From a virus, in the IMG/VR virus record IMGVR_UViG_3300017971_000342, positions 1-53,873 of that record: DNA of 53,873 nt; one strand, written 5' to 3'. Made by a program: the position numbers and the translations under genes. How positions within the stretch are numbered: the stretch's first letter is position 1; each line of letters begins with the position of its first letter. Positions 1 to 53,873 of the stretch are shown here, piece by piece. A model generated the notes under the pieces. It made no database searches. It had not been told where the DNA came from and worked only from the letters and a program-made list of their open reading frames with translations.

Positions 1-2381
1 GCACTTTCCAGCGCGGCCAGTGCCTCTTCTTTGGAGCTCACGTTTATTATAGTGATATTCGGCACAGCCGGTGCCGCCTGGGCGCCAGCCGCCATGTTCT
101 GGGCTGCGTCATTAGGGACTATTCGTCCGGAAGAGTTTGGAGCAAAGAGCTCTGGGCCCTTCTCCCCGACGACGTAAAACTGCCCAGGGACAACCGAACC
201 GCCGTCGGCCTTGCCTCCGCCGAAAGCGCTTGCCAGACTACCGAAGAAGCCTCCGCCACCACCGCCGAGGGAGTTGAGTAGGCCGGAGATTGCCTGTCTG
301 GCCAGTAGCCGTGTCAGATCGGCAAGGATCGAGTCGACCAGAGACTTGAAGTTGACCTTGCCGGTCGTGACGAACTCGACCAAGGCGTCCTCCGCCGAGT
401 TGAAGGCGTTGACGAGGGTTGCCTCGGCCTGTGCCCCGAAGCCATGGATCGTCTGCTGAATCGACTCTAGACCGGCCTGAATGCCACTCTGGAGTTGAGA
501 AAGGCGTGCGGCAGGGCCATCCTCAGGTGCGGGAGCAACACCTGTTCCTTGCGGAGTCGTTTGGCCTGCTGCCGCAGCCTGTTCCTGAGCTTTTGCCAAC
601 CGCTCTTTGCCGATTTCCTCGGCGCGGTCGAATAGGCCGTTGACAGAATCCTCGAAGATCGTGATCTCGTCAAAGCCCTTGGCGAAGCCGTCTATGACCG
701 CGTTCGCCAGTTGTTCGGTGGCTCCCTCTGCCGTCTGCTCCAGTCGAGGAATGACACCGTCTCGAGCCAGTCGTCGGTAGGGCTCACCGACACGACCGGG
801 GATCTTACCAAGTTGCTGGTAGAATCGACGGAATCCCGAGTCAAGAACCGCGAAGACCTCGTTCATCGCGTCAATCATGATTTCCTTCAGAGCCGGACCA
901 AGGTTCTTGAAGATGGCCACAATAGCGTTCATTGCCCCACGCCACAGGCCGATCCATGCATCCAGGCCCCTGGCGGTGAGCATCACCATATCGGCAACGC
1001 TGAACTCTATGTCGTCAAAGGCGCTGGTGATGCCGCCGAACTGGTTCTTGAAGAAGTCGACCACCAATTGGCCGGTGGTTATAATACGCTCCCACACAGC
1101 CGATATGAGATCGCCGAGGGTGGCCACACCTTCCTCTGTGAGCTTGATCTCGTTACGGTAGGAGACCAGGGCCCCGATACCAGCACCGACCGCTGCCAGA
1201 GCAAGGAGAGGAGCCAGGGCAGTCAGGGCTGCGATGAGGGAAGGCAGGGCAGCGAAGGCCAGAGCGTAGACCGCACCCTGCACGATTTCGATGTGCTCGG
1301 CCAAATACCGAAGACCGTTGGCCAAACCGTCGAGAATCGACTGGAGGCGATCGCTCCATCCGGACTCGCCAAGGGAAAGCTGAACAGCCTCAAACGCCGA
1401 CTTCACCCTTAGCAGCGATCCGTTCAGGTTGTCGTCCATGATGCGGGCAACTTCCTTGGCCGTACCACCTGCCTCTTCGACTCCTCTCGTAGCCTCCTTG
1501 ATCTTAGGGACAGAGTTGATCAAGATGTTGGCCGCACCACCGCCTCTGCGGCCGAAGATCTCGTAGGCTTGGCCGGTGTTCAGACCGGCCTCAGCCAGGG
1601 TGCCGAGGGCCTTGGTCAAGCCAACCGAAGAAACCCTTACCTGGTCAGCCGAGACGCCGACCTGCTGGAAGATCTTCCGCGTCTTAGAGGAAGGCGACTC
1701 CAGCTCGATCATGACCTGACGCAGGCCAGTACCACCGAGAGAGCCCTTCAGCATGTTGTCAGCCAGAACCTCAAGAGCACCGACCGACTCCTCAAGGGAT
1801 ACGTTCAAGCCATGGGCTGCCGGCGCTACGAATTTCAGGGCCTCGCCAAGTTGGTTCACATCGGTGGCCGAGTTGTTTGCCGCATAGGCCAGCACGTCCG
1901 TTACGCGTCCTGCCTGATCCGCTGCAAGGCCATACCCACGGATGGCTCCGGCTGTGAGCTCCGCTGCCCTCTGAAGATCCAGCGAGCCTGCCTGGGCCAG
2001 GAGGAGCGTGTCACCAACCGCCACCATAGTCTCGTTGGCCTTGAAGCCTGCACGAGACAGCTCAACCATACCCTCAGCAGCTTGCGTCGCGGTGAACCGC
2101 GTTGTGGCACCAAGGTCACGCGCGGTATCGCGGAGCCGTATGAAGTCTGAGTTGGTTGCCTGCGAAACAGCCCGAACGGTAGACATCGCCTGCTCGAAGG
2201 AGGCGATCGTCCGGATCGTACTCCGAAGAGCCAATCCGGCGCCAAGGCCAAGGAGAGCCGTCTGTAGACTACGGACGCCTGTGGCTGCGGTCTTCGCTAC
2301 ACCGCCCACTTCGGCGATCCGCCTCTTGACGACGCGAGTCCCCTTCTCCTGAACGATTATGTTGATGCGTTCTTCAGCCAT
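1..2381 (-). CDS. Tail tape measure protein (partial, C-terminus beyond left edge)
   Basis: N-terminal 793 codons of a tape measure protein, which sets tail length and is threaded through the tube. The start at 2381 overlaps the stop of the upstream gene by one base (TAATG). Residues about 1-40 are charged. The body then carries the TP901-type core: a helix beginning ASFEQAMSTVRA, then ARDLGATTRFTATQAAEGM, NNSATDVNQLGEALKFVAPA and LGGTGLRQVM. A long hydrophobic Ala/Leu segment follows (ALAFAALPSLIAALTALAPL). Tape measures usually exceed 800 residues and no stop occurs before the window edge, so the gene is truncated by the window, not broken. Position downstream of the chaperone pair is canonical. 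Confidence 0.93.
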   Translation of the reverse strand, partial: MAEERINIIVQEKGTRVVKRRIAEVGGVAKTAATGVRSLQTALLGLGAGLALRSTIRTIASFEQAMSTVRAVSQATNSDFIRLRDTARDLGATTRFTATQAAEGMVELSRAGFKANETMVAVGDTLLLAQAGSLDLQRAAELTAGAIRGYGLAADQAGRVTDVLAYAANNSATDVNQLGEALKFVAPAAHGLNVSLEESVGALEVLADNMLKGSLGGTGLRQVMIELESPSSKTRKIFQQVGVSADQVRVSSVGLTKALGTLAEAGLNTGQAYEIFGRRGGGAANILINSVPKIKEATRGVEEAGGTAKEVARIMDDNLNGSLLRVKSAFEAVQLSLGESGWSDRLQSILDGLANGLRYLAEHIEIVQGAVYALAFAALPSLIAALTALAPLLALAAVGAGIGALVSYRNEIKLTEEGVATLGDLISAVWERIITTGQLVVDFFKNQFGGITSAFDDIEFSVADMVMLTARGLDAWIGLWRGAMNAIVAIFKNLGPALKEIMIDAMNEVFAVLDSGFRRFYQQLGKIPGRVGEPYRRLARDGVIPRLEQTAEGATEQLANAVIDGFAKGFDEITIFEDSVNGLFDRAEEIGKERLAKAQEQAAAAGQTTPQGTGVAPAPEDGPAARLSQLQSGIQAGLESIQQTIHGFGAQAEATLVNAFNSAEDALVEFVTTGKVNFKSLVDSILADLTRLLARQAISGLLNSLGGGGGGFFGSLASAFGGGKADGGSVVPGQFYVVGEKGPELFAPNSSGRIVPNDAAQNMAAGAQAAPAVPNITIINVSSKEEALAALES

Positions 2382-2830
2382 TATCTACCTGTGTCTATCC
2401 TGGCTCCCGCCACGGCGTCAATTCCCTGCTGCACTGCTGCTTCTACAAACATCGCCGGAGCCTGAGACGAAGAACCTTCGTTCAGAGGCTGGATATAGTC
2501 GACGTTGTTCGTGATGTGGATTGCCTGTTCCGCCTGGTGATTCGCGACAGCCTCGCGACCCTGGGCCAGTGCGGCCTGGGCGTTGGCGGTTTCGCTGAGC
2601 TTCCCGGGATCGGTTCCGGGAGCAAGAGGGGCATAAGGCTCGATCGGTGTGGTCACCTCAGAGCCCAGGGAGACGATCCAGTTGGAGCGAGCCCGACCGG
2701 TGTCAACAGGAGTGCCAAGGACCAGCGCTTGGTCAGCCGCAAGTGCTACCTTGCGGACGACCTTACTGACCTCTCGAGGGACGTTGTTTGCCCTCAGTAG
2801 CATTCTCCTGGCAAATCGCTCGAGGCTCAT
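2381..2830 (-). CDS. HK97 gp10-like tail completion/neck protein
   Basis: 149-residue protein. It has the pattern of the HK97-gp10-like family: an N-terminal helical part, then TPVDTGRARSNWIVS in the first half and IQPLNEGSSSQAPAMFVEAA near the C-terminus (GSSxQAP is characteristic). Family members act at the head-tail interface or tail completion. The start at 2830 overlaps the upstream stop (ATGA at 2827-2830). Its place between the chaperone extension and the tape measure is unusual, since gp10-like proteins usually lie before the tail tube gene. The family call is therefore good but the exact role less certain. Confidence 0.68.
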   Translation of the reverse strand: MSLERFARRMLLRANNVPREVSKVVRKVALAADQALVLGTPVDTGRARSNWIVSLGSEVTTPIEPYAPLAPGTDPGKLSETANAQAALAQGREAVANHQAEQAIHITNNVDYIQPLNEGSSSQAPAMFVEAAVQQGIDAVAGARIDTGR

Positions 2831-3165
2831 TTCTTCTTGGCTTTCTGCTTAGATTGTAGGTGCTTCAGGTACGCATTGTCCATCTTCCTCACGATATAGA
2901 AGAGGTCGTCGCGTTGCTCTCCCTTGATCCCAAAGGCCGCAGCGTACTCGCTGATCGAACTCCACGGAATCGGCCTCACATCCCAGCCGGTTGGCCGGTC
3001 TGGGTCAAGCTCAATCCATGCCGTGAAGTACAGCTCCAGCCCCATAGCAAGGGTCGGAGCATTGGCAATGCGCTTCGGGATCGGTTGTCGATCCCGAAGG
3101 CACTGCTCGATAATCTTCCTCTCAACAGCGCCCTGCTCTACGGTGTAGAGCAGGACTTCTGTCAG
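2827..3165 (-). CDS. Tail assembly chaperone, -1 frameshift extension (gpT-like half of a gpG-T fusion)
   Basis: Open -1 frame that continues the chaperone at 3162-3623 after slippage at GGGAAAC. It adds 112 residues beginning LTEVLLYTVEQGA and ending KQKAKKK, giving a fusion of about 265 residues. The frame is open back through the slippery site, and the stretch from 3163 to 3046 reads as convincing protein although it has no start codon. An internal ATG at 3045 would give a 72-residue protein; I consider that less likely than the frameshift product. Lambda gpG/gpGT and similar pairs bind the tape measure during tail assembly, which matches its place directly upstream of the tape measure cluster. 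Confidence 0.82.
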   Translation of the reverse strand: MTEVLLYTVEQGAVERKIIEQCLRDRQPIPKRIANAPTLAMGLELYFTAWIELDPDRPTGWDVRPIPWSSISEYAAAFGIKGEQRDDLFYIVRKMDNAYLKHLQSKQKAKKK

Positions 3166-3623
3166 TTTCCCACTGCGACGTCGTTCAACTCCGCGCGGAA
3201 GAGAGCGCTGGCCTGAGCCTGGTTCTGGATGTCAATGAACAGATCCTGGAGGTTGCTGAACACCAGGGCGACGTTTTCCGGCGTGACGGGCAGGAGTTTC
3301 TCCTCCGTGCTCTCGACACCGGCATCGCTCGGGGCAATCCCCTTTTCCCACTTCGGGTCGGCCGCTGTACCAACGTTCTCCTCCCAGTTGAGGACGACTG
3401 TGTGAGCGTAGACCTCACGGAGGATGGCGTTGGACCGCTCGTCATCGAAGGAGCCAAGCGCTATCGCTCTGCGATAGGGCTTGGTCTTCGCATCGAGCAT
3501 GCGGCTGAAACGCTTGTTGGCACCACCGGCTCTGGCGATCGTGATTCTCGTATCGCCGTAGTCGATGACGATGCCCTTCTTTTCCAGATTCGTGTCTGTC
3601 TTGAACTGCTTGCCTAGTGCCAT
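3162..3623 (-). CDS. Tail assembly chaperone (gpG-like)
   Basis: 153-residue protein with a clear start: GGGAGCAGTACT lies just upstream of ATG 3623. It sits between the tail tube gene and the tape measure, where the gpG-type chaperone is found in long-tailed phages. Visible features: IVIDYGDTRITIARAGG near the N-terminus, a central FDDERSNAILREVYAHTVVLNWEENVG segment in which an acidic/aromatic region is followed by an insert, and a helical C-terminal half. Translation ends at TGA 3164-3162, and the codon pair before the stop is GGA AAC inside the slippery heptamer. Most ribosomes should make this product and a minority the extended fusion. Confidence 0.85.
   Translation of the reverse strand: MALGKQFKTDTNLEKKGIVIDYGDTRITIARAGGANKRFSRMLDAKTKPYRRAIALGSFDDERSNAILREVYAHTVVLNWEENVGTAADPKWEKGIAPSDAGVESTEEKLLPVTPENVALVFSNLQDLFIDIQNQAQASALFRAELNDVAVGN
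3165..3171 (-). other. Programmed -1 ribosomal frameshift site GGGAAAC
   Basis: On the minus strand the heptamer reads G GGA AAC in the chaperone frame and is followed at once by the TGA stop. Tandem slippage to GGG AAA gives the -1 frame that stays open to 2827. It fits X XXY YYZ and resembles the lambda G-T site (GGGAAAG). The shift occurs at the last two codons before the stop. Confidence 0.85.
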
Positions 3624-3682
3624 AGTACTGCTCCCGTGTTCCTTATGTGCTATCGCCTGCCGCGCTCCCGTTGATGCGGCTA

Positions 3683-5269
3683 TCAGGCGTCAGCCAGCGT
3701 GGGCAGATAGTCAAAGAAGACCATCAGCATTGTGTGATCCATGTTGGTGTCGAACGACGCAGCCGTGGCAGCGGTCATCGACAGGGGCAGCGTGATAGGC
3801 TGATCCTGCTCGATGTTGAGCTTCCCGTCGCCCAGGGTGATCAGCGGTAGGTCGATTGCGATACCCTTGTTGTTCGCGACCAGCATGGCGTCGATTGTCA
3901 CCGAGGAGTTGGCCCTGATTGCCGCGATCGCCGCGACATCCGAGAAGTAGGCCGTCAGCTGACCGCCAACCTCGAAGGTTCCGGCCGAGGCGTCAAAGGC
4001 CCCGAGGACGCCGATTGCCTTGTTCGGAACGACGTTGTTGTTCACCGTCAGCGTGATGTCCGACGCATAGGCGAACAGCGCCGAGGGATTGCCATTGGTT
4101 TCACTGTGGACCTGCAGCTTGATACGGCTGAAGTCGCTGGAGGTATTGAAGGCATCCGCCTCAACCAGCGTCGGCCGCGTGCCGGACTTCGGACCTTCGG
4201 AGCCGGTCTTCTGCTCCACGTCTACACCCACATAGGCCAGATCAGCCGTGACCTTGTCGGCCGCAGCGATGTTGAGCGAGAACTCGTTGGGCACAGCACC
4301 GACCACGTACTCAGCCTGATCGTAGGTGTCCGTGGTGTCAGCCTTGCCGAGGATACGCTCCAGCTGGTAGGTCCGGCGCGTGATGAGAGAACCGGTCTCA
4401 TTCTTCAGACAGCGACCGATGAAGAGCTGAATCAGCTCGGTCGCGTTGGCTTCGGTCACCATGGTGGCCTGCGTCTTGTCGAACTCCAGCCGATTGGCCG
4501 CAATTTGACGGACGCGAGCGAAACCGTTGTTGGTCGCGTTCGTCTGGAAGGACGTGGCTGTATTGTCACCGCCGATGAAGATCCACTCGCCAACAACCAG
4601 GTCCAGATCGGTGAAGTCCAGCGTGGTGCTGGTCAGGGCCGGATAACTCCCGGTCATGTCGACATCGAGATCACCAGCCGCAGTCTCAACGCCAACCTTG
4701 ACGATCCAGGCGTTGGAGGTCGCAGCCTCATCAACCAGGGTGACCGCAGTCTCGGCACCGTCAGCCGCGAAGACCGTGATGTTCGTGGTGGCAACCGTGT
4801 TGACCTTGAAGAGGCCGTTGTTCGCGGAGTTGGAGAAACCGCCAACCAGCACCAGGTCATCGGCAGCGAAGAGGGTTGTCAGGTCGGTCGTGCCACCAAC
4901 GCGCGTGAAAGTGTCAGTGGCAGCCGTGACCGAGATGGTCAGGGTCGTAACACCAGGAGCGTTCTTGAGATCGCCCTTGGTCCGGAGGTCTGCAAAGAAG
5001 AAACCCTGAAGCAGGCGCTGAAGATTGTCCTGGGTCAGGTCAGTGCTGAAACCACCGGAGGCATCCAGATCCGTGACCACACCCTTCTTCCGCTGACGGG
5101 AAGCATTGATCGGGTTTCGTGCCACGGTGGTGATTTCACCACCAAAATCGGGATACGTATTCGGCTCGGCCGGAATCCAGACAGGCGTCCCCGGGAGAAC
5201 CTTCAGCGAGGACTCCTCGGCGATGCGGAGGCCAGTGCCGTTACTGTCGAGCTTGTAATTCGTCGCCAT
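3683..5269 (-). CDS. Major tail (tube) protein
   Basis: 528 residues, starting at ATG 5269 behind AGGAGTCGACG. The N-terminus (GLRIAEESSLKVLPGTPVW, then a segment with ASRQRKKGVVTDLDASGG and LTQDNLQRLLQGFFF) is the usual opening of the phage tail tube family found next to tail terminators. It is long for a tube protein. Residues about 100-290 consist of Thr/Val/Asp-rich beta-strand repeats, probably surface domains inserted into the tube fold. The C-terminal part (GSEGPKSGTRPTLVEADAFNTSS onward) returns to the conserved tube core. It lies between the tail terminator and the chaperones. Codon usage matches its neighbours. Confidence 0.88.
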   Translation of the reverse strand: MATNYKLDSNGTGLRIAEESSLKVLPGTPVWIPAEPNTYPDFGGEITTVARNPINASRQRKKGVVTDLDASGGFSTDLTQDNLQRLLQGFFFADLRTKGDLKNAPGVTTLTISVTAATDTFTRVGGTTDLTTLFAADDLVLVGGFSNSANNGLFKVNTVATTNITVFAADGAETAVTLVDEAATSNAWIVKVGVETAAGDLDVDMTGSYPALTSTTLDFTDLDLVVGEWIFIGGDNTATSFQTNATNNGFARVRQIAANRLEFDKTQATMVTEANATELIQLFIGRCLKNETGSLITRRTYQLERILGKADTTDTYDQAEYVVGAVPNEFSLNIAAADKVTADLAYVGVDVEQKTGSEGPKSGTRPTLVEADAFNTSSDFSRIKLQVHSETNGNPSALFAYASDITLTVNNNVVPNKAIGVLGAFDASAGTFEVGGQLTAYFSDVAAIAAIRANSSVTIDAMLVANNKGIAIDLPLITLGDGKLNIEQDQPITLPLSMTAATAASFDTNMDHTMLMVFFDYLPTLADA

Positions 5270-5278
5270 CGTCGACTC

Positions 5279-5716
5279 CTATTTGATTTCGTCGTACTCG
5301 AAGTTTGCGACGACATTCACCATATAGAAGTCGCCGTCTGGGCCTATTTCGTTGATCGTTACGTCATAGAAAATGACTCCGTTCGAGGACGTAACGCCTT
5401 CATATGCATCCATGATTATTTTAGCCAGGTCGGTGTCGCCTGGCAAACCGGTGCCAGATGGGTAGAACACGGAGACTGTAAGGACGCCTGTTCGCCGAAA
5501 CCGCCTGGTTCCAGTAGCTCCGGCCAAGGACGCTTGTCGGCTGGTCACATGCCGCACCGTCGCCCTACACCAAGCCGTGCCGGCAGCCGGAGGGACCGAC
5601 TTATTGGCCACGTTCTCCCACTTGATGAGAGATGCACTCTGGCCAGCCGTGGTCACCCAGGCCGTAGTCAGCAGCGACAGGATATCTTCGTAGGCTTGGC
5701 TTCGCGAAGCAGGCAT
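5279..5716 (-). CDS. Tail terminator-like protein
   Basis: 145 residues from ATG 5716, which overlaps the upstream stop by one base (TAATG). An upstream in-frame start at 5791 would run deep into the previous gene and is rejected. The N-terminal helix (SQAYEDILSLLTTAWVTTAG), the mid-protein strand RRFRRTGVLTVSVFYPSGTG and the C-terminal VNVVANFEYDEIK match the small tail terminator family that caps the tail tube. It lies directly before the tube gene, as expected. Confidence 0.75.
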   Translation of the reverse strand: MPASRSQAYEDILSLLTTAWVTTAGQSASLIKWENVANKSVPPAAGTAWCRATVRHVTSRQASLAGATGTRRFRRTGVLTVSVFYPSGTGLPGDTDLAKIIMDAYEGVTSSNGVIFYDVTINEIGPDGDFYMVNVVANFEYDEIK

Positions 5717-6126
5717 TATTTGGCGACTCCTATGAAGTAGAGAAGCACCACATCTCCAGGCTTCAGCGTCTGCGTGAACGTGACCTTCCACTTGGTCGTG
5801 CCGTCTACCACCTGATTGGCAGTCAGCAGATCGAACGGTGGAGACGTAGTCCCCGGCGCTACGATACAGATCTGCTCAGATCGCTTCAGTAGGTCTTCAT
5901 CCACCCCTCCCAAGCCCAGGAGGCGTCCGTCTGTCGGAGGGACGAAGGTTCCGTAGATCGTGGCCGTGGCGTCCGGTGTACCAATCGGGTCAGCAGGGCC
6001 CTCCCAGGGCTTGCTGGCGTTGGCCGGACTTTGGTCGAACCGATTGAAAGTGACCGAACGACCGGTCCCCTCGATCAGGGTCTTCGCATCGGCAGCGAGC
6101 TCGGTATATCCAACGATGTCTGCCAT
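5716..6126 (-). CDS. Head closure / head-tail connector protein
   Basis: 136 residues. The start overlaps the stop of the adaptor gene (TGATG at 6126-6128). The sequence is a beta-rich small protein: SVTFNRFDQSPANASKPWEG, an internal TATIYGTFVPP strand, a QICIVAPG strand and a C-terminal GDVVLLYFIGVAK. This pattern and the place between adaptor and tail terminator fit head-closure proteins that plug the connector after packaging. The assignment rests mainly on gene order plus the beta-rich composition. Confidence 0.62.
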   Translation of the reverse strand: MADIVGYTELAADAKTLIEGTGRSVTFNRFDQSPANASKPWEGPADPIGTPDATATIYGTFVPPTDGRLLGLGGVDEDLLKRSEQICIVAPGTTSPPFDLLTANQVVDGTTKWKVTFTQTLKPGDVVLLYFIGVAK

Positions 6127-6977
6127 CAGACCCTCACGACTCCGCCTGTGCCCTTCACATACTCCTGGAGGAGCCGGTCGGCCGCTGGGTAGGGCTTGGT
6201 GATGGTTATGGTGGCGTCAGCGCTGTAGGTCGTCTCTGTCTCTATCGGGCCGACCTTCTTGCGAGTCCCAATGACCTTGCCACCGGTCGCATCCACCGTC
6301 GGGTCCGGCGCCAGAGCCGCGCTGCTTGCACGGTAGGCATACTCGAAGGTTGCGGCCTTCAGGTTCGCCGGGATACGGGTGATCAGCTCACCTGTCTGGT
6401 CACGTAGACCTGTCCGGGGAAACTGCAAGGGCTGCTGGTTGCGGGACGAACCAGTAGACGTGGCCGCACTGAAGGAGCCATTGGCTGCCGTCGTGGTAGT
6501 CGCCAGTCCATCGTACAGGACGTAGACCACCAGGGTCGCCGCGTCTGGGTCGGGGAACCAAAAGTCTGCAACCTCACCGTCTGCCGCAGCCGCAGCTGCG
6601 CTCAGAGCCGTCGCGAGGTTGCAGAGAGTATCGTAGAGGGTGTCGCCAATCTCTGCGTGGGTATCGAGCGTTGCTGTGGTCTTGAAGGTGGCGACCGCTG
6701 TACCCACGGTGACGGTTTCACCGTCGGACGGCTGAGCCGTCAGGGTATAGGCCGACCGCGACAAGAGAGACAGGAACCGGCGCATGCCCTTCAGCTTCAA
6801 ACCCCACCGCGTGTCGATGTAGTCTGTCGCCGCGATGAGGGCAGCTTGAATCTGGGGATCTGTCAGGGCCAGGGCTCCGGACACCGCGCGGTCGGTGTAG
6901 TAGTCCTTGAACTCCTGCACCGTGGCGTAGGCCGTAGCACCCTTGACACCGGAACTATCTTCAACTAGAAAGGCCAT
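6126..6977 (-). CDS. DnaT-like head-tail adaptor with a large inserted domain
   Basis: 283 residues. It opens with GATAYATVQEFKDYYTDRA and ALIAATDYIDTRWGLKLKG, the hallmark of phage adaptors often labelled DnaT-like. In the family, the motif Q-L-WPR normally follows within a few residues. Here QQPLQFPR appears only after about 120 extra residues (about 70-190). The insert contains AQPSDGETVTVGTAVATFKT, EIGDTLYDTLCNLATAL and an alternating strand/helix pattern. The C-terminal segment (ELITRIPANLKAATFEYAYRA and VGPIETETTYS) is again typical of the adaptor. The gene adjoins the head closure and LamG-like genes with one-base overlaps. Confidence 0.75.
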   Translation of the reverse strand: MAFLVEDSSGVKGATAYATVQEFKDYYTDRAVSGALALTDPQIQAALIAATDYIDTRWGLKLKGMRRFLSLLSRSAYTLTAQPSDGETVTVGTAVATFKTTATLDTHAEIGDTLYDTLCNLATALSAAAAAADGEVADFWFPDPDAATLVVYVLYDGLATTTTAANGSFSAATSTGSSRNQQPLQFPRTGLRDQTGELITRIPANLKAATFEYAYRASSAALAPDPTVDATGGKVIGTRKKVGPIETETTYSADATITITKPYPAADRLLQEYVKGTGGVVRV

Positions 6978-7609
6978 CAGGATACCTCGCTGAACTGACG
7001 TGGTCGCTGGTTGTGGTAGCAGGAGACAGGGAGGATCACCTGGGCATTAGACAGGGCGATCCTGTCCCCTACGGCCACACGCGTCGTCACAGTCCCCTCG
7101 ACGGCTGCTACGGCTCCATTGCTGGCAGCCGCCCAACCGTTCGGGAACTCTCCGCCTGTCGCTACACCGGACGCCACGAGATCACCGTTGACCCACATCC
7201 TGGCCTTGCCGGAAGAAGGGATACAGGCCACCACGATATCCAGGACTTGGTTCTGGACAGTGACTGGCCCTTCGAGCGTAACACCGTCGGCAGCCACGGC
7301 ATCACCAAATGCCGCATACAGCTTGTCGTCGGCCGCAGCGATCCAGATCGCAAGCCCAGTGGTGGTATCGCCGAGCTCAAAGATGACGCCGGCAGGGGCA
7401 GCGCCTGTGATCTTGACCTTCGTTCCTACAGTAAAAGGCAGCGACCTGTCCGGAAACAGGTCGCTGACTGCTATACCAGTTTGGTCAACGTCGAAGTCGT
7501 GGGTCCGATGGAGCTCAAAACCAGGGTGACGCAGGCTTTTCCGACGCTCACGAGCGTGGAAGAAATCTGCCTGCTGTCTTGGTGTATTGAGTAGCCATCG
7601 GCGAGCCAT
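6977..7609 (-). CDS. Virion protein with LamG/concanavalin-like fold
   Basis: 210 residues from ATG 7609 behind a very strong AGGAGGAGGAG. After a basic N-terminus (MARRWLLNTPRQQADFFHARERR), the rest is a beta-sandwich pattern: LPFTVGTKVKITG, GVIFELGDTTTGLAIWIAAAD and the RMWVNGDLVASG strand-turn typical of LamG/concanavalin-type laminarinase-like domains. Such domains occur in capsid decoration and adhesion proteins. Position between the head genes and adaptor suggests an exposed head or neck protein. I do not recognise a precise family. Confidence 0.55.
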   Translation of the reverse strand: MARRWLLNTPRQQADFFHARERRKSLRHPGFELHRTHDFDVDQTGIAVSDLFPDRSLPFTVGTKVKITGAAPAGVIFELGDTTTGLAIWIAAADDKLYAAFGDAVAADGVTLEGPVTVQNQVLDIVVACIPSSGKARMWVNGDLVASGVATGGEFPNGWAAASNGAVAAVEGTVTTRVAVGDRIALSNAQVILPVSCYHNQRPRQFSEVS

Positions 7610-7620
7610 CTCCTCCTCCT

Positions 7621-8202
7621 TTACAGGGGCGGTCGGTTCGGACGCTGGGTGCCTCGGGCAGTTTTCCGTGACATGGCTGCGTCGAGCTGAGAGCCCTTAC
7701 TGATGTCGCCAGGTTGCAGTTGCTTGAAGATTTCGGCCCTGCGACCGGCGCGTTCCAACCGGAGCTCATGCTGTTTGCGGATGTAGGCCAAACGAGCCTT
7801 GGTGTCGTCCGCAGCTGTGTGGCCTCCGTACTCCGCCTGTTGCAGCCGGTCGCGTTCCCTGGCGACGTCGTCACGAGCCTTTTGAAGCGAAGTGATCTCG
7901 GCGTCCATGTCCTGGATCTGCTGATCAAGGTCGAGCTTGGTGACTACTTCCCCTTGCCCTTCCTCTTGCCGTTCTTGCACTTGTGCACTCGCGTCATCGT
8001 CGTTCTCCTCGGCTTCCGCCGCACGGTTGAGCGCTTCCTCCCGACAGAACTCCGGGTCCGCCTCGGTGACGTCCTGTCGGGTGATCTCCTTCGTACCAAC
8101 GAGACCCTCAACCACGTCCATCCTGGGCAAACCGTCGGCCGTCCAGTGTTCGTCGACCATCGGGTCGAGTTGGGCGAGCGCTTCTTTGATTGTCATGTCC
8201 AT
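7621..8202 (-). CDS. Hypothetical virion/head-assembly protein with coiled coil
   Basis: 193 residues, start ATG 8202 behind GGGAGCATAGC. The N-terminal 50 residues resemble a folded helical domain (TIKEALAQLDPMVDEHW, GTKEITRQDVTEADPEF). They are followed by an acidic linker (EAEENDDDASAQVQERQEEG) and a strong coiled coil at residues about 85-155. The C-terminus is basic. No family recognised. Because it is cotranscribed between the major capsid and connector genes it is probably structural or an assembly factor. Confidence 0.6.
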   Translation of the reverse strand: MDMTIKEALAQLDPMVDEHWTADGLPRMDVVEGLVGTKEITRQDVTEADPEFCREEALNRAAEAEENDDDASAQVQERQEEGQGEVVTKLDLDQQIQDMDAEITSLQKARDDVARERDRLQQAEYGGHTAADDTKARLAYIRKQHELRLERAGRRAEIFKQLQPGDISKGSQLDAAMSRKTARGTQRPNRPPL

Positions 8203-8232
8203 GCTATGCTCCCACTTAGGATCATTCAGTTA

Positions 8233-8754
8233 TCAGTCGTCACCGAGGACGATGTAGGCCAGGTTGATCTCACCATTGACGGTCAGATCCACAGACTGGT
8301 CGTCCGTAATGTCGGCCGCGTCGATGAGCACGTTGATGTTGACCTCGAGCGAACCGTCGGTATTGTCCAGAACGGCCGACGTGGCATTGGCCGCGCGGGT
8401 GCGAACACCGATCTCCGCCGTGGCAGCCGCGAGAGCCGTCGAGGGGAGAATGTTGACATCGGTGCCGTCCAGCGTGACGTCCGCCGTGGGCGTGGTACCA
8501 ACCGAGAAGTCACCTTCCCAGTCAGCGGTCAGATTCGCGTCGGAGCCGGAACCGTCGAACTTGAGATAGCCGGTGGCGCCCAGGAAGAGGATGTTCCCCT
8601 CGGGGACGTCGCCAGCTACGACCGTGCCGAAACCGACGGCAGCGCCGGTCGCACTCACGGTGACGGTGAGGTCTTCGACCTTGATGACCTGACGGGTGAC
8701 ATTCTGCTTCACGAGCGTGCCGCCACGCGTCAGAGATCTGATGAGACCCTTCAT
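8233..8754 (-). CDS. Putative head decoration/structural protein
   Basis: 173 residues, start at 8754 behind GGAGGAAATT. It immediately follows the major capsid gene. Sequence is almost entirely beta-strand: VEDLTVTVSATGAAVGFGTVV, GNILFLGATGYLKFDGSGSD, an ADVTLDGTDVNIL strand, and a C-terminal strand pair SLEVNINVLIDAADI and SVDLTVNGEINLAYIVLGDD. Capsid cement proteins often sit here and are small and beta-rich. I infer a decoration or accessory capsid role. No catalytic motif is present. Confidence 0.6.
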   Translation of the reverse strand: MKGLIRSLTRGGTLVKQNVTRQVIKVEDLTVTVSATGAAVGFGTVVAGDVPEGNILFLGATGYLKFDGSGSDANLTADWEGDFSVGTTPTADVTLDGTDVNILPSTALAAATAEIGVRTRAANATSAVLDNTDGSLEVNINVLIDAADITDDQSVDLTVNGEINLAYIVLGDD

Positions 8755-8775
8755 AATTTCCTCCAGTAGAGATAA

Positions 8776-8802
8776 GGGAGGGCCCTGTTAAGGAGCCCTC
8801 CC
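8776..8802 (-). terminator. Hairpin downstream of the major capsid gene (terminator/attenuator)
   Basis: On the minus strand GGGAGGGC and GCCCTCCC form an 8-bp GC stem around an 11-base loop, followed by TTATCTCT. The T-run is weak. A partial terminator here would keep capsid mRNA above the level of the genes downstream. Confidence 0.55.
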
Positions 8803-8834
8803 GGTTGTGCCTGCAAGAGGGTCAGGCCTTAGAA

Positions 8835-9914
8835 TCAGGCCTCACGCGTGCGGAGCAGAGCGAACTTGATCTGCTTCCGCTCGGGATAGCGCCGCGACCA
8901 GTTGGCCGCAGTGGCCAGGTTCGTGTTGCTCGGCCCACCATCCGGGATGCTGCCCTGGATGTAGGCGTGGCCGGTCGGATGGATGCAGTAGACCCGACGC
9001 GTGGTCAGGATTTCCTGCCCACCACCGTTGCCGGCGAGAGCCTGGCGATGAACCTCGGTCGGGACGTCGTCCGCAGCCTCACCCATCTGTGCCGCGTTGG
9101 CACCGAAGAGCCAGCTGTCGTAGACGCTGCCGGTCCGGGGCATGCCGTCATCGACGATGACCTCGCGACCCAGGAAGGTCGGGATCATGATCTCACCCCG
9201 AGCGTCCGGGATGAAGTCGATGAGGTTGTTCTTCTGCATCCGAGCGTAGACCACCGAGTGAACCATGATCGCGGTCAGCTGCTCCATGCTGTCGCCCATC
9301 GTGACAGCCGCGTCAACGAAGGCCTCGGCGGAGAAGTTGGTCACGCCATCCACGAACGAAGCGCCCGAGATGTCGTTGACCAGGTCATTCTGCGTGTGGG
9401 TGTCGCTGCCGCCAGGGGCGAGCAGGTTGTCGGCGATGACGCCGTTCCACACATTGATGAAGATCCGCTGGAGACGCCGGACCCAGTAGTAGGCAACGCG
9501 CGTGGCGATGGCCGCCATGGGATCGGCACCGGCGAGCTCACGGGACAGGCCGGTCGTGCTCCAGGACTGGTTACGAACCAGACGGGCAGCGACCTCGCTT
9601 GCCGTGGTGATCTTCTGCGGGGTGGCATCGCCTCGGTTGGCATCCGTCGGCGTGCCACTCTCGAAGCTGGCAGCCTGGATGTCGGCGATGTCATCCGTGG
9701 ACACATTCTCGGCACCGGTGGAATCACTGGCGTCGAGATCGAGGAAGGACGGGACGTTGAAGGTCTTGCCACCGCCTGCGAGCAGACGATCGAGGAACGC
9801 GCTTCTGGCCAGAACACCGCTCTGGACCAGTCGTGCCTTCTCCTCGGTCAGCTGCTGGGCATACGGAGTAAAGACTTCCGGTACCACAACATCAGAGACT
9901 TGCACTGCGGCCAT
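8835..9914 (-). CDS. Major capsid protein (HK97 fold)
   Basis: 359 residues from ATG 9914, behind AAGGAG. A TTG six codons further upstream precedes this ribosome site and is rejected. N-terminus MAAVQVSDVVVPEVFTPYAQ, then a helical segment ending FLDRLLAGGGKTFNVPSFLD (N-arm/E-loop region). The mid part includes VAARLVRNQSWSTTGLSRELAGADP and RVAYYWVRRLQRIFINVWNG, the backbone helix of capsid proteins of the gp13-like/P22-like group. C-terminal half has IMVHSVVYARMQKNNLIDF, a lineage-typical P-domain helix and strand. It lies just downstream of the scaffold gene and has its own promoter at 10,019-10,047. Confidence 0.9.
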   Translation of the reverse strand: MAAVQVSDVVVPEVFTPYAQQLTEEKARLVQSGVLARSAFLDRLLAGGGKTFNVPSFLDLDASDSTGAENVSTDDIADIQAASFESGTPTDANRGDATPQKITTASEVAARLVRNQSWSTTGLSRELAGADPMAAIATRVAYYWVRRLQRIFINVWNGVIADNLLAPGGSDTHTQNDLVNDISGASFVDGVTNFSAEAFVDAAVTMGDSMEQLTAIMVHSVVYARMQKNNLIDFIPDARGEIMIPTFLGREVIVDDGMPRTGSVYDSWLFGANAAQMGEAADDVPTEVHRQALAGNGGGQEILTTRRVYCIHPTGHAYIQGSIPDGGPSNTNLATAANWSRRYPERKQIKFALLRTREA

Positions 9915-9986
9915 TTGTAGGCTCCTTGTCAAAAGTGATTGTCATTCATCTGCTCAACAGCTGAGCCCATGGCCAGCCTCGTCCAT

Positions 9987-10002
9987 CCCGGACCATGCCG
10001 GG
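9987..10002 (-). promoter_or_regulatory. Capsid leader hairpin with CAUGGU loop
   Basis: In the mRNA sense CCCGG-CAUGGU-CCGGG forms a 5-bp stem with a hexaloop. It lies in the 5' leader of the major capsid gene, about 75 bases upstream of the start codon. The same ten-base core (GGACCATGCC on the plus strand) recurs twice in the scaffold leader with different flanking stem bases. Confidence 0.55.
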
Positions 10003-10009
10003 AATTTGA

Positions 10010-10047
10010 CACTGAGCTATTATAGCCCAGTGCCATTGTCCCGGCAA
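10010..10047 (-). promoter_or_regulatory. Late promoter for the major capsid gene, with -10 palindrome
   Basis: -35 TTGCCG (10,042-10,047), 17-base spacer, -10 TATAAT (10,019-10,024). The -10 lies within an interrupted inverted repeat covering 10,010-10,032 (CACTG and GCTA on one side, TAGC and CAGTG on the other), a possible operator. It provides capsid transcription independent of the upstream terS promoter. Confidence 0.7.
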
Positions 10048-10053
10048 GAGGGT

Positions 10054-10887
10054 TTACTTCTTCGGGGCAGGTCGAGCACCACCGATGGTCGTACCAGCCA
10101 TCTTGGCCATCTGTTCAGCCTTGGCCACTCCGTGCTCCCTCACATACTTCCCCTGCTCCGTCAGGTTCCAATTGTCGCCACTCCACGGATTGCTGGCCAT
10201 TCCACCCAGGTTGCCGGAGCCCTTGCTCCCGCCACCCTGGTTCATGGGCCACCAATGCGGACGCTTCGGTTGCATCTCCTGAAGCCAGACGTCAGGCGCC
10301 AGGCCAGGAGTGATACCGAAGGGATTTTCCTTGGTCAGGACGGTGCCGTCTTCAGCGACTTCGAAGACCGCACGAGCCAAGAGCTCGACATCGCCCATCG
10401 CCGTGTCCAGCACCTTGGCAGCGCCGGAGGTACACGCCGAACGAACGGCGTCGGTGATGGTCCGCTGGGTCTTCTCCAGAACCATGGCGTTGTAGCTCTC
10501 CTCGATCTCCCCGAGACGTTTCTTCAGGGCAGCCGCCTCCCGTTCCACGGGAGCCATACGCGAGCGAATGCGTGCCTCGGTCAGCTCTTCAAGGCGAGAG
10601 TCCATCTCTTCCTTGTTGCCCTTCGCCGCGATCTCGAGCTCGGTGAAGCGATCCAGCTTACCACGGACATCCTCCAGGTCCAAGCCATCCCAGGCATGGA
10701 GTTTGCCCTTGGTTTCCTTGTGCTCGTCCCGCTCTTTCTGAAGCGAGGAGCTCAGCCGGTCGATGTCAGCCTGCGTCTTGATACCTGCTACACCGGTGAG
10801 ATGGAAGACGCCTTCTCGCTCGGTATAGAGTTCACGGTAGGCTTCGGGGATTTCGTCGAGGGTTTTGTGCGTGACGTTGAGTTCCAT
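10054..10887 (-). CDS. Capsid scaffold protein
   Basis: 277 residues, start 10,887 behind GAAGGAGGTATC. It directly precedes the major capsid gene. The first 40 residues (LDEIPEAYRELYTEREGVFHLTGVAG) are a typical opening of phage scaffold proteins. Residues about 40-135 form long charged coiled coils, and the C-terminal part is helical followed by a Gly/Pro/basic tail (GGARPAPKK). Scaffolds guide capsid assembly and then leave or are cleaved. No protease gene is adjacent, so exit without a dedicated protease, or a protease elsewhere, are both possible. Confidence 0.82.
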   Translation of the reverse strand: MELNVTHKTLDEIPEAYRELYTEREGVFHLTGVAGIKTQADIDRLSSSLQKERDEHKETKGKLHAWDGLDLEDVRGKLDRFTELEIAAKGNKEEMDSRLEELTEARIRSRMAPVEREAAALKKRLGEIEESYNAMVLEKTQRTITDAVRSACTSGAAKVLDTAMGDVELLARAVFEVAEDGTVLTKENPFGITPGLAPDVWLQEMQPKRPHWWPMNQGGGSKGSGNLGGMASNPWSGDNWNLTEQGKYVREHGVAKAEQMAKMAGTTIGGARPAPKK

Positions 10888-10898
10888 GATACCTCCTT

Positions 10899-10968
10899 CT
10901 CTAGGACCATGCCCAGAGGTTGCGACCGCTCATGCGGCCTAGATCATCGGACGGGACCATGCCCCGTC
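10899..10968 (-). promoter_or_regulatory. Scaffold leader: two hairpins with the same CAUGGU loop
   Basis: 10,950-10,968 folds as GACGGG with CCCGUC and 10,899-10,918 as CUCU/GG with CC/AGAG, both presenting GG-CAUGGU-CC at the tip in the mRNA sense. A third small hairpin, CCGC-AUGA-GCGG, lies at 10,926-10,937 between them. The proximal hairpin ends about 10 bases before the start codon and encloses part of the region before the ribosome site, so it could affect translation. Confidence 0.55.
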
Positions 10969-10977
10969 ATCTGAAAA

Positions 10978-11006
10978 ATTATAGCCAGCGATTTTGGATC
11001 TGGCAA
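10978..11006 (-). promoter_or_regulatory. Late promoter for scaffold and downstream genes
   Basis: -35 TTGCCA (11,001-11,006), 17-base spacer, -10 TATAAT (10,978-10,983), transcribing leftward into the scaffold leader. It shares 15 bases (10,992-11,006) with the divergent plus-strand promoter. Confidence 0.72.
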
Positions 11007-11041
11007 ATGTAGTTTATGCTTTACGTAGAGCAATGGTGCTC
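10992..11041 (+). promoter_or_regulatory. Early-type promoter and 5' hairpin of the plus-strand cassette
   Basis: -35 TTTTGG (10,992-10,997), 17-base spacer, -10 TATGCT (11,015-11,020). A hairpin GAGCA-AUGG-UGCUC (11,028-11,041) follows directly, close to the expected start of transcription. It closely matches the early-region promoters on the other strand, e.g. at 51,320 and 53,236. Confidence 0.72.
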
Positions 11042-11056
11042 AATGGAGATGTGGTC

Positions 11057-11212
11057 ATGGCTGAATACGTGAAACCAACTGAGGCTGAGATGCGAGAGTT
11101 TGATCGTAAGACTTGTCGTGACTGTGGCCACTGGTTGAAGGCTGCTGACCGTAGATATGGCCAGTGCCTCGATTGCGGCCGGACCCTGGATGCTGACCAA
11201 CTCAAGCGCTAA
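11057..11212 (+). CDS. Zinc-ribbon microprotein (plus-strand cassette, first gene)
   Basis: 51 residues from ATG 11,057, with GGAG eight bases upstream. A TTG at 10,994 lies within the promoter and cannot be the start. The product has two CxxC pairs (CRDCGHW, CLDCGR) spaced as in a zinc ribbon, with an acidic N-terminus and basic linker. It heads a five-gene operon that runs against the surrounding late genes. Probably a small early regulator or host-takeover factor, by analogy with other phage zinc ribbons; function unknown. Confidence 0.7.
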   Translation: MAEYVKPTEAEMREFDRKTCRDCGHWLKAADRRYGQCLDCGRTLDADQLKR

Positions 11213-11221
11213 GGAGCTATC

Positions 11222-11557
11222 ATGCAGACCGCACGCTATTTCATTCCGACACGAGATGATGTTCAGTCCTTGAAGGTTGGCGACCTGGCCTTGAGCGTAT
11301 TCGGTTGGGCCACTGTGGTTGAGATCTTTGGCGAAGGCGACGACATCAACGGGAAAGCCTACAAGTGCTTCTACGTCGAGACGAGCAAGGGCCTTCGCGT
11401 TTCAAGCAGCTACAAGGAGGACCAGCTGTGCCGTACGATGGACGTGACCCGGATGCATACCTCCTACGACTGTGACCGGATCGAGCGAGACATGCTGGAG
11501 AAGGACACCCGAACGGTCGTTGGCGTGTATGTGGTTGATGAAATCCAGTTCAGCTAG
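11222..11557 (+). CDS. Hypothetical cassette protein, SH3/KOW-like N-terminal half
   Basis: 111 residues; start 11,222 follows AAGGAGCTATC after the first cassette gene (9-base gap). The segment LKVGDLALSVFGWATVVEIFGEG is the strand-turn pattern of a small beta barrel, followed by CFYVETSKGLRVSSSYKEDQL and a charged helix around RIERDMLEKDTRTVVG. The same 'VGDL..' barrel opening is seen in the last gene of this cassette. No enzyme motif. Function unknown. Confidence 0.62.
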   Translation: MQTARYFIPTRDDVQSLKVGDLALSVFGWATVVEIFGEGDDINGKAYKCFYVETSKGLRVSSSYKEDQLCRTMDVTRMHTSYDCDRIERDMLEKDTRTVVGVYVVDEIQFS

Positions 11558-11568
11558 GAGGGGAAGCC

Positions 11569-11751
11569 ATGCGGTTCCTAGTATTCACATCCGACGGCAA
11601 GACACATATCGTGGACGCCCACGCGTCCGATGTAGCGAAGCACGGTGCTCGGCTGGCCATTTGGTGGCGGATGCCGGGATACGGTTGCACTTATGGCCGG
11701 TGGGACCTGGTAGAGTGGTTCCGGTGGCCGCATGGGGAGAAGAGTGTATGA
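11569..11751 (+). CDS. Hypothetical small Trp/aromatic-rich protein
   Basis: 60 residues, start 11,569 behind GGAGGGGAAGCC. N-terminal MRFLVFTSDGKTHIVDAH looks like a beta hairpin. The C-terminal half is rich in Trp, Tyr and Gly (IWWRMPGYGCTYGRWDLVEW). Its last codons overlap the next gene (ATGA), so translation is coupled. Not recognised. Confidence 0.6.
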   Translation: MRFLVFTSDGKTHIVDAHASDVAKHGARLAIWWRMPGYGCTYGRWDLVEWFRWPHGEKSV

Positions 11752-11933
11752 AGACATTCACGTTTCAGGTGACCCATCCCTTTGGGATCGGTAGGCACCA
11801 GAAGATCATGACGCATGACGTCAAGATCGAAGCTCGTACCTGTGCCAGCGCTTGGAAGAAGCTGGCGAAGTCTGGTTGGATGGACCACAACTACGTCACG
11901 AACGTCAAATTGCTTAAGGAGCGAAACGGATGA
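11748..11933 (+). CDS. Hypothetical small basic protein
   Basis: 61 residues, start ATG 11,748 overlapping the previous stop (ATGA). An earlier in-frame start would run antisense-like through two genes and is rejected. The protein is basic (MKTFTFQVTHPFGIGRHQK, ASAWKKLAKSGWMDHNY), with a helix that could bind nucleic acid. Not recognised. Confidence 0.6.
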   Translation: MKTFTFQVTHPFGIGRHQKIMTHDVKIEARTCASAWKKLAKSGWMDHNYVTNVKLLKERNG

Positions 11934-12190
11934 AGACTATGACCGACACAAACGGACAGCAGTGGAACGTTGGTGACCTCGTTCTTCGAGGAAGCAAGGA
12001 GCAGGGGATCGTCAAGACTATCGTGAGTCAGCGGATCGTGACGGTGCAGTTCCCTGCGAAGCATGTCTGCTGCTTCGTCAACGACCTGGTTAATCTCAGT
12101 AAGCCGAGGGATCCAGACCAGCAGCCCGAAACGCAGCAGCCTCACGTTGTGCGAGTTGGGCCAATGTCAATTCGTCTCCCGCGCGGTTGA
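11930..12190 (+). CDS. Hypothetical KOW/SH3-like protein, convergent overlap with head gene
   Basis: 86 residues, start overlapping the previous stop (ATGA at 11,930-11,933). QWNVGDLVLRGSKEQGIVKTI and RIVTVQFPAKHVCCFVNDLV form a small beta-barrel pattern like KOW domains. The last 31 codons overlap the 3' end of the minus-strand head protein gene (12,096-12,190), so the two genes converge and share 95 bp. The Pro/Gln-rich C-terminus may simply be read-through of the shared part. Function unknown. Confidence 0.55.
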   Translation: MKTMTDTNGQQWNVGDLVLRGSKEQGIVKTIVSQRIVTVQFPAKHVCCFVNDLVNLSKPRDPDQQPETQQPHVVRVGPMSIRLPRG

Positions 12191-13322
12191 CGAATCGACT
12201 CAGGGGCAGCTCACCACGGCGGAAGAGCCTCGCTCGTGTTGCACCAAGGACGTCGTTCTGGAACTCGACCGATTGCCGGCGGAGCCAGTCGCTGTAGGTG
12301 ACCTTCGCTGGCAATCGTCCGGTCACTTCCCTCAGGCGACGAGCCCGATACGCACCATACTTGGTCTTGGTGCCGTAGGGCAGATCGCGGTATCGTGAGA
12401 CACGGCGGAGGCCTTCTTGGTCGGTGTACTCTCTGAGCATCTGCCGTTCGGTGATTGGCCTTGCCGGCCTCATACCGATGGACTCTTCAGAGATGGAGGC
12501 TACACGGAGCGATCGACACTGGAAGTGGAGAGGAGGCATAGGCCCCTCAGTGATGGGGAATTTCTCCCCGTCTAGGGAACGACAGATGGCGGTTGTTCTG
12601 CCATCGAGCGTCGCCACAAAGATCTCTTTGTCGAAGATGTCCGAGTTGGCCTCGAAGAAGGATGAACGCGCCGCTGTAGAGTAGTGGACGACCGCTGTTC
12701 TGGTGACTGCTTGGACGTGCCTACGCGTCGCCTGGACGACACCGTCCCGACCACCCATAGCACCGGTCCCGATAACTCGTCTGGCGATTGCAGCGGACGA
12801 CTCGCCCTGCACAACACCGATCTTGATGGCGTCTTCTATCCGCTGTAGATCGGATCGGCGGATTGACCTGGCCCAGGAGGAGAGGATCCGGCCTTCGAAG
12901 GGAAGATCCCGTACCAAGGCCATGAGGGTTGCCTTGGATGGAAGGTTCGCAGCAAACTGCACCGGAACCACTGCCTCCAGGGTTGTCCCTAGGAACGAAG
13001 CCTCTTTGCCGATGAACTCCCTCATGGCAGCGTAAAGCTCCGCGTCGGCCTTATCCCAAGCGCCGTTACGTAGGGACCGGATACTTTGTACGAGCTCCTC
13101 CGCTCTCCGCAGCCGCCTGGGCGACAGGGCCTTGTCACCAGCGAGCCTTGACCTGATCATGCCCTCTATGTCCTTCTCGGTTTTGTTCAGCAACTCAATG
13201 ATGTCGTTGCGAACCGAGCCAGCATATCGCATGACGTAGATCTGGTGCCGTACCAGAGCGTCAAACCAGAGCAGGTTTGCCGTCTGTTCAGCGTTCGGAA
13301 AATGGAGGTTCGGATCGATCAT
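12096..13322 (-). CDS. Minor head protein, SPP1 gp7 / Mu gpF family
   Basis: 408 residues, start 13,322 overlapping the upstream stop (ATGA). The middle contains the family signature: TRTAVVHYSTAARSSFFEAN, FVATLDGRTTAICRSLDGEKFP, and PPLHFQCRSLRVASI, with the paired Cys/His positions of the gp7/gpF module. The C-terminal part (YSDWLRRQSVEFQNDVLG, GELPLSRFVNRAGDELTLAQL) is the usual tail of this family. These proteins are present in a few copies inside or at the portal vertex and take part in head assembly or DNA ejection. Usually they follow the portal gene; here six small genes intervene. Confidence 0.9.
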   Translation of the reverse strand: MIDPNLHFPNAEQTANLLWFDALVRHQIYVMRYAGSVRNDIIELLNKTEKDIEGMIRSRLAGDKALSPRRLRRAEELVQSIRSLRNGAWDKADAELYAAMREFIGKEASFLGTTLEAVVPVQFAANLPSKATLMALVRDLPFEGRILSSWARSIRRSDLQRIEDAIKIGVVQGESSAAIARRVIGTGAMGGRDGVVQATRRHVQAVTRTAVVHYSTAARSSFFEANSDIFDKEIFVATLDGRTTAICRSLDGEKFPITEGPMPPLHFQCRSLRVASISEESIGMRPARPITERQMLREYTDQEGLRRVSRYRDLPYGTKTKYGAYRARRLREVTGRLPAKVTYSDWLRRQSVEFQNDVLGATRARLFRRGELPLSRFVNRAGDELTLAQLAQREAAAFRAAGLDPSAY

Positions 13323-13933
13323 AGGAAGTGGATCGCTATCTTGGCCAGCACGTCGGTGCCGGCATCCTTAGATTCGAGGCAGTGGCCGATCTCCTTGAAG
13401 TGTTCGCTCGTGGTGACCTGGCCAAGGCCAGATGGCGGAGTCGTCACTTCAGCACGGCCATCGGTATCGGAAGACTTGACCCAGTAGCCACGAACCGCAG
13501 CATTGCCATCCTCCAGCAGGACCTCAGCGATACCGCTCATGACCACGAAGCACGGCTGACCGTCGGGCTGACCGTCCTCGTAGACAGCGCCTATGGTGTC
13601 AAACTCGACGGTCTGCAGCGAGAAGGCCAGATCTGTGGTCTCATCGGCATGGACCAGCGAGCCCTTTACGGAGGCAGCGCCGGTCTTGTTCGTCAGCTTG
13701 ACGGCGAAGCCACCCTCGGGAGTGATGAGGTAGTTCTTCCCATAGCCACCGGTCGGGAGGACAGGCCCTTTCGGTCCACGAGCAAAGTGCGTGAACTTCT
13801 TCGGTGCGTCCAGTCCCTGCTTAGCCTTGTCCTCTGCCAGCTTCGTGGCTATATGGAGAAGTAGCTGCTTCGTCGGACCGTCACCGATCTGCTTCAGCAG
13901 CTCACCCATTTCTCCTAGGTTGACGTCAGGCAT
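13319..13933 (-). CDS. Virion protein, putative capsid fibre/decoration family
   Basis: 204 residues, start 13,933 with GGAGTAAGT upstream. The N-terminus is helical (GELLKQIGDGPTKQLLLHIATKL). Then comes a beta-rich domain: GGYGKNYLITPEGGFAVKLTN, GSLVHADETTDLAFSL and SGIAEVLLEDGNAAVRGYWVK. It ends TSEHFKEIGHCLESKDAGTD and LAKIAIHFL. This arrangement is familiar from phage structural proteins that lie near portal and gp7-like genes and resemble DUF2190-type decoration domains. I infer a surface role on the head. Confidence 0.6.
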   Translation of the reverse strand: MPDVNLGEMGELLKQIGDGPTKQLLLHIATKLAEDKAKQGLDAPKKFTHFARGPKGPVLPTGGYGKNYLITPEGGFAVKLTNKTGAASVKGSLVHADETTDLAFSLQTVEFDTIGAVYEDGQPDGQPCFVVMSGIAEVLLEDGNAAVRGYWVKSSDTDGRAEVTTPPSGLGQVTTSEHFKEIGHCLESKDAGTDVLAKIAIHFL

Positions 13934-13935
13934 AC

Positions 13936-14133
13936 TTACTCCGGCTCAATGGGCCTGTAGATCTTCGTTGGTATTGTCGTCATTTTCGACTCGATGGCTG
14001 TCACGATCTGGCTGGCGGTGCGATCCGGCAGACTATGCTGAGCTCGCAGGATGTTGATCTCATCCATCACCACCAGGGCAACCGCCTCAATCAAGGCCGG
14101 ACCAAACTGCTCGTATAGTTCTTCACGTGCCAT
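13936..14133 (-). CDS. Small helical protein between head genes
   Basis: 65 residues from ATG 14,133, which has AGGAG seven bases upstream. A longer in-frame start at 14,163 lies inside the upstream gene and is rejected. All-helical: FGPALIEAVALVVMDEINILRAQH and TASQIVTAIESKMTTIPTKI. Not recognised; likely a small assembly or structural component. Confidence 0.6.
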   Translation of the reverse strand: MAREELYEQFGPALIEAVALVVMDEINILRAQHSLPDRTASQIVTAIESKMTTIPTKIYRPIEPE

Positions 14134-14141
14134 AGTAGCTC

Positions 14142-14582
14142 CTAGGAGGGATCTCGCCACCAACCCTGAATGACTAGGAAGAACGAGCTGAGCCCTGTCG
14201 CCGGCAACGTATACTCAATCACCTGGCTGCTGTCGCACTCAACATCAAACGTCCCCTCAACCTGGATGCTGGCTGCCTGAGTGACAATTCCGTAGTTGTC
14301 GTACCCATAGGTGATGCCGTTCAGACGAAGGCCCAGGAAACGACCGGCTGCTGTGCAGGCGAGACCGCGCTTGAACCGTACCATGACCGCGTCTGAATCT
14401 GTGACCTTACTGGCCAAGGAGAGATCGTGCCAGGCACCGTCCGCTGTTAGACCACTCGTCTGGCTCCAGTCGAACGCACTGGCTCGGGTTGGGCGTGGCA
14501 CCCATACCAGCCCCTGCTCTGCCGGCGTCAGGATCTCCGGCAGAGACTGCCTCAGTTTCCGTATTTCGTCAGAGTGCTTCAT
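14142..14582 (-). CDS. Hypothetical virion protein sharing an N-terminal helix with a neighbour
   Basis: 146 residues, start 14,582 behind AAAGGCCCGATC. The N-terminal helix KHSDEIRKLRQSLPEILTP resembles the N-terminus of the 15,079-15,381 product (KASQEIALLRTDLADLLDG). The remainder is a beta domain (HDLSLASKVTDSDAVMVRFKRG, GRFLGLRLNG, FDVECDSSQVIEYTLP, FFLVIQGWWRDPS) reminiscent of carbohydrate-binding or capsid-binding sandwich folds. Probably a structural protein anchored through the common helix. Confidence 0.58.
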   Translation of the reverse strand: MKHSDEIRKLRQSLPEILTPAEQGLVWVPRPTRASAFDWSQTSGLTADGAWHDLSLASKVTDSDAVMVRFKRGLACTAAGRFLGLRLNGITYGYDNYGIVTQAASIQVEGTFDVECDSSQVIEYTLPATGLSSFFLVIQGWWRDPS

Positions 14583-14622
14583 GATCGGGCCTTTCGAATA
14601 GGAGCGCCTGTTACACCCTATT

Positions 14623-15069
14623 CTACCCGATCATCGGCGGATTGGCCAGCCCATCCAACTTGACGTCCATAGAGGCGAGGGTCGCGATAATCCCCGTCAC
14701 ATCGACGGCGATAGCGTCAACCTTCCCGTCCGTCACGCCGAGGGCGGTATCCAACGCATCGACGCTGGCCTGGACCGCAGTGACCGCAGTCTGGACATCG
14801 CCCACCAGGTCGAAGATACCGTGCGAATCCCACTCCGGCTTGCCGAAGTGCTTTACGGCCTTGCCGCCCTGGTCATCCGAGATCTCGACATGCCAGCCAG
14901 CGTCGTCGGCATCGAAGGTCTTGTAGTATCGGCCGGTCGTGCCGATCGGTGTGGCAGCGCCGGACTGGACGGTGTCTAGGGTCTTGTCGGCCTTATACAC
15001 GTCCACCTGAACGGTCGCACCGGCAGCAGCGCCTGGTGCCTGGTAAATCACTTCAAATGTCTTTGCCAT
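14623..15069 (-). CDS. Virion protein with duplicated beta domain plus coiled coil
   Basis: 148 residues, start 15,069 behind GGAGGTAAGC. Residues 1-75 (VIYQAPGAAAGATVQVDVYKAD, IGTTGRYYKTFDADDAGWHV, DDQGGKAVKHFG) are clearly paralogous to the adjacent 15,079-15,381 product. Residues 85-140 are heptad-like (VGDVQTAVTAVQASVDALDTAL), a coiled coil that suggests a trimeric fibre stalk. Position just after the portal suggests a head or neck fibre. Confidence 0.62.
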   Translation of the reverse strand: MAKTFEVIYQAPGAAAGATVQVDVYKADKTLDTVQSGAATPIGTTGRYYKTFDADDAGWHVEISDDQGGKAVKHFGKPEWDSHGIFDLVGDVQTAVTAVQASVDALDTALGVTDGKVDAIAVDVTGIIATLASMDVKLDGLANPPMIG

Positions 15070-15078
15070 GCTTACCTC

Positions 15079-15381
15079 CTAGAACATCTTGCAGGCATGG
15101 CCGCCTGCGTCATCGTCTACAACTACGAACCACCCTTCCGGATCGGTAAGGGTGAACACCTTGACGTATCGGCCAGTAGAGCCGACCTCACCTGCGAAGC
15201 CGGATGCGAACAACACGTTGTCTGGTCGATATAGCTCATAGCTCACAGTCAATCCCGACGCTGCCCCTGCCGGTTGGTATACAAAGCCCCGTTTTACAGC
15301 ACCTGGGGCACTTGGTGGACTCCCGTCAAGTAGGTCGGCAAGGTCGGTCCGAAGGAGAGCTATCTCCTGGGACGCCTTCAC
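15079..15381 (-). CDS. Small virion protein, paralogue of the neighbouring gene
   Basis: 100 residues with a GTG start at 15,381 that overlaps the portal stop (TAGTG). N-terminal helix KASQEIALLRTDLADLLDG, a Pro-rich linker, then the beta domain FVYQPAGAASGLTVSYELY, VGSTGRYVKVFTLTDPEGW and VVVDDDAGGHACKMF. The beta domain is a duplicate of residues 1-75 of the next gene, and the helix matches the gene after that, so this is a domain-shuffling hub. Role unknown, probably structural. Confidence 0.62.
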   Translation of the reverse strand: MKASQEIALLRTDLADLLDGSPPSAPGAVKRGFVYQPAGAASGLTVSYELYRPDNVLFASGFAGEVGSTGRYVKVFTLTDPEGWFVVVDDDAGGHACKMF

Positions 15382-16835
15382 TATTCATCCTCGGTAGGTT
15401 CCTCGTCTCGATTCTGATCCTCATCGATGCCGGTGCCTTCCGGCTCCTCAGGCGCTTCGCTTTCGATCTCGGCCATCTCTTCCTCAAAGTCCATCTCGGT
15501 GAGATCCTTCTCTTGGAGCTTGGCGTGGATCGAACGCTTACTCAGCGGCAGGCCCAGCTGCTTGGCCGTCATCCACTTGACCATGGTGTCGCCGTCGATG
15601 GTGTCATCTGCGAAGTCAAGGTTTGGCGTAACCACAACCGCCTCCGGGTCAGCACCTATCCAGGTGGCGATCGTCCGCAGGATGGCCTGAAGCCCTTCGG
15701 CCCCTGCTCTGGCGATCTGGTTGAGAGATGCAGTGCGAGCCGACACTCTGATTCGCAACGCATCCCCGGACTCGCCTTCCTTACCGCGTGTGTCCAGCAG
15801 CTTGCCGCCGATTTCAGCGGCCTCAGCCTTGTCGTTCTCCATGCTCTTCCGCATCTCCGGAAGGCCCTTGCTCTGGACACCCACATACTTGGCGTCACCG
15901 TTGATCGGTAGGTTCACCACAGCGCCGGCACCGATGCGGGGATTCTCGCCGTCCCCACCCATCAGGACGAGGGTATCCTGACCCTGCATGAAGATCGCCT
16001 GTCTGTAGTCGGCGTCGCCCCTATACACGGTCATGGCAAGCTGAGCCAAGCCCAGAAGTGGCGGATCGTCGGGATCGGCGACGATGTCCTTGCTGTTGAT
16101 GATGACGAACGGGAGCTTGGTCAAAGTATTCCCGCCGATAGACGGGGTGATCATGACCTCCTCGCTGAACTCCATGGTGCCTTCCTCGCGGTAGACGCCC
16201 ATCTGGTAGGTGCCGGCAACTTGATTCTCATCAAGCTCACCAAGCACGAGGAGCCGGTATTTCTTGACCTGCTTCCAGTTGAAGTGGTTCACCCGTTCGA
16301 ACTCGCTCTCGTCCAGCACCACCATATTGAGCACCTGGTAGACGAGCTCGTCCCTACGGCCATCGTCCCAGTTCAGAATGTCCTGGGCCTTGTAGATGGC
16401 GATATAGGGCATGGTGCCGATAGGGCTGTCGTTGGCCACGTCGGCCAGTAGGCCAACCCGACCGGTCGTGAGCTGGTGCTCGTTGATCCGGCGGAGCAGC
16501 ATCTGGAGTGACTCGCCCTTGGTGGTAGCGCTTTCGCGGAGGGCTTCCATCTGCGGAGGCAACTCGATCGTGGCCTCCTTGTGGTGCATGATGCCGAGGA
16601 GGGCCTCAACCGCCTGTGCGACAAAGTCGGGGAACCGGGCGCGTGTCTTGTAGCCGACATAGGACTTGTAGCCGTCCTGACCGTTGTTGAGCCCATCCTC
16701 CTGCTGACCAGGTGTTGCTGGCAGGTAGAGCATGTTCTTGCTCTTTACCTTCCGCTCACCGGCATAGGCGTCGGACATCAAGGTCCAGTCGTCAAAGAAC
16801 TCACCGTATAGGGGATGCTTACCTGAGATGCTCAT
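15381..16835 (-). CDS. Portal protein (DUF4055 family)
   Basis: 484 residues, start 16,835 behind AAGGAGACCAC. Opening KHPLYGEFFDDWTLMSDAYAG, then GYKSYVGYKTRARFPDFVAQAVEALLGIM. The centre contains KLPFVIINSKDIVADPDDPPLLGLAQLAMTVYRGDADYRQ and FMQGQDTLVLMGGD in linear order; both are diagnostic of the DUF4055 portal group. The C-terminus is a strongly acidic tail (EEEMAEIESEAPEEPEG onward), as in several portals. The portal dodecamer forms the packaging and ejection channel. It lies directly after TerL. Confidence 0.92.
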   Translation of the reverse strand: MSISGKHPLYGEFFDDWTLMSDAYAGERKVKSKNMLYLPATPGQQEDGLNNGQDGYKSYVGYKTRARFPDFVAQAVEALLGIMHHKEATIELPPQMEALRESATTKGESLQMLLRRINEHQLTTGRVGLLADVANDSPIGTMPYIAIYKAQDILNWDDGRRDELVYQVLNMVVLDESEFERVNHFNWKQVKKYRLLVLGELDENQVAGTYQMGVYREEGTMEFSEEVMITPSIGGNTLTKLPFVIINSKDIVADPDDPPLLGLAQLAMTVYRGDADYRQAIFMQGQDTLVLMGGDGENPRIGAGAVVNLPINGDAKYVGVQSKGLPEMRKSMENDKAEAAEIGGKLLDTRGKEGESGDALRIRVSARTASLNQIARAGAEGLQAILRTIATWIGADPEAVVVTPNLDFADDTIDGDTMVKWMTAKQLGLPLSKRSIHAKLQEKDLTEMDFEEEMAEIESEAPEEPEGTGIDEDQNRDEEPTEDE

Positions 16836-16844
16836 GTGGTCTCC

Positions 16845-18368
16845 TTAGGACGGGACGCCTCGGCCGCGACCAGACTTCGGTCGCCACCCTGAGAACATGG
16901 TGCGATACCTGGCCTCGTCGGCGATATGGTCCTCGGTATCGGAGTTGACATCGTCGGGATCCTTGTCCAGATCGCGTGGTATCACCGGCACGGTTCGAAT
17001 GAACTGCCGGCAGGTGCTGAAGCAGAACAGCCCAGGAAACTCGCGTGGGCCTGGGACCTCTGGATTGGCAGCCAGGAACCGCTGCCGCATCAACGACCAT
17101 CCGGCCTTCCTCGTCCCGGGACGCTTGTCGGCAGCGACGAAACTGATCCGCCGTTTCTTGCCGTCCACGAACAGAGGAGCCATCATATTTGTCGCGATGC
17201 ATACGCCATTCTCGTTATTGAAGATGCTACCATCGGCTGGACCGGCCTTGCAACGCTCATGGATGCCCATAGCCAGTTCCCGTTCAATTATACCCTTGGC
17301 GATGTCCTTATCCACCATACGGACGCCCTCGTTCGGCTCTCCGTTCCAGCCATACCACTCACCGATACGGAACAGATCGCCCTTGACGGTGCTGGCAACC
17401 TTACCGTTCTTCAGCCGTACATCGGAGCCATCGCTCTCAGCCCACCACCCCACGGAGAACGGCGCTGAGGAGCCCCAGTCGAAGGACCGGTCTATCCGCC
17501 AGCTGTGAGGGATGTCGAAGGGTGGGACAACATGGCGATTCGCATTCCACACATCATCAAACATCCCACCTGCGACGATGTCCCAAGATCCGTCCAGCCA
17601 GGCAGCCAGCTGTGCCTTGTTCCCCTTGGCCGAGGCCTTGATCTTACCCTTGTAGTTCGGGTCGGCCGTCAAGAGGATCTTATTCTCATCAAGACATCCG
17701 TGAATGGCTATGCGGTCCGGGATCTCCGGGTCAGTGTCCTCGATCAGCGTACCAAGGATCTCCCCTGGAGGGACAGGTAGATCGTACCGCATCTTGACCC
17801 AGTTATGGCCAGGACCGTATGGGTTGGTGCTGGCTCGGACCTTTCGAGGCATACCTGGCTTCGTGGACCGGACACAGGAGAACATCTTGAGGAAGAATTT
17901 GGGGTCTGGCCAGGTCGTCAACTCTTCGAAGCACAGCCAGGGCCATTGCTTACCGTGATAGTTCCAGTAATCAGACTCCCTGGCTCCGTAGGAGAACGTC
18001 AGCGTCTCGCCGGTTGGCCAGGTCCAGACATGGCTTGAGCTGTTGTACTTGATCCCAGGGAAGATTGCAGGGAACCACTTGTTGGACTTGACTATGACGT
18101 CGGAGAGCTGAGGAAAGGTCTGACGGAACAGGATGCCACGCCACTCGGCCCCGAAGCCCTGGCCACAGTGCTGAGCGAAGTCCATGAGCAGCGCGTCTGT
18201 CTTACCAGGTCCACGTGTCCCTTCGTAGAGGACCTCCTCAATGGGGCACTGTAGGAAGATCTCTTGGCTACCTGGCTGCGGGCACCATGTGGCTTGGTGG
18301 CCGTCACCGTAGAAGGGCTTGAGCTCCCCTTCCTCCACTCGCCAGTCGACCGTGAGTATCTCACTCAT
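16845..18368 (-). CDS. terL: Terminase large subunit
   Basis: 507 residues, start overlapping the TerS stop (ATGA at 18,365-18,368). ATPase domain: Walker A at YEGTRGPGKTDALL (about residues 48-60), adenine-side GILFRQTFPQLSDV, and Walker B at WLCFEEL (about residue 145). Nuclease domain: first acidic residue in RIDRSFDWGSSAPFS (about 285-300), second in KAGPADGSIF, and late acidic cluster in DTEDHIADEARY. It packages DNA through the portal and cuts concatemers. All key residues appear intact. Confidence 0.95.
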   Translation of the reverse strand: MSEILTVDWRVEEGELKPFYGDGHQATWCPQPGSQEIFLQCPIEEVLYEGTRGPGKTDALLMDFAQHCGQGFGAEWRGILFRQTFPQLSDVIVKSNKWFPAIFPGIKYNSSSHVWTWPTGETLTFSYGARESDYWNYHGKQWPWLCFEELTTWPDPKFFLKMFSCVRSTKPGMPRKVRASTNPYGPGHNWVKMRYDLPVPPGEILGTLIEDTDPEIPDRIAIHGCLDENKILLTADPNYKGKIKASAKGNKAQLAAWLDGSWDIVAGGMFDDVWNANRHVVPPFDIPHSWRIDRSFDWGSSAPFSVGWWAESDGSDVRLKNGKVASTVKGDLFRIGEWYGWNGEPNEGVRMVDKDIAKGIIERELAMGIHERCKAGPADGSIFNNENGVCIATNMMAPLFVDGKKRRISFVAADKRPGTRKAGWSLMRQRFLAANPEVPGPREFPGLFCFSTCRQFIRTVPVIPRDLDKDPDDVNSDTEDHIADEARYRTMFSGWRPKSGRGRGVPS

Positions 18369-18943
18369 GATGTGGTCCCGTGCTCACTTGACGTCACTTG
18401 CTTCCGGTGCTTCAGCCCCTCCTTGTAGGCGTCAACGTCGGTTGTCGGCGCTGCCGGGATAAGGAGCACTCCACCTGTCACGTTATGATCCACCTGCGAC
18501 TTGTCCCTGTACTCCGGGCAGTGTCGCTTGGCCTGTAGCTCTAGGAGCCGGTCGCTGAACTTCTGGACATGGCCCACGCATTCTCCCTTGAAGAACACCG
18601 GCTCCATCCAACCGTCAACGGCTCGATCGTGAATCACGTGCGAGATCTTCTGGCGGTAGAACTCATGGGCCATCTCCACCAAGTCCTCTATCTCCTGCCA
18701 CTCCTTCCGTAGTTTCGCGAAGTGGGGAAAGCTCAGGCCGTGGGCGTGGCAGGCCCTGTACATGACTCCTGTGTTGCAGATCTCGTTGAGCACATCGCAC
18801 AGCGCCTCAGCCTTCCACTTCTTCCGAGACCCACATCGGGAGATGAACGCTTCCTTCGGGACAAAGGTTTTGATAGAGGCCGCGTCAAAAGGTTCAATCC
18901 TTGATTCCGGTGTAGGTCTGGTTGTAATTTGCGATTCGCTCAT
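18365..18943 (-). CDS. Terminase small subunit
   Basis: 192 residues from ATG 18,943. Upstream in-frame codons up to 19,102 lie in promoter DNA and are rejected. The helical core contains KKWKAEALCDVLNEICNTGVMYRACHAHGLSFPHFAKLRKEW, a helix-turn-helix arrangement, followed by LVEMAHEFYRQKISHVIHDRAVDGW and LLELQAKRHCPEYRDK. This is the standard terS layout: HTH, central oligomerisation helices, basic C-terminus. It directly precedes terL. The ATG is only 6 bases from the -10 element and lacks a clear ribosome site. Confidence 0.85.
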   Translation of the reverse strand: MSESQITTRPTPESRIEPFDAASIKTFVPKEAFISRCGSRKKWKAEALCDVLNEICNTGVMYRACHAHGLSFPHFAKLRKEWQEIEDLVEMAHEFYRQKISHVIHDRAVDGWMEPVFFKGECVGHVQKFSDRLLELQAKRHCPEYRDKSQVDHNVTGGVLLIPAAPTTDVDAYKEGLKHRKQVTSSEHGTTS

Positions 18944-18949
18944 GCTTCT

Positions 18950-18978
18950 ATCATAGTCGACCTGTGGCCCAGAGGCAA
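18950..18978 (-). promoter_or_regulatory. Late promoter before terS
   Basis: -35 TTGCCT (18,973-18,978), 17-base spacer, -10 TATGAT (18,950-18,955). Transcription would begin at or next to the terS ATG at 18,943, implying a leaderless mRNA. It shares TTGCC and the -10 context with the promoters before scaffold and capsid. Confidence 0.68.
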
Positions 18979-19075
18979 GTTTCTGGATGCTGAGGGCTGG
19001 GACAGCGGACGTGGTGGAGGTCTCCATCGCCCAGAGGACCAGACTCTGTGACGAGCCAACGACCGATAACCATTC

Positions 19076-19340
19076 GACTCTACCTTCGCAAGGTAGAGTC
19101 AAGGTAGAGTCGCACGTAAATCCTTTATCGACAAGGTCAGACTCTACGTACTCTACCTACTCTACCTTGAAAGAGAGAATAAGGTATCGAGCTCCCATTC
19201 CAGAGTCTCTGGGCTGTGGCCTGTGCAACTGGGAACAAGGTAGAGTCAGTAGAGTCGGTAGAGTCTGCTCACTCCACCACTAGAGTTACGTGCGACTCTA
19301 CCTTCAGCCAAGGTAGAGTCGACTCCGCAACGTAGAGTTG
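19076..19340. repeat. GTAGAGTC iteron array with perfect inverted repeats (left copy)
   Basis: Nine exact copies of GTAGAGTC or its complement in 265 bp, plus degenerate ones. Two pairs form perfect 11-bp inverted repeats (GACTCTACCTT / AAGGTAGAGTC): 19,076-19,100 with a 3-base centre, and about 19,286-19,312 with a 5-base centre. Others are tandem, spaced about 9-11 bp. The array contains no gene. It lies between the terS promoter and the early-operon terminator. Two segments of 44 and 53 bp are identical to the copy at 53,634. Confidence 0.85.
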
Positions 19341-19350
19341 CATTCCGACT

Positions 19351-19455
19351 GTCTGTAGGGAATACATCTATCTGTAGGGAATATAAGGAAGTGGATGATT
19401 ATACTAGATGTAACGTCTATAACGATTATCAATTGTAACGATTATAACGTCTACA
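19351..19455. repeat. AT-rich block with TCTGTAGGGAATA and TAACG repeats (possible unwinding element)
   Basis: Two direct repeats of TCTGTAGGGAATA (19,352 and 19,371) are followed by four TAACG repeats: TAACGTCTA, TAACGATTAT, TAACGATTAT, TAACGTCTA (19,411-19,453), symmetric around CAATTG. The stretch is markedly AT-rich against a GC-rich genome. Iterons beside an AT-rich element are the usual plan of a replication origin. No gene is present. Confidence 0.55.
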
Positions 19456-19473
19456 CTGATGGCAAAGATAAAA

Positions 19474-19498
19474 GCCCTGCGGGCTCGGACCGCAGGGC
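19474..19498 (-). terminator. Rho-independent terminator at the end of the early operon
   Basis: On the minus strand GCCCTGCGG and CCGCAGGGC form a 9-bp perfect stem with a 7-base loop, followed by TTTTATCTTT. It lies 57 bases after the stop of the last leftward early gene and would insulate the origin-like region and terS promoter from early transcription. Confidence 0.85.
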
Positions 19499-19555
19499 CT
19501 GGTTGTGTCACTGAACCACCAGCTGACAGCGACACGTTGCGAAGCTCCTTATTGT

Positions 19556-20227
19556 CTAGGTCTTGGCCACACGGACCGCGATCTTGGTGTCGTCGTCAGT
19601 GGCAGAGGAGAGCGCGGCCTTCAACGCCGTGGCTATCGCGTCGTCTTTCTTGGCGCCGTCAGCCTCCACTGTCTGGTGTGCCGTCATGAACGTCTGGACT
19701 CCCTTCACCACCTGTATGAACTGCCGATCCTTCTCGGTGACCTTGCCCTTCACCGCAGCGACGGCCTCTTCCATCTGTGACCCAGAGACATCTCCTGGCT
19801 TGGACATGAAGAGCTTGCCGATCACTGTGCCGGCTCCGCCCATCCCGAAGGCAGCGCCCAGGGTGGTCAATAGGCCTCCAGGAGCGAAGAGGGCTTTACC
19901 TCGGGACTCTCCCACGTCGACATCCGCAGATATCGTATCCGTCAGGAGGGCCCACTCGAGATTCTCGTCGTCTACCATCTGTTGCAGCTCATGCATGTTC
20001 TTCCTGTGTGCTTTCGGTAGGGCTTCTTTGAGCTGCTTGGCCTTGTAGAGGGATTCATAGCCGTCGAGCGAACCTGGCTCGACGACACCTGCTTTCTCCA
20101 CGTAGGCGATGCCCTGCTTGTTGACCGTCGTCGGCGTCACATACTCGTACAGCGCGGCACACCCAACGGAGGCAATGCCCAACGCCACACAGAGCAGAAA
20201 CACCATCGTCACGATGACTTTTCGCAT
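19556..20227 (-). CDS. Putative lipoprotein with glycine-zipper segment
   Basis: 223 residues from ATG 20,227 behind GGAGCCGAC. The N-terminus is a lipoprotein-type signal: MRKVIVTMVFLLCVALGIASVGCA, with Cys after VG as a plausible lipobox. After a helical middle there is a second hydrophobic Gly-rich stretch (GGLLTTLGAAFGMGGAGTVIG, about residues 120-140). The C-terminus is helical and charged. Last gene of the early operon, ending just before the terminator. It could act on the envelope, e.g. superinfection exclusion or lysis timing; no family is recognised. Confidence 0.7.
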   Translation of the reverse strand: MRKVIVTMVFLLCVALGIASVGCAALYEYVTPTTVNKQGIAYVEKAGVVEPGSLDGYESLYKAKQLKEALPKAHRKNMHELQQMVDDENLEWALLTDTISADVDVGESRGKALFAPGGLLTTLGAAFGMGGAGTVIGKLFMSKPGDVSGSQMEEAVAAVKGKVTEKDRQFIQVVKGVQTFMTAHQTVEADGAKKDDAIATALKAALSSATDDDTKIAVRVAKT

Positions 20228-20238
20228 GTCGGCTCCTT

Positions 20239-20523
20239 TCAAACGTCGTTACGTTTCTGTCTCCAATAGTGTAGACACCGGACCACTTCCCGGCGATCTA
20301 CCTCAACTGCACCGAGGGCGATAGCCTGCCGGCGCTTGCTCTCTGTAAGGTCGTAGTGCGGGAGTCCAGTCGGCTTCCACTGAAACCAGGACCGTCGCAG
20401 CCGGAGCCGCAACGCGAAGCTGTGTAGGTCGTCCAGGTCGCCGTCCGTGAGCATGTGGCATGCCTTTGACCACCGCCACACCCCGGTCGGAATGCACGGC
20501 ACCAACGCATCAACGTAGATCAT
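20239..20523 (-). CDS. DUF4031 family protein
   Basis: 94 residues from ATG 20,523, overlapping the upstream gene by 14 bases. A longer frame start at 20,580 is rejected. The pattern IYVDALVPCIPTGV, KACHMLTDGDLDDLHSFALRL, RRSWFQWKPTGLPHYDLTESKR and ALGAVEVDRRE matches DUF4031, a small family common in phages and bacteria (YVDxA, DDLHxFA, WFQ, HYD-x-KR). Its biochemical role is not known. Confidence 0.82.
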   Translation of the reverse strand: MIYVDALVPCIPTGVWRWSKACHMLTDGDLDDLHSFALRLRLRRSWFQWKPTGLPHYDLTESKRRQAIALGAVEVDRREVVRCLHYWRQKRNDV

Positions 20524-20806
20524 AGCGTTCCCGATCCTCATACATCTGCCGGATGTAGTCGTAGCTGAGGGCACCGCCACACTTCTTGTGCCACAGACAT
20601 GCGGCCTTGGCGACGCGTTCCCGTTCGACAGGTGACTTTGTGAACCACCAGATGGCAGCCTCCAGTATGCCGTGCTCCTTGTAGTTCCAGACCGATCGCC
20701 ACCTCATCTTACCAAAGCCGACCCACTTGTCTTTGAACTGATGCTCCCCGCAGCGCCGGCAGAACCGTTCGTGGCCGCAGGTGTAGATCCATCGGTGTAG
20801 GTGCAT
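20510..20806 (-). CDS. Hypothetical Cys/His-rich protein
   Basis: 98 residues, start 20,806 just before the upstream stop. Contains CGHERFCRRCGEHQF near the N-terminus and CLWHKKCGG later, so one or two metal sites are likely, with an aromatic helix (WNYKEHGILEAAIWWF) between them. Not recognised. Short early gene in a run of Cys-rich proteins. Confidence 0.6.
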   Translation of the reverse strand: MHLHRWIYTCGHERFCRRCGEHQFKDKWVGFGKMRWRSVWNYKEHGILEAAIWWFTKSPVERERVAKAACLWHKKCGGALSYDYIRQMYEDRERYDLR

Positions 20807-20808
20807 GG

Positions 20809-21072
20809 TCAGCTCCTATGTAGGAGGTTCGCAGAGACGCCGGCAGGGATGTCCACCTTCCGCTGCCGAACCGATACCTCGCCCCATAGAACGCGGACGA
20901 TTGGAGCGATGATGTAGACGTCTCCCGGCTCTGACAGTAGCTCCTGACGCACATGCTGCTCGGCCTCCTCCTGGCTGTCAAAGAGCCGAACGAACTCGAT
21001 GGCCAACTCACCGATCATCGAGTTGCGGAGCAGTGCTACCTGTCCGTCTTTTGGTTTCCTTGGTACCCTCAT
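20809..21072 (-). CDS. Hypothetical phage protein
   Basis: 87 residues, start ATG 21,072 overlapping the upstream stop (ATGA). A basic N-terminus (MRVPRKPKDGQ) is followed by a helix FDSQEEAEQHVRQELLSEPGDVY and a strand-turn YIIAPIVRVLWGEVSVRQRKV. Looks like a small alpha/beta domain. Function unknown. Confidence 0.62.
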   Translation of the reverse strand: MRVPRKPKDGQVALLRNSMIGELAIEFVRLFDSQEEAEQHVRQELLSEPGDVYIIAPIVRVLWGEVSVRQRKVDIPAGVSANLLHRS

Positions 21073-21290
21073 CTCTTCGGCTCCCACAAATCGTCACGGC
21101 CATGGGTGCAGTCAGAGCAGGGATACATGTCAGCGGCCTCTCGGCTATGCTTACAGCTGACGCACGACTGCCTCTCCCAGCCCTCTTCGAAGGCAATGCC
21201 GCCTTCGTCGGCGTGTACAACGGTAGCACGCAGAGCCGCGCGGCCTGGTGCTGTTATCTGGATTTGATCGCCCTTCTGGAACTCTGACAT
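21069..21290 (-). CDS. Hypothetical zinc-binding protein
   Basis: 73 residues, overlapping the upstream gene by 37 bases. The first half is a small beta-barrel pattern (QKGDQIQITAPGRAALRATVV) and the second half carries two CxxC pairs (CVSCKH, CSDCTHG). Function unknown; one of several early zinc-ribbon proteins. Confidence 0.6.
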   Translation of the reverse strand: MSEFQKGDQIQITAPGRAALRATVVHADEGGIAFEEGWERQSCVSCKHSREAADMYPCSDCTHGRDDLWEPKR

Positions 21291-21451
21291 CTCTCATGCC
21301 TCCTCAGTAGTTTACGGGCAGCGGCGATCTCCTTCTCACACATGTCACCGCCCTCAGTAAATCGACCATCATCGTCACCCTCTACGATCTTCCGCAGCAG
21401 CGACAGCGCCTGCTCCTTGACGCGGTCACGCTGTCTTAGCACCTTGCTCAT
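21254..21451 (-). CDS. Hypothetical helical protein
   Basis: 65 residues from ATG 21,451, coupled to the upstream stop by ATGA. Very basic, helical: SKVLRQRDRVKEQALSLLRKIVE and EKEIAAARKLLRRHE. A nucleic-acid-binding or helix-bundle role is possible; nothing more specific is visible. Confidence 0.55.
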   Translation of the reverse strand: MSKVLRQRDRVKEQALSLLRKIVEGDDDGRFTEGGDMCEKEIAAARKLLRRHERCQSSRRAIKSR

Positions 21452-21657
21452 AAGATCTCTTCTCCCCATGCCCTGAACCGGCGAGCAACCCACTTCTCTA
21501 CCATGCCGACGGCGTGACAGAGTCGACACTCGTCGTCGTCGTCACCTTCGACGCCCTCTCCCTTGCAGCAGGGACAAACCACACCGCTGAGGAGTAGCAT
21601 GGTCGTGTCATACTTCCGCCGATCCACAGGTCTGTATGTGTCACCCTTGCCATTCAT
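21448..21657 (-). CDS. DnaJ-type zinc-finger-like microprotein
   Basis: 69 residues, start 21,657 behind AGGAGGACAAGAG. Opens MNGKGDTYRPVDRRKYD, a common start of small phage proteins. Then CPCCKGEGVEGDDDDECRLCHAVG gives two CxxC(x)GxG-like knuckles as in DnaJ zinc fingers. The C-terminus is a helix (EKWVARRFRAWGEEIL). Function unknown. Confidence 0.65.
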   Translation of the reverse strand: MNGKGDTYRPVDRRKYDTTMLLLSGVVCPCCKGEGVEGDDDDECRLCHAVGMVEKWVARRFRAWGEEIL

Positions 21658-21833
21658 CTCTTGTCCTCCTCGCTGCCGCCATTTTCAACCGGATCGCCAT
21701 CCGCCGCAACATGAACACCGCCCTCAGCTTCTGGACCGGCGTCATCTGGCGGTGGATCGCCAGCTGCCTGGGCCGACGCCTTCTCCCGGAGGCCTACCCA
21801 CGAAGCTGCCTCAGCGTACCAGTCTCTCCACAA
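21654..21833 (-). CDS. Putative acidic protein, TTG start
   Basis: 59 residues if started at TTG 21,833. The frame has no ATG but reads as protein: helix WRDWYAEAASWVGLREKASAQAA, then Pro/Asp/Glu/Gly-rich tail ending GGSEEDKR. Its TGA overlaps the next ATG (ATGA at 21,654-21,657), as at most junctions here. It fills what would otherwise be an empty 140-bp gap in a region with no other gaps. The start is uncertain and the 5' part overlaps the upstream gene by 40 bases. Confidence 0.42.
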   Translation of the reverse strand: MWRDWYAEAASWVGLREKASAQAAGDPPPDDAGPEAEGGVHVAADGDPVENGGSEEDKR

Positions 21834-22039
21834 CGGGAGCAGTAGTAAATCGCCCTGATAAAGTCAGGGTCATCGATGTGCGTGCCCAACGGGCCATGCC
21901 CGAAGAGCCAGCAGACGAAGCTCGGCCACAGCCTGGGTTTCCATACATCGCCGAGACCCATACCACAGAAGGAGCATCGGCGCCAGAACCTGACGCTGAC
22001 GCGGTATCGACAGTTGTTGCATGATTTACTCGTAGTCAC
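21794..22039 (-). CDS. Zinc-ribbon protein (DUF1660-like)
   Basis: 81 residues, GTG start at 22,039 overlapping the ligase 3' end by 14 bases. Two zinc pairs: CNNCRYR with CSFCGMG in the N-terminal part, and CSRCGETG near the C-terminus. The segment CWLFGHGPLGTHIDDPDF to YYCSRCG resembles small prophage proteins of the DUF1660 type. Function unknown. Confidence 0.6.
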   Translation of the reverse strand: MTTSKSCNNCRYRVSVRFWRRCSFCGMGLGDVWKPRLWPSFVCWLFGHGPLGTHIDDPDFIRAIYYCSRCGETGTLRQLRG

Positions 22040-22877
22040 GGATCGCTACTCCCTGACCGAACTGTGGCTTCCCTGTCTTCTCGAATTTGTCGGGATACCG
22101 CACCGTGAGCATCTTACCGATCAGCTCAGCACGATTGGTCCAGTACTCCCTTCTAAGAGCCATGGAGCCTTTCGGCCGCACGTCAAAGGTATCCGCCTTG
22201 TTGCCAGGCATGCAGCAGATGAAGACCGCCGTCCCCGCATCCTTGCCGGTTGCCTCCTTGACGCCGACAATCTCGAACTCCGAGTCAAAGAACTGTTTGT
22301 ACTTCTGAAGCGCCCGACCCGAGCTCCCTTCCTGGTAGGCAGCGTACATGTCGCGAACGATGGCACCCTCATATCCGCCCTTGACCCAGACCTTCAGCCA
22401 GTGATCGACCATCTGGGCATCATCAACACGGTAGCAGGCCGACAGGAACACCGACTTCTTCAGATCGTTCAACAGCCCAGGATACCAGTCGCAGAGGTTG
22501 GTCCATCTGCTCCAGAACGGGACCACAGGGTGGTTGGTCATGTTGACGTCGTAGATGATAAACTGCATGTCACCGGCGAGAAAGCCGGGATGAGCGCCGT
22601 CGCCCTTGACCGCCGAACAGGTCTCGGTGAAGTCCCACTTCCTCTGGTCGAGCATCAGCTCCCCGTCCAGTATCCAGCCGGCAGGGACCGTGGGCACAAA
22701 CTTCTTGAGGAAGCCCTGTATGTGTGGCTTGTGGAGCCTTGGTGTCCTCGTCCAGGCGACATCGCCGTCGTAGTGAACCCGTATGCCGTTGAACTTCGGC
22801 TGAGCCATAGCGGGGAAGCTCGTCCTCGCCGCGACGTAGGGCTTGGCCGCCATCGGGATTGTCAGTCGATCTCTCAT
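22026..22877 (-). CDS. ATP-dependent DNA ligase (T7-like)
   Basis: 283 residues from ATG 22,877, overlapping the upstream stop (ATGA). Ligase motifs in order: motif I QPKFNGIRV with the AMP-accepting Lys (about residue 29), motif III WILDGELML, motif IV YEGAIVRD and motif V LQKYKQF. An OB-fold-like C-terminal part follows (EFEIVGVKEATGKDAG, LTVRYPDKFEKTGKPQFGQGV). Length fits compact phage ligases. It seals nicks during replication and recombination. All catalytic motifs look intact. Confidence 0.9.
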   Translation of the reverse strand: MRDRLTIPMAAKPYVAARTSFPAMAQPKFNGIRVHYDGDVAWTRTPRLHKPHIQGFLKKFVPTVPAGWILDGELMLDQRKWDFTETCSAVKGDGAHPGFLAGDMQFIIYDVNMTNHPVVPFWSRWTNLCDWYPGLLNDLKKSVFLSACYRVDDAQMVDHWLKVWVKGGYEGAIVRDMYAAYQEGSSGRALQKYKQFFDSEFEIVGVKEATGKDAGTAVFICCMPGNKADTFDVRPKGSMALRREYWTNRAELIGKMLTVRYPDKFEKTGKPQFGQGVAIRDYE

Positions 22878-23095
22878 GAGCTCACCAAGATGTAGTAGGC
22901 CAGCGCCGCAAACCCGCACAGAGCGCCGATCACAGCTGCGGCCGGGAAGCGATAGCCCAGCGAACCGCTGTTCGCTGGATAGTAATGAACGTGGCCATGG
23001 CCGTAGGTTGCCTCATCCAGACAGCTGGCACAGGGCTGCACAGTGGGGCAGCGTTCGAGAAACAGGCACGTCCGGCAATCTTTAGCTCTTGCCAT
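22874..23095 (-). CDS. Small zinc-binding membrane protein
   Basis: 73 residues from ATG 23,095, overlapping the upstream gene by 14 bases. N-terminal half has CRTCLFLERCPTVQPCASC (four or five Cys) and a His-rich GHGHVHYY. The C-terminal half is one hydrophobic helix (AAAVIGALCGFAALAYYILV). So a cytoplasmic metal knuckle tethered to the membrane. Function unknown. Confidence 0.62.
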   Translation of the reverse strand: MARAKDCRTCLFLERCPTVQPCASCLDEATYGHGHVHYYPANSGSLGYRFPAAAVIGALCGFAALAYYILVSS

Positions 23096-23273
23096 CAATC
23101 CACCCTCCAACACAATAGAGTAGAGCACTTATCACGGCAGCCGCAACCATGACGGCCACAGTCAACAGCCCCACTGTCAGGTCCACCGTAAAGCCGAACA
23201 GGCCAAGGAAGACCAGGGCAGCGAAGCCGTACACTTGCAGGCAGTAGAGGAACATGCGGAGGTACAGCCTCAC
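23082..23273 (-). CDS. Small membrane protein, two helices
   Basis: 63 residues, start coupled to the upstream stop. Two hydrophobic helices (LQVYGFAALVFLGLFGFTVDL and LLTVAVMVAAAVISALLYCVG) with short charged ends. Inner-membrane protein of unknown role. Confidence 0.62.
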   Translation of the reverse strand: MRLYLRMFLYCLQVYGFAALVFLGLFGFTVDLTVGLLTVAVMVAAAVISALLYCVGGWIDGKS

Positions 23274-23530
23274 AGGACTATCTCCTTCACCAGACGCTTC
23301 AGCTCCTCGCGTGCTTCGTTGAGACGGCGCTGCTCACCAACGCTCTCGGGACTGTCGTCGGCGTCCCTACGTGCCGAGATGAAGTCCTCGATGGCGTCGA
23401 CCAGCAACGTGGCCTTTTCGTCCGTGACGCACTCGTCCTCTTGCTTGTCGATCTCTTCCCGGCAGGGAGGGCAGATCGAGTAGGACTGACTCGCCAGGGG
23501 CACACCGCAGTGTTCGCATCTGATAGCCAT
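23270..23530 (-). CDS. Zinc-ribbon protein with coiled-coil tail
   Basis: 86 residues, first gene behind the promoter at 23,568-23,597; start ATG 23,530 behind GGAGGTTACC. N-terminal CEHCGVPLASQSYSICPPC is a classic CxxC-x-CxxC ribbon. The remainder is acidic helix/coiled coil (DAIEDFISARRDADD, EQRRLNEAREELKRLVKEI). Likely regulator or adaptor; unknown. Confidence 0.68.
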   Translation of the reverse strand: MAIRCEHCGVPLASQSYSICPPCREEIDKQEDECVTDEKATLLVDAIEDFISARRDADDSPESVGEQRRLNEAREELKRLVKEIVL

Positions 23531-23541
23531 GGTAACCTCCA

Positions 23542-23597
23542 AGGTAGGGCACCATTGCCCTACCTAAACAATACGCTACAACCGGGAAGAAGCCAAA
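23542..23597 (-). promoter_or_regulatory. Early promoter with 10-bp leader hairpin
   Basis: -35 TTTGGC (23,592-23,597), 18-base spacer, -10 TATTGT (23,568-23,573). The leader begins with a perfect 10-bp stem AGGUAGGGCA / UGCCCUACCU around AUGG (23,542-23,565). Compared with sister sites, GAGCA-UGCUC has become GGGCA-UGCCC, a compensated change. Confidence 0.66.
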
Positions 23598-24134
23598 TCA
23601 GCAGGCCTCGTTCTTGATGATTTTCTTCATGTCTTTGAGCTCAGCCCTCAGCTCCTTCAACCCGAAGGGCTTCTGGGAGGGAGTCTCGCGGACGTCTTTG
23701 ACCACCAGCTCAAGGTCGTCGGCCGAGATGCCAAGCGCCTTCAGCCGAGTCACGATGTTCTCGCGGATGCGGTCGTATCGCTCACCGGGATACCGGTCGG
23801 GCGACAGGTCGCGGATCGTACCATCCCACGAGTAGAGCTCGTAGAAGAGGACGCCGTCAGCCAGGCCATACCGGCGGACCAAGCGAGCCAGAGCCAGCAT
23901 ACGATCGCCGACACAGTCCAGCAGGTCCATGCTGTTGAGGTCGTAGTTGCACTTCGTCACGTGGAAGTTGCGGCCAACGCCGTCCGGGTCAACGATAACA
24001 TCAGCATCGCACCAGACTTCCCAGTGATTCAGCGGCCTGGCGTTTTCCCACTTGCCGTCACTGATCTGGCCGGTCAGCTCCTCTTCCCACAGGGCAGCCT
24101 GAACGTCGTTTCTGAAAGCGAGTGTCTTAGTCAT
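23598..24134 (-). CDS. Conserved hypothetical early protein
   Basis: 178 residues from ATG 24,134 behind AAAGGGTGAAACC. A start at 24,173 would begin at the promoter start site and lacks a ribosome site. Strand/helix pattern: LWEEELTGQISDGKWENARPLNHW, EVWCDADVIVDPDG, then helices around DCVGDRMLALARLVRRYG and a basic C-terminal coiled coil (LKELRAELKDMKKIIKNE). I have the impression of a protein common in diverse phages, but cannot name a function. Confidence 0.65.
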   Translation of the reverse strand: MTKTLAFRNDVQAALWEEELTGQISDGKWENARPLNHWEVWCDADVIVDPDGVGRNFHVTKCNYDLNSMDLLDCVGDRMLALARLVRRYGLADGVLFYELYSWDGTIRDLSPDRYPGERYDRIRENIVTRLKALGISADDLELVVKDVRETPSQKPFGLKELRAELKDMKKIIKNEAC

Positions 24135-24179
24135 GGTTTCACCCTTTCGATTGGTTTCTTTTGTCGTCTTCATACCTAA

Positions 24180-24208
24180 AGTATAACCAATCGATGTGGA
24201 AACCAAAA
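24180..24208 (-). promoter_or_regulatory. Early promoter
   Basis: -35 TTTTGG (24,203-24,208), 17-base spacer, -10 TATACT (24,180-24,185). Sequence upstream of the -10 (GATTGGT) matches the site at 53,586. It has no leader hairpin, unlike most sister sites. Confidence 0.65.
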
Positions 24209-24210
24209 CG

Positions 24211-24498
24211 CTATTCAGTCAAATTATCTAGATCTGCCCTGAAACTTTGAGCCAGGCGTCTGGTGTCCTCGGCGAATTGCTCAGTCAGGTTGCTCATCAG
24301 ACCCAGATACTTGTTCTGTGCCTGTACAGCCTTCGCTCCCACGCCGAGCATACAGGCGGATCGCTGTAGCTGCACCGCCAAAGCCGACGAGGCAGCCTGC
24401 CACTCCTTGAAGGCAGTTTCGTAGGCGAGCTTGACAACCTGGTGGTCAGCGATCGCCTCCATATGCTCATCGCTCATGTGGTACTCATCGTCTGGCAT
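24211..24498 (-). CDS. Hypothetical helical protein
   Basis: 95 residues from ATG 24,498 behind GGAGGGCATTCA, overlapping the previous gene by 14 bases. Long helices: HMEAIADHQVVKLAYETAFKEWQAASSALAVQLQRSA and AQNKYLGLMSNLTEQFAEDTRRLAQSFRADLDN. Probably a coiled-coil oligomer. No family recognised. Confidence 0.6.
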   Translation of the reverse strand: MPDDEYHMSDEHMEAIADHQVVKLAYETAFKEWQAASSALAVQLQRSACMLGVGAKAVQAQNKYLGLMSNLTEQFAEDTRRLAQSFRADLDNLTE

Positions 24499-24685
24499 TG
24501 AATGCCCTCCCAAGTGCTTTGATGGCGTCTTCCGCCCTCTGGGCTTGCGATCCCAGATAAAGGCCAGCAGGAGTATCGGCACCCACCATCTCGGCGAGCT
24601 CCCGATAATCGCGGGCGCGTTGTAACAGAATTGGTGCAGTAAGGCCCAGGAGGACACCATACTCACGCTCCAGTGGATCACTCAT
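24485..24685 (-). CDS. Hypothetical small helical protein
   Basis: 66 residues, coupled to the dUTPase stop (ATGA at 24,682-24,685). Helical throughout (EREYGVLLGLTAPILLQRARDYREL, SQAQRAEDAIKALGRAF). Unknown. Confidence 0.55.
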   Translation of the reverse strand: MSDPLEREYGVLLGLTAPILLQRARDYRELAEMVGADTPAGLYLGSQAQRAEDAIKALGRAFNARR

Positions 24686-25437
24686 AGGTCGTATCCCTTA
24701 GCCTCTTCGGTTGTGCAATCGTCGTCCTGACGTGCGTGGTTCTTAGCCAGTTTGGCCTCATACAAGGCGAAGACCTCGTTGGCACTCATGCCGAGGGCCT
24801 CGAAGATGCTGATGAGGAAGAACAGGCAGTCGACCGCCTCGACCTTGGCGTGGTCAAGGTTGTGGATCTCGTACTGCCGGCCCTCGCGTGCCTCCTTGTA
24901 CCAGTGCTTCCAATAGGTCATATCCCGTAGCTCGCACAGCTCACCGATCATGGCGGTGATGTAGGCGTTGAGCCACTTGCCACCCTCAAGCAGGTCAAGA
25001 TGCCCGTCGTCGAGGATCAACTCGTAGGCGTCAAAACCGGCCTTCTTGTTGAGCTCATACTGCATGCCGAAGAGATCTTGGAGCATGTCCTCGTTGCCAT
25101 CATAGGCCAGGTAGGCTGGACCAACTTCAGGCGCTCTGGTATGCTTCATGAGCCTTGGTGGGAAGACCGTTGTCTGCACCTGACCCTCAACGGGACCACG
25201 CATGACGTTGACACTACGGTCCCTCTTGTAGGAGCCGCAGTGCTGAGCGAACTCCCTGGTGCCACGGCAATCGCCGCAGTTCCCGCCATACTTCTCACAC
25301 TCGAGACAGGTCCGGTCGCCGCGTTCCCCGACATAGCGGAACAGGCTACAGTTCTGCACCGGCCTCTGGTCCATCGTTTTCTCCGGATGCTCACAGGTAT
25401 CGTAGCGCCGGCAAAGACTACACGGTTTGATACTCAT
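24682..25437 (-). CDS. Dimeric (all-alpha) dUTPase with Cys-rich N-terminal domain
   Basis: 251 residues. Residues 1-70 contain ten or more Cys (CSLCRRYDTC, CLECEKYGGNCGDC) and look like two metal knuckles. Residues about 110-240 match the dimeric MazG-like dUTPase: LFGMQYELNKKAGF, GELCELRDMTYWKHW, the metal-site helix KVEAVDCLFFLISIFEALGM, and YEAKLAKNHARQDD. The enzyme converts dUTP to dUMP, keeping uracil out of DNA and feeding a dUMP-using enzyme such as the TS-like product at 40,371. The zinc-like N-terminal fusion is unusual. Confidence 0.8.
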   Translation of the reverse strand: MSIKPCSLCRRYDTCEHPEKTMDQRPVQNCSLFRYVGERGDRTCLECEKYGGNCGDCRGTREFAQHCGSYKRDRSVNVMRGPVEGQVQTTVFPPRLMKHTRAPEVGPAYLAYDGNEDMLQDLFGMQYELNKKAGFDAYELILDDGHLDLLEGGKWLNAYITAMIGELCELRDMTYWKHWYKEAREGRQYEIHNLDHAKVEAVDCLFFLISIFEALGMSANEVFALYEAKLAKNHARQDDDCTTEEAKGYDL

Positions 25438-26864
25438 ACGGTCTCCCTCTCAAACATGGAGGCGTCAGCCAGCTTCAGGAGGTAGTGCTGAAACTCCTTG
25501 CTGTGGTCCATCGCCTCGGATAGGTGGTGAGCGATTTCTTCGATGCAGGCCAGTCGTTCCTGACGGGAACCAGCATCATCGATGTTGATGTAGCAGATGC
25601 CCTTGCGATACTCACCATGGATGATGTCATGCTGGCCTGGCCGTTGACGGAACATCATGTGTCCCGGCTTGGCTTTACCCTTGGTCAGGCCGAGATGACA
25701 GAACTGTTCCCACACCTGGTGGAACACCGCGCTCTCTTCCTCGGTCGGCTCTCGGAGCTCTTCGTAAGTTTGCTGCTCAGCGGTGAGCACCTGTGACATG
25801 AACGGCACACCGGCTGCCTTCAACAGGTTGCGGAGACCGTCCTTCTCTACGATGACTGGCTTCTTCCCAAGGGCATCGAGCCTGTCGTAGTAGAATTTGT
25901 CGTTGGTGCACATGACCGCGTTCTCGCCGAAGATCTCCGTGAAGGCGTCCCGCCAGGAGTCGCCATCTGCCACGTTGGTGTAGTGGCTGGCCGTGGTGAG
26001 GCACTTCTCCTCATAGCACGTGGCGTGGTCCGGGATAGTGATCTGGCCGCATTCCTCCTCGGACGGCTCACCACAGTCAACATCCGGCAGCGGAGCCCTT
26101 CTGTCGATGAGCATCCGCACGAGCAGCGCCTTGGCCTGCTCAAGACCAAAGGCTGCCACGGCTCGAGCGATCCGGGAGTTGACGTCGTACCAGTCGGCCG
26201 ACCGGCTCTCGTTCAGCTTCAGGTCGCCGATCTCGTAGTCGTACAGGGAGCAGACGCTGCTCTCCTGAATCCACACCCCGCGATGGTACACCTGAAGACC
26301 GGGATGGTTCTCCCTCTTCACGAGGACGCGTCCCTCGTACACCGGCTGAGCCGTAGCCACGTCCGATAGCTGTAGAAGCCGGTCATGGACCTTCGTGTAG
26401 GCCTCCAGTATCTTTGGTGTGACGGGGATGTAGACTCGGGTCGCCCCTGGCTTACCCTCCAAGGTAGACGAGACCACATCGTGATACAGGCAATCCACGC
26501 CTGACTCGTCCAAGGCGTTACAGATGATCTCGCGGAATATCATCCACGGATCGTTCCAGTCGGCCTTACCGAAGTTGGGGTGCATCCCCATCCCGTGCCA
26601 CTCATCTGGGCTCCAACGCTCCCGGCGCTCGGACAGTTTGAAGCAGATCTCGTCCTGGCCGTCGATGTTCTGGACGCCAAAGTCGATTCGTAGATCTCCG
26701 GAGAATATGACCGGCAACTTATCCAGCCGCGCCAGGAGAGCGATGCTCTCCTTGAGGCCTGTGCCGAACTGGCCGATCTGATCCTCACGCTTGTTGGACA
26801 AGCCCAGGAGACGCATGCCCCACAGGGGCAATTCACCCTTGTTCTGGATCAGTATGTGGCTCAT
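25434..26864 (-). CDS. GHKL-type ATPase-like protein with C-terminal degenerate zincin-like helix
   Basis: 476 residues, coupled to the upstream gene (ATGA). The N-terminal part has GLSNKREDQIGQFGTGLKESIALLARLD, a G-rich lid like that of GHKL ATPases (histidine kinase/Hsp90/MORC type), and WMIFREIICNALDESG resembling the N-box helix, though in an unusual order. A small Cys cluster lies around CGEPSEEECGQITIPDHATCYEEKC. Near the C-terminus CIEEIAHHLSEAMDHSKEF looks like an HExxH helix whose first His is Glu. ATP binding is plausible; function unknown. Possibly an anti-host factor. Confidence 0.6.
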   Translation of the reverse strand: MSHILIQNKGELPLWGMRLLGLSNKREDQIGQFGTGLKESIALLARLDKLPVIFSGDLRIDFGVQNIDGQDEICFKLSERRERWSPDEWHGMGMHPNFGKADWNDPWMIFREIICNALDESGVDCLYHDVVSSTLEGKPGATRVYIPVTPKILEAYTKVHDRLLQLSDVATAQPVYEGRVLVKRENHPGLQVYHRGVWIQESSVCSLYDYEIGDLKLNESRSADWYDVNSRIARAVAAFGLEQAKALLVRMLIDRRAPLPDVDCGEPSEEECGQITIPDHATCYEEKCLTTASHYTNVADGDSWRDAFTEIFGENAVMCTNDKFYYDRLDALGKKPVIVEKDGLRNLLKAAGVPFMSQVLTAEQQTYEELREPTEEESAVFHQVWEQFCHLGLTKGKAKPGHMMFRQRPGQHDIIHGEYRKGICYINIDDAGSRQERLACIEEIAHHLSEAMDHSKEFQHYLLKLADASMFERETV

Positions 26865-27145
26865 ACGAATAGCTCCTCCATCTGCGACCAGACCTGCCGA
26901 CGATGCTCATGGCACACCGTTTGAAGGGCTTTGCGGAGAGCGTGCTTGTAGCCGCGCTTCCGTACGTCCTGGTCCTTGTTGCAGCAGCGGACCGTGCCTG
27001 AGGCGACAATGGCTGAGTCGCCGTACAGACAGCAGGTTGTCTCCGCCACCTTCCGTGTGCGGTCGGTCCCGGGGATCGTAAAGTCGACGTGACGCCGTTG
27101 GAACCCGACCAAGAACTCTCTACCATCGATGGTGACTGACTTCAT
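26861..27145 (-). CDS. Hypothetical protein
   Basis: 94 residues, start coupled to the upstream small gene. Beta-rich first half (MKSVTIDGREFLVGFQRRHVDF), then CCLYGDSAIVASGTVRCC and a basic helix (KRGYKHALRKALQTVCHEHRR). Five Cys. Unknown function. Confidence 0.6.
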   Translation of the reverse strand: MKSVTIDGREFLVGFQRRHVDFTIPGTDRTRKVAETTCCLYGDSAIVASGTVRCCNKDQDVRKRGYKHALRKALQTVCHEHRRQVWSQMEELFV

Positions 27146-27318
27146 TCCACTTTCCTCGCTTTCTGTAGTAGCTCAACGGTGTTGAGCGCTATTTGGTGTC
27201 GTCGTAGCCGTTCAGCTATTGGCCGATCAAGGTTTTCCCGGATTGCTTCAAGCTCATCGACGCTCAGCCGCGCCGAATCGCTTCCTGATCTTGTTCGGGA
27301 TGCGGACGTAGTTGACAC
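27142..27318 (-). CDS. Putative small helical protein, start uncertain
   Basis: Open frame ending in TGA that overlaps the next ATG (ATGA at 27,142-27,145). From GTG 27,318 it gives 58 residues. The credible part is SVDELEAIRENLDRPIAERL and the following helix ALNTVELLQKARKVE. The 5' part overlaps the gene at 27,254 and has Ser/Arg-rich composition, so a later start is possible. Confidence 0.4.
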   Translation of the reverse strand: MSTTSASRTRSGSDSARLSVDELEAIRENLDRPIAERLRRHQIALNTVELLQKARKVE

Positions 27319-27421
27319 CCTTATACCGGCGTGTCGGCATTCGCATCACAGGCTCCTCTTCCGGCTTCTTGCTCCGTGTCAGAAGCGCCTTGCCTGCCAT
27401 AATCAAATCGCTCAGTTTCAT
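27254..27421 (-). CDS. Small basic protein overlapping the sigma factor gene
   Basis: 55 residues from ATG 27,421 behind an excellent AAGGAGGCACACG. N-terminal helix MKLSDLIMAGKALLTRSKK, acidic EEE turn, then basic MRMPTRRYKGVNYVRIPNKIRKRF. Its first 101 bases lie inside the 3' end of the sigma gene in another frame. Both frames look coding near the boundary, but the sigma tail is low in structure, so the overlap may be a late extension of the sigma gene. Function unknown; the charge suggests nucleic-acid binding. Confidence 0.58.
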   Translation of the reverse strand: MKLSDLIMAGKALLTRSKKPEEEPVMRMPTRRYKGVNYVRIPNKIRKRFGAAERR

Positions 27422-28121
27422 CGTGTGCCTCCTTTAGAACAGATCTCAGTTTGTCCACCGCATCGCCGTGAATCTGCTGAACCCGACCCTTCGTCAGGCC
27501 GACGATCATGTGAATCTCGTGCATGGTTCTTGGTCCTCCCTCAACCCCGATGCCGTAGGAGAACCGGATAACAGCCATCTCAACTTCAGTGAGCTCGGCT
27601 CGGTTGGTGTCGAGGGCGTCGACAAGATCAACCACTTCGTCGTAGTCATACGACTCGGCCGACTCGGTTTCCTGGATGTAGTCTTCTTCGTCATCAACCC
27701 TACCTACTGTGTGCCGGCGCTGCTTCGCTATGAACCGGCAGAATATGTTGATCAGGGACCGGCACAGATACGTCGAGAATTTGAACCCACGTTCCGGGTC
27801 AAACTTATCGATGCACCGGAGTAGGCCAACGAGCCCTTCAGAAACCAGCTGCTCCTGCGTTATACCACCAGCCACATACTTCTGTGCAATGTGGACAACG
27901 CATGGAAGGTTGGCCGTCACCAACTGCTCCCGCACCATAGACAATTGTTGACGTGCGATTCCCAGTTGTGAGGATTCCTGAGGCGTTCGTCTACGCCTCT
28001 GGTTCTCCAGATTGTTCACGGTGTTGCGTGCAGCCACGAGCCTACGGAACAGGCCCTGTTCAGCTGACACGGTCAGACGCTTTGTGGCGCCGGATAGAAG
28101 CAGTTGGGTGTTACTCAGCAC
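27321..28121 (-). CDS. RNA polymerase sigma factor (sigma70 family, regions 2 and 4)
   Basis: 266 residues from GTG 28,121 behind GGAGGCTCCCA; a longer frame start lies inside the methyltransferase gene. Region 2: VTANLPCVVHIAQKYVAGG, QLVSEGLVGLLRCIDKFDPERGFKFSTY (clear sigma70 2.1-2.3 pattern) and LINIFCRFIAKQRRHTVG. A long acidic linker with DEEDYIQETESAESYDYDE follows. Region 4: LTEVEMAVIRFSYGIGVEGGPRTMHEIHMIVGLTKGRVQQIH, an HTH. It would direct host RNA polymerase to phage promoters. Region 1.1 and a normal region 3 are absent. The last 30 residues are unstructured and overlap the next gene. Confidence 0.85.
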   Translation of the reverse strand: MLSNTQLLLSGATKRLTVSAEQGLFRRLVAARNTVNNLENQRRRRTPQESSQLGIARQQLSMVREQLVTANLPCVVHIAQKYVAGGITQEQLVSEGLVGLLRCIDKFDPERGFKFSTYLCRSLINIFCRFIAKQRRHTVGRVDDEEDYIQETESAESYDYDEVVDLVDALDTNRAELTEVEMAVIRFSYGIGVEGGPRTMHEIHMIVGLTKGRVQQIHGDAVDKLRSVLKEAHDETERFDYGRQGASDTEQEAGRGACDANADTPV

Positions 28122-28878
28122 TGGGAGCCTCCTTGATGCGTTGTCTTGCGAGTTTGCAGTAGGTTGGAGAGCCGTCGATCCCAACGAAGTTGCGGCCGAG
28201 GGCCTTACACACCACCCCGAGAGACGCCGATCCACAGAAGGCGTCCAGGACCGTATCACCTTCGTTGGTCCAGCCCTGTACGATCCTCTCCAGCGGAGCC
28301 GGTCCTATCTGGGCATTATGCCAGTCGACTCTGGCCTTTGCGTTGCCCTGAAGACGGGAGACCGTCCACACATGCCCAGGGACGCGACCGTTGGGGTTGG
28401 CACGAGGGTCTCCCATTTGCTGGCGGACAGACTGCTCTCGGATGTCGTCGCCGTTGAAGACGCGTGGTTCGTCGCCGATTAGCATCGGGAAGAGAAGACG
28501 GTAGTCGCCGGTCAGCCGCGTCTGGCTGTACTGGGAGAAGCGCTCGTACCAGATGATGGGTCGATCGTACATGAGTCGACCGTATTTGGTGATCAGCGGC
28601 CAGACCCACTCGCCGTGCTCTGAAGGGCACAGCCACCATACCGAACCTCCCGGCTTGACCATCTTGGACAGCTTGAACAGCGTGGACTCAACAAGATACT
28701 GGTAGTCCGCCTCAGGCAGCTTATCCTTGGTCTGGTCGTCGGCATACTTGACGCCGTAGTTGTACGGAGGATCCGCGAAGACAAGGTCGATCGGATGGTT
28801 GATGTATGGCCAGATCGGTGCGTCCTTCTCAGGTTGGAAGGCAGAACTCCAGCGGTAGTTGATGACTTTCGACTTCAT
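28111..28878 (-). CDS. DNA methyltransferase (N6-adenine/N4-cytosine, beta class)
   Basis: 255 residues from ATG 28,878, coupled to the upstream stop. Catalytic DPPY in LVFADPPYNYGVKYADD (about residue 36). SAM-binding motif DAFCGSASLGVV and GIDGSPTYCKLARQR are at the C-terminus, so the catalytic motif precedes the SAM motif with the target region between (beta order). No restriction gene is adjacent, so it is an orphan. It could shield phage DNA from host restriction or mark phage sites. Target unknown. Confidence 0.85.
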   Translation of the reverse strand: MKSKVINYRWSSAFQPEKDAPIWPYINHPIDLVFADPPYNYGVKYADDQTKDKLPEADYQYLVESTLFKLSKMVKPGGSVWWLCPSEHGEWVWPLITKYGRLMYDRPIIWYERFSQYSQTRLTGDYRLLFPMLIGDEPRVFNGDDIREQSVRQQMGDPRANPNGRVPGHVWTVSRLQGNAKARVDWHNAQIGPAPLERIVQGWTNEGDTVLDAFCGSASLGVVCKALGRNFVGIDGSPTYCKLARQRIKEAPSAE

Positions 28879-29282
28879 TCCTGTGCCTCCAACAGCAGGG
28901 CCAGACCTATGTCCAGATCGTTCTTCCATCCGATGCCTGTTATGTGGCTCACGATGCCGGCAACCTGCCGAACCTCAACCCCTTTGACGAGCTCTTTGAA
29001 CTGCGGCGACTTACCAATCCAGATGGTCCGGTCTCCGTTGGTGGCGTTGACTGCACCGTGCGGTCCGTATGGGTCGGCCTTTGGATCAAGGCCCATCATG
29101 CGGTTCAGCTCTGCCTCAGAGATGATCGCTTCGCTCGGCTTGTCGGCAACAGGTCCAGTCTCCGGAGTCATATGGACGCAACCGCCATTCGGCACCAAGG
29201 CATTCACGGTGCCACAGTTGGGACAGGTCTTTGTCGTTGAATCGACGACCGACGTTTGACAATACCGGCAGATCAACATCAT
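28875..29282 (-). CDS. Zinc-ribbon protein
   Basis: 135 residues, coupled to the upstream stop by ATGA. N-terminal CRYCQTSVVDSTTKTCPNC is a zinc ribbon. The C-terminal half (SPQFKELVKGVEVRQVAGIV, WKNDLDIGLALLLEAQE) looks folded and helical. The closing IGLALLLEAQ resembles IGLELLLEAQ in the 51,349 product, so the two zinc-ribbon proteins may share a C-terminal helix. Function unknown. Confidence 0.62.
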   Translation of the reverse strand: MMLICRYCQTSVVDSTTKTCPNCGTVNALVPNGGCVHMTPETGPVADKPSEAIISEAELNRMMGLDPKADPYGPHGAVNATNGDRTIWIGKSPQFKELVKGVEVRQVAGIVSHITGIGWKNDLDIGLALLLEAQE

Positions 29283-29971
29283 TCCTCCTTCCCGTTCGGC
29301 CGCGCGGCAGCGAGCCGTACCAATTGCTCCTCCGTGAAGTCAATCACCTTGAATGGGGAGAACGGAACACCCTCTTTGCGGAGCTCGTCCATCAGGATCT
29401 TCCGTGCCGCCTGCCCCATCATGCAGCCTACGAACTCTATGAAGTGCCGAGCCCATCGTCGGTCGTGACCATGACCGTGCGGGAGTACCGCGTGGGCCAG
29501 CTCATGGAGTACGACGATCTCGCCACCCTTACCACCCTTTTGCCCCATGCCCCAGGAGGAGAGCGTGATGCGTCCGGTGGCGACTTCGTTGCGTCCCTCA
29601 GCGTAGGTCTGCGGCCCACCGCGAGAAACTCGAGTCCCCGGTTGGTACCGAACCACACAGTTCCGGAACAGAGGGAACCGGCGCTGGAACCAGGGCTTCT
29701 CTAGGAAGGTTCGCACATACTTGGCGACCTCTGTGATGTTGCCGAAGGTTCGCTGCTCCACCTTATTGGCGAATCGGTCCTCCGCCCTATAGCATCGCTG
29801 TCGGTAGGAGTCTCGCTGAGGCATTTGACCCTTCCGCCACCATCGGCGGGAGTCAGGAGCAAAGTAACGTTCTCGCGGCCTCGTCACATCAGGATGGATG
29901 TTCAGGCGCTTGCCGAGTCGCGGTTCAACCCTATGACCGCGAACTCCCTCTTTATACTGTAATAGGTCCAT
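29279..29971 (-). CDS. Putative phage zinc metallopeptidase (HExxH)
   Basis: 230 residues, start 29,971 behind GGAGAAGAGCT, following the promoter at 29,994. The active-site helix is IVVLHELAHAVLPHGHGHD with HELAH, then RRWARHFIEFVGCMM providing a likely third His ligand. The N-terminal 110 residues are basic and Tyr/Arg/Trp-rich. This matches the small metallopeptidase-like family known from mycobacteriophages and other phages (TIGR04338 type). Substrate unknown; a host-protein target or self-processing is possible. Confidence 0.72.
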   Translation of the reverse strand: MDLLQYKEGVRGHRVEPRLGKRLNIHPDVTRPRERYFAPDSRRWWRKGQMPQRDSYRQRCYRAEDRFANKVEQRTFGNITEVAKYVRTFLEKPWFQRRFPLFRNCVVRYQPGTRVSRGGPQTYAEGRNEVATGRITLSSWGMGQKGGKGGEIVVLHELAHAVLPHGHGHDRRWARHFIEFVGCMMGQAARKILMDELRKEGVPFSPFKVIDFTEEQLVRLAAARPNGKEE

Positions 29972-29993
29972 AGCTCTTCTCCTTTCTACCTAT

Positions 29994-30023
29994 AGCATAA
30001 ACTATTTCAGGAGCAAAGCAAAA
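29994..30023 (-). promoter_or_regulatory. Early promoter
   Basis: -35 TTTTGC (30,018-30,023), 18-base spacer, -10 TATGCT (29,994-29,999). It is in the 62-base gap between the primase-helicase and the metallopeptidase gene. The leader is short with AAAGGAG and no hairpin. Confidence 0.64.
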
Positions 30024-30033
30024 TCTATTTTGA

Positions 30034-32394
30034 CTAGAACGGTATATTTTCATCGCCTCCTTCCGGTCCGCCTTCCTGCTCACACTCCGGCCACTCGTAC
30101 GGTCCGCCAAACTTCTTATCCCAGTGGTCCCGTGCCTCCTCAAGTGTTGGGAGTCGGTAGTAGTATGGCCGTTGGATTGTTTTGTCCTGGTAGACGACCG
30201 TCTCCCGCCCCTGCCACCGCACCGGAAACTCTCCTGGGCATGCACGAGACAGGAACTGGCCGAGTTTGGTGGCGGAGCCTCGCCTACTGGCGTTACTGAA
30301 CTGCTTGGTATAGTCCGTGTAGTCTGCGGTCAGCTCGTTGACTAGAACGTTCGGCTTCCAGCCGTCGTGCTCCAACAGCACCTTACCATCGAGGAGCTTT
30401 TGATACCACCACTCATCCGTAGTCTCGAAGCTGTGAATCTTCTGATCTCGCAGGGCCTGTGTCTGCGGGAGCTTCCGTACATCAAAACCGGACAGGTCGT
30501 AAGTCAGCAGCATATGGAGCAGCGCCTGGTATCCACCAGCATTCATAGCCTCCTTGATCTTCCGGAAGTAGACCCCGTCCTGCATATGCTTCTCACCAAC
30601 GTCGAGCACGCAGAATCGCCGTTCCTTGTAGCCTGCCGGCACAACCCAGTCCTCATTCGATGCCATGATCAGGTGAAGACAGTTCGCCGTCATCTCGGTG
30701 TCTACACCCTTCGGCTCTACCATGATGGAGTCTTCAGTGACCAGGGTCTTCAAGGTGGAGGCGTGGGTCTTGTCACCAGCGTAGAACGCTTCATCGCAGA
30801 AGAGTACGACACAGTCGCGGAGATGAGCGTTGAAGTTGCCGGTCAGGTGCTTGGCGTTGGACACCGCCAGGAAGTGACGGCCAAAGATCTTGCCGAACGT
30901 CCTTGCGAGGAAGCCCTTACCGACACCTTGATCACCACGTAGCACCAGCGCCGTGTGGCCAGGTGTAGCAGGGTGTTGTACTGCGGAGGCCATCCACCCT
31001 ACGACGTAGTCAAAGAGGGCCTCGTCGTTGCCGCAAACGTTCTCCCAAATGTGTTGAAGATAGAGTCCATGTTGGTTCCCCGGGATCGGCTCTACTGCAA
31101 ATCCCCGCCACATGTTGAAGGCGTCCGTCACCTCATGCTCAGGTGCAAACGTGACCCTCTTATACTGTCGACGGTTCTCATGTTCGAGCCACCACTTGCC
31201 CAGAGGGACGAAGCGGGGATTTCCCTGGGCATCTTGACCCTGCTGGACCCTACGATTCATGTGCATGTTGCGGAAGTCTTCGAAGGTCGATTTGCAGAGC
31301 CGGTGGCGTTCAAGGACTTCGTCCCATTCCTCAAACACCACGCGTGTCTTACCTCCGATTCGCACTACAGCGTAGGTCTCGTTCATCTCCCGCAGGAGTG
31401 GGTCTACCGCGTCCTCTCTGGCCCTTTCGATCTGCCGGATGGCATAGCTCTCGGCGTTACGGCCCATCTCTAATACGGAGGCACTTATGTTGAAGTCTGG
31501 GTCCGTTATGATACTGAAGATGGTCTCGTCGTCGACACCGCCACGAACCAACGCACAACAGACAAAGAACAATGCTTCGCTTCGTGAGGGGAACCGTTCG
31601 TGGTTGTCCGGGTCGTGGCCCTGTACGATAACCACCTTACACAGGTCGGTGACCTCCGCCGGCAAGTCGTTGACGTCATCGATTCTCTTGACGTTGCCAG
31701 AGATCTTTACCTTCTTCGTTGCACCGAAGCCAGACTGTTCCGCCTGGACGGCTGGCGCCGGAGTGAACTTGGACAGGGGATAGACCAGATCTTCCTCAAA
31801 GGAGATGAGGGTGGCGAGCTGAACTGTCCGGCCCTTCTTCCGCTTTCGAGCGTCAGGGCGATTCAGCGTCCCCGGGAGCCGCATGATGCGGTCTACGTTG
31901 TGGCAGTTGTCAGCACCGAACGCGAGCTCAAGCCCCTGGTTGTAGCGCTTCGCGTCCTCGTATAGGGCTTCCTCACCGTCTATCTTCTTCGGCTCCTCGA
32001 GCTTCCAGAAGCCCTGGTATCCGCCTCCCGAGAAGACTATCACGGTAGGCCGAGGCAAGCCGTTTGGAGGAGACTGGAGGATCCCCAGGGCCCTCGCCTG
32101 CTCCTTCTGTATATCCTCCCCGGCCCTCGGGTCTATGTCCACATGCAGCCAATCGAGGGCCTTCACATCCTCCCTCATCGGCTTCTTAGATACGTCGTAG
32201 CGAGTAGAGTTTACGGAGAAGTAGATGTTCCGTTCAGCACCGAAGGCCTGCAACCAGGCAAGCACGTCCTCCGCCTTGCGGAAGGTCTTCGTGTCGATAC
32301 TCTTCTTATCCAGGGAGATGGCGGTGAGAACCCACGGCCCTCCTGGGCACCACTTCTCCAGAAACTCCACAGACGCTTTATAGTTCGGTTGCAT
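30034..32394 (-). CDS. Primase-helicase (AEP-like N-terminus, DUF5906-like ATPase)
   Basis: 786 residues from ATG 32,394. The TTG at 32,406 is less likely. N-terminal 230 residues: ALDWLHVDIDPRAGED with metal-binding Asp pair, PTVIVFSGGGYQGFWKLEEP, and CHNVDRIMRLPGTLNRPD, the layout of archaeo-eukaryotic-type primases fused to helicases. C-terminal ATPase: Walker A GDQGVGKGFLARTFGK (about residue 520), Walker B-like VVLFCDEAFYAGDK, sensor region HLIMASNEDWVVPAGYKERR, close to DUF5906/D5-like superfamily 3 helicases. It would unwind the origin and prime DNA synthesis, serving the DNA polymerase A encoded 4 kb away. Confidence 0.85.
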   Translation of the reverse strand: MQPNYKASVEFLEKWCPGGPWVLTAISLDKKSIDTKTFRKAEDVLAWLQAFGAERNIYFSVNSTRYDVSKKPMREDVKALDWLHVDIDPRAGEDIQKEQARALGILQSPPNGLPRPTVIVFSGGGYQGFWKLEEPKKIDGEEALYEDAKRYNQGLELAFGADNCHNVDRIMRLPGTLNRPDARKRKKGRTVQLATLISFEEDLVYPLSKFTPAPAVQAEQSGFGATKKVKISGNVKRIDDVNDLPAEVTDLCKVVIVQGHDPDNHERFPSRSEALFFVCCALVRGGVDDETIFSIITDPDFNISASVLEMGRNAESYAIRQIERAREDAVDPLLREMNETYAVVRIGGKTRVVFEEWDEVLERHRLCKSTFEDFRNMHMNRRVQQGQDAQGNPRFVPLGKWWLEHENRRQYKRVTFAPEHEVTDAFNMWRGFAVEPIPGNQHGLYLQHIWENVCGNDEALFDYVVGWMASAVQHPATPGHTALVLRGDQGVGKGFLARTFGKIFGRHFLAVSNAKHLTGNFNAHLRDCVVLFCDEAFYAGDKTHASTLKTLVTEDSIMVEPKGVDTEMTANCLHLIMASNEDWVVPAGYKERRFCVLDVGEKHMQDGVYFRKIKEAMNAGGYQALLHMLLTYDLSGFDVRKLPQTQALRDQKIHSFETTDEWWYQKLLDGKVLLEHDGWKPNVLVNELTADYTDYTKQFSNASRRGSATKLGQFLSRACPGEFPVRWQGRETVVYQDKTIQRPYYYRLPTLEEARDHWDKKFGGPYEWPECEQEGGPEGGDENIPF

Positions 32395-32788
32395 TGAGCG
32401 CCTCAATAAGTCCGTTGGTGTCTAGTCCGTTCCTCCACCATATGGTGGCGTGGTGGTACAATTCGCTCCGGGTCGCTGTGCCCAGGTGCTCGGCCGCGAC
32501 GATCCCCTTGAAGAGGAGCCACTCGCGACCACACTGGAGCATGACCCATGTGTTGCCACCGCGCTTGCTGCGACGCTTGTGCCAAGCCCTTTGTTCTGGC
32601 GTCAAGGGATGGTCGAGAGTGACAGGCGTCTCAGGGCGCTTTGGCCAGGCACGGAGCCACTTCAGCTCCACCCAGCCCTCGATGAAGTTGACGTCGGGCG
32701 TCCCCGGTCCTACTGGATTTTCCACCGAGATGGCATCCAGGGACCGGAGAGCCCCGACGACCTTCTGTCTCATCCCTGATTCAGACAA
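32378..32788 (-). CDS. PD-(D/E)XK nuclease (VRR-NUC-like)
   Basis: 136 residues, overlapping the primase gene by 17 bases. Catalytic motif GPGTPDVNFIEGWVELKW gives PD-x(n)-ExK. Later LTPEQRAWHKRRSKRGGNTWV and WLLFKGIV fit the VRR-NUC-like or resolvase-like fold seen beside phage primases. Probably cuts branched DNA in replication or recombination. Confidence 0.78.
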   Translation of the reverse strand: MSESGMRQKVVGALRSLDAISVENPVGPGTPDVNFIEGWVELKWLRAWPKRPETPVTLDHPLTPEQRAWHKRRSKRGGNTWVMLQCGREWLLFKGIVAAEHLGTATRSELYHHATIWWRNGLDTNGLIEALNATEL

Positions 32789-33128
32789 GGGCGATCAACC
32801 CCAGGTTTGCGTCGTAGCGAAGGTCACGCATGGCCTCGCCGCGAGGGTGATCGATGTCGACACAGGCGTCGACGTACTCGGACGCAATCATGCCGTCTCG
32901 GTAGAGAACGAATCGCGGAGCCGCCTTGCCACGTTTGACGTAGTCCGGCTTCAGCAGGAAGATGACCCTCTCCCCGGTCTCGGCGAGCACGGTGCGGACT
33001 GTCGCCAGCGCGTCATCCTTCGAACGGAATTTGGACACCTTCTTGATGTCCTCGTACCGGTCAGCACAGGCATTGTTGACAGCCGCCAACTGTTGTAGCG
33101 ACAAGTCACTCAGGTTCTTCTTTGCCAT
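32781..33128 (-). CDS. Conserved hypothetical protein
   Basis: 115 residues from ATG 33,128 (AGGAG further upstream). It overlaps the next gene by a few bases. Helical start SLQQLAAVNNACADRYEDIKK, then FRSKDDALATVRTVLAETGERV, FVLYRDGMIASEYVDAC and a short C-terminus. Unknown; adjacent to nuclease and dCMP deaminase. Confidence 0.6.
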   Translation of the reverse strand: MAKKNLSDLSLQQLAAVNNACADRYEDIKKVSKFRSKDDALATVRTVLAETGERVIFLLKPDYVKRGKAAPRFVLYRDGMIASEYVDACVDIDHPRGEAMRDLRYDANLGLIALV

Positions 33129-33603
33129 TTTGATACAGCTCCTCATTAGAGTACTCAGTTAATGGCACCCCAGCCTCCTCAAAGAGACTTCGGGACAATT
33201 CACAGGACGCTCCCCAACGAGAGAAGAAGTCCTTACTCGGTTCAATGCAAACGACGCTCCCTATACCGGCATCAAGTATTATACCGGTGCAGCGAGCACA
33301 CGGTAGATGCGTGATGTAGAGAGTCATGAAGGGCATCTCCTGAGCCCCAAACTTCCCAAGCGCCTGAAGAACTACGTTCGGCTCCGCATGGATGACGATC
33401 TCGTTCTTCAAGGGTCGATCATCAAGTCGATGATCATGTGTGATGCCGGTCGGGAACCGATTGGTGCCCCAGACAAGGGCGATACCAGCGTCATTTGCCA
33501 GCACCGCCCCAACCTTAGTGGTCGGGTCCGGAGACTTCGTGGACACGCCAAGAGCCAACCGGAGCAGCCGGATGTCTCGCTCCTTTATCTGTGCAGGTTC
33601 CAC
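33106..33603 (-). CDS. dCMP deaminase family protein
   Basis: 165 residues; start at 33,603 overlaps the previous gene. Cytidine-deaminase fold: ALGVSTKSPDPTTKVGAVLAND near the N-terminus, the zinc motif IHAEPNVVLQALGKFG (HAE), then THLPCARCTGIILDAGI (PCxxC). The zinc ligands His, Cys, Cys and the catalytic Glu are all present. It would convert dCMP to dUMP, the precursor for thymidylate-type enzymes. This fits the candidate dUMP hydroxymethylase encoded at 40,371. Confidence 0.88.
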   Translation of the reverse strand: MEPAQIKERDIRLLRLALGVSTKSPDPTTKVGAVLANDAGIALVWGTNRFPTGITHDHRLDDRPLKNEIVIHAEPNVVLQALGKFGAQEMPFMTLYITHLPCARCTGIILDAGIGSVVCIEPSKDFFSRWGASCELSRSLFEEAGVPLTEYSNEELYQNGKEEPE

Positions 33604-33968
33604 CGTACGATCTCCCGTTTCTTAGTCATGATGGCCAACGCGATAGCCTTGACCGTGAGAGCCCTGTCCTTACAAGTGATGTGAGGACTCCAATTCCGTG
33701 CCGATAGGGACTCAACCCACACCGGCAATTCGATGTTGGTGGGCCGCAGCACCCCCACGGTATGTCGCGGTCCGAACCAGTCCTCAACGTCGAGCTTCAT
33801 CTTGAACTGCCGTAGGTCAAACCCCGACAGCAGATCGTCAACGTTGACAATGAGTTGGCCGAGCTTTCTCGGCGTCAGGTTCGGATAGTAGTGCACCGTC
33901 ATGTGCACATCGGGACGCCGTTCGAACAGCAGCGCCGTGTAGTAGTTGTAGTTGACCACGCCTTTCAT
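33585..33968 (-). CDS. 2H phosphoesterase superfamily protein (LigT/CPDase-like)
   Basis: 127 residues, coupled to the kinase gene upstream (ATGA at 33,965-33,968). Two catalytic H-x-T motifs of the 2H superfamily: HMTVHY at about residues 22-27 and PHITC at about residue 95. Spacing and length fit the minimal family. Related enzymes hydrolyse 2',3'-cyclic or 1'',2''-cyclic phosphates. The overlap with a P-loop kinase suggests the two act together on an RNA, nucleotide or modified-base substrate. Confidence 0.75.
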   Translation of the reverse strand: MKGVVNYNYYTALLFERRPDVHMTVHYYPNLTPRKLGQLIVNVDDLLSGFDLRQFKMKLDVEDWFGPRHTVGVLRPTNIELPVWVESLSARNWSPHITCKDRALTVKAIALAIMTKKREIVRWNLHR

Positions 33969-34462
33969 CCCCTACTCCCATCGATAACACCGATACCGTC
34001 GACCTCCCACTCCTGAAGAGGCTGGTATATCCGTTGTTGGTGCTCTATTATAGACCAAGGGAAATCAGCCCGAGCAGCCCTGGCCCTCCACTCCTCTATA
34101 GGTGGATTCTCGAACGTGACCCAGGTCAACTCCGCGAGCCCTCCCTGGGCAATTTGCATCCACCTGAACCTATCCACCTCAGTAAGGTTCGTCTCCTCAA
34201 TGATGACGTTCTGACCACGATGAAGAAGGGCATCAACTGCGATCTGTAGGATGGAACCTACTCTCGGCTCAACATCGGCGTTGTACCGATCCACGTTGAG
34301 AGCTCGGCGGATGTCGTCACCGCCCAGGATGGTGGCGTCCAGCATCTTCCTGTGGTTATTGGCCCAGGAGGTCTTGCCGCACCGGGAACAGCCTACCGTC
34401 ACATGGACGGTAGGCTTCCGGTTTCCAGGGAGGCGATCTCTTGTCTTGAAGGGCTCATGCAT
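33965..34462 (-). CDS. P-loop nucleotide/polynucleotide kinase-like protein
   Basis: 165 residues from ATG 34,462. P-loop VTVGCSRCGKTSWANNH (about residues 20-35), a GGDDIRRAL segment typical of AAA_33/PNK-type kinases, IIEETNLTEVDRFRW (Walker-B and lid area) and an Arg-rich lid RARAARADFPW. No helical 5-hmdU-kinase domain is fused to it. Candidates are a polynucleotide kinase for repair with the 2H phosphoesterase, or a kinase for hydroxymethyluracil in DNA. The sequence alone does not decide. Confidence 0.75.
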   Translation of the reverse strand: MHEPFKTRDRLPGNRKPTVHVTVGCSRCGKTSWANNHRKMLDATILGGDDIRRALNVDRYNADVEPRVGSILQIAVDALLHRGQNVIIEETNLTEVDRFRWMQIAQGGLAELTWVTFENPPIEEWRARAARADFPWSIIEHQQRIYQPLQEWEVDGIGVIDGSRG

Positions 34463-34880
34463 TAGGGTCAAAGTCCCGGCGCTGGATCTTCATGAACTGT
34501 TCGATACGGGCGATACGGGCGACGGCCTGTTCGATCTCCGCCTTACTCACTGACGTAGGTGGTACGGCTGGAGTCTGAACCTTCCGGACGTGGCCGTCGG
34601 CCTCAGCGCCGAGCCACCTTTCGATCGCCATTGAGATTTGCACCCCGAAGACAGAGCCGATCATTGTGCCCGCACAGTACCAGGGAAAGAGGAATAGGCT
34701 CATGTCTGCTTTGACCAGGCTCCTGAAGGTGAGGAACCAGATCGAGTTGGAGAAGAAGGCCGCGATCAGGTGGAACCGCATGTTGTTACGGTTTCGCGAC
34801 CGGCTCACGATGCTGAACGAGATGTTCTGAATGAACGCCAGGATCAGCAGGGTCAGACTTGCTACGATGTACTCTGTCAT
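34455..34880 (-). CDS. Inner-membrane protein, three helices
   Basis: 141 residues, coupled to the upstream gene. Hydrophobic helices near ASLTLLILAFIQNISF, LIAAFFSNSIWFLTF and LFPWYCAGTMIGSVFGVQI, followed by a cytoplasmic Pro/Val linker and a charged helix EIEQAVARIARIEQFMK. Phages often encode such proteins for exclusion or envelope change. No family recognised. Confidence 0.65.
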   Translation of the reverse strand: MTEYIVASLTLLILAFIQNISFSIVSRSRNRNNMRFHLIAAFFSNSIWFLTFRSLVKADMSLFLFPWYCAGTMIGSVFGVQISMAIERWLGAEADGHVRKVQTPAVPPTSVSKAEIEQAVARIARIEQFMKIQRRDFDPNA

Positions 34881-35140
34881 GATATTCGCTCCCGTTTCTT
34901 GTCAAAGAGGTCTTGCAGGTCGGGATACTGAGAAACGATCTCTTCCTCAAACGGGCAAGTGGCACAACATCGCACCCTGTTGCTCCTGAGGTTCCGCCGG
35001 CAAAGCCTCACATGTGTCTCGAGTTTCTTCAAGTCCATAAAGCACCGCCTTGTGTAGAAGAAGCACAGGCATTCCCAGTAGATGCGGACAAACGTATACC
35101 ACATCACGATGCCGCACAGACCTGTTAGGAGTTCGCTCAC
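34877..35140 (-). CDS. Membrane-anchored Cys-rich protein
   Basis: 87 residues from GTG 35,140, with GTGA overlap to the upstream gene and ATGA to the next, which favours this start over the internal ATG at 35,038. N-terminal hydrophobic helix LLTGLCGIVMWYTFVRIYW, then a basic segment and VRCCATCPFEEEI. Unknown function; second of three consecutive membrane genes. Confidence 0.6.
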   Translation of the reverse strand: MSELLTGLCGIVMWYTFVRIYWECLCFFYTRRCFMDLKKLETHVRLCRRNLRSNRVRCCATCPFEEEIVSQYPDLQDLFDKKRERIS

Positions 35141-35274
35141 CAGTAGATCATCGCATTGACTACGGCCAACAGCGCCGCGATAACTCCGGTCCTATACCGT
35201 CCGTGGCTCAGGTCCCATAGAGACAAGGCCACGAACGGCAACGCTATCGAGATGACGAGCAGTTTACGAGTCAA
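35137..35274 (-). CDS. Small two-helix membrane protein, TTG start
   Basis: 45 residues. Two hydrophobic helices (KLLVISIALPFVALSLW and VIAALLAVVNAMIYW). The TTG start at 35,274 is the only candidate in a frame that opens four codons upstream. The stop overlaps the following GTG (GTGA). It overlaps the end of the phosphoesterase gene. Unknown role. Confidence 0.55.
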   Translation of the reverse strand: MTRKLLVISIALPFVALSLWDLSHGRYRTGVIAALLAVVNAMIYW

Positions 35275-36610
35275 CTTTCACCCTCGTGGTGAACTGGCAG
35301 GCCAGGCCGTCCTCCTTGGTCCAGATGAAAGAGGCACTGGCACGGTTCTTGTCGAGGAAGCCCATCTCATGGTGCCACTTGTCCGAGGCACAGAGGGACG
35401 GGAGCATGCGGATCACGGTATGGCTCCCGGCTGTGTCCGCCTGCATGTACTCTAACTCCATCACCTTGTGGAGATGGCCGGTGTGGATTTCGTGGTGCCG
35501 CGCTGCTGCCCACTCCTTCGGGAAGAGCTCGGCGAAGACGCCACGCTGTTTCTCCCAGAGGGACCGACCCATTGGATGGGAGAAGCCAATACAGCTATTG
35601 CCCCACGGATACACCTTGCGGGAGCGTGGGGAATAGTCAACGGTCACACCCTTGCGATACTGCCCGTCCACGCTCATGTAGTGAGCAGCCAGGGCCCTCG
35701 CCAGATAGTAGGAGGTTTCCGGGTCATGGTTGCCGGGAACCCAGATAACATCCACCGGCGCTATCTGACGGAGCCGTTCGATGCCCTGGAACAGGGACCA
35801 GTATCCTGTCTCGAACACCTTGATCAACCGGCCTTCCATATCCAACCGGTGCTTCGCTGCCGGCGTCGCATAGGACGGGTCGTTGCAGTGGAACCAGTCC
35901 TGGCCGAAGGGCACGAGGATACGCTCGATCTCGAACATCGACGCCTTTCGGATGACGTCCTGGCACGCAAGGTCAAAGAACTGCTCTGAGATCTTCAGGT
36001 CCCAGTTGGCCTCTACCTCAGGTGCCCATGCCAGCAGGCCGTGGTGATGGTCATACGGGCACCACTCCAGGAGGACACCCTCCTTCTTCCGTTTGTAGGA
36101 TACCTTGGGAACCGTGATCTTGCTCGTACGCAGCCGTTCGATGGCTCCCATCGTAGCCTGCTCCCACGGCTTCCGGCGCTTGAGCTGCACAGAGACGTGG
36201 ACGTTTGTGTACGTCACCGGCTTGTGGGTTGATAGCCTACCGGCGACGTTCTTCAGTTTCATCGTTACTTCCGACGAGGAGACGCGACATCGGTCAGCCA
36301 TCCAGACATCCGGATCAACATCGCACGCCTTGAGTAGCTCCCGGGGATTCTTGATGTTCAGCCATCTCGGCTGGTTCCCCTTCTCCTGAACAGAATCGAT
36401 CTTTAGCGTCCCGCCGTTCTGACCGAGCTCCGACACAATGTCGGTCCGCACCTTCTGGGCATTCTGGAGTCCGTACTCAATCTTGACCTTACCAACCGAG
36501 CCAGTCGCAACGCCATGCTTCTCGGCGATCTCTCGCTGGGTCATACTACCGAGGAGAATGTCCTCAGCGATTGCGTCCTTCTTTTCTCCTGGTATCTCAC
36601 GCTGTCCCAT
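35264..36610 (-). CDS. Calcineurin-like metallophosphoesterase with N-terminal HTH
   Basis: 448 residues, start 36,610 immediately after the polymerase stop. Residues 1-50 form an HTH-like domain (LLGSMTQREIAEKHGVATGSVGKVK). The C-terminal half holds phosphoesterase motifs: YDHHHGLLAW as first metal motif, FGQDWFHCND, VPGNHDPETSYY (GNHD) and HTGHLHKVM (GHxH). The first motif departs from the usual DxH. Family members are DNA or RNA nucleases or phosphatases; the position next to DNA polymerase suggests a DNA role. Confidence 0.78.
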   Translation of the reverse strand: MGQREIPGEKKDAIAEDILLGSMTQREIAEKHGVATGSVGKVKIEYGLQNAQKVRTDIVSELGQNGGTLKIDSVQEKGNQPRWLNIKNPRELLKACDVDPDVWMADRCRVSSSEVTMKLKNVAGRLSTHKPVTYTNVHVSVQLKRRKPWEQATMGAIERLRTSKITVPKVSYKRKKEGVLLEWCPYDHHHGLLAWAPEVEANWDLKISEQFFDLACQDVIRKASMFEIERILVPFGQDWFHCNDPSYATPAAKHRLDMEGRLIKVFETGYWSLFQGIERLRQIAPVDVIWVPGNHDPETSYYLARALAAHYMSVDGQYRKGVTVDYSPRSRKVYPWGNSCIGFSHPMGRSLWEKQRGVFAELFPKEWAAARHHEIHTGHLHKVMELEYMQADTAGSHTVIRMLPSLCASDKWHHEMGFLDKNRASASFIWTKEDGLACQFTTRVKVDS

Positions 36611-38593
36611 CTACGCTGCCTCCTTAATTTCGCCCCATGAGGGACCGACTTCGACGTCAACCCTGAACGGGACTCTTCCTGGTATAGACTCACGCATTAG
36701 TTTAGCCAAATCTTCAGCCACGGTTGGGCTGCTGACTGTCAAGTCGAGCTCATCATGGACCTGCAACTGGATTCTGAATCCGGCGTCGTCGCCATCTACC
36801 ATACTCTTCTTCGTCTGGTCTCCGGAGGAGCCCTGGATCAACCGATTGAACGCCTTGTATGTCCAGTCGTAGTTGCCATTGGCGTCCTTTGGGAACCGGC
36901 ACTTCCGGCCTAGAATCGTGCGGATGAAGCCACGGCGCTTGGCTCGTCCTTCACAGAGCTTCGCCATCGCCTTGATGAACGGGAGCTTCTGGTTGAATAG
37001 GTCCAGCACTTGCTGGGCTTCCTGACCTGCGGCCTCATACTTACCGTTCCCGTCCCACTTCTCTTTCCACACCGTCGGCAGGCCCAGAGACCTGGCGAGC
37101 TTCGCTCCACCCATACCATAGCAGAGACCGAGGAAGATGATCTTGGCGTTGGTACGCTGCCACTTCTCCGGCATCTGGTCATCAGACAGGTCGTAGATGA
37201 TCCGAGACATCATCGTGTGGTTGTCAGTCAGCGGGTCGTTCCGATACTTCTCGGCTGCCATGACGGCCGACGGGTGGTTGAACCGTGGCAGTTTTGGCTC
37301 CAAGTGGCACGTCTCAGCGTAGTGAACGGACCACCGTGGCTCTTGCTGAGAGAAATCGTTGCAGGCCCAGATGCCGCCTTCGTCCGGGAGGTAGATCGAC
37401 CGCCAGCGCTTGGCGATGTAGAGGTCATGGTCGGGATCATCCCGGGAAGGTTGCTGCTGGAGGTTTGGGTCCGTGCAAGACAGACGGCCATACCGTGCAC
37501 CCTTGTCGTCGCCGGTGTTATCGTCGGTCTTCCGTAGCTGGTTGAATGTGCAGTGTATCCTGTCGCCAACCGCGTGCTCACGAACGCTGTTCACGAACGT
37601 GGTCCGCACCTTGTTGATCTTTCGTGCACGGTAGAGGGCTATGGACAGAGGCTTGTTTAGGGCGACGAGGAAGTCGTTGTCAACAGAGTCCTTCGGCTTC
37701 TCAGCTCTGGTCTTCGGTATGGTGCAGCCGAGATGGTGCCGGAGAAGAGGCGCTACGATGTTCGTGTTAGTGGCTTCGTTGAGTTCGAGCCGCGTGCCGG
37801 TGAGCATATGGATTGTGTCTAAGCACTTCGTCTCTTCCTCAATGGCCCACTTCTCAACCTGAGCCAACCGGTCAAAACTGATCCGGACACCGCGTCGCCG
37901 CATCTTCACCAGGACAGGTAGCAACCGGGACTCAAGGTCGTAGACCTCCCACAGCCCTTGGTCGTCGATCTCCCTCTCCTGGCGCCGGAGTAGTTGCAAC
38001 GGAAGCTCAACGTCCTGTATACCGTAGGCCGCGACATGCTGTGCCGGCATACGCCATATGTTTGCCTTGATGTCCTTCTTCGGGATACCCATCAAGGCCC
38101 CTACATCATAGAGGGCGTCTTCACTCTTACCGGGAACACCCCGTCGTTGAGCGATGTTCTCTAGGGAGTAGGAGATCTGAAGCTCGTCGAGTAGTGGCTC
38201 GGCAATCTGCACGTCACGGAACCACTTAGCATTTCGGAAGACAATCCCCATCTCAGCAAAGTAGTCAAGGTCGTATTGTATCCCAGCGCCGCATATGGTG
38301 CCGGTGAAGACCTTGGCCTGGTCACGGAGATACTGGATCGCGGCCTCTGGATTCGGGACGTTGCCACCGCCCTCGTGACGCAGCGGGACATAGAAGCTGG
38401 GTCCGTCCTCGATTGCAAAGGAGTAGCCACACACGTAGCCACCACGACGAACTCCTGGTCCGAGCTTCCGGATGTGGTCGTCCCGCGTTTCACAGTCGAT
38501 CGCCACCCTCTGGGCATTAGCCCAGGAGGGAAGCGAGCTGACCTTCGGCGGGGACCAATCCGCATCAGGTTGGAAGAGTGGCTGTTGAATCAT
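36611..38593 (-). CDS. DNA polymerase I-type (family A) with 3'-5' exonuclease
   Basis: 660 residues, coupled to the Nudix gene (ATGA). Exonuclease domain: VAIDCETRDDHI (Exo I), GAGIQYDLDYF (Exo II) and AAYGIQDVELPL (Exo III). Polymerase motif A is CNDFSQQEPRWSVHYAE, motif B RTNAKIIFLGLCYGMG and motif C QVHDELDL. Relative to E. coli R754/K758/F762 the motif B residues are Arg, Lys and Leu, so this is a Leu762-type polymerase. Length lacks the 5'-3' nuclease domain. It is the replicative polymerase of this phage. Confidence 0.94.
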   Translation of the reverse strand: MIQQPLFQPDADWSPPKVSSLPSWANAQRVAIDCETRDDHIRKLGPGVRRGGYVCGYSFAIEDGPSFYVPLRHEGGGNVPNPEAAIQYLRDQAKVFTGTICGAGIQYDLDYFAEMGIVFRNAKWFRDVQIAEPLLDELQISYSLENIAQRRGVPGKSEDALYDVGALMGIPKKDIKANIWRMPAQHVAAYGIQDVELPLQLLRRQEREIDDQGLWEVYDLESRLLPVLVKMRRRGVRISFDRLAQVEKWAIEEETKCLDTIHMLTGTRLELNEATNTNIVAPLLRHHLGCTIPKTRAEKPKDSVDNDFLVALNKPLSIALYRARKINKVRTTFVNSVREHAVGDRIHCTFNQLRKTDDNTGDDKGARYGRLSCTDPNLQQQPSRDDPDHDLYIAKRWRSIYLPDEGGIWACNDFSQQEPRWSVHYAETCHLEPKLPRFNHPSAVMAAEKYRNDPLTDNHTMMSRIIYDLSDDQMPEKWQRTNAKIIFLGLCYGMGGAKLARSLGLPTVWKEKWDGNGKYEAAGQEAQQVLDLFNQKLPFIKAMAKLCEGRAKRRGFIRTILGRKCRFPKDANGNYDWTYKAFNRLIQGSSGDQTKKSMVDGDDAGFRIQLQVHDELDLTVSSPTVAEDLAKLMRESIPGRVPFRVDVEVGPSWGEIKEAA

Positions 38594-39042
38594 TTGTCGT
38601 CCACATTTGTGCAGAGAATAGGTCCGGGCACCACCGGCATGGTTCCTGAGTCGCAGAGGAATGCGATCATCCAGAGTAGGTTGGGGACCAGGCGACTATC
38701 GTCAATCGCGATGTTTCTCACGGCCCACGTGCCTACTACCTCATCCGTGGTGGTGTGGGTGCGCTGAAGGATATCGGTGTCCCTGCCATAGAAGAAGTAG
38801 ATTCGGAAGCCTTCTCCGGCCAGCGTAGTGAACTGGGTCCAGAATGTGGAGAACGTACGAACCCCAGTCTCCTCCTGGAACTCCCGCATCATTGCGTCTA
38901 TCGGCGCTTCGCCCTCCTCCATGTGGCCACCCACCCCGTTCCAGTAGCCGACGACATACTTCGGACCGTGCTGCTTCTTAATGAGCACCACGTGCTCCAT
39001 GTTGTCGTCAAACATCAGCCCAACTACGTACTCTCGCATCAT
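38590..39042 (-). CDS. Nudix hydrolase
   Basis: 150 residues from ATG 39,042, the start that overlaps the upstream stop. Nudix box: GGHMEEGEAPIDAMMREFQEETGV (about residues 40-63) with the G-x5-E-x7-REUxEE pattern intact. Other members remove oxidised or unusual nucleotides. Here it is cotranscribed with DNA polymerase and an HD nucleotidase, so a nucleotide pool function tied to a modified base is plausible. Confidence 0.88.
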   Translation of the reverse strand: MMREYVVGLMFDDNMEHVVLIKKQHGPKYVVGYWNGVGGHMEEGEAPIDAMMREFQEETGVRTFSTFWTQFTTLAGEGFRIYFFYGRDTDILQRTHTTTDEVVGTWAVRNIAIDDSRLVPNLLWMIAFLCDSGTMPVVPGPILCTNVDDK

Positions 39043-39326
39043 CCCCACCCCAACACTTGTTCAACCACGCGGACCTTCTTGGCCTGTACGATGTCCGGCC
39101 TCTCGATAGACCTGACTCGCAGCCGGAAGGGATAGGGCTTCGCCGGTCCCGACTGACCATATCCCTCCTCATAGAAGAATCCGCCACACTGGTGAAGGTA
39201 GGCCGCGACCACATCGACCGGCAAGCCTACCACGTTCTCCTCAATGGCCTTCTTCGTAGCCTCAAGGACCGCGACCTGCATAGCCGCGAAATTCTCAGCA
39301 TCCGTTTTGTCTTTCCCGACCCTCAT
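39039..39326 (-). CDS. Hypothetical protein
   Basis: 95 residues, coupled on both sides by 4-base overlaps. Helical N-terminal half (ENFAAMQVAVLEATKKAIEEN) and a C-terminal segment GFFYEEGYGQSGPAKPYPFRLRV with Tyr/Pro/Gly. Not recognised. Confidence 0.6.
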   Translation of the reverse strand: MRVGKDKTDAENFAAMQVAVLEATKKAIEENVVGLPVDVVAAYLHQCGGFFYEEGYGQSGPAKPYPFRLRVRSIERPDIVQAKKVRVVEQVLGWG

Positions 39327-39835
39327 ACGGCCTCCTCAACGTTGTCACGGTGCACAGAGTTGGCACCCTTTGACCCACGCGCTCTCATCTCGGCCTCAAC
39401 GAGGACCAGATACCGGCGGAGGTCGCGGATGTCATCAATCAGGCCTTCGGCACGGTCGTCGGCCGCGATCTTGGCGAAGATGTCGTATCGCTCGTCCAGG
39501 CGCGTGGCTTCGAGGATACCAAGGCACTCAGCCAAATCCTGCTCACCATACAGGCCCTTCTGGCCGAGAGCGCCCTTGATCTTGTCAGCCAAATAGTCCC
39601 ACGCCTTTCGCAGTGGAGTCTTCTTACCAAGAATCGTGACCGCAGTGTCCTCCTCAATCTTGTTCTCGATCCGGTCCCACTTGCGACACAGCATCATGTA
39701 GGCCCCGATGCCGCCACGGCGCTTCCAGCTGCCCTTGTACTGTGCCTCGGCCTTCATCAGTCCGGCCTTGTCCTCATCACACACCGCCTCGATGAATCCG
39801 AGATGGTGTGTGTCCATGTCGTGTCGTGAGCTCAT
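39323..39835 (-). CDS. Conserved all-alpha protein, possible nucleotide-modification-associated domain
   Basis: 170 residues from ATG 39,835, coupled to the HD gene. Characteristic stretch AQYKGSWKRRGGIGAYMMLCRKWDRIENKI, then RYDIFAKIAADDRAEGLIDDIRDLRRYLVLVEAEMRAR. The YxGSW...RKWDRIE pattern with a conserved acidic helix is found in many phage proteins and loosely resembles all-alpha domains near nucleotide-modification genes (Nmad1/MazG-like). I state that only as a possibility. It sits inside the nucleotide metabolism run. Confidence 0.6.
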   Translation of the reverse strand: MSSRHDMDTHHLGFIEAVCDEDKAGLMKAEAQYKGSWKRRGGIGAYMMLCRKWDRIENKIEEDTAVTILGKKTPLRKAWDYLADKIKGALGQKGLYGEQDLAECLGILEATRLDERYDIFAKIAADDRAEGLIDDIRDLRRYLVLVEAEMRARGSKGANSVHRDNVEEAV

Positions 39836-40371
39836 CTTGCCTCCAGAAAATCGCCTGTTCGCTGCCAGATGTACTGACGATAGAATGCCATCGCCCGTTC
39901 CGGCACCTGATGCTGGTTCTCGGCGAACCACCTGGCTATGTTACTCATCAGGGGCTCGACGTTACGGTTCCCCATGGCCCTCTGGTCATGACACCAGAGC
40001 CACAGATCGAGTAGGTCAGCGGCCTTCAGCCACATACGTTCGACCTCGTCCAGGCCGAGTTTACCCTCGAGCCCTACCAGTGACCGAATGCAGTCCTCAG
40101 CTTCCTCCAGACCGTCCCGAACCTTCTGGTGGGCCCACTTACAGAAGGCCGGCACATCGCCCGTCCAGCGCTCCTCCACATCGTGTGTCAGGGCTGCACG
40201 TAGGAGCCTCCCAGAGGCCTCGGGATAGAGTTGCGTGAGGAGTATGGTGACGCCCCACGAGTGCTGTGCCACGTCGTAGTGGCCATGGTGAGGCACGGTA
40301 TGGCACCGCGTCACGTTGCCTCCCTCACGCAGCCGCGTGATTCTCAGAATCGTGTCCGGATGTACGTCCAT
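39832..40371 (-). CDS. HD-domain hydrolase (YfbR-like deoxynucleotidase)
   Basis: About 179 residues. Start is ATG 40,371 or GTG 40,374; both fit coupling to the TS-like stop. HD motifs: HHGHYDVAQHSWGVTIL, then RAALTHDVEERWTGDVPA (HD) and a later Asp in KAADLLDLWLWCHDQ. This order is that of YfbR-like 5'-deoxynucleotidases, which dephosphorylate dNMPs. Its neighbour encodes the candidate dUMP hydroxymethylase; the HD enzyme may remove a normal nucleotide from the pool. Confidence 0.8.
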   Translation of the reverse strand: MDVHPDTILRITRLREGGNVTRCHTVPHHGHYDVAQHSWGVTILLTQLYPEASGRLLRAALTHDVEERWTGDVPAFCKWAHQKVRDGLEEAEDCIRSLVGLEGKLGLDEVERMWLKAADLLDLWLWCHDQRAMGNRNVEPLMSNIARWFAENQHQVPERAMAFYRQYIWQRTGDFLEAR

Positions 40372-41387
40372 CACCTATTCTCCCACTTGCGTTTTCTCTG
40401 GTTGATCCAGGCTCCAGCAGCCGCAGCCCAATCGCCGTCCTGGTCCATCTTCCCGAGTATCTCCTGGGCAGCGATGAACTTCTGCGGAGCCGTATTCTCC
40501 TTGTAGGCTGTGATGGCCTGCAACATAGGCAGAGCCACCTTCCTGATGAACGGGTCTGTCATGCCCAGGGCGGGACCGTCGCTGAGGAGCATCTGCATGT
40601 CCTGCTCAAACCGGTGGACGTCGCCGCGCGGGATGAGTGGGGTGGTCTTGACTACGCCACAGGCGTACGGACAGATGAACTGAGTGGACGGCCACGCCTT
40701 GTCCTGCATCTCGGTCATCAACTCCTGGTGGTTGTCCAGGTACAGATGCAGGTTGTTCGTCACCTGCCAGTATCGACCGACCTTGACGCCAATCTTCGCG
40801 GCCATGTACTCAAGGAGCACAGAGAAGTGGACCGCGTTGGCACCGAGGGCTCCCCAGACCGCATCGTTCGACCGGTTGGTAACCATCATGTCCAAAGCGC
40901 CGTCGTTGATCGAGAAGTAAGCCTGGGTGTTGCACGGTAGGTCTTTTGACTGGAGACCAAGGTCGTGATGGCCGTCCCACATTGCGAGAACCTGGCGCCG
41001 GCAGTCAGGGTTCTCCCTCAACGCTGCGGCGATCGTCTCGAGTTGGTCGCAGTTGAAGTGGCTCCGCCACCGATGGCCGTAGGCCCCGTTGAACGTGACG
41101 CCATCGTCGGAGAAATTCCGCATGGTCCCTACGATGGATGCAGGGAAGGCCACGTCGTTGCGGCCACACAACATCCACAGCGCCTCAAGTAGGTGGAAGA
41201 ACGGGTTGGCGTCCCGTTGCTCCCAGAACATGACGCGTTCGGTTGGCCTTGCGTAGACTATTGCCACAGGCTCCGGTGCCTTGAGGACTGGCCCATTCCG
41301 GCTCTCCCTTCGGATACCGTTGACGCTCAGAAACCTCATGACCTCAGGCAACGCCTGATGCACATTCCTGACTTGGATCACGTTCAC
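40371..41387 (-). CDS. Thymidylate synthase-like enzyme, candidate dUMP hydroxymethylase
   Basis: 338 residues from GTG 41,387 behind TTAGGAGATGGGCAC; an upstream ATG frame start is antisense to nothing useful and overlaps HNH. Signature: NVHQALPEVMRFLSVNG, GPVLKAPEPVAIVYARPTERV and RDANPFFHLLEALWMLCGRND. Catalytic Cys lies in DLPCNTQAYFSI, where ordinary TS has PCH. TNRSNDAVWGALGANAVHFS keeps the Asn that selects dUMP over dCMP. LHLYLDNHQEL follows. This variant form is seen in phages that replace thymine with 5-hydroxymethyluracil-derived bases. A true thymidylate synthase is the alternative. Confidence 0.82.
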   Translation of the reverse strand: MNVIQVRNVHQALPEVMRFLSVNGIRRESRNGPVLKAPEPVAIVYARPTERVMFWEQRDANPFFHLLEALWMLCGRNDVAFPASIVGTMRNFSDDGVTFNGAYGHRWRSHFNCDQLETIAAALRENPDCRRQVLAMWDGHHDLGLQSKDLPCNTQAYFSINDGALDMMVTNRSNDAVWGALGANAVHFSVLLEYMAAKIGVKVGRYWQVTNNLHLYLDNHQELMTEMQDKAWPSTQFICPYACGVVKTTPLIPRGDVHRFEQDMQMLLSDGPALGMTDPFIRKVALPMLQAITAYKENTAPQKFIAAQEILGKMDQDGDWAAAAGAWINQRKRKWENR

Positions 41388-41697
41388 GTGCCCATCTCCT
41401 AAGTGAGTTTTCGCTTTGCGATACTGCCTCAAGATGCTTCGGGTTGCAGCAGGCCCTGTTGCCACAAGTATGGTCAACCGTGAGGCCTTCCTCAATGTCG
41501 CCATTGAAGATCGCGTATGACAGCCGGTGGACCCAGTGGCTCTTACCATCATACCACATCTTGCCGTAGCCGTGACGGTCCTTGAACCGTTGCCAGACCC
41601 AGCAGTCGTCCACCTTCACCAGACCGGTCAACAGCCGCATAGCTGTCGACTTGTCAGTGATGGCCGGCAGCGCGTGCGATCTATTGATCTTTGGCAT
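41344..41697 (-). CDS. HNH endonuclease
   Basis: 117 residues, overlapping the glycosyltransferase by 17 bases and the TS-like gene by 44. Motif: WVHRLSYAIFNGDIEEG, TVDHTCGNRACCNPKHLEAVS, the HNH_3 pattern with zinc Cys. N-terminal part binds DNA (CWVWQRFKDRHGYGKMW). Freestanding HNH genes of this sort are homing endonucleases; it may spread the neighbouring modification genes. A nuclease tailored to unmodified DNA is also possible. Confidence 0.87.
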   Translation of the reverse strand: MPKINRSHALPAITDKSTAMRLLTGLVKVDDCWVWQRFKDRHGYGKMWYDGKSHWVHRLSYAIFNGDIEEGLTVDHTCGNRACCNPKHLEAVSQSENSLRRWARERDPSQECASGVA

Positions 41698-42493
41698 CTC
41701 TCAGGCTCGATTCGTAGGCTCTCTTCCACTGGATGGTGACCTCTTTGCGTTCCCCGAAGGCCCCACCAGATTTGTTCTTCTTCATCCGGAGGCGGACGTA
41801 AGGCGCGTGCAGTTCGGCGAGCTTCTCGGCCGCAGCCGCGTGAACCTCATGCGAACGGTAGTCGCTGCATCCTCCAGCCTCCTGCGTCTGCCGTTGTCCC
41901 TGGGCATACCTCACCGTGATGCAGTTGGGTAGGCCCTTGCGGAGAAGCTGGAGTAGGATGTCGAAGTCTTCCATCACCGCGACCCTGCCGTGCTCACAGC
42001 CCAGGAAGGCGTCGGTGTTGAAGGAGAGGACTCGGATCATCCGCGTGTTCTCGGTCGGGCAATCGGTCAGACGGTTTTGTCCCTCACGAGCCGAGATGCC
42101 GACAGCGCCGTAGCCATGGACCAGCAGCGACTCGACGTAGTTGATCATGTCGAGGGTTTCCTGCGGTTCCTGACTGAACAGGTGCCAGTCCTCAATCCCG
42201 TTGCGGCGGATGAGGAAGCCGAGATCGTCGTCCATCATGCAGAAGTGCTCGTCACCTTCGCTCTGTGCAACCTCACCGATCCACCGGCGGACGTTGGTGA
42301 TCCCGTCAACGGGACAGCCCAGAAGGCGGACTGAGGGAGGGCACTTCTCGGCGTAGGACTTGTACTGATCGATGGGGCAGACGACCACGACACGGTCGCG
42401 TAGCTCCGACACCCTCATCAGTTGGGCCAGCGTCCGGCCCTGCTCGGTGAAGCGATCCTGTCGGGACCGCGTTGGAATCCAGATCTTCATCAT
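41681..42493 (-). CDS. GT-A fold glycosyltransferase-like protein, candidate modified-base glycosyltransferase
   Basis: 270 residues, coupled to the upstream gene (ATGATG, stop TGA inside). Start: MMKIWIPTRSRQDRF, then VVVVCPIDQYKSYAE and LGCPVDGITNVRRWIGEVA. The metal/sugar motif is EHFCMMDDDLGF (DxD-type). Further RVAVMEDFDILLQLLRKG resembles the acceptor-side acidic motif of GT-A enzymes. It sits between the TS-like and aGPT-PPlase-like genes, so the acceptor may be 5-hydroxymethyluracil in DNA. Sugar donor unknown; no sugar-nucleotide genes are in the window. Confidence 0.72.
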   Translation of the reverse strand: MMKIWIPTRSRQDRFTEQGRTLAQLMRVSELRDRVVVVCPIDQYKSYAEKCPPSVRLLGCPVDGITNVRRWIGEVAQSEGDEHFCMMDDDLGFLIRRNGIEDWHLFSQEPQETLDMINYVESLLVHGYGAVGISAREGQNRLTDCPTENTRMIRVLSFNTDAFLGCEHGRVAVMEDFDILLQLLRKGLPNCITVRYAQGQRQTQEAGGCSDYRSHEVHAAAAEKLAELHAPYVRLRMKKNKSGGAFGERKEVTIQWKRAYESSLRDAKDQ

Positions 42494-43380
42494 TTCGGTC
42501 TCCCCTCGTAACGAACCTTCATCATTTGTCGTTTATGCTTCACCTTGACATACTTGGCGTATTCACAGAGCCAGTGCTCCACCTCACGCATCTCCCACTG
42601 CGGCCAGTCGTTCGGCCAGAGCTTGTTGTACCGGCTGAGGACCAGGAGCTTCTGCATTGCACGGATCGCTGCGGCTGCCGCCTTCTTCGGACCGTAGTTG
42701 ATAGCCGTGAGGTTCTTCGCGGTCAACCACGAGAGGCCACGGCAGCAGCCAGGTCCAGGGTTGGCCCACGTGTTAGTGTCCGGCGCGTTCTCGAGCAGAT
42801 AGGTGTGCCGCAGGTCGGACACTATTTCATAGGCCATGAACGGTCCGATGCACGGGAACCGTTTGAGTAGCTCCCACGTTTGCTCCAAGGTCAGGGGACC
42901 AGCCTGGTGGGTGGCCTTATGGGTGAGGACGTTGGCCGCATCCCGGTTGAAGGCGTTGACCATCTCGATACAGCCATCCAGTTTGTCCATGCCGTCCGGT
43001 GTTTTCACAACGTAGGCTGCCCCAACAACCGGCCTCACGCCTATCATAGCGAGTTTGGCTGTGGTAGCATCCCAACGCTCGAAGAGTCCGGCCTTCTTCA
43101 GTTTCTCAAGGGTCTCGATCCGGTTGAAGATGCGGCAGGCAGCCATGGCCGTTATCACCTTTGGGTTGTTGCGTAGTGGCTCCCGCACATTCTCGCGAAT
43201 CCAGACGGTGACCTTGTCGTCTTCACGGAATACGTTGCAGAACCGCCAGTCCTTGAACACTCTGTCGTCAGTCCAGGGTTTACTACGACCGGCTCTTCGT
43301 CGGCGGAGGATGTAGTATCGCTCCCTCGCCGTGGCGAAGTATTCCTCGATCTGATCGTCGTGTAGTTCGTACTCAAGCAT
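42490..43380 (-). CDS. Alpha-glutamyl/putrescinyl thymine pyrophosphorylase-like DNA base hypermodification protein
   Basis: 296 residues, first gene behind the promoter at 43,387. Signature N-terminal WRFCNVFREDDKVTVWIREN, NRIETLEKLKKAGLF, AAYVVKTPDGMDKLDG, then the helix-hairpin-helix-like LLKRFPCIGPFMAYEIVSDLRH, LLENAPDTNTWANPGPGCCRG. This is the DNA-glycosylase-like fold known as aGPT-PPlase or the helical domain of 5-hmdU DNA kinases, used in thymidine hypermodification. It has no P-loop domain. It probably binds modified DNA and displaces or transfers a pyrophosphoryl group. Confidence 0.78.
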   Translation of the reverse strand: MLEYELHDDQIEEYFATARERYYILRRRRAGRSKPWTDDRVFKDWRFCNVFREDDKVTVWIRENVREPLRNNPKVITAMAACRIFNRIETLEKLKKAGLFERWDATTAKLAMIGVRPVVGAAYVVKTPDGMDKLDGCIEMVNAFNRDAANVLTHKATHQAGPLTLEQTWELLKRFPCIGPFMAYEIVSDLRHTYLLENAPDTNTWANPGPGCCRGLSWLTAKNLTAINYGPKKAAAAAIRAMQKLLVLSRYNKLWPNDWPQWEMREVEHWLCEYAKYVKVKHKRQMMKVRYEGRPK

Positions 43381-43386
43381 GGTACT

Positions 43387-43416
43387 ATCTTACCCCACTT
43401 CTAGTCAAAACGACAA
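43387..43416 (-). promoter_or_regulatory. Putative promoter before the hypermodification operon
   Basis: -35 TTGTCG (43,411-43,416), 18-base spacer, -10 TAAGAT (43,387-43,392), only a few bases before the ATG at 43,380. The core GGGGTAAGATAG is close to GGGTAAGATAGG at 50,062-50,071 in another intergenic gap. It differs from both the early and late types and could be read by the phage sigma factor. Confidence 0.45.
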
Positions 43417-43424
43417 TTCCTCGC

Positions 43425-45224
43425 CTACTCGCACTCTTTACGTCCTGTGGCCAGGTCGATTTTGCAGGCTGCACCGTCGTCTGTACTCTTGATGATCCCA
43501 GCCCTCTTACCACCTACCTGATAGGTGGTGATCCCCTTACAGCCGCGCTTCCAAGCCTCAACGTAGAGAGCCTTGAAGTCATCCCACGGCGTGTCTGTTG
43601 GCACGTTACACGTCTTACTCACGGCGCTGTCTACACAGCGAGTCGCAATCTCGAGCACATCAAGATGCTCCTCGATCGTAACGTCCTGGCAACGCTTACC
43701 CTCCACCCCGAACACGCGATAGCCGTAGTCGTCAAAGTCTGTCTCTACCTGGCCAGAAGGCATGTTCACCGTGCGTCGCTGGCTGTAGGAGAACACCGGC
43801 TCGATACCAGAGGAGACGTTGTCCGCACAGAGGGATATGGTTCCGGTCGGTGCGATGGAGGTCAGGTGGCTGTTGCGGATACCATACTTCTTGATCAACA
43901 GCCGTACCTCATCATCCAGCAACTGGACCAGCCCCTGCGACGACAGATACCGATCGTCGTACAGAGGGAACGCACCCTTCTCCTGGGCAAGGAGAGCCGA
44001 AGCACGATAGGTCTCGTTCGCTATGCACATCAGGATACGCATCTGCATGTGCTGAAACCGTTCCGATCCATACGGCATACCGAGAGCCTCAATAGCATTC
44101 GCCAGGCCGGTGACGCCGAGCCCCATCCGGCGCTTGCTCTTCGCCTCTCGCTCCTGTTCGTACAGTGGATAGGAGGATGCATCAATCACGTTGTCCATGG
44201 CTCGTACAACGTGCGGGATATCCTCAATAAGTTGGCCGAAGTCAAAGTATGGTAGGCTTGTGCCAAGGGGATTCATGACGATGTACCTGGTCAGGTTGAA
44301 ACTGCCCAGGAGACACGCACCGTAGGCCGGCAAGGGCTGTTCACCGCAAGGATTGGTCGCGATGATCTCCTCACAGTACCACAGGTTGTTGAGCCGGTTG
44401 ATTGTGTCGATGAAGATGACTCCCGGCTCGGCCCAATCCCAGGTCGACCGCATCAGCATGTCCCACAGGGCCCTCGCCTTGGTTTCACGGTATACCTTAC
44501 CGTTGAACCGAAGAGGGAAGTTGGCGTTGGCGATCAGCGCCTGCATGAACTCGTCTGTCACAGCAACTGAGATGTTGAAGCCTGTGAGTTTGAACACCGC
44601 CTGAAGAGCCTGGTACCAAGCGAGCCACTCCGCCGTCCCGGGAGTACACTTGGCCAGTTGCTCCATGATCGGACTTGCGGCCTTCGGTGGCTGCTTTGAC
44701 CGGATGAAGTCCTCGATATCAGGATGGTCAATACGCATGACGCCCATCTGTGCCCCACGGCGATGGCCGGAAGAGGCAATACACCTACAGATGGCATCGT
44801 AGATATCCATGAAGGAGATAGGCCCCGAGGACGTTGACATGAGCTTCTTGATGAGGTCGCCGCGCGGTCGCAGCGTTGAGAAGTCGTAGCCGATGCCTCC
44901 TCCCATTCGCATCGTAGCTGCGGCCTCAGTTGCGATGGCCATGATGGAGCCGTGACCTTCGACAAAGGAGTCTTCTATTCGGCCGGACACATAGCAGTTG
45001 TAGGCCGTGCAGTTCTTGGTGCTGCCAATAGCGTTTTGAATGCGACCACCAGGCATGAATCGCATATTGAGTAGGGCGTCGCGAAAAGCCCTGAAGTGTG
45101 CATCGTTGTCTTCCAAAGCACCGGCGATCCGGTTGGTCGACTCCTTGAAGGTCTCACCCTTACCGCGATACTTCTCGGCGTGGATTTCTTCAGAGAACGG
45201 TAGGGTTGGTCCGTATTCTGGCAT
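43425..45224 (-). CDS. Ribonucleotide reductase, class II (adenosylcobalamin-dependent)
   Basis: 599 residues from ATG 45,224 behind AGGAGGAGTC; longer frame rejected. Barrel motifs: NCYVSGRIEDSF, MRMGGGIGYDFSTLRPRG, GHRRGAQMGVMRIDHPDIEDF, the finger-loop NPCGEQPLPAYGAC (catalytic Cys, Asn, Glu) and SIAPTGTISL. The C-terminal pair CKID..KECE supplies the redox Cys pair. Shape is that of NrdJ-type B12-dependent enzymes without an NrdB subunit. Produces deoxynucleotides for phage DNA synthesis without needing oxygen. Confidence 0.9.
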   Translation of the reverse strand: MPEYGPTLPFSEEIHAEKYRGKGETFKESTNRIAGALEDNDAHFRAFRDALLNMRFMPGGRIQNAIGSTKNCTAYNCYVSGRIEDSFVEGHGSIMAIATEAAATMRMGGGIGYDFSTLRPRGDLIKKLMSTSSGPISFMDIYDAICRCIASSGHRRGAQMGVMRIDHPDIEDFIRSKQPPKAASPIMEQLAKCTPGTAEWLAWYQALQAVFKLTGFNISVAVTDEFMQALIANANFPLRFNGKVYRETKARALWDMLMRSTWDWAEPGVIFIDTINRLNNLWYCEEIIATNPCGEQPLPAYGACLLGSFNLTRYIVMNPLGTSLPYFDFGQLIEDIPHVVRAMDNVIDASSYPLYEQEREAKSKRRMGLGVTGLANAIEALGMPYGSERFQHMQMRILMCIANETYRASALLAQEKGAFPLYDDRYLSSQGLVQLLDDEVRLLIKKYGIRNSHLTSIAPTGTISLCADNVSSGIEPVFSYSQRRTVNMPSGQVETDFDDYGYRVFGVEGKRCQDVTIEEHLDVLEIATRCVDSAVSKTCNVPTDTPWDDFKALYVEAWKRGCKGITTYQVGGKRAGIIKSTDDGAACKIDLATGRKECE

Positions 45225-45232
45225 GACTCCTC

Positions 45233-46468
45233 CTATTGCTGACAGATTGTTACTTGTTCCGATGCCCTCGTGATAGCAGTATAGAGCCAGCGCTTCGCGT
45301 CGCCACGGAAAACCCACCCCTCGTTGAATATAAAGACGTTCGGCCACTGCGATCCCTGGGCCTTATGCGTCGTGAGGGCATAGCCGTAGTCGAAGCACTG
45401 GGCTTCACCTATCTCCCAGTGGCGGAGCTCTTCTTCCCGCCCCTCGAAGTAATGTATGTGGGCCTCTACGTCGAGCGTTACATCGTCCTCCTCGTCGTGA
45501 ACTACCAGCCCGATCCTATCGTACCCATCCACGTACGATGCGTCTCTACAGGTCCACACGGTCCCGTTCAAGAGACCAACCTCGTGATCGTTACGGAGGC
45601 ACACGAGCCGATCATCAACCACTGGAGCAGGCTCAGCACCCCTGCCCAGAAGAGTCCGCATCTTGTGGTTGACGAACCGTCTGGTCTTGTTGCGACCGAC
45701 GAGTATCTGGTCCGCAGATCGCACTATCTCAGGGTCAGGCTTGCCGGACATGACCAGCGACTCCCCGTATCTCCCATCGATGAGGCTCTCACCGCGACGA
45801 ACTTTGGTCGCCAGATCGATGATCGGGTTGCCCCGCGCTTGCCGGTGGATTTCAGTGAGCATGATGTCCGGCTTCTTACCGGTGAAGAAGCCACCGCCCT
45901 TTACCGGCGGAAGCTGAGCCGGATCGCCGAGGACCAGCACCGGTGTGTCGAAGGAGAGTAGGTCTTGCCCCATACGGTCGTCAACCATGGAGCATTCATC
46001 GATGATGACAAGATCAGCGTCCTTCACGGCCGACTCTAGATTCAGGGAGAATGCCGGACGTTTGAGCTTTGCCTCTTCGATCTCCATCTCGTGCTTGATC
46101 AACTTGATTTCCCGATGGGCATCAATCTGTTCCTGAGTTGCCCCTTCGCTCTTCAGTTCATGAGCCACTTCCAACAAGTCTCGCTGTAGCTGGTGAAGCC
46201 TCTCCTTTGACCGCGATGAGGGGACGTAGATCATCTGGTGAATTGTCATCGCTCCAGGGCAGCCACGCTTTCGCATGACGGATGCCGCCTTGCCGGTGTA
46301 GGCTCCGAAGAGAACGCGACTGACTCCCTCGGCCAGGTACATGGCGAGAGTAGTCTTACCTGTACCAGCATAGCCAAACAACCGAAAGACCTGCTGGTCT
46401 TTGGTGTTCCTCAACCACCGATTTACCGCGTCGATCGCTTCCTGTTGTTGTCGGCCCCAGTTCATCAT
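45233..46468 (-). CDS. Dda/RecD-like superfamily 1 helicase
   Basis: 411 residues, coupled to the micro-ORF upstream. Walker A GYAGTGKTTLAMYLAEG (about residue 32), motif Ia GAYTGKAASVMRKRG, Walker B DADLVIIDECSMVDDRM, motif III VLGDPAQLPPVKGGGF, and motifs V-VI DYGYALTTHKAQGSQW, YTAITRASEQV. A charged insert at about 95-145 resembles the Dda hook/tower. Helps replication start and recombination, moving 5'-3' in relatives. Confidence 0.9.
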   Translation of the reverse strand: MMNWGRQQQEAIDAVNRWLRNTKDQQVFRLFGYAGTGKTTLAMYLAEGVSRVLFGAYTGKAASVMRKRGCPGAMTIHQMIYVPSSRSKERLHQLQRDLLEVAHELKSEGATQEQIDAHREIKLIKHEMEIEEAKLKRPAFSLNLESAVKDADLVIIDECSMVDDRMGQDLLSFDTPVLVLGDPAQLPPVKGGGFFTGKKPDIMLTEIHRQARGNPIIDLATKVRRGESLIDGRYGESLVMSGKPDPEIVRSADQILVGRNKTRRFVNHKMRTLLGRGAEPAPVVDDRLVCLRNDHEVGLLNGTVWTCRDASYVDGYDRIGLVVHDEEDDVTLDVEAHIHYFEGREEELRHWEIGEAQCFDYGYALTTHKAQGSQWPNVFIFNEGWVFRGDAKRWLYTAITRASEQVTICQQ

Positions 46469-46533
46469 CTACTCCGTATAAGTAGCACCAGAATCGTAAG
46501 ACATATCGATATCTCCACGAAGATCTGCATCAT
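46465..46533 (-). CDS. Putative 22-residue membrane micropeptide
   Basis: Frame MMQIFVEISICLTILVLLIRSR with a good AGGGAGACGAT upstream. Stop TGA overlaps the helicase ATG (ATGA). It is one hydrophobic helix ending in Arg residues. It may be a leader for translational coupling of the helicase or a real membrane peptide. Confidence 0.42.
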   Translation of the reverse strand: MMQIFVEISICLTILVLLIRSR

Positions 46534-46554
46534 ATCGTCTCCCTATCCAAAAGT

Positions 46555-46586
46555 GGCAGCGCCTGCTGGGGTGGGCAGGCGCTGCC
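46555..46586 (-). terminator. Strong hairpin terminator after the ssDNA-binding gene
   Basis: Minus strand: GGCAGCGCCTGC and GCAGGCGCTGCC form a perfect 12-bp stem with an 8-base loop, then ACTTTTGG. It lies about 25 bases after the stop. No promoter is seen between it and the helicase, so it is probably a partial terminator. Confidence 0.78.
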
Positions 46587-46610
46587 GTGGAGCGAGGGTG
46601 GAGGAGAGAT

Positions 46611-47438
46611 CTAGAAGACTTCGTCGCCGTCGCCTTCGGAACCGGTCACGCCGGTCTGCGAGGCGTGGTCGGCCTTGGCCAAGCCACCATGGACGGCTTC
46701 GACGAGGGCCTTACCCTCAACGAGCAGGCCTTCGAACGGAGTGCCGGGAAGGTTGACACTCTCCATGATCGACGTGCCGACGGCAGGCGTGATCTGGAAA
46801 TTCTTGAACGGCTGACCCTTCTTGTTCTTGTCGGGACAGGAAGTGATGCCGAGCCGGAAGGCATACATCGGAGGCTTTGCCTTGATCGTCTTGAGCGTGG
46901 TCATCAGGGCCTTGTACTTCTTGATCTTCGTCGACGTGAAAGCGATCACGATCGGCGTCGAAGACTCGGTCGCGTCAGCCGAATCGAGCAGCAGGCCGTA
47001 GATGTAGAAGGTTTCCTGAAGCTCGTGACCTTCGTCGGTCTTGAGGTCGTTGAACTTCGATGCCGCAGCCTTGGAAGCCTTGACGAACTCGGACGACGGC
47101 GCGTGCACACCGACGAACCCACCGCCATCGTCGCGGGGAATCCACTCGACGTAGACATGCTCGGTGGTACACGGCACAAAGTAGGCCGTCTCAGGAAGGA
47201 GTTCCCGAGTCACCGTATTGAAGAGACTTCCCTCCTTGGCGCCGATGATCTGCTTGGGACCGCCCTCCTCCTTCTCCGGGCTCAGCGCCTGCACCAGGCC
47301 CAGGAATGGGATGGCGATGTCGTCGGTGGTCTGGTTCTCGAAGCCAACACCGGCATGCTCACCGAAGTCAGCTTTCGCCAATGCGCTGGCGGCCTCGGCC
47401 TGTTTGGCCAACGCTGTTTGTTTCTTGTCTTCTGCCAT
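46611..47438 (-). CDS. Probable ssDNA-binding/replication protein
   Basis: 275 residues, start 47,438 behind TTAGGAGAACACA. Conserved stretch GFENQTTDDIAIPFLGLVQAL, EGSLFNTVTRELL, YFVPCTTEHVYVEWIPRDDGGGFVG and PIVIAFTSTKIKKYKALMTTLK. C-terminus is acidic and ends DGDEVF, an acidic tail closing with an aromatic residue, as in T7 gp2.5-type SSBs. An efficient terminator follows the gene, as expected for a highly expressed DNA-binding protein. The SSB role is inferred from context and tail. Confidence 0.6.
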   Translation of the reverse strand: MAEDKKQTALAKQAEAASALAKADFGEHAGVGFENQTTDDIAIPFLGLVQALSPEKEEGGPKQIIGAKEGSLFNTVTRELLPETAYFVPCTTEHVYVEWIPRDDGGGFVGVHAPSSEFVKASKAAASKFNDLKTDEGHELQETFYIYGLLLDSADATESSTPIVIAFTSTKIKKYKALMTTLKTIKAKPPMYAFRLGITSCPDKNKKGQPFKNFQITPAVGTSIMESVNLPGTPFEGLLVEGKALVEAVHGGLAKADHASQTGVTGSEGDGDEVF

Positions 47439-47507
47439 TGTGTGTTCTCCTAAAGTGCGGCGGACCCTTTTACGTGCTCCGGCGCGGCTGCACGGCTCAC
47501 ATGAGCA

Positions 47508-48068
47508 TTAGTCTTTCGCGAGGCTGATCTTTGCAAACTTCTGCTCGAACACCCCGAACGTGTCTTGTGGTATGTCGCTGCCGGCCTCAAGTTGAGCCTT
47601 GACGAAGGCCGTCAGCGATGCCGCCTCAACCTTCATCTCCTGCTTTACGGCGACGCCGACTCCGCGCTCCCTCAGTTCCTTCAAGAGCTTCTTCGCTGCC
47701 TCTTCCTGACCAGTGTTGAAGGCCACCTGCACCGTTCGCTTGATAAGACCACCATGGCCGTTGTCGGTGAGCCACTTGAACGCCTTGGCCTTGCGGTCTC
47801 CGATGCTGGCACGAATCTTCTTCACGACTTCGACCTTTAGCCCTGCCGTAGACGTGAACTCCTCAAGCCCCAGGCTGACCATGAACTCGGGAAGATCGTA
47901 CTCCTCCAATTGCCTCTTCGCGGCCTGAGCTTTCTTCAGCGTCTCTTCGGCCTTCTCTACCTCTTCCTCAGCCTTGATGAGTTGCTGAATCAGCGTATCC
48001 AGCTTGGCGAACGCTTCTTCGCCTGGCTTGTTCTCCACCCTGAAATCGGCGAATGGGTCTTTTGCCAT
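47508..48068 (-). CDS. Conserved phage protein with coiled coil, recombination/SSB context
   Basis: 186 residues, start 48,068 behind AAAGGGGTGACGAG. Residues 15-55 are a coiled coil (DTLIQQLIKAEEEVEKAEETLKK). The rest contains EYDLPEFMVSLGLEEFTSTAG, the basic strand LKVEVVKKIRASIGDRK, FKWLTDNGHGGLIKRTVQVAF and a final helix. The LPEFMxxLGLEEF and DxGHGGLIK patterns are conserved in phage proteins located beside SSB and helicase genes. Biochemical role unknown. Confidence 0.62.
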   Translation of the reverse strand: MAKDPFADFRVENKPGEEAFAKLDTLIQQLIKAEEEVEKAEETLKKAQAAKRQLEEYDLPEFMVSLGLEEFTSTAGLKVEVVKKIRASIGDRKAKAFKWLTDNGHGGLIKRTVQVAFNTGQEEAAKKLLKELRERGVGVAVKQEMKVEAASLTAFVKAQLEAGSDIPQDTFGVFEQKFAKISLAKD

Positions 48069-48072
48069 CTCG

Positions 48073-48297
48073 TCACCCCTTTGCTATGCACTGATGTGGA
48101 TCAAACTCGTTCGGGTCGCGGAACAAGTCCCTGATCATCCGTTCAATCAGCACCCTCTCGAGCCACTCCGGCATGTTCGGGTCTTCCGGCTCCGCAATCT
48201 CCGGGACTGAGAAAGTATAGCCCACCGGCTCGGCGTAGTGATAGAGACTGGCTGCGAGGCCCATTATAATCGGCAGTAGAATCAACAGTCGGATCAT
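48073..48297 (-). CDS. Small membrane-anchored protein
   Basis: 74 residues from ATG 48,297, coupled to the helicase stop. N-terminal helix MIRLLILLPIIMGLAASLYHY, then an acidic/Pro linker and a helix EWLERVLIERMIRDLFRDP. Signal-anchor topology. Unknown. Confidence 0.6.
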   Translation of the reverse strand: MIRLLILLPIIMGLAASLYHYAEPVGYTFSVPEIAEPEDPNMPEWLERVLIERMIRDLFRDPNEFDPHQCIAKG

Positions 48298-49748
48298 ATC
48301 CACTCCTTCAAGGTGTCGCCCGTTATGGAAGAGGCGATGTCCACCTTCTTCCGCAGGGACTCGATGATCTGCATATCCACGGTGCCGGCACAGCACAGAT
48401 CGATGTAGTTGACCGGATGCTCCTGACCAATACGGTGAGCTCGGTCCTCCGATTGAAGCCGGAGTTCTAAGTCAAAATAGTTGCTGTAGTAGATCACGGT
48501 GCGAGCCGCCACCAGGGTCACACCTGTGCCAATGGCCGCCGGAGACGCGATCAGGAACTGCTTGTCCCCTCGCTTGAACGCGTCCAGCGCCTCGCCTCTT
48601 CTGGGCCCTGTGACCCGACCGTCCACAACGACGCACTTGTTCTTCAAGTCCTTGTGCTGGCTGATGAGGTCTATGTCCCTGGAGAACCTTGCCCAGATAA
48701 TCGCTTGGTGGGAGAGGTCGCTGACGGTGTCAACCAACAGGTCGAGCCGTGGGTTGCCACCGGGAAGATCGCGGAGTGTTCGGTCATCATCGGACGTTGG
48801 TAAGTAGCCGCAGCAGATTTGCTGGAACCGTAGAAGCCGGACGATAGCCAGCATGGCCGTTATGTCGCCGGATTCCAGTTCACAGACGAAGTCATCCTTG
48901 AGTTCTTTGTAGGCCCTTGTCTGTGCAGGCGTCAGATCGTAGTATCGCTTGGAGAAAACCTTCGGCGGCAGATCGAGCACTTCATCCTTGGTCACGCGAC
49001 TACCGAGCTCATGGGTGAGCTGGTTCAATATCTCCAGATTCTTGTACGCAACGCAGTGAGGGAAGGTTCTCTCCTCGCTGCCTCGTAGATGCCGTTGCTC
49101 CCAGATACCGAAGAACTGTTTGAAGGCCGAGAAGTCTCGAATCCCGTACGGATGCCACACATCTGGCTTCAGGAACCGTAGTTGGTTGTAGATGTCGAAT
49201 GGAGAGTTGGTCACCGGAGTCCCGGACAGGACGCGTCGGTAGGGAGCTCCCACCGTTGCGGAGCCGAGGATACGCTTTGACCACTTCGCATTGGGATTCT
49301 TCACACGCTGGCTCTCGTCAAGAACGTACATGCACCGGCGCTGTTTGAGGAAGGCTTTCCAGGCGTCACGACCACGGTTTGTCCACACCGCGTTGTACGC
49401 CATGACCAAGCAGGCGAGGCCCCGATGCTTCAAGGCATACTCAAACGACCGCATGTGCTTCTTGGTGCCGGTCGAGTACCAGATGTGGGATTGCATGCGT
49501 TCGGCGACGTGGTCTGGCATGTGAGCTACGATCTCGTCGGAGACCCAGTTGCGGTGCACGCCGTTCGGCGCTATCACCATCAGGCCATCTATCTCCTTCT
49601 CGCCGTAGAGGTAGGCCGTAGAGTCAATGACCGGCTTGGTCTTACCACAACCCTGCTCCCAGAATAGGCCGCGAGCGAAGTCCTGACCGTGACGAGTGAA
49701 CTCCTCGTGTTGGTGGTCGAACGGTTTGGTCTTGTACTTGTAGGTCAT
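48294..49748 (-). CDS. SNF2-type DNA helicase/translocase
   Basis: 484 residues from ATG 49,748, chosen because it overlaps the upstream stop (ATGA); an ATG six codons earlier is possible. Motif I FWEQGCGKTKPVIDS, motif Ia VIAPNGVHRNWV, motif II YVLDESQRVKNPN (DESQ instead of DEAH/DEGH), motif III VLSGTPVTNSPFD, motif IV-like WARFSRDIDLI, motif V FLIASPAAIGTGVTL and motif VI SEDRAHRIGQEHPVNY. Two RecA-like lobes complete. Translocates on dsDNA to assist replication, repair or removal of bound proteins. Confidence 0.9.
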   Translation of the reverse strand: MTYKYKTKPFDHQHEEFTRHGQDFARGLFWEQGCGKTKPVIDSTAYLYGEKEIDGLMVIAPNGVHRNWVSDEIVAHMPDHVAERMQSHIWYSTGTKKHMRSFEYALKHRGLACLVMAYNAVWTNRGRDAWKAFLKQRRCMYVLDESQRVKNPNAKWSKRILGSATVGAPYRRVLSGTPVTNSPFDIYNQLRFLKPDVWHPYGIRDFSAFKQFFGIWEQRHLRGSEERTFPHCVAYKNLEILNQLTHELGSRVTKDEVLDLPPKVFSKRYYDLTPAQTRAYKELKDDFVCELESGDITAMLAIVRLLRFQQICCGYLPTSDDDRTLRDLPGGNPRLDLLVDTVSDLSHQAIIWARFSRDIDLISQHKDLKNKCVVVDGRVTGPRRGEALDAFKRGDKQFLIASPAAIGTGVTLVAARTVIYYSNYFDLELRLQSEDRAHRIGQEHPVNYIDLCCAGTVDMQIIESLRKKVDIASSITGDTLKEWI

Positions 49749-50032
49749 GAGAATTGGCAGAGGCACATCCCGACGACATCAACGAATCGATAGGCCACGA
49801 TAACACGGCTTCTGGCCGCGTCGTCCATGAAACCGTCGATATGGCGAACGTGACCGGCGCTTGGGTCTAGATGGGTCTGCCCTATCTCCTCTGCCTCAGC
49901 CCACTCGTCAGAGTTTCTGTTCTCGTGGTCGGTCCATGCGTTGAGCTCTGCCATCAACGTAGCCTGGAGGCCGAAGATCTGCACCACCTGTCCGTTGTCC
50001 TTCTCGATCGTGAGTCGCCATACACTGTCCAT
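49745..50032 (-). CDS. Hypothetical protein
   Basis: 95 residues, start 50,032 behind TAGGAGACCACG. Beta-strand start VWRLTIEKDNGQVVQIFGLQA, an acidic helix around ENRNSDEWAEAEEIG, and IVAYRFVDVVGMCL at the end. Unknown. A possible promoter (TAAGAT at 50,062) precedes it. Confidence 0.6.
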   Translation of the reverse strand: MDSVWRLTIEKDNGQVVQIFGLQATLMAELNAWTDHENRNSDEWAEAEEIGQTHLDPSAGHVRHIDGFMDDAARSRVIVAYRFVDVVGMCLCQFS

Positions 50033-50072
50033 CGTGGTCTCCTAAGAAAGGTTTGTGACCTATCTTACCCAC

Positions 50073-50402
50073 CTACAGGACGAAGTCGTACAGCCTGTTC
50101 CGTACCTCCCTACAGCACTCTGCTCGAATCGCGTGCAGGATGCTGGAGCCCTCGGCGTCCACCCAGGCCGGAACCGCCTCGGAGTTCGCCAGGAAGTCCT
50201 CCTGGATACACTCCACGGCTTCCTCTAGACCCATCGTACAGACGACTTCGACGTCCTCCGACGGTGGTTCGCCGGGATCGCCGTTCCGAGCGTATCGGCT
50301 CCCAGGGCTGTATTCGTAGGACAGGGAGAACGGAACCTCGTGGATTTCAAACTCCCTGTCGTGCAGCTCCACTGTTATCCGGATCGAGCTATCCAACTGC
50401 AT
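50073..50402 (-). CDS. Hypothetical protein
   Basis: 109 residues, overlapping the small membrane gene by 14 bases. Strand-rich N-terminal part (SIRITVELHDREFEIHEVPFSL), an acidic middle, and C-terminal helices (AECCREVRNRLYDFVL). Unknown function. Confidence 0.6.
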   Translation of the reverse strand: MQLDSSIRITVELHDREFEIHEVPFSLSYEYSPGSRYARNGDPGEPPSEDVEVVCTMGLEEAVECIQEDFLANSEAVPAWVDAEGSSILHAIRAECCREVRNRLYDFVL

Positions 50403-50514
50403 GATAGATCTCCTGACCGATTTCGATCGCCTTCATGACAGCGCCTTGCAGCCGGTCCCAACCGAGGGCCCCAAGAAGCAGGCCGCAGAGTACTCCTTCC
50501 AGGAACCGGATCAC
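50389..50514 (-). CDS. Small membrane protein, GTG start
   Basis: 41 residues. GTG 50,514 overlaps the upstream TGA (GTGA). One Gly-rich helix: FLEGVLCGLLLGALGW, then an amphipathic segment KAIEIGQEIYHAVG. Too short for confident assignment, but junctions on both sides fit the operon. Confidence 0.52.
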   Translation of the reverse strand: MIRFLEGVLCGLLLGALGWDRLQGAVMKAIEIGQEIYHAVG

Positions 50515-51032
50515 GGTCGCACCTTGTTGACGAGCCAGCCGAGGAAGACGTCCGTGCTGTACCCAGCGTCCATGAAGGCTCCCTGAATCGCCTCCTCCGG
50601 CGTGTCCTCTGGGCAATAGACTGCCAGGACGCGTTCGCCGTCACGGTCAAAGTCCTCAACCGAAAGGACTCCGATGTCGTGGCGCCGGCAGAACCACCAC
50701 AGGTCGATCTGATCTCGCCCAGGGCGTCCACCATCTGACTCCTTGATAAGGCCCAGGGTGACGGTGCGGTGTGACCGGACTCCCTCAAGGGTCCGCTTGA
50801 GAGTTCGGCCGATTTGCTCGTCTGTCATCGTGAGGTAGTGGGCCATGATGAAGGCGTCCTCCTCAGATGTGTAGAGTTCGCCACGTCGGTCGGCCCCACG
50901 GCGCGTGGCTTCGTTGCGTGCAGTTTCGCGGTCGGCGAGGCACCGATGGCAGACACGACCCCGGTTGGGGAAATCTCCAAAGGGCTTCTCTTTGTTGCAC
51001 TGACTGCACGTCATGATGGCTACTGTCCCCAT
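50511..51032 (-). CDS. Zinc-finger plus Myb/SANT-like DNA-binding protein
   Basis: 173 residues from ATG 51,032 behind AGGAGAGAAC; an upstream frame start is rejected. N-terminal CSQCNKEKPFGDFPNRGRVCHRC is a zinc finger. Then LYTSEEDAFIMAHYLTMTDEQIGRTLKRTLEGVRSHRTVTLG, a Myb/SANT-like helical triple (TSEED, HTH). C-terminal third is alpha/beta (YCPEDTPEEAIQGAFMDAGY). Likely an early transcription or DNA-binding regulator. Confidence 0.65.
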   Translation of the reverse strand: MGTVAIMTCSQCNKEKPFGDFPNRGRVCHRCLADRETARNEATRRGADRRGELYTSEEDAFIMAHYLTMTDEQIGRTLKRTLEGVRSHRTVTLGLIKESDGGRPGRDQIDLWWFCRRHDIGVLSVEDFDRDGERVLAVYCPEDTPEEAIQGAFMDAGYSTDVFLGWLVNKVRP

Positions 51033-51040
51033 GTTCTCTC

Positions 51041-51139
51041 CTAGCAAAGTGCCGCGAAGCAGAGAATCGGCAGCACAACCCAGTGCCAGGCCCATTCTCG
51101 CCACTTGCGACGACGGTTGATTTTGCAGAACGCACACAT
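51041..51139 (-). CDS. Putative small membrane protein with CxxC
   Basis: 32 residues beginning two bases after the preceding stop (TAAGATG). MCAFCKINRRRKWREW is followed by a hydrophobic helix WHWVVLPILCFAALC. A CxxC knuckle in front of a membrane segment, the same plan as the 22,874 product. Confidence 0.5.
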   Translation of the reverse strand: MCAFCKINRRRKWREWAWHWVVLPILCFAALC

Positions 51140-51140
51140 C

Positions 51141-51284
51141 TTACTTCTGCCCCAGGACGCTGACGGCCTCATTCCAGCGAGCCTCGGTTTCACGGCTCTG
51201 AGCACCAGCCCACTTACCAAGGGCGACACCGCTCCAGATCAGGGCGACCAGCGTTATCGTGATGACGGTCAGTTTCGTTTTCAT
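51141..51284 (-). CDS. Small exported or membrane protein
   Basis: 47 residues from ATG 51,284 behind GGAGAACTACG; first gene after the promoter at 51,320. N-terminal signal-anchor KLTVITITLVALIWSGVALG, then a short helix SRETEARWNEAVSVLGQK. No lipobox is visible (Ala-Leu-Gly-Lys). Could be a small periplasmic-facing peptide. Confidence 0.58.
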   Translation of the reverse strand: MKTKLTVITITLVALIWSGVALGKWAGAQSRETEARWNEAVSVLGQK

Positions 51285-51298
51285 CGTAGTTCTCCATT

Positions 51299-51348
51299 GA
51301 GCACCATTGCTCTACGTAAAGCATACGTTACATCTGGAGGAAGCCAAA
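51299..51348 (-). promoter_or_regulatory. Early promoter with 5' hairpin
   Basis: -35 TTTGGC (51,343-51,348), 17-base spacer, -10 TATGCT (51,320-51,325), leader hairpin GAGCA-AUGG-UGCUC (51,299-51,312). From the -10 through the hairpin and GGAGA it is nearly identical to the plus-strand cassette promoter at 10,992. Confidence 0.72.
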
Positions 51349-51579
51349 TCAAATCTCCGGTTTTCCCGGCCCTTTCTGCTGTGCCTCGAGCAAGAGCTCC
51401 AGGCCGATGTTCTGCTGGTACATGTGGCCTCGGCCCTGCACCTTAGACGGCGCTGCTCCGTGAGCCTTCACCGTTCGCTTACACTTCGGGCACCGTACGA
51501 TGTTGGCGTGGACGAGGGTTGTCTCGAAGAAGTCCTGGCACGTTTGGCACCACCATCGGGTTGTTCCTGGCCGTAGCAT
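51349..51579 (-). CDS. Zinc-ribbon protein
   Basis: 76 residues from ATG 51,579, overlapping the upstream stop by one base (TAATG). CQTCQDFFETTLVHANIVRCPKC is a zinc ribbon. The C-terminal IGLELLLEAQQKGPG resembles the end of the 28,875 product. Unknown function. Confidence 0.65.
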   Translation of the reverse strand: MLRPGTTRWWCQTCQDFFETTLVHANIVRCPKCKRTVKAHGAAPSKVQGRGHMYQQNIGLELLLEAQQKGPGKPEI

Positions 51580-51812
51580 TATTTCCACACTCCTGTCTCT
51601 ACGATGTCGGCTCCAGCTGTGCCACCGTCCTTTGGCCGATACTTAGGACAATGGTATCCCTCTGTGTAGGCAATGTCCTCCTTAGTGACTCCCTTGCCCC
51701 TGATAGAACCAAACGGGCAGGAGCTACAGGAACACTCATCCCGTTTGTTGCAGTACTGACTGACCACGTCGGTCAGCCGGTATTTCTTGCGTTGTCCTCC
51801 AAGATTGAACAT
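51579..51812 (-). CDS. Cys-rich hypothetical protein
   Basis: 77 residues from ATG 51,812 (GGAGCT just before). Contains YCNKRDECSCSSCPFGSI and GYHCPKYR, six Cys in a knuckle-like arrangement. It lies below a terminator/attenuator after the DUF932 gene. Unknown. Confidence 0.62.
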   Translation of the reverse strand: MFNLGGQRKKYRLTDVVSQYCNKRDECSCSSCPFGSIRGKGVTKEDIAYTEGYHCPKYRPKDGGTAGADIVETGVWK

Positions 51813-51827
51813 AGCCAGCTCCAAAGA

Positions 51828-51853
51828 GGGCGGTGAGCCGAAGCCCACCGCCC
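51828..51853 (-). terminator. Terminator/attenuator after the DUF932 gene
   Basis: Minus strand GGGCGGTG and CACCGCCC pair with an internal G/C closing pair and a UUCG tetraloop, followed by TCTTTGG. It lies a few bases after the DUF932 stop. Confidence 0.65.
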
Positions 51854-51865
51854 CGTGAAAGGGTC

Positions 51866-52909
51866 TTAGCTTGCCAGCACGAGGGCCTTCTTGAAGGCCA
51901 CGAGCTTCTGCTGGTTCGAGGTTCCGAAGAGGTTGCTGTGGGCACGACCCTGGCTCTCGGCCACCGGCAGGAACCGACCGCGCTGGTGGTCGTGGTATTC
52001 CGAGACCGCGTTGTAGGCAGCCCACGCTGTGCCGGCGATACCGGTGATCGTCTGGCGTTCGTTGTTGAAGTTGTTCTCCCAGCCGGCAATGATCTCGTCA
52101 CGCTTGGCGATCTGCCGCATGAACCGCTGGCTTGCCTTGGTGTCGTCATCATCCGGAGCCGTATCCGGCACCACGCCGAAGGTCGCGTCGTAGCAGGCAC
52201 GGAAGTAGCCGGTGACCTCGTCCTTGTTCAGGTGCTTTGCAGCGAGGACTCTCACCTGGGCCTCGAACCGGGCACTTTCCTGGGTGATGAGGCCCAGGGC
52301 GAGGCGAGCGTGGTCGATCTTGGTGGTGATGTCGCCGGTGTGCTGGAACTGGATGCCGCGAGCGATGTCCCGCTCGGACATACGGAGCGTGTTGGCGCAG
52401 ACGACCCGGACCGAAGTCGGGTAGATCTGGAAGGCGCTGCTGCCGTCGTGGCTGTTGCGGATGAGGATATACTGCTCGAGGACGTCACCGTCCACCACTT
52501 CGATGTCCTTCGGGAGCTTGACCAGCCCAAAGACGCAGCGACCGTTGCGGAGGGAGCCAGCCGTCTCGACCGACACCTTCTTGTCCACCTCAACCAAGGC
52601 GTCGGCGAACTCCGCCAGCGTCCGGTTGCTGATCGGCTTGTAGCCGGAGCCCACAACGCCGAGCTCTTGGAGCGTGTCCTTCCGGACGTGGACGCAGTGG
52701 CTCTTGACGCGGAACTGCTTCTGCTTCCCGTCGACCTTATGGGTGGCGAACAACGGAAGGAGCTCCGTTTCCCAGCCGAGGCCGATTTGCTCGAAGGCTT
52801 CCCAGGTTCCAAGACCGTCCGGGATTTCCACTCCGAGGCCGTGCCAGGCTCTCTGGCCATGCTCACGGACCTCACCAAAGACGTCTTGTGCTTCGATTTC
52901 GTGTGCCAT
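51866..52909 (-). CDS. DUF932 (phage/plasmid-like) protein
   Basis: 347 residues, start 52,909 behind GGGAGAAATC. Opens MAHEIEAQDVFGEVREHGQRAWHGLG, the trademark start of the DUF932/TIGR03299 family (WHGLG). Further: WEAFEQIGLGWETELLPLF, VVGSGYKPISNRTLAEFADAL, GDVLEQYILIRNSHDGSSAF and RVVCANTLRMSE. Widespread on phages and plasmids and often highly expressed early; proposed links are to DNA binding or anti-host defence, not proven. The preceding and following hairpins and promoters suggest strong isolated expression. Confidence 0.9.
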   Translation of the reverse strand: MAHEIEAQDVFGEVREHGQRAWHGLGVEIPDGLGTWEAFEQIGLGWETELLPLFATHKVDGKQKQFRVKSHCVHVRKDTLQELGVVGSGYKPISNRTLAEFADALVEVDKKVSVETAGSLRNGRCVFGLVKLPKDIEVVDGDVLEQYILIRNSHDGSSAFQIYPTSVRVVCANTLRMSERDIARGIQFQHTGDITTKIDHARLALGLITQESARFEAQVRVLAAKHLNKDEVTGYFRACYDATFGVVPDTAPDDDDTKASQRFMRQIAKRDEIIAGWENNFNNERQTITGIAGTAWAAYNAVSEYHDHQRGRFLPVAESQGRAHSNLFGTSNQQKLVAFKKALVLAS

Positions 52910-52925
52910 GATTTCTCCCTTTCAC

Positions 52926-53198
52926 TTAGCTGTTGTCAGCGATTTGTTCGATCACGCGACCCAGGTCGCAGATTTCACTGTTCGTTACGTTGGCGACACC
53001 CTTGCCGCCTCTACCTTTACGCTCACCGACAACCTTCACCAGGATGGCGTTGGCGACCACCCAGGCCTGGTCATCGTCGCCAGCCGCAGCGTCTACGATG
53101 AAATGGCCGTTGATCCAGACGCGAACCACGCCGCGACCCTTATTCTCCAGCTCAACCTCCGAAACGCTGATTTTCAAGGTGGCTTTTACGAGCTTCAT
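52926..53198 (-). CDS. Small early protein, beta-barrel-like
   Basis: 90 residues, start 53,198 behind AAAGGCAAAGTC, first gene after the promoter at 53,236. KATLKISVSEVELENKGRGVVRVWINGHF and DDQAWVVANAILVKVVGER alternate strands, ending with a short helix. Unknown. Immediately followed by DUF932, so both share the promoter. Confidence 0.62.
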   Translation of the reverse strand: MKLVKATLKISVSEVELENKGRGVVRVWINGHFIVDAAAGDDDQAWVVANAILVKVVGERKGRGGKGVANVTNSEICDLGRVIEQIADNS

Positions 53199-53214
53199 GA
53201 CTTTGCCTTTCGTT

Positions 53215-53264
53215 GAGCACTATTGCTCTACTAAAAGTATAAACTACATCTGGCAGAAGCAAAA
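53215..53264 (-). promoter_or_regulatory. Early promoter with 5' hairpin
   Basis: -35 TTTTGC (53,259-53,264), 17-base spacer, -10 TATACT (53,236-53,241), leader hairpin GAGCA-AUAG-UGCUC (53,215-53,228), then AAAGG. Drives the 52,926 gene and DUF932. Confidence 0.72.
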
Positions 53265-53281
53265 CGAGATGGTCAAAATTC

Positions 53282-53548
53282 CTACAGAAGAGGATGATTT
53301 TCCCACTCGGCGTTTGCCATGGTGTAGAGCTGATCAGCGAACTCATCCGCAAACCGGCAGGCGTTGGGAAGGCCCTCTCGTTCCAAGTCAGGGCAGATAT
53401 CCTCAAGCGCCGTGGCCAGATTCTCGAGCAGCCCACGGTCGGCATTGGTCATAGCCAGAGTCAGGAGCTTGGCAAAACCGCGAGGAGTCATGACGCTGCC
53501 GCGAGGAAGGTCGATTCCGAGATTGACGGTTTTGGTTTCAGTTGCCAT
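53282..53548 (-). CDS. Small early protein
   Basis: 88 residues from ATG 53,548 behind AAAGGATAACC. A longer start is in the promoter and rejected. Strand NLGIDLPRGSVMTPRGF then helices KLLTLAMTNADRGLLENLATALEDICPD and ADEFADQLYTMANAEW. Not recognised; first gene of the early region at its right end. Confidence 0.62.
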   Translation of the reverse strand: MATETKTVNLGIDLPRGSVMTPRGFAKLLTLAMTNADRGLLENLATALEDICPDLEREGLPNACRFADEFADQLYTMANAEWENHPLL

Positions 53549-53563
53549 GGTTATCCTTTCAGC

Positions 53564-53614
53564 TAGAGTTCTCTTCTCTACGTAAAGTATAACCAACAGA
53601 TGCTGAAAGCAAAA
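53564..53614 (-). promoter_or_regulatory. Early promoter with compensated 5' hairpin
   Basis: -35 TTTTGC (53,609-53,614), 17-base spacer, -10 TATACT (53,586-53,591). Leader hairpin UAGAG-AAGAGAA-CUCUA (53,564-53,580) has a different stem from sister sites but the same place. It is 20 bases from the right iteron copy. Confidence 0.68.
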
Positions 53615-53633
53615 CAGTTTCTTGAAATTCTAC

Positions 53634-53873
53634 GACTCTACCTTCGCAAGGTAGAGTCAAGGTAGAGTCGCACGTAAGTCTAGTGCTGGAGTGAGCAGAC
53701 TCTACGTACTCTACCTACTCTACCTTGAAAGAGAGAATAAGGTATCGAATCGCCGCTGGAGAGTCGACTTCTCTGGGCCTGTGGAAGTTGAGACAAGGTA
53801 GAGTCAGTAGAGTCCGCGAAGTCGACTGGGCCACTCACCGCGATAAGGAGAATCCAGAACTCTGTATTCCGAC
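53634..53873. repeat. GTAGAGTC iteron array (right copy, cut by window edge)
   Basis: Same-orientation second copy of the 19,076 array. It starts with the identical 11-bp inverted repeat and a 44-bp identity, then a 53-bp identity ending GGTATCGA, then AAGGTAGAGTC and AGTAGAGTC. Six exact GTAGAGTC/GACTCTAC copies remain. Its 9-base end TATTCCGAC parallels CATTCCGAC before the AT-rich block of the left copy, so the AT-rich part may lie beyond the window. No gene found in these 240 bases. Confidence 0.82.

Follow-up and report, generated by a model that had tools for sequence, protein, structure and literature searches.

The closest described relatives of the locus analyzed here are the thymidine hypermodification systems of the Mesyanzhinovviridae phages M6, YuA and PaMx11, which produce 5-NedU and related bases. 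M6 DNA contains 5-NedU derived from 5-hydroxymethyldeoxyuridine (5-hmdU), and the bases of both M6 and ViI are made from 5-hmdU by way of a 5-hmdU DNA kinase (PMC6449724). The YuA and M6 neighborhood combines ADDT, a PLP enzyme, a radical-SAM enzyme and a P-loop 5-hmdU kinase with HMUDK_hel, a thymidylate synthase (TS) homologue, an HD nucleotidase and polA. Sugar-bearing thymidine derivatives are also on record: Bacillus phage SP-15 carries a glycosylated dihydroxypentyluracil, which is a different base made by another gene cluster (PMC5977210), and Yersinia phage YerA41 carries a ~1-kDa thymidine substituent that is likely sugar-bearing and whose structure is not established (PMC9023294). 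As of 2019, glucosylated 5-hmdU was stated to be unreported in phage genomes (PMC6449724), and we found no report of a glycosylated hydroxymethyluracil in phages in the accessible literature; a later report is possible. The TAGT glycosyltransferase of T2 and T6, a beta-glucosyl-HMC-alpha-glucosyltransferase of the PF20691/phrog_842 family with a GT-A fold, acts on 5-hydroxymethylcytosine (hmC) that has been pre-glucosylated by an alpha-glucosyltransferase (alpha-GT), and the TS relative in those phages is a dCMP hydroxymethylase. In a 2026 study of T4, 288 of 753 phage genomes had a TAGT but neither an alpha- nor a beta-GT, and the function of these solitary TAGTs was described as yet to be defined (PMC13216743). 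Co-location of TS, HMUDK_hel and TAGT genes is itself already known from pelagiphages, where, according to the accessible portion of the source, an HTVC023P-type cluster contains TS, aG/PT-PPlase1, a nucleotidase and a putative beta-glucosyl-HMC-alpha-GT (PMC9599517). That is the gene combination described below, in different hosts and genomes, and the accessible portion proposes no mechanism, glycosylated product or exchange of partners (PMC9599517).

The window analyzed here, the entire 53,873-nucleotide stretch of the viral record IMGVR_UViG_3300017971_000342, shares with M6, YuA and PaMx11 the TS family, HMUDK_hel, HD nucleotidase, polA, dCMP deaminase and gene order, and has ribonucleotide reductase and helicase neighbors in common with YuA and PaMx11, the reductase being ordered as in YuA (Table 1). 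It differs from these phages in lacking kinase, ADDT, PLP/FAD, radical-SAM and acetyltransferase genes and in having a TAGT gene that adjoins HMUDK_hel. The four ORFs that the initial annotation had placed between 40,371 and 43,380 were all found there on the minus strand, transcribed in the order HMUDK_hel, TAGT, HNH and TS and followed by the HD nucleotidase, with the stop codon of HMUDK_hel and the start codon of the overlapping TAGT gene sharing an ATGA. We consider it likely that this operon encodes a thymidine hypermodification pathway of the M6/YuA type in which a glycosyltransferase has replaced the phosphorylation and amino-acid branch.

Table 1. Features of the thymidine modification locus and associated genes in the window.
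Feature	Coordinates	Strand	Support and remarks
HMUDK_hel protein, PF18723, 296 aa	42490..43380	(-)	PF18723 E 2.4e-38
TAGT glycosyltransferase, PF20691, 270 aa, GT-A fold	41681..42493	(-)	PF20691 E 3.7e-20, phrog_842
HNH endonuclease	41344..41697	(-)	HNH_3 E 1.1e-14; between TAGT and TS
TS homologue, predicted dUMP hydroxymethylase, 338 aa	40371..41387	(-)	longest ORF to 41552; phrog_5131 E 2.8e-125
HD 5'-deoxynucleotidase, YfbR-like	39832..40374	(-)	PF12917 E 9.1e-10
dCMP deaminase	33106..33603	(-)	PF00383 E 7.8e-15
dUTPase_2/MazG-like	24682..25437	(-)	PF08761 E 7.8e-9
DNA polymerase A	36611..38593	(-)	PF00476 E 3e-42; 53% identity to PaMx11 polymerase
Ribonucleotide reductase, upstream of operon	43425..45347	(-)	PF02867 E 2e-101; 62% identity to YuA gp07
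P-loop AAA_33 protein, PNK-like	33965..34471		AAA_33 E 3.9e-14

The TS homologue matches PF00303 (E 1.1e-19) as well as PHROG 5131 and carries the PCN motif, as first proposed for this gene, and is ~52% identical to YuA gp17 and 50% identical to PaMx11 gp51. The listed ORF (393 aa, 40371-41552) overlaps the HNH gene; since a GTG at 41,387 within it is preceded by a Shine-Dalgarno sequence (TTAGGAG) and is where the M6 and YuA homologues begin, translation probably starts at this GTG. In our alignment the window TS presents an Asn opposite the Asp of the CMP hydroxymethylase MilA and so lacks the residue typical of dCMP hydroxymethylases, the Asp of T4 gp42 aligning one column off this position. 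The same uracil-type Asn is present in 87 of 87 TS sequences from TAGT contexts and in 54 of 54 from kinase contexts. A cytosine pathway was rejected because the TS carries this Asn, and we predict that the enzyme is a dUMP hydroxymethylase of the M6 type. The direct acceptor of TAGT could nonetheless differ from 5-hmdU, as the sole characterized role that we found for a TAGT is addition of the second glucose to glucosyl-hmC in T2 and T6 (PMC13216743). We regard it as unlikely that the window enzyme extends another base-linked group or glycosylates hmC in the T-even manner: the activity of the T6 enzyme on glucosyl-hmC (PMC13216743) speaks for such a reading, and against it stand the Asn of the TS and the lack of any T4-type beta- or alpha-GT in the window or in the related records searched, the search being backed by a positive control (T4) for beta-GT only.

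The HNH gene is real by its HNH_3 match, but its proposed membership in the pathway was rejected, as most operons containing HMUDK_hel, TAGT and TS lack it, and on this comparison it appears to be an inserted passenger. The genes proposed to supply nucleotides, encoding a dCMP deaminase, a MazG/dUTPase_2-like protein, an HD nucleotidase and a Nudix protein, are all present in the window. The HD nucleotidase gene is co-located in many relatives and probably encodes a nucleotide-pool enzyme, a homologue of the dCMP deaminase lies near polA in PaMx11 and YuA, and the dUTPase_2/MazG-like protein probably contributes to dUMP supply.

Profile searches of the window detected no 5-hmdU kinase, whether with a kinase profile or with PF18748, no ADDT and no match to the PALP or radical-SAM (RSAM) profiles, in agreement with the earlier observation that PLP, radical-SAM and amino-acid transferase genes are missing; ADDT was likewise found in none of the TAGT records. 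The closest relative found, a 59-kb contig (G001), has the same gene set and also lacks both kinase and ADDT, so the missing genes are not only an effect of the window edge. Loss of the kinase solely through the window being a fragment was rejected, since other records lack it as well. Kinase absence is here a profile-search result, and some true kinase-branch proteins score higher with AAA_33 than with PF18748, which lends some weight to a reading in which a divergent kinase, such as the PNK-like P-loop protein, maintains the kinase branch while the glycosyltransferase decorates, for example, the cell surface. That protein was rejected as the missing kinase, however, having no meaningful similarity to the YuA and PaMx11 kinases and no match to the kinase profile. 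It resembles polynucleotide kinases instead, its gene lies 6 kb beyond TS and is found only in phages of the window's sub-lineage, and the absence of ADDT also argues against a retained kinase branch, which we therefore judge quite unlikely.

Replacement of the kinase branch by a glycosyltransferase is consistent with the distribution of these genes. A search of viral contigs with an alignment of six TAGT sequences recovered 80 loci, and across 102 TAGT loci, a set that includes a few pairs overlapping on a shared contig, profiles placed HMUDK_hel in 95 and within 3 kb of TAGT in 89, bearing in mind that loci were picked by similarity to window proteins and that many records and contigs are incomplete. 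Five of the seven loci without HMUDK_hel end just upstream; the others are phage DLP6, which has T4-like replication genes, and MW202897, a complete genome with the order TAGT-TS-HD and HMUDK_hel nowhere in the record, which indicates that HMUDK_hel is not strictly needed. Among 40 whole records with HMUDK_hel, TAGT is present in 24 and the kinase in 12, never together (Fisher p=3.3e-7), and ADDT, present in 11 of the 40, always accompanies the kinase. In the remaining four this slot is occupied either by a class-I methyltransferase or by a GT-B-like enzyme together with an FkbM methyltransferase. When HMUDK_hel was used for an independent search, the loci with 5 kb or more of flanking sequence on both sides comprised 13 with TAGT, 28 with the kinase, 10 with neither and none with both. 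The search of bacterial genomes yielded a single locus. HMUDK_hel, TAGT and TS thus form a conserved module that is widespread in uncultured phages and not peculiar to the window phage. Cultured phages carry related genes: 20 Microbacterium phage records contain a TAGT relative of the Luna18 type, and the Brevibacterium phage LuckyBarnes has the order TS-TAGT-TAGT-HMUDK_hel, with neither kinase nor ADDT detected by profile searches in Luna18 or LuckyBarnes.

The HMUDK_hel protein had been described as an aGPT-PPlase relative resembling DNA glycosylases. Its family placement holds, as PF18723 is named HMUDK_hel in current Pfam and its relatives are annotated either as aGPT-PPlase clade 1 or as 5-hmdU DNA kinase helical domain. 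The AF2 model (pLDDT 96) is all-helical, and a Walker A P-loop is absent from all 112 rows of the HMUDK_hel family, the window protein included, and present in 60 of 60 kinase rows. A role as the kinase itself was rejected on these grounds, and we conclude that the protein is neither a kinase nor a demonstrated pyrophosphorylase. In the PDB its closest structural neighbors (Foldseek) are DNA glycosylases together with the PaMx11 5-PmdU glycinyltransferase, all of them weak matches (E 0.57-1.4). Profile comparison gave no match to EndoIII and a weak match to ADDT, and PDB sequence searches with HMUDK_hel and with TAGT returned nothing useful.

On a quick tree of 112 HMUDK_hel proteins, with some long branches that include LuckyBarnes and Luna18, 10 switches of the TAGT label are required, well-supported branches forcing at least six of them, and the window clade falls within a set of kinase-context rows. 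This pattern indicates that partners have been exchanged more than once. Seventeen residues show conservation of 95% or more in TAGT and kinase contexts alike and are invariant in the methyltransferase context, and no alignment column cleanly separates TAGT from kinase contexts. Together, the repeated exchange and the fixed residues suggest that HMUDK_hel performs the same job whatever its partner, a job that we infer to be binding 5-hmdU in DNA and flipping it out. We see an even chance that HMUDK_hel is a general platform presenting 5-hydroxymethyluracil to swapped transferases (the kinase with amino-acid or inositol transferases, TAGT, GT-B glycosyltransferases or methyltransferases), with each combination giving a different thymine and the window phage a base-J-like glycosylated one.

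The TAGT protein was proposed from its DDD motif to be GT-A-like, and this assignment is well founded. It scores 73.2 bits against a PF20691 gathering cut-off of 27.5 and covers the whole profile (1-205 of 205), its DDD (residues 88-90) is invariant in an alignment of 41 rows, and an E/D motif is conserved alongside. The AF2 model (pLDDT 93.4) adopts a GT-A fold, matching PcManGT and TarP in the PDB at E ~1e-5. The family name refers to a genomic association with TET/JBP dioxygenases; no TET/JBP domain appeared among the scanned window proteins, in a scan of general rather than TET/JBP-specific scope. Intact catalytic motifs conserved over many loci also bear on whether the phage stops at 5-hmdU, as SPO1 and SP8 do, or carries a decayed operon, with TAGT and HMUDK_hel leaving the base unmodified. 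The ORFs are open and translationally overlapping, and the distances of TAGT, HMUDK_hel and TS co-vary (r 0.82-0.89), which makes this reading very unlikely.

Replacement of the kinase branch by TAGT would most likely mean that the phage converts thymine to hydroxymethyluracil in its DNA and then adds a sugar. In this scheme dCMP deaminase and the dUTPase_2-like enzyme would provide dUMP, which the TS homologue would convert to 5-hydroxymethyl-dUMP, and host TMK or the PNK-like product would be candidates for its further phosphorylation. The phage DNA polymerase A would incorporate 5-hmdUTP during replication. HMUDK_hel, helical and DNA-glycosylase-like, would bind 5-hmdU in DNA and probably flip the base out, and TAGT would use a host nucleotide-sugar to glycosylate the hydroxymethyl oxygen, yielding a glycosyl-5-hydroxymethyluracil that could protect the DNA from restriction or from DNA glycosylases. 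The donor is presumably host-derived, as the scan of window proteins turned up no sugar-nucleotide gene. The predicted product falls in the same class as kinetoplastid base J, itself a glycosylated 5-hydroxymethyluracil, where hydroxylation takes place on DNA by JBP1/2 rather than through a dUMP hydroxymethylase and the glycosyltransferase is not a TAGT. The suggestion that the phage makes a glycosylated 5-hmdU in place of a phosphorylated or aminated base is thus favored by the M6-type TS with its Asn, by a GT-A transferase whose family includes enzymes acting on phage DNA, by conserved gene linkage and by the exclusion of kinase and ADDT, with the base itself standing as a prediction.

In summary, this operon offers a concrete answer for what solitary TAGTs may do, and would constitute an enzymatic means of making a base-J-like nucleotide in bacteria. 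The operon also points to HMUDK_hel, a conserved helical protein whose present name casts it as a kinase component, as a 5-hmdU-binding module reused with interchangeable partner enzymes. Because cultured Microbacterium and Brevibacterium phages carry related genes, a direct test is possible now.

The nearest kinase-context relatives of the window HMUDK_hel, the proposed 5-hmdU-recognising partner, are those of L095, L096 and L097, viral loci sharing an operon that runs from HMUDK_hel to TS. The L096 myo-inositol-1-phosphate synthase matches PF01658 (E 4.9e-33), and the ADDT-like (amino acid:DNA transferase-like) and dual-specificity phosphatase genes of this operon type were assigned at E 1.5e-5 and 3.7e-7. 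This gene set, including the synthase, suggests inositol-modified thymidine as the predicted product. In the phage genome records, the P-loop 5-hmdU kinases of YuA, M6 and PaMx11 carry the annotation 'terminase small subunit'. Separately, when read by eye, the L096 ribonucleotide reductase ORF is split in frame by an apparent intein that seems to carry a homing endonuclease.

Coordinates and records of the features discussed
Feature	Location	Strand	Also in
P-loop 5-hmdU kinase	YuA NC_010116 gp13
P-loop 5-hmdU kinase	M6 NC_007809 gp054
P-loop 5-hmdU kinase	PaMx11 NC_028770 gp49
HMUDK_hel - myo-inositol-1-phosphate synthase - ADDT-like transferase - dual-specificity phosphatase - P-loop kinase - TS	L096:9989-15273		L095, L097
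Split ribonucleotide reductase ORF	L096:7363-9996	+
HMUDK_hel + FkbM methyltransferase + GT-B-like enzyme + TS, grouped	L158:10822-13102		L164, L125
PNK-like P-loop protein + adjoining 141-aa protein	window 33965-34880	-
PNK-like/141-aa fusion	L008:17378-18286
Pam3-family gp34 (PF23977) + gp33 (PF23984)	window 46611-48068	-

In L148, L149, L150, L155, L160, L162, L165, L166 and L168, the position immediately upstream of HMUDK_hel and TS is taken by a class-I SAM methyltransferase of ~280 aa; the two of these enzymes that were scanned match Methyltransf_23. Neither the kinase nor the TAGT glycosyltransferase is present in these loci, whose product may be O-methylated hydroxymethyluracil. FkbM methyltransferase genes accompany a GT-B-like enzyme in one group of loci and adjoin TAGT in L018, L053, L089 and L109; for both, a methylated sugar on the base is a possible product.

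Within the window, the PNK-like protein and its 141-aa neighbour, fused in the L008 relative, are possibly a 5-hmdUMP kinase or end-repair factor. Two other window proteins belong to Pam3 phage families, through which the phage may be connected to Pam3-like phages.

A TAGT-TS-HD arrangement also occurs in a complete 40-kb phage genome (MW202897; L003) from which HMUDK_hel is absent, a natural experiment on whether TAGT needs that protein in order to act.
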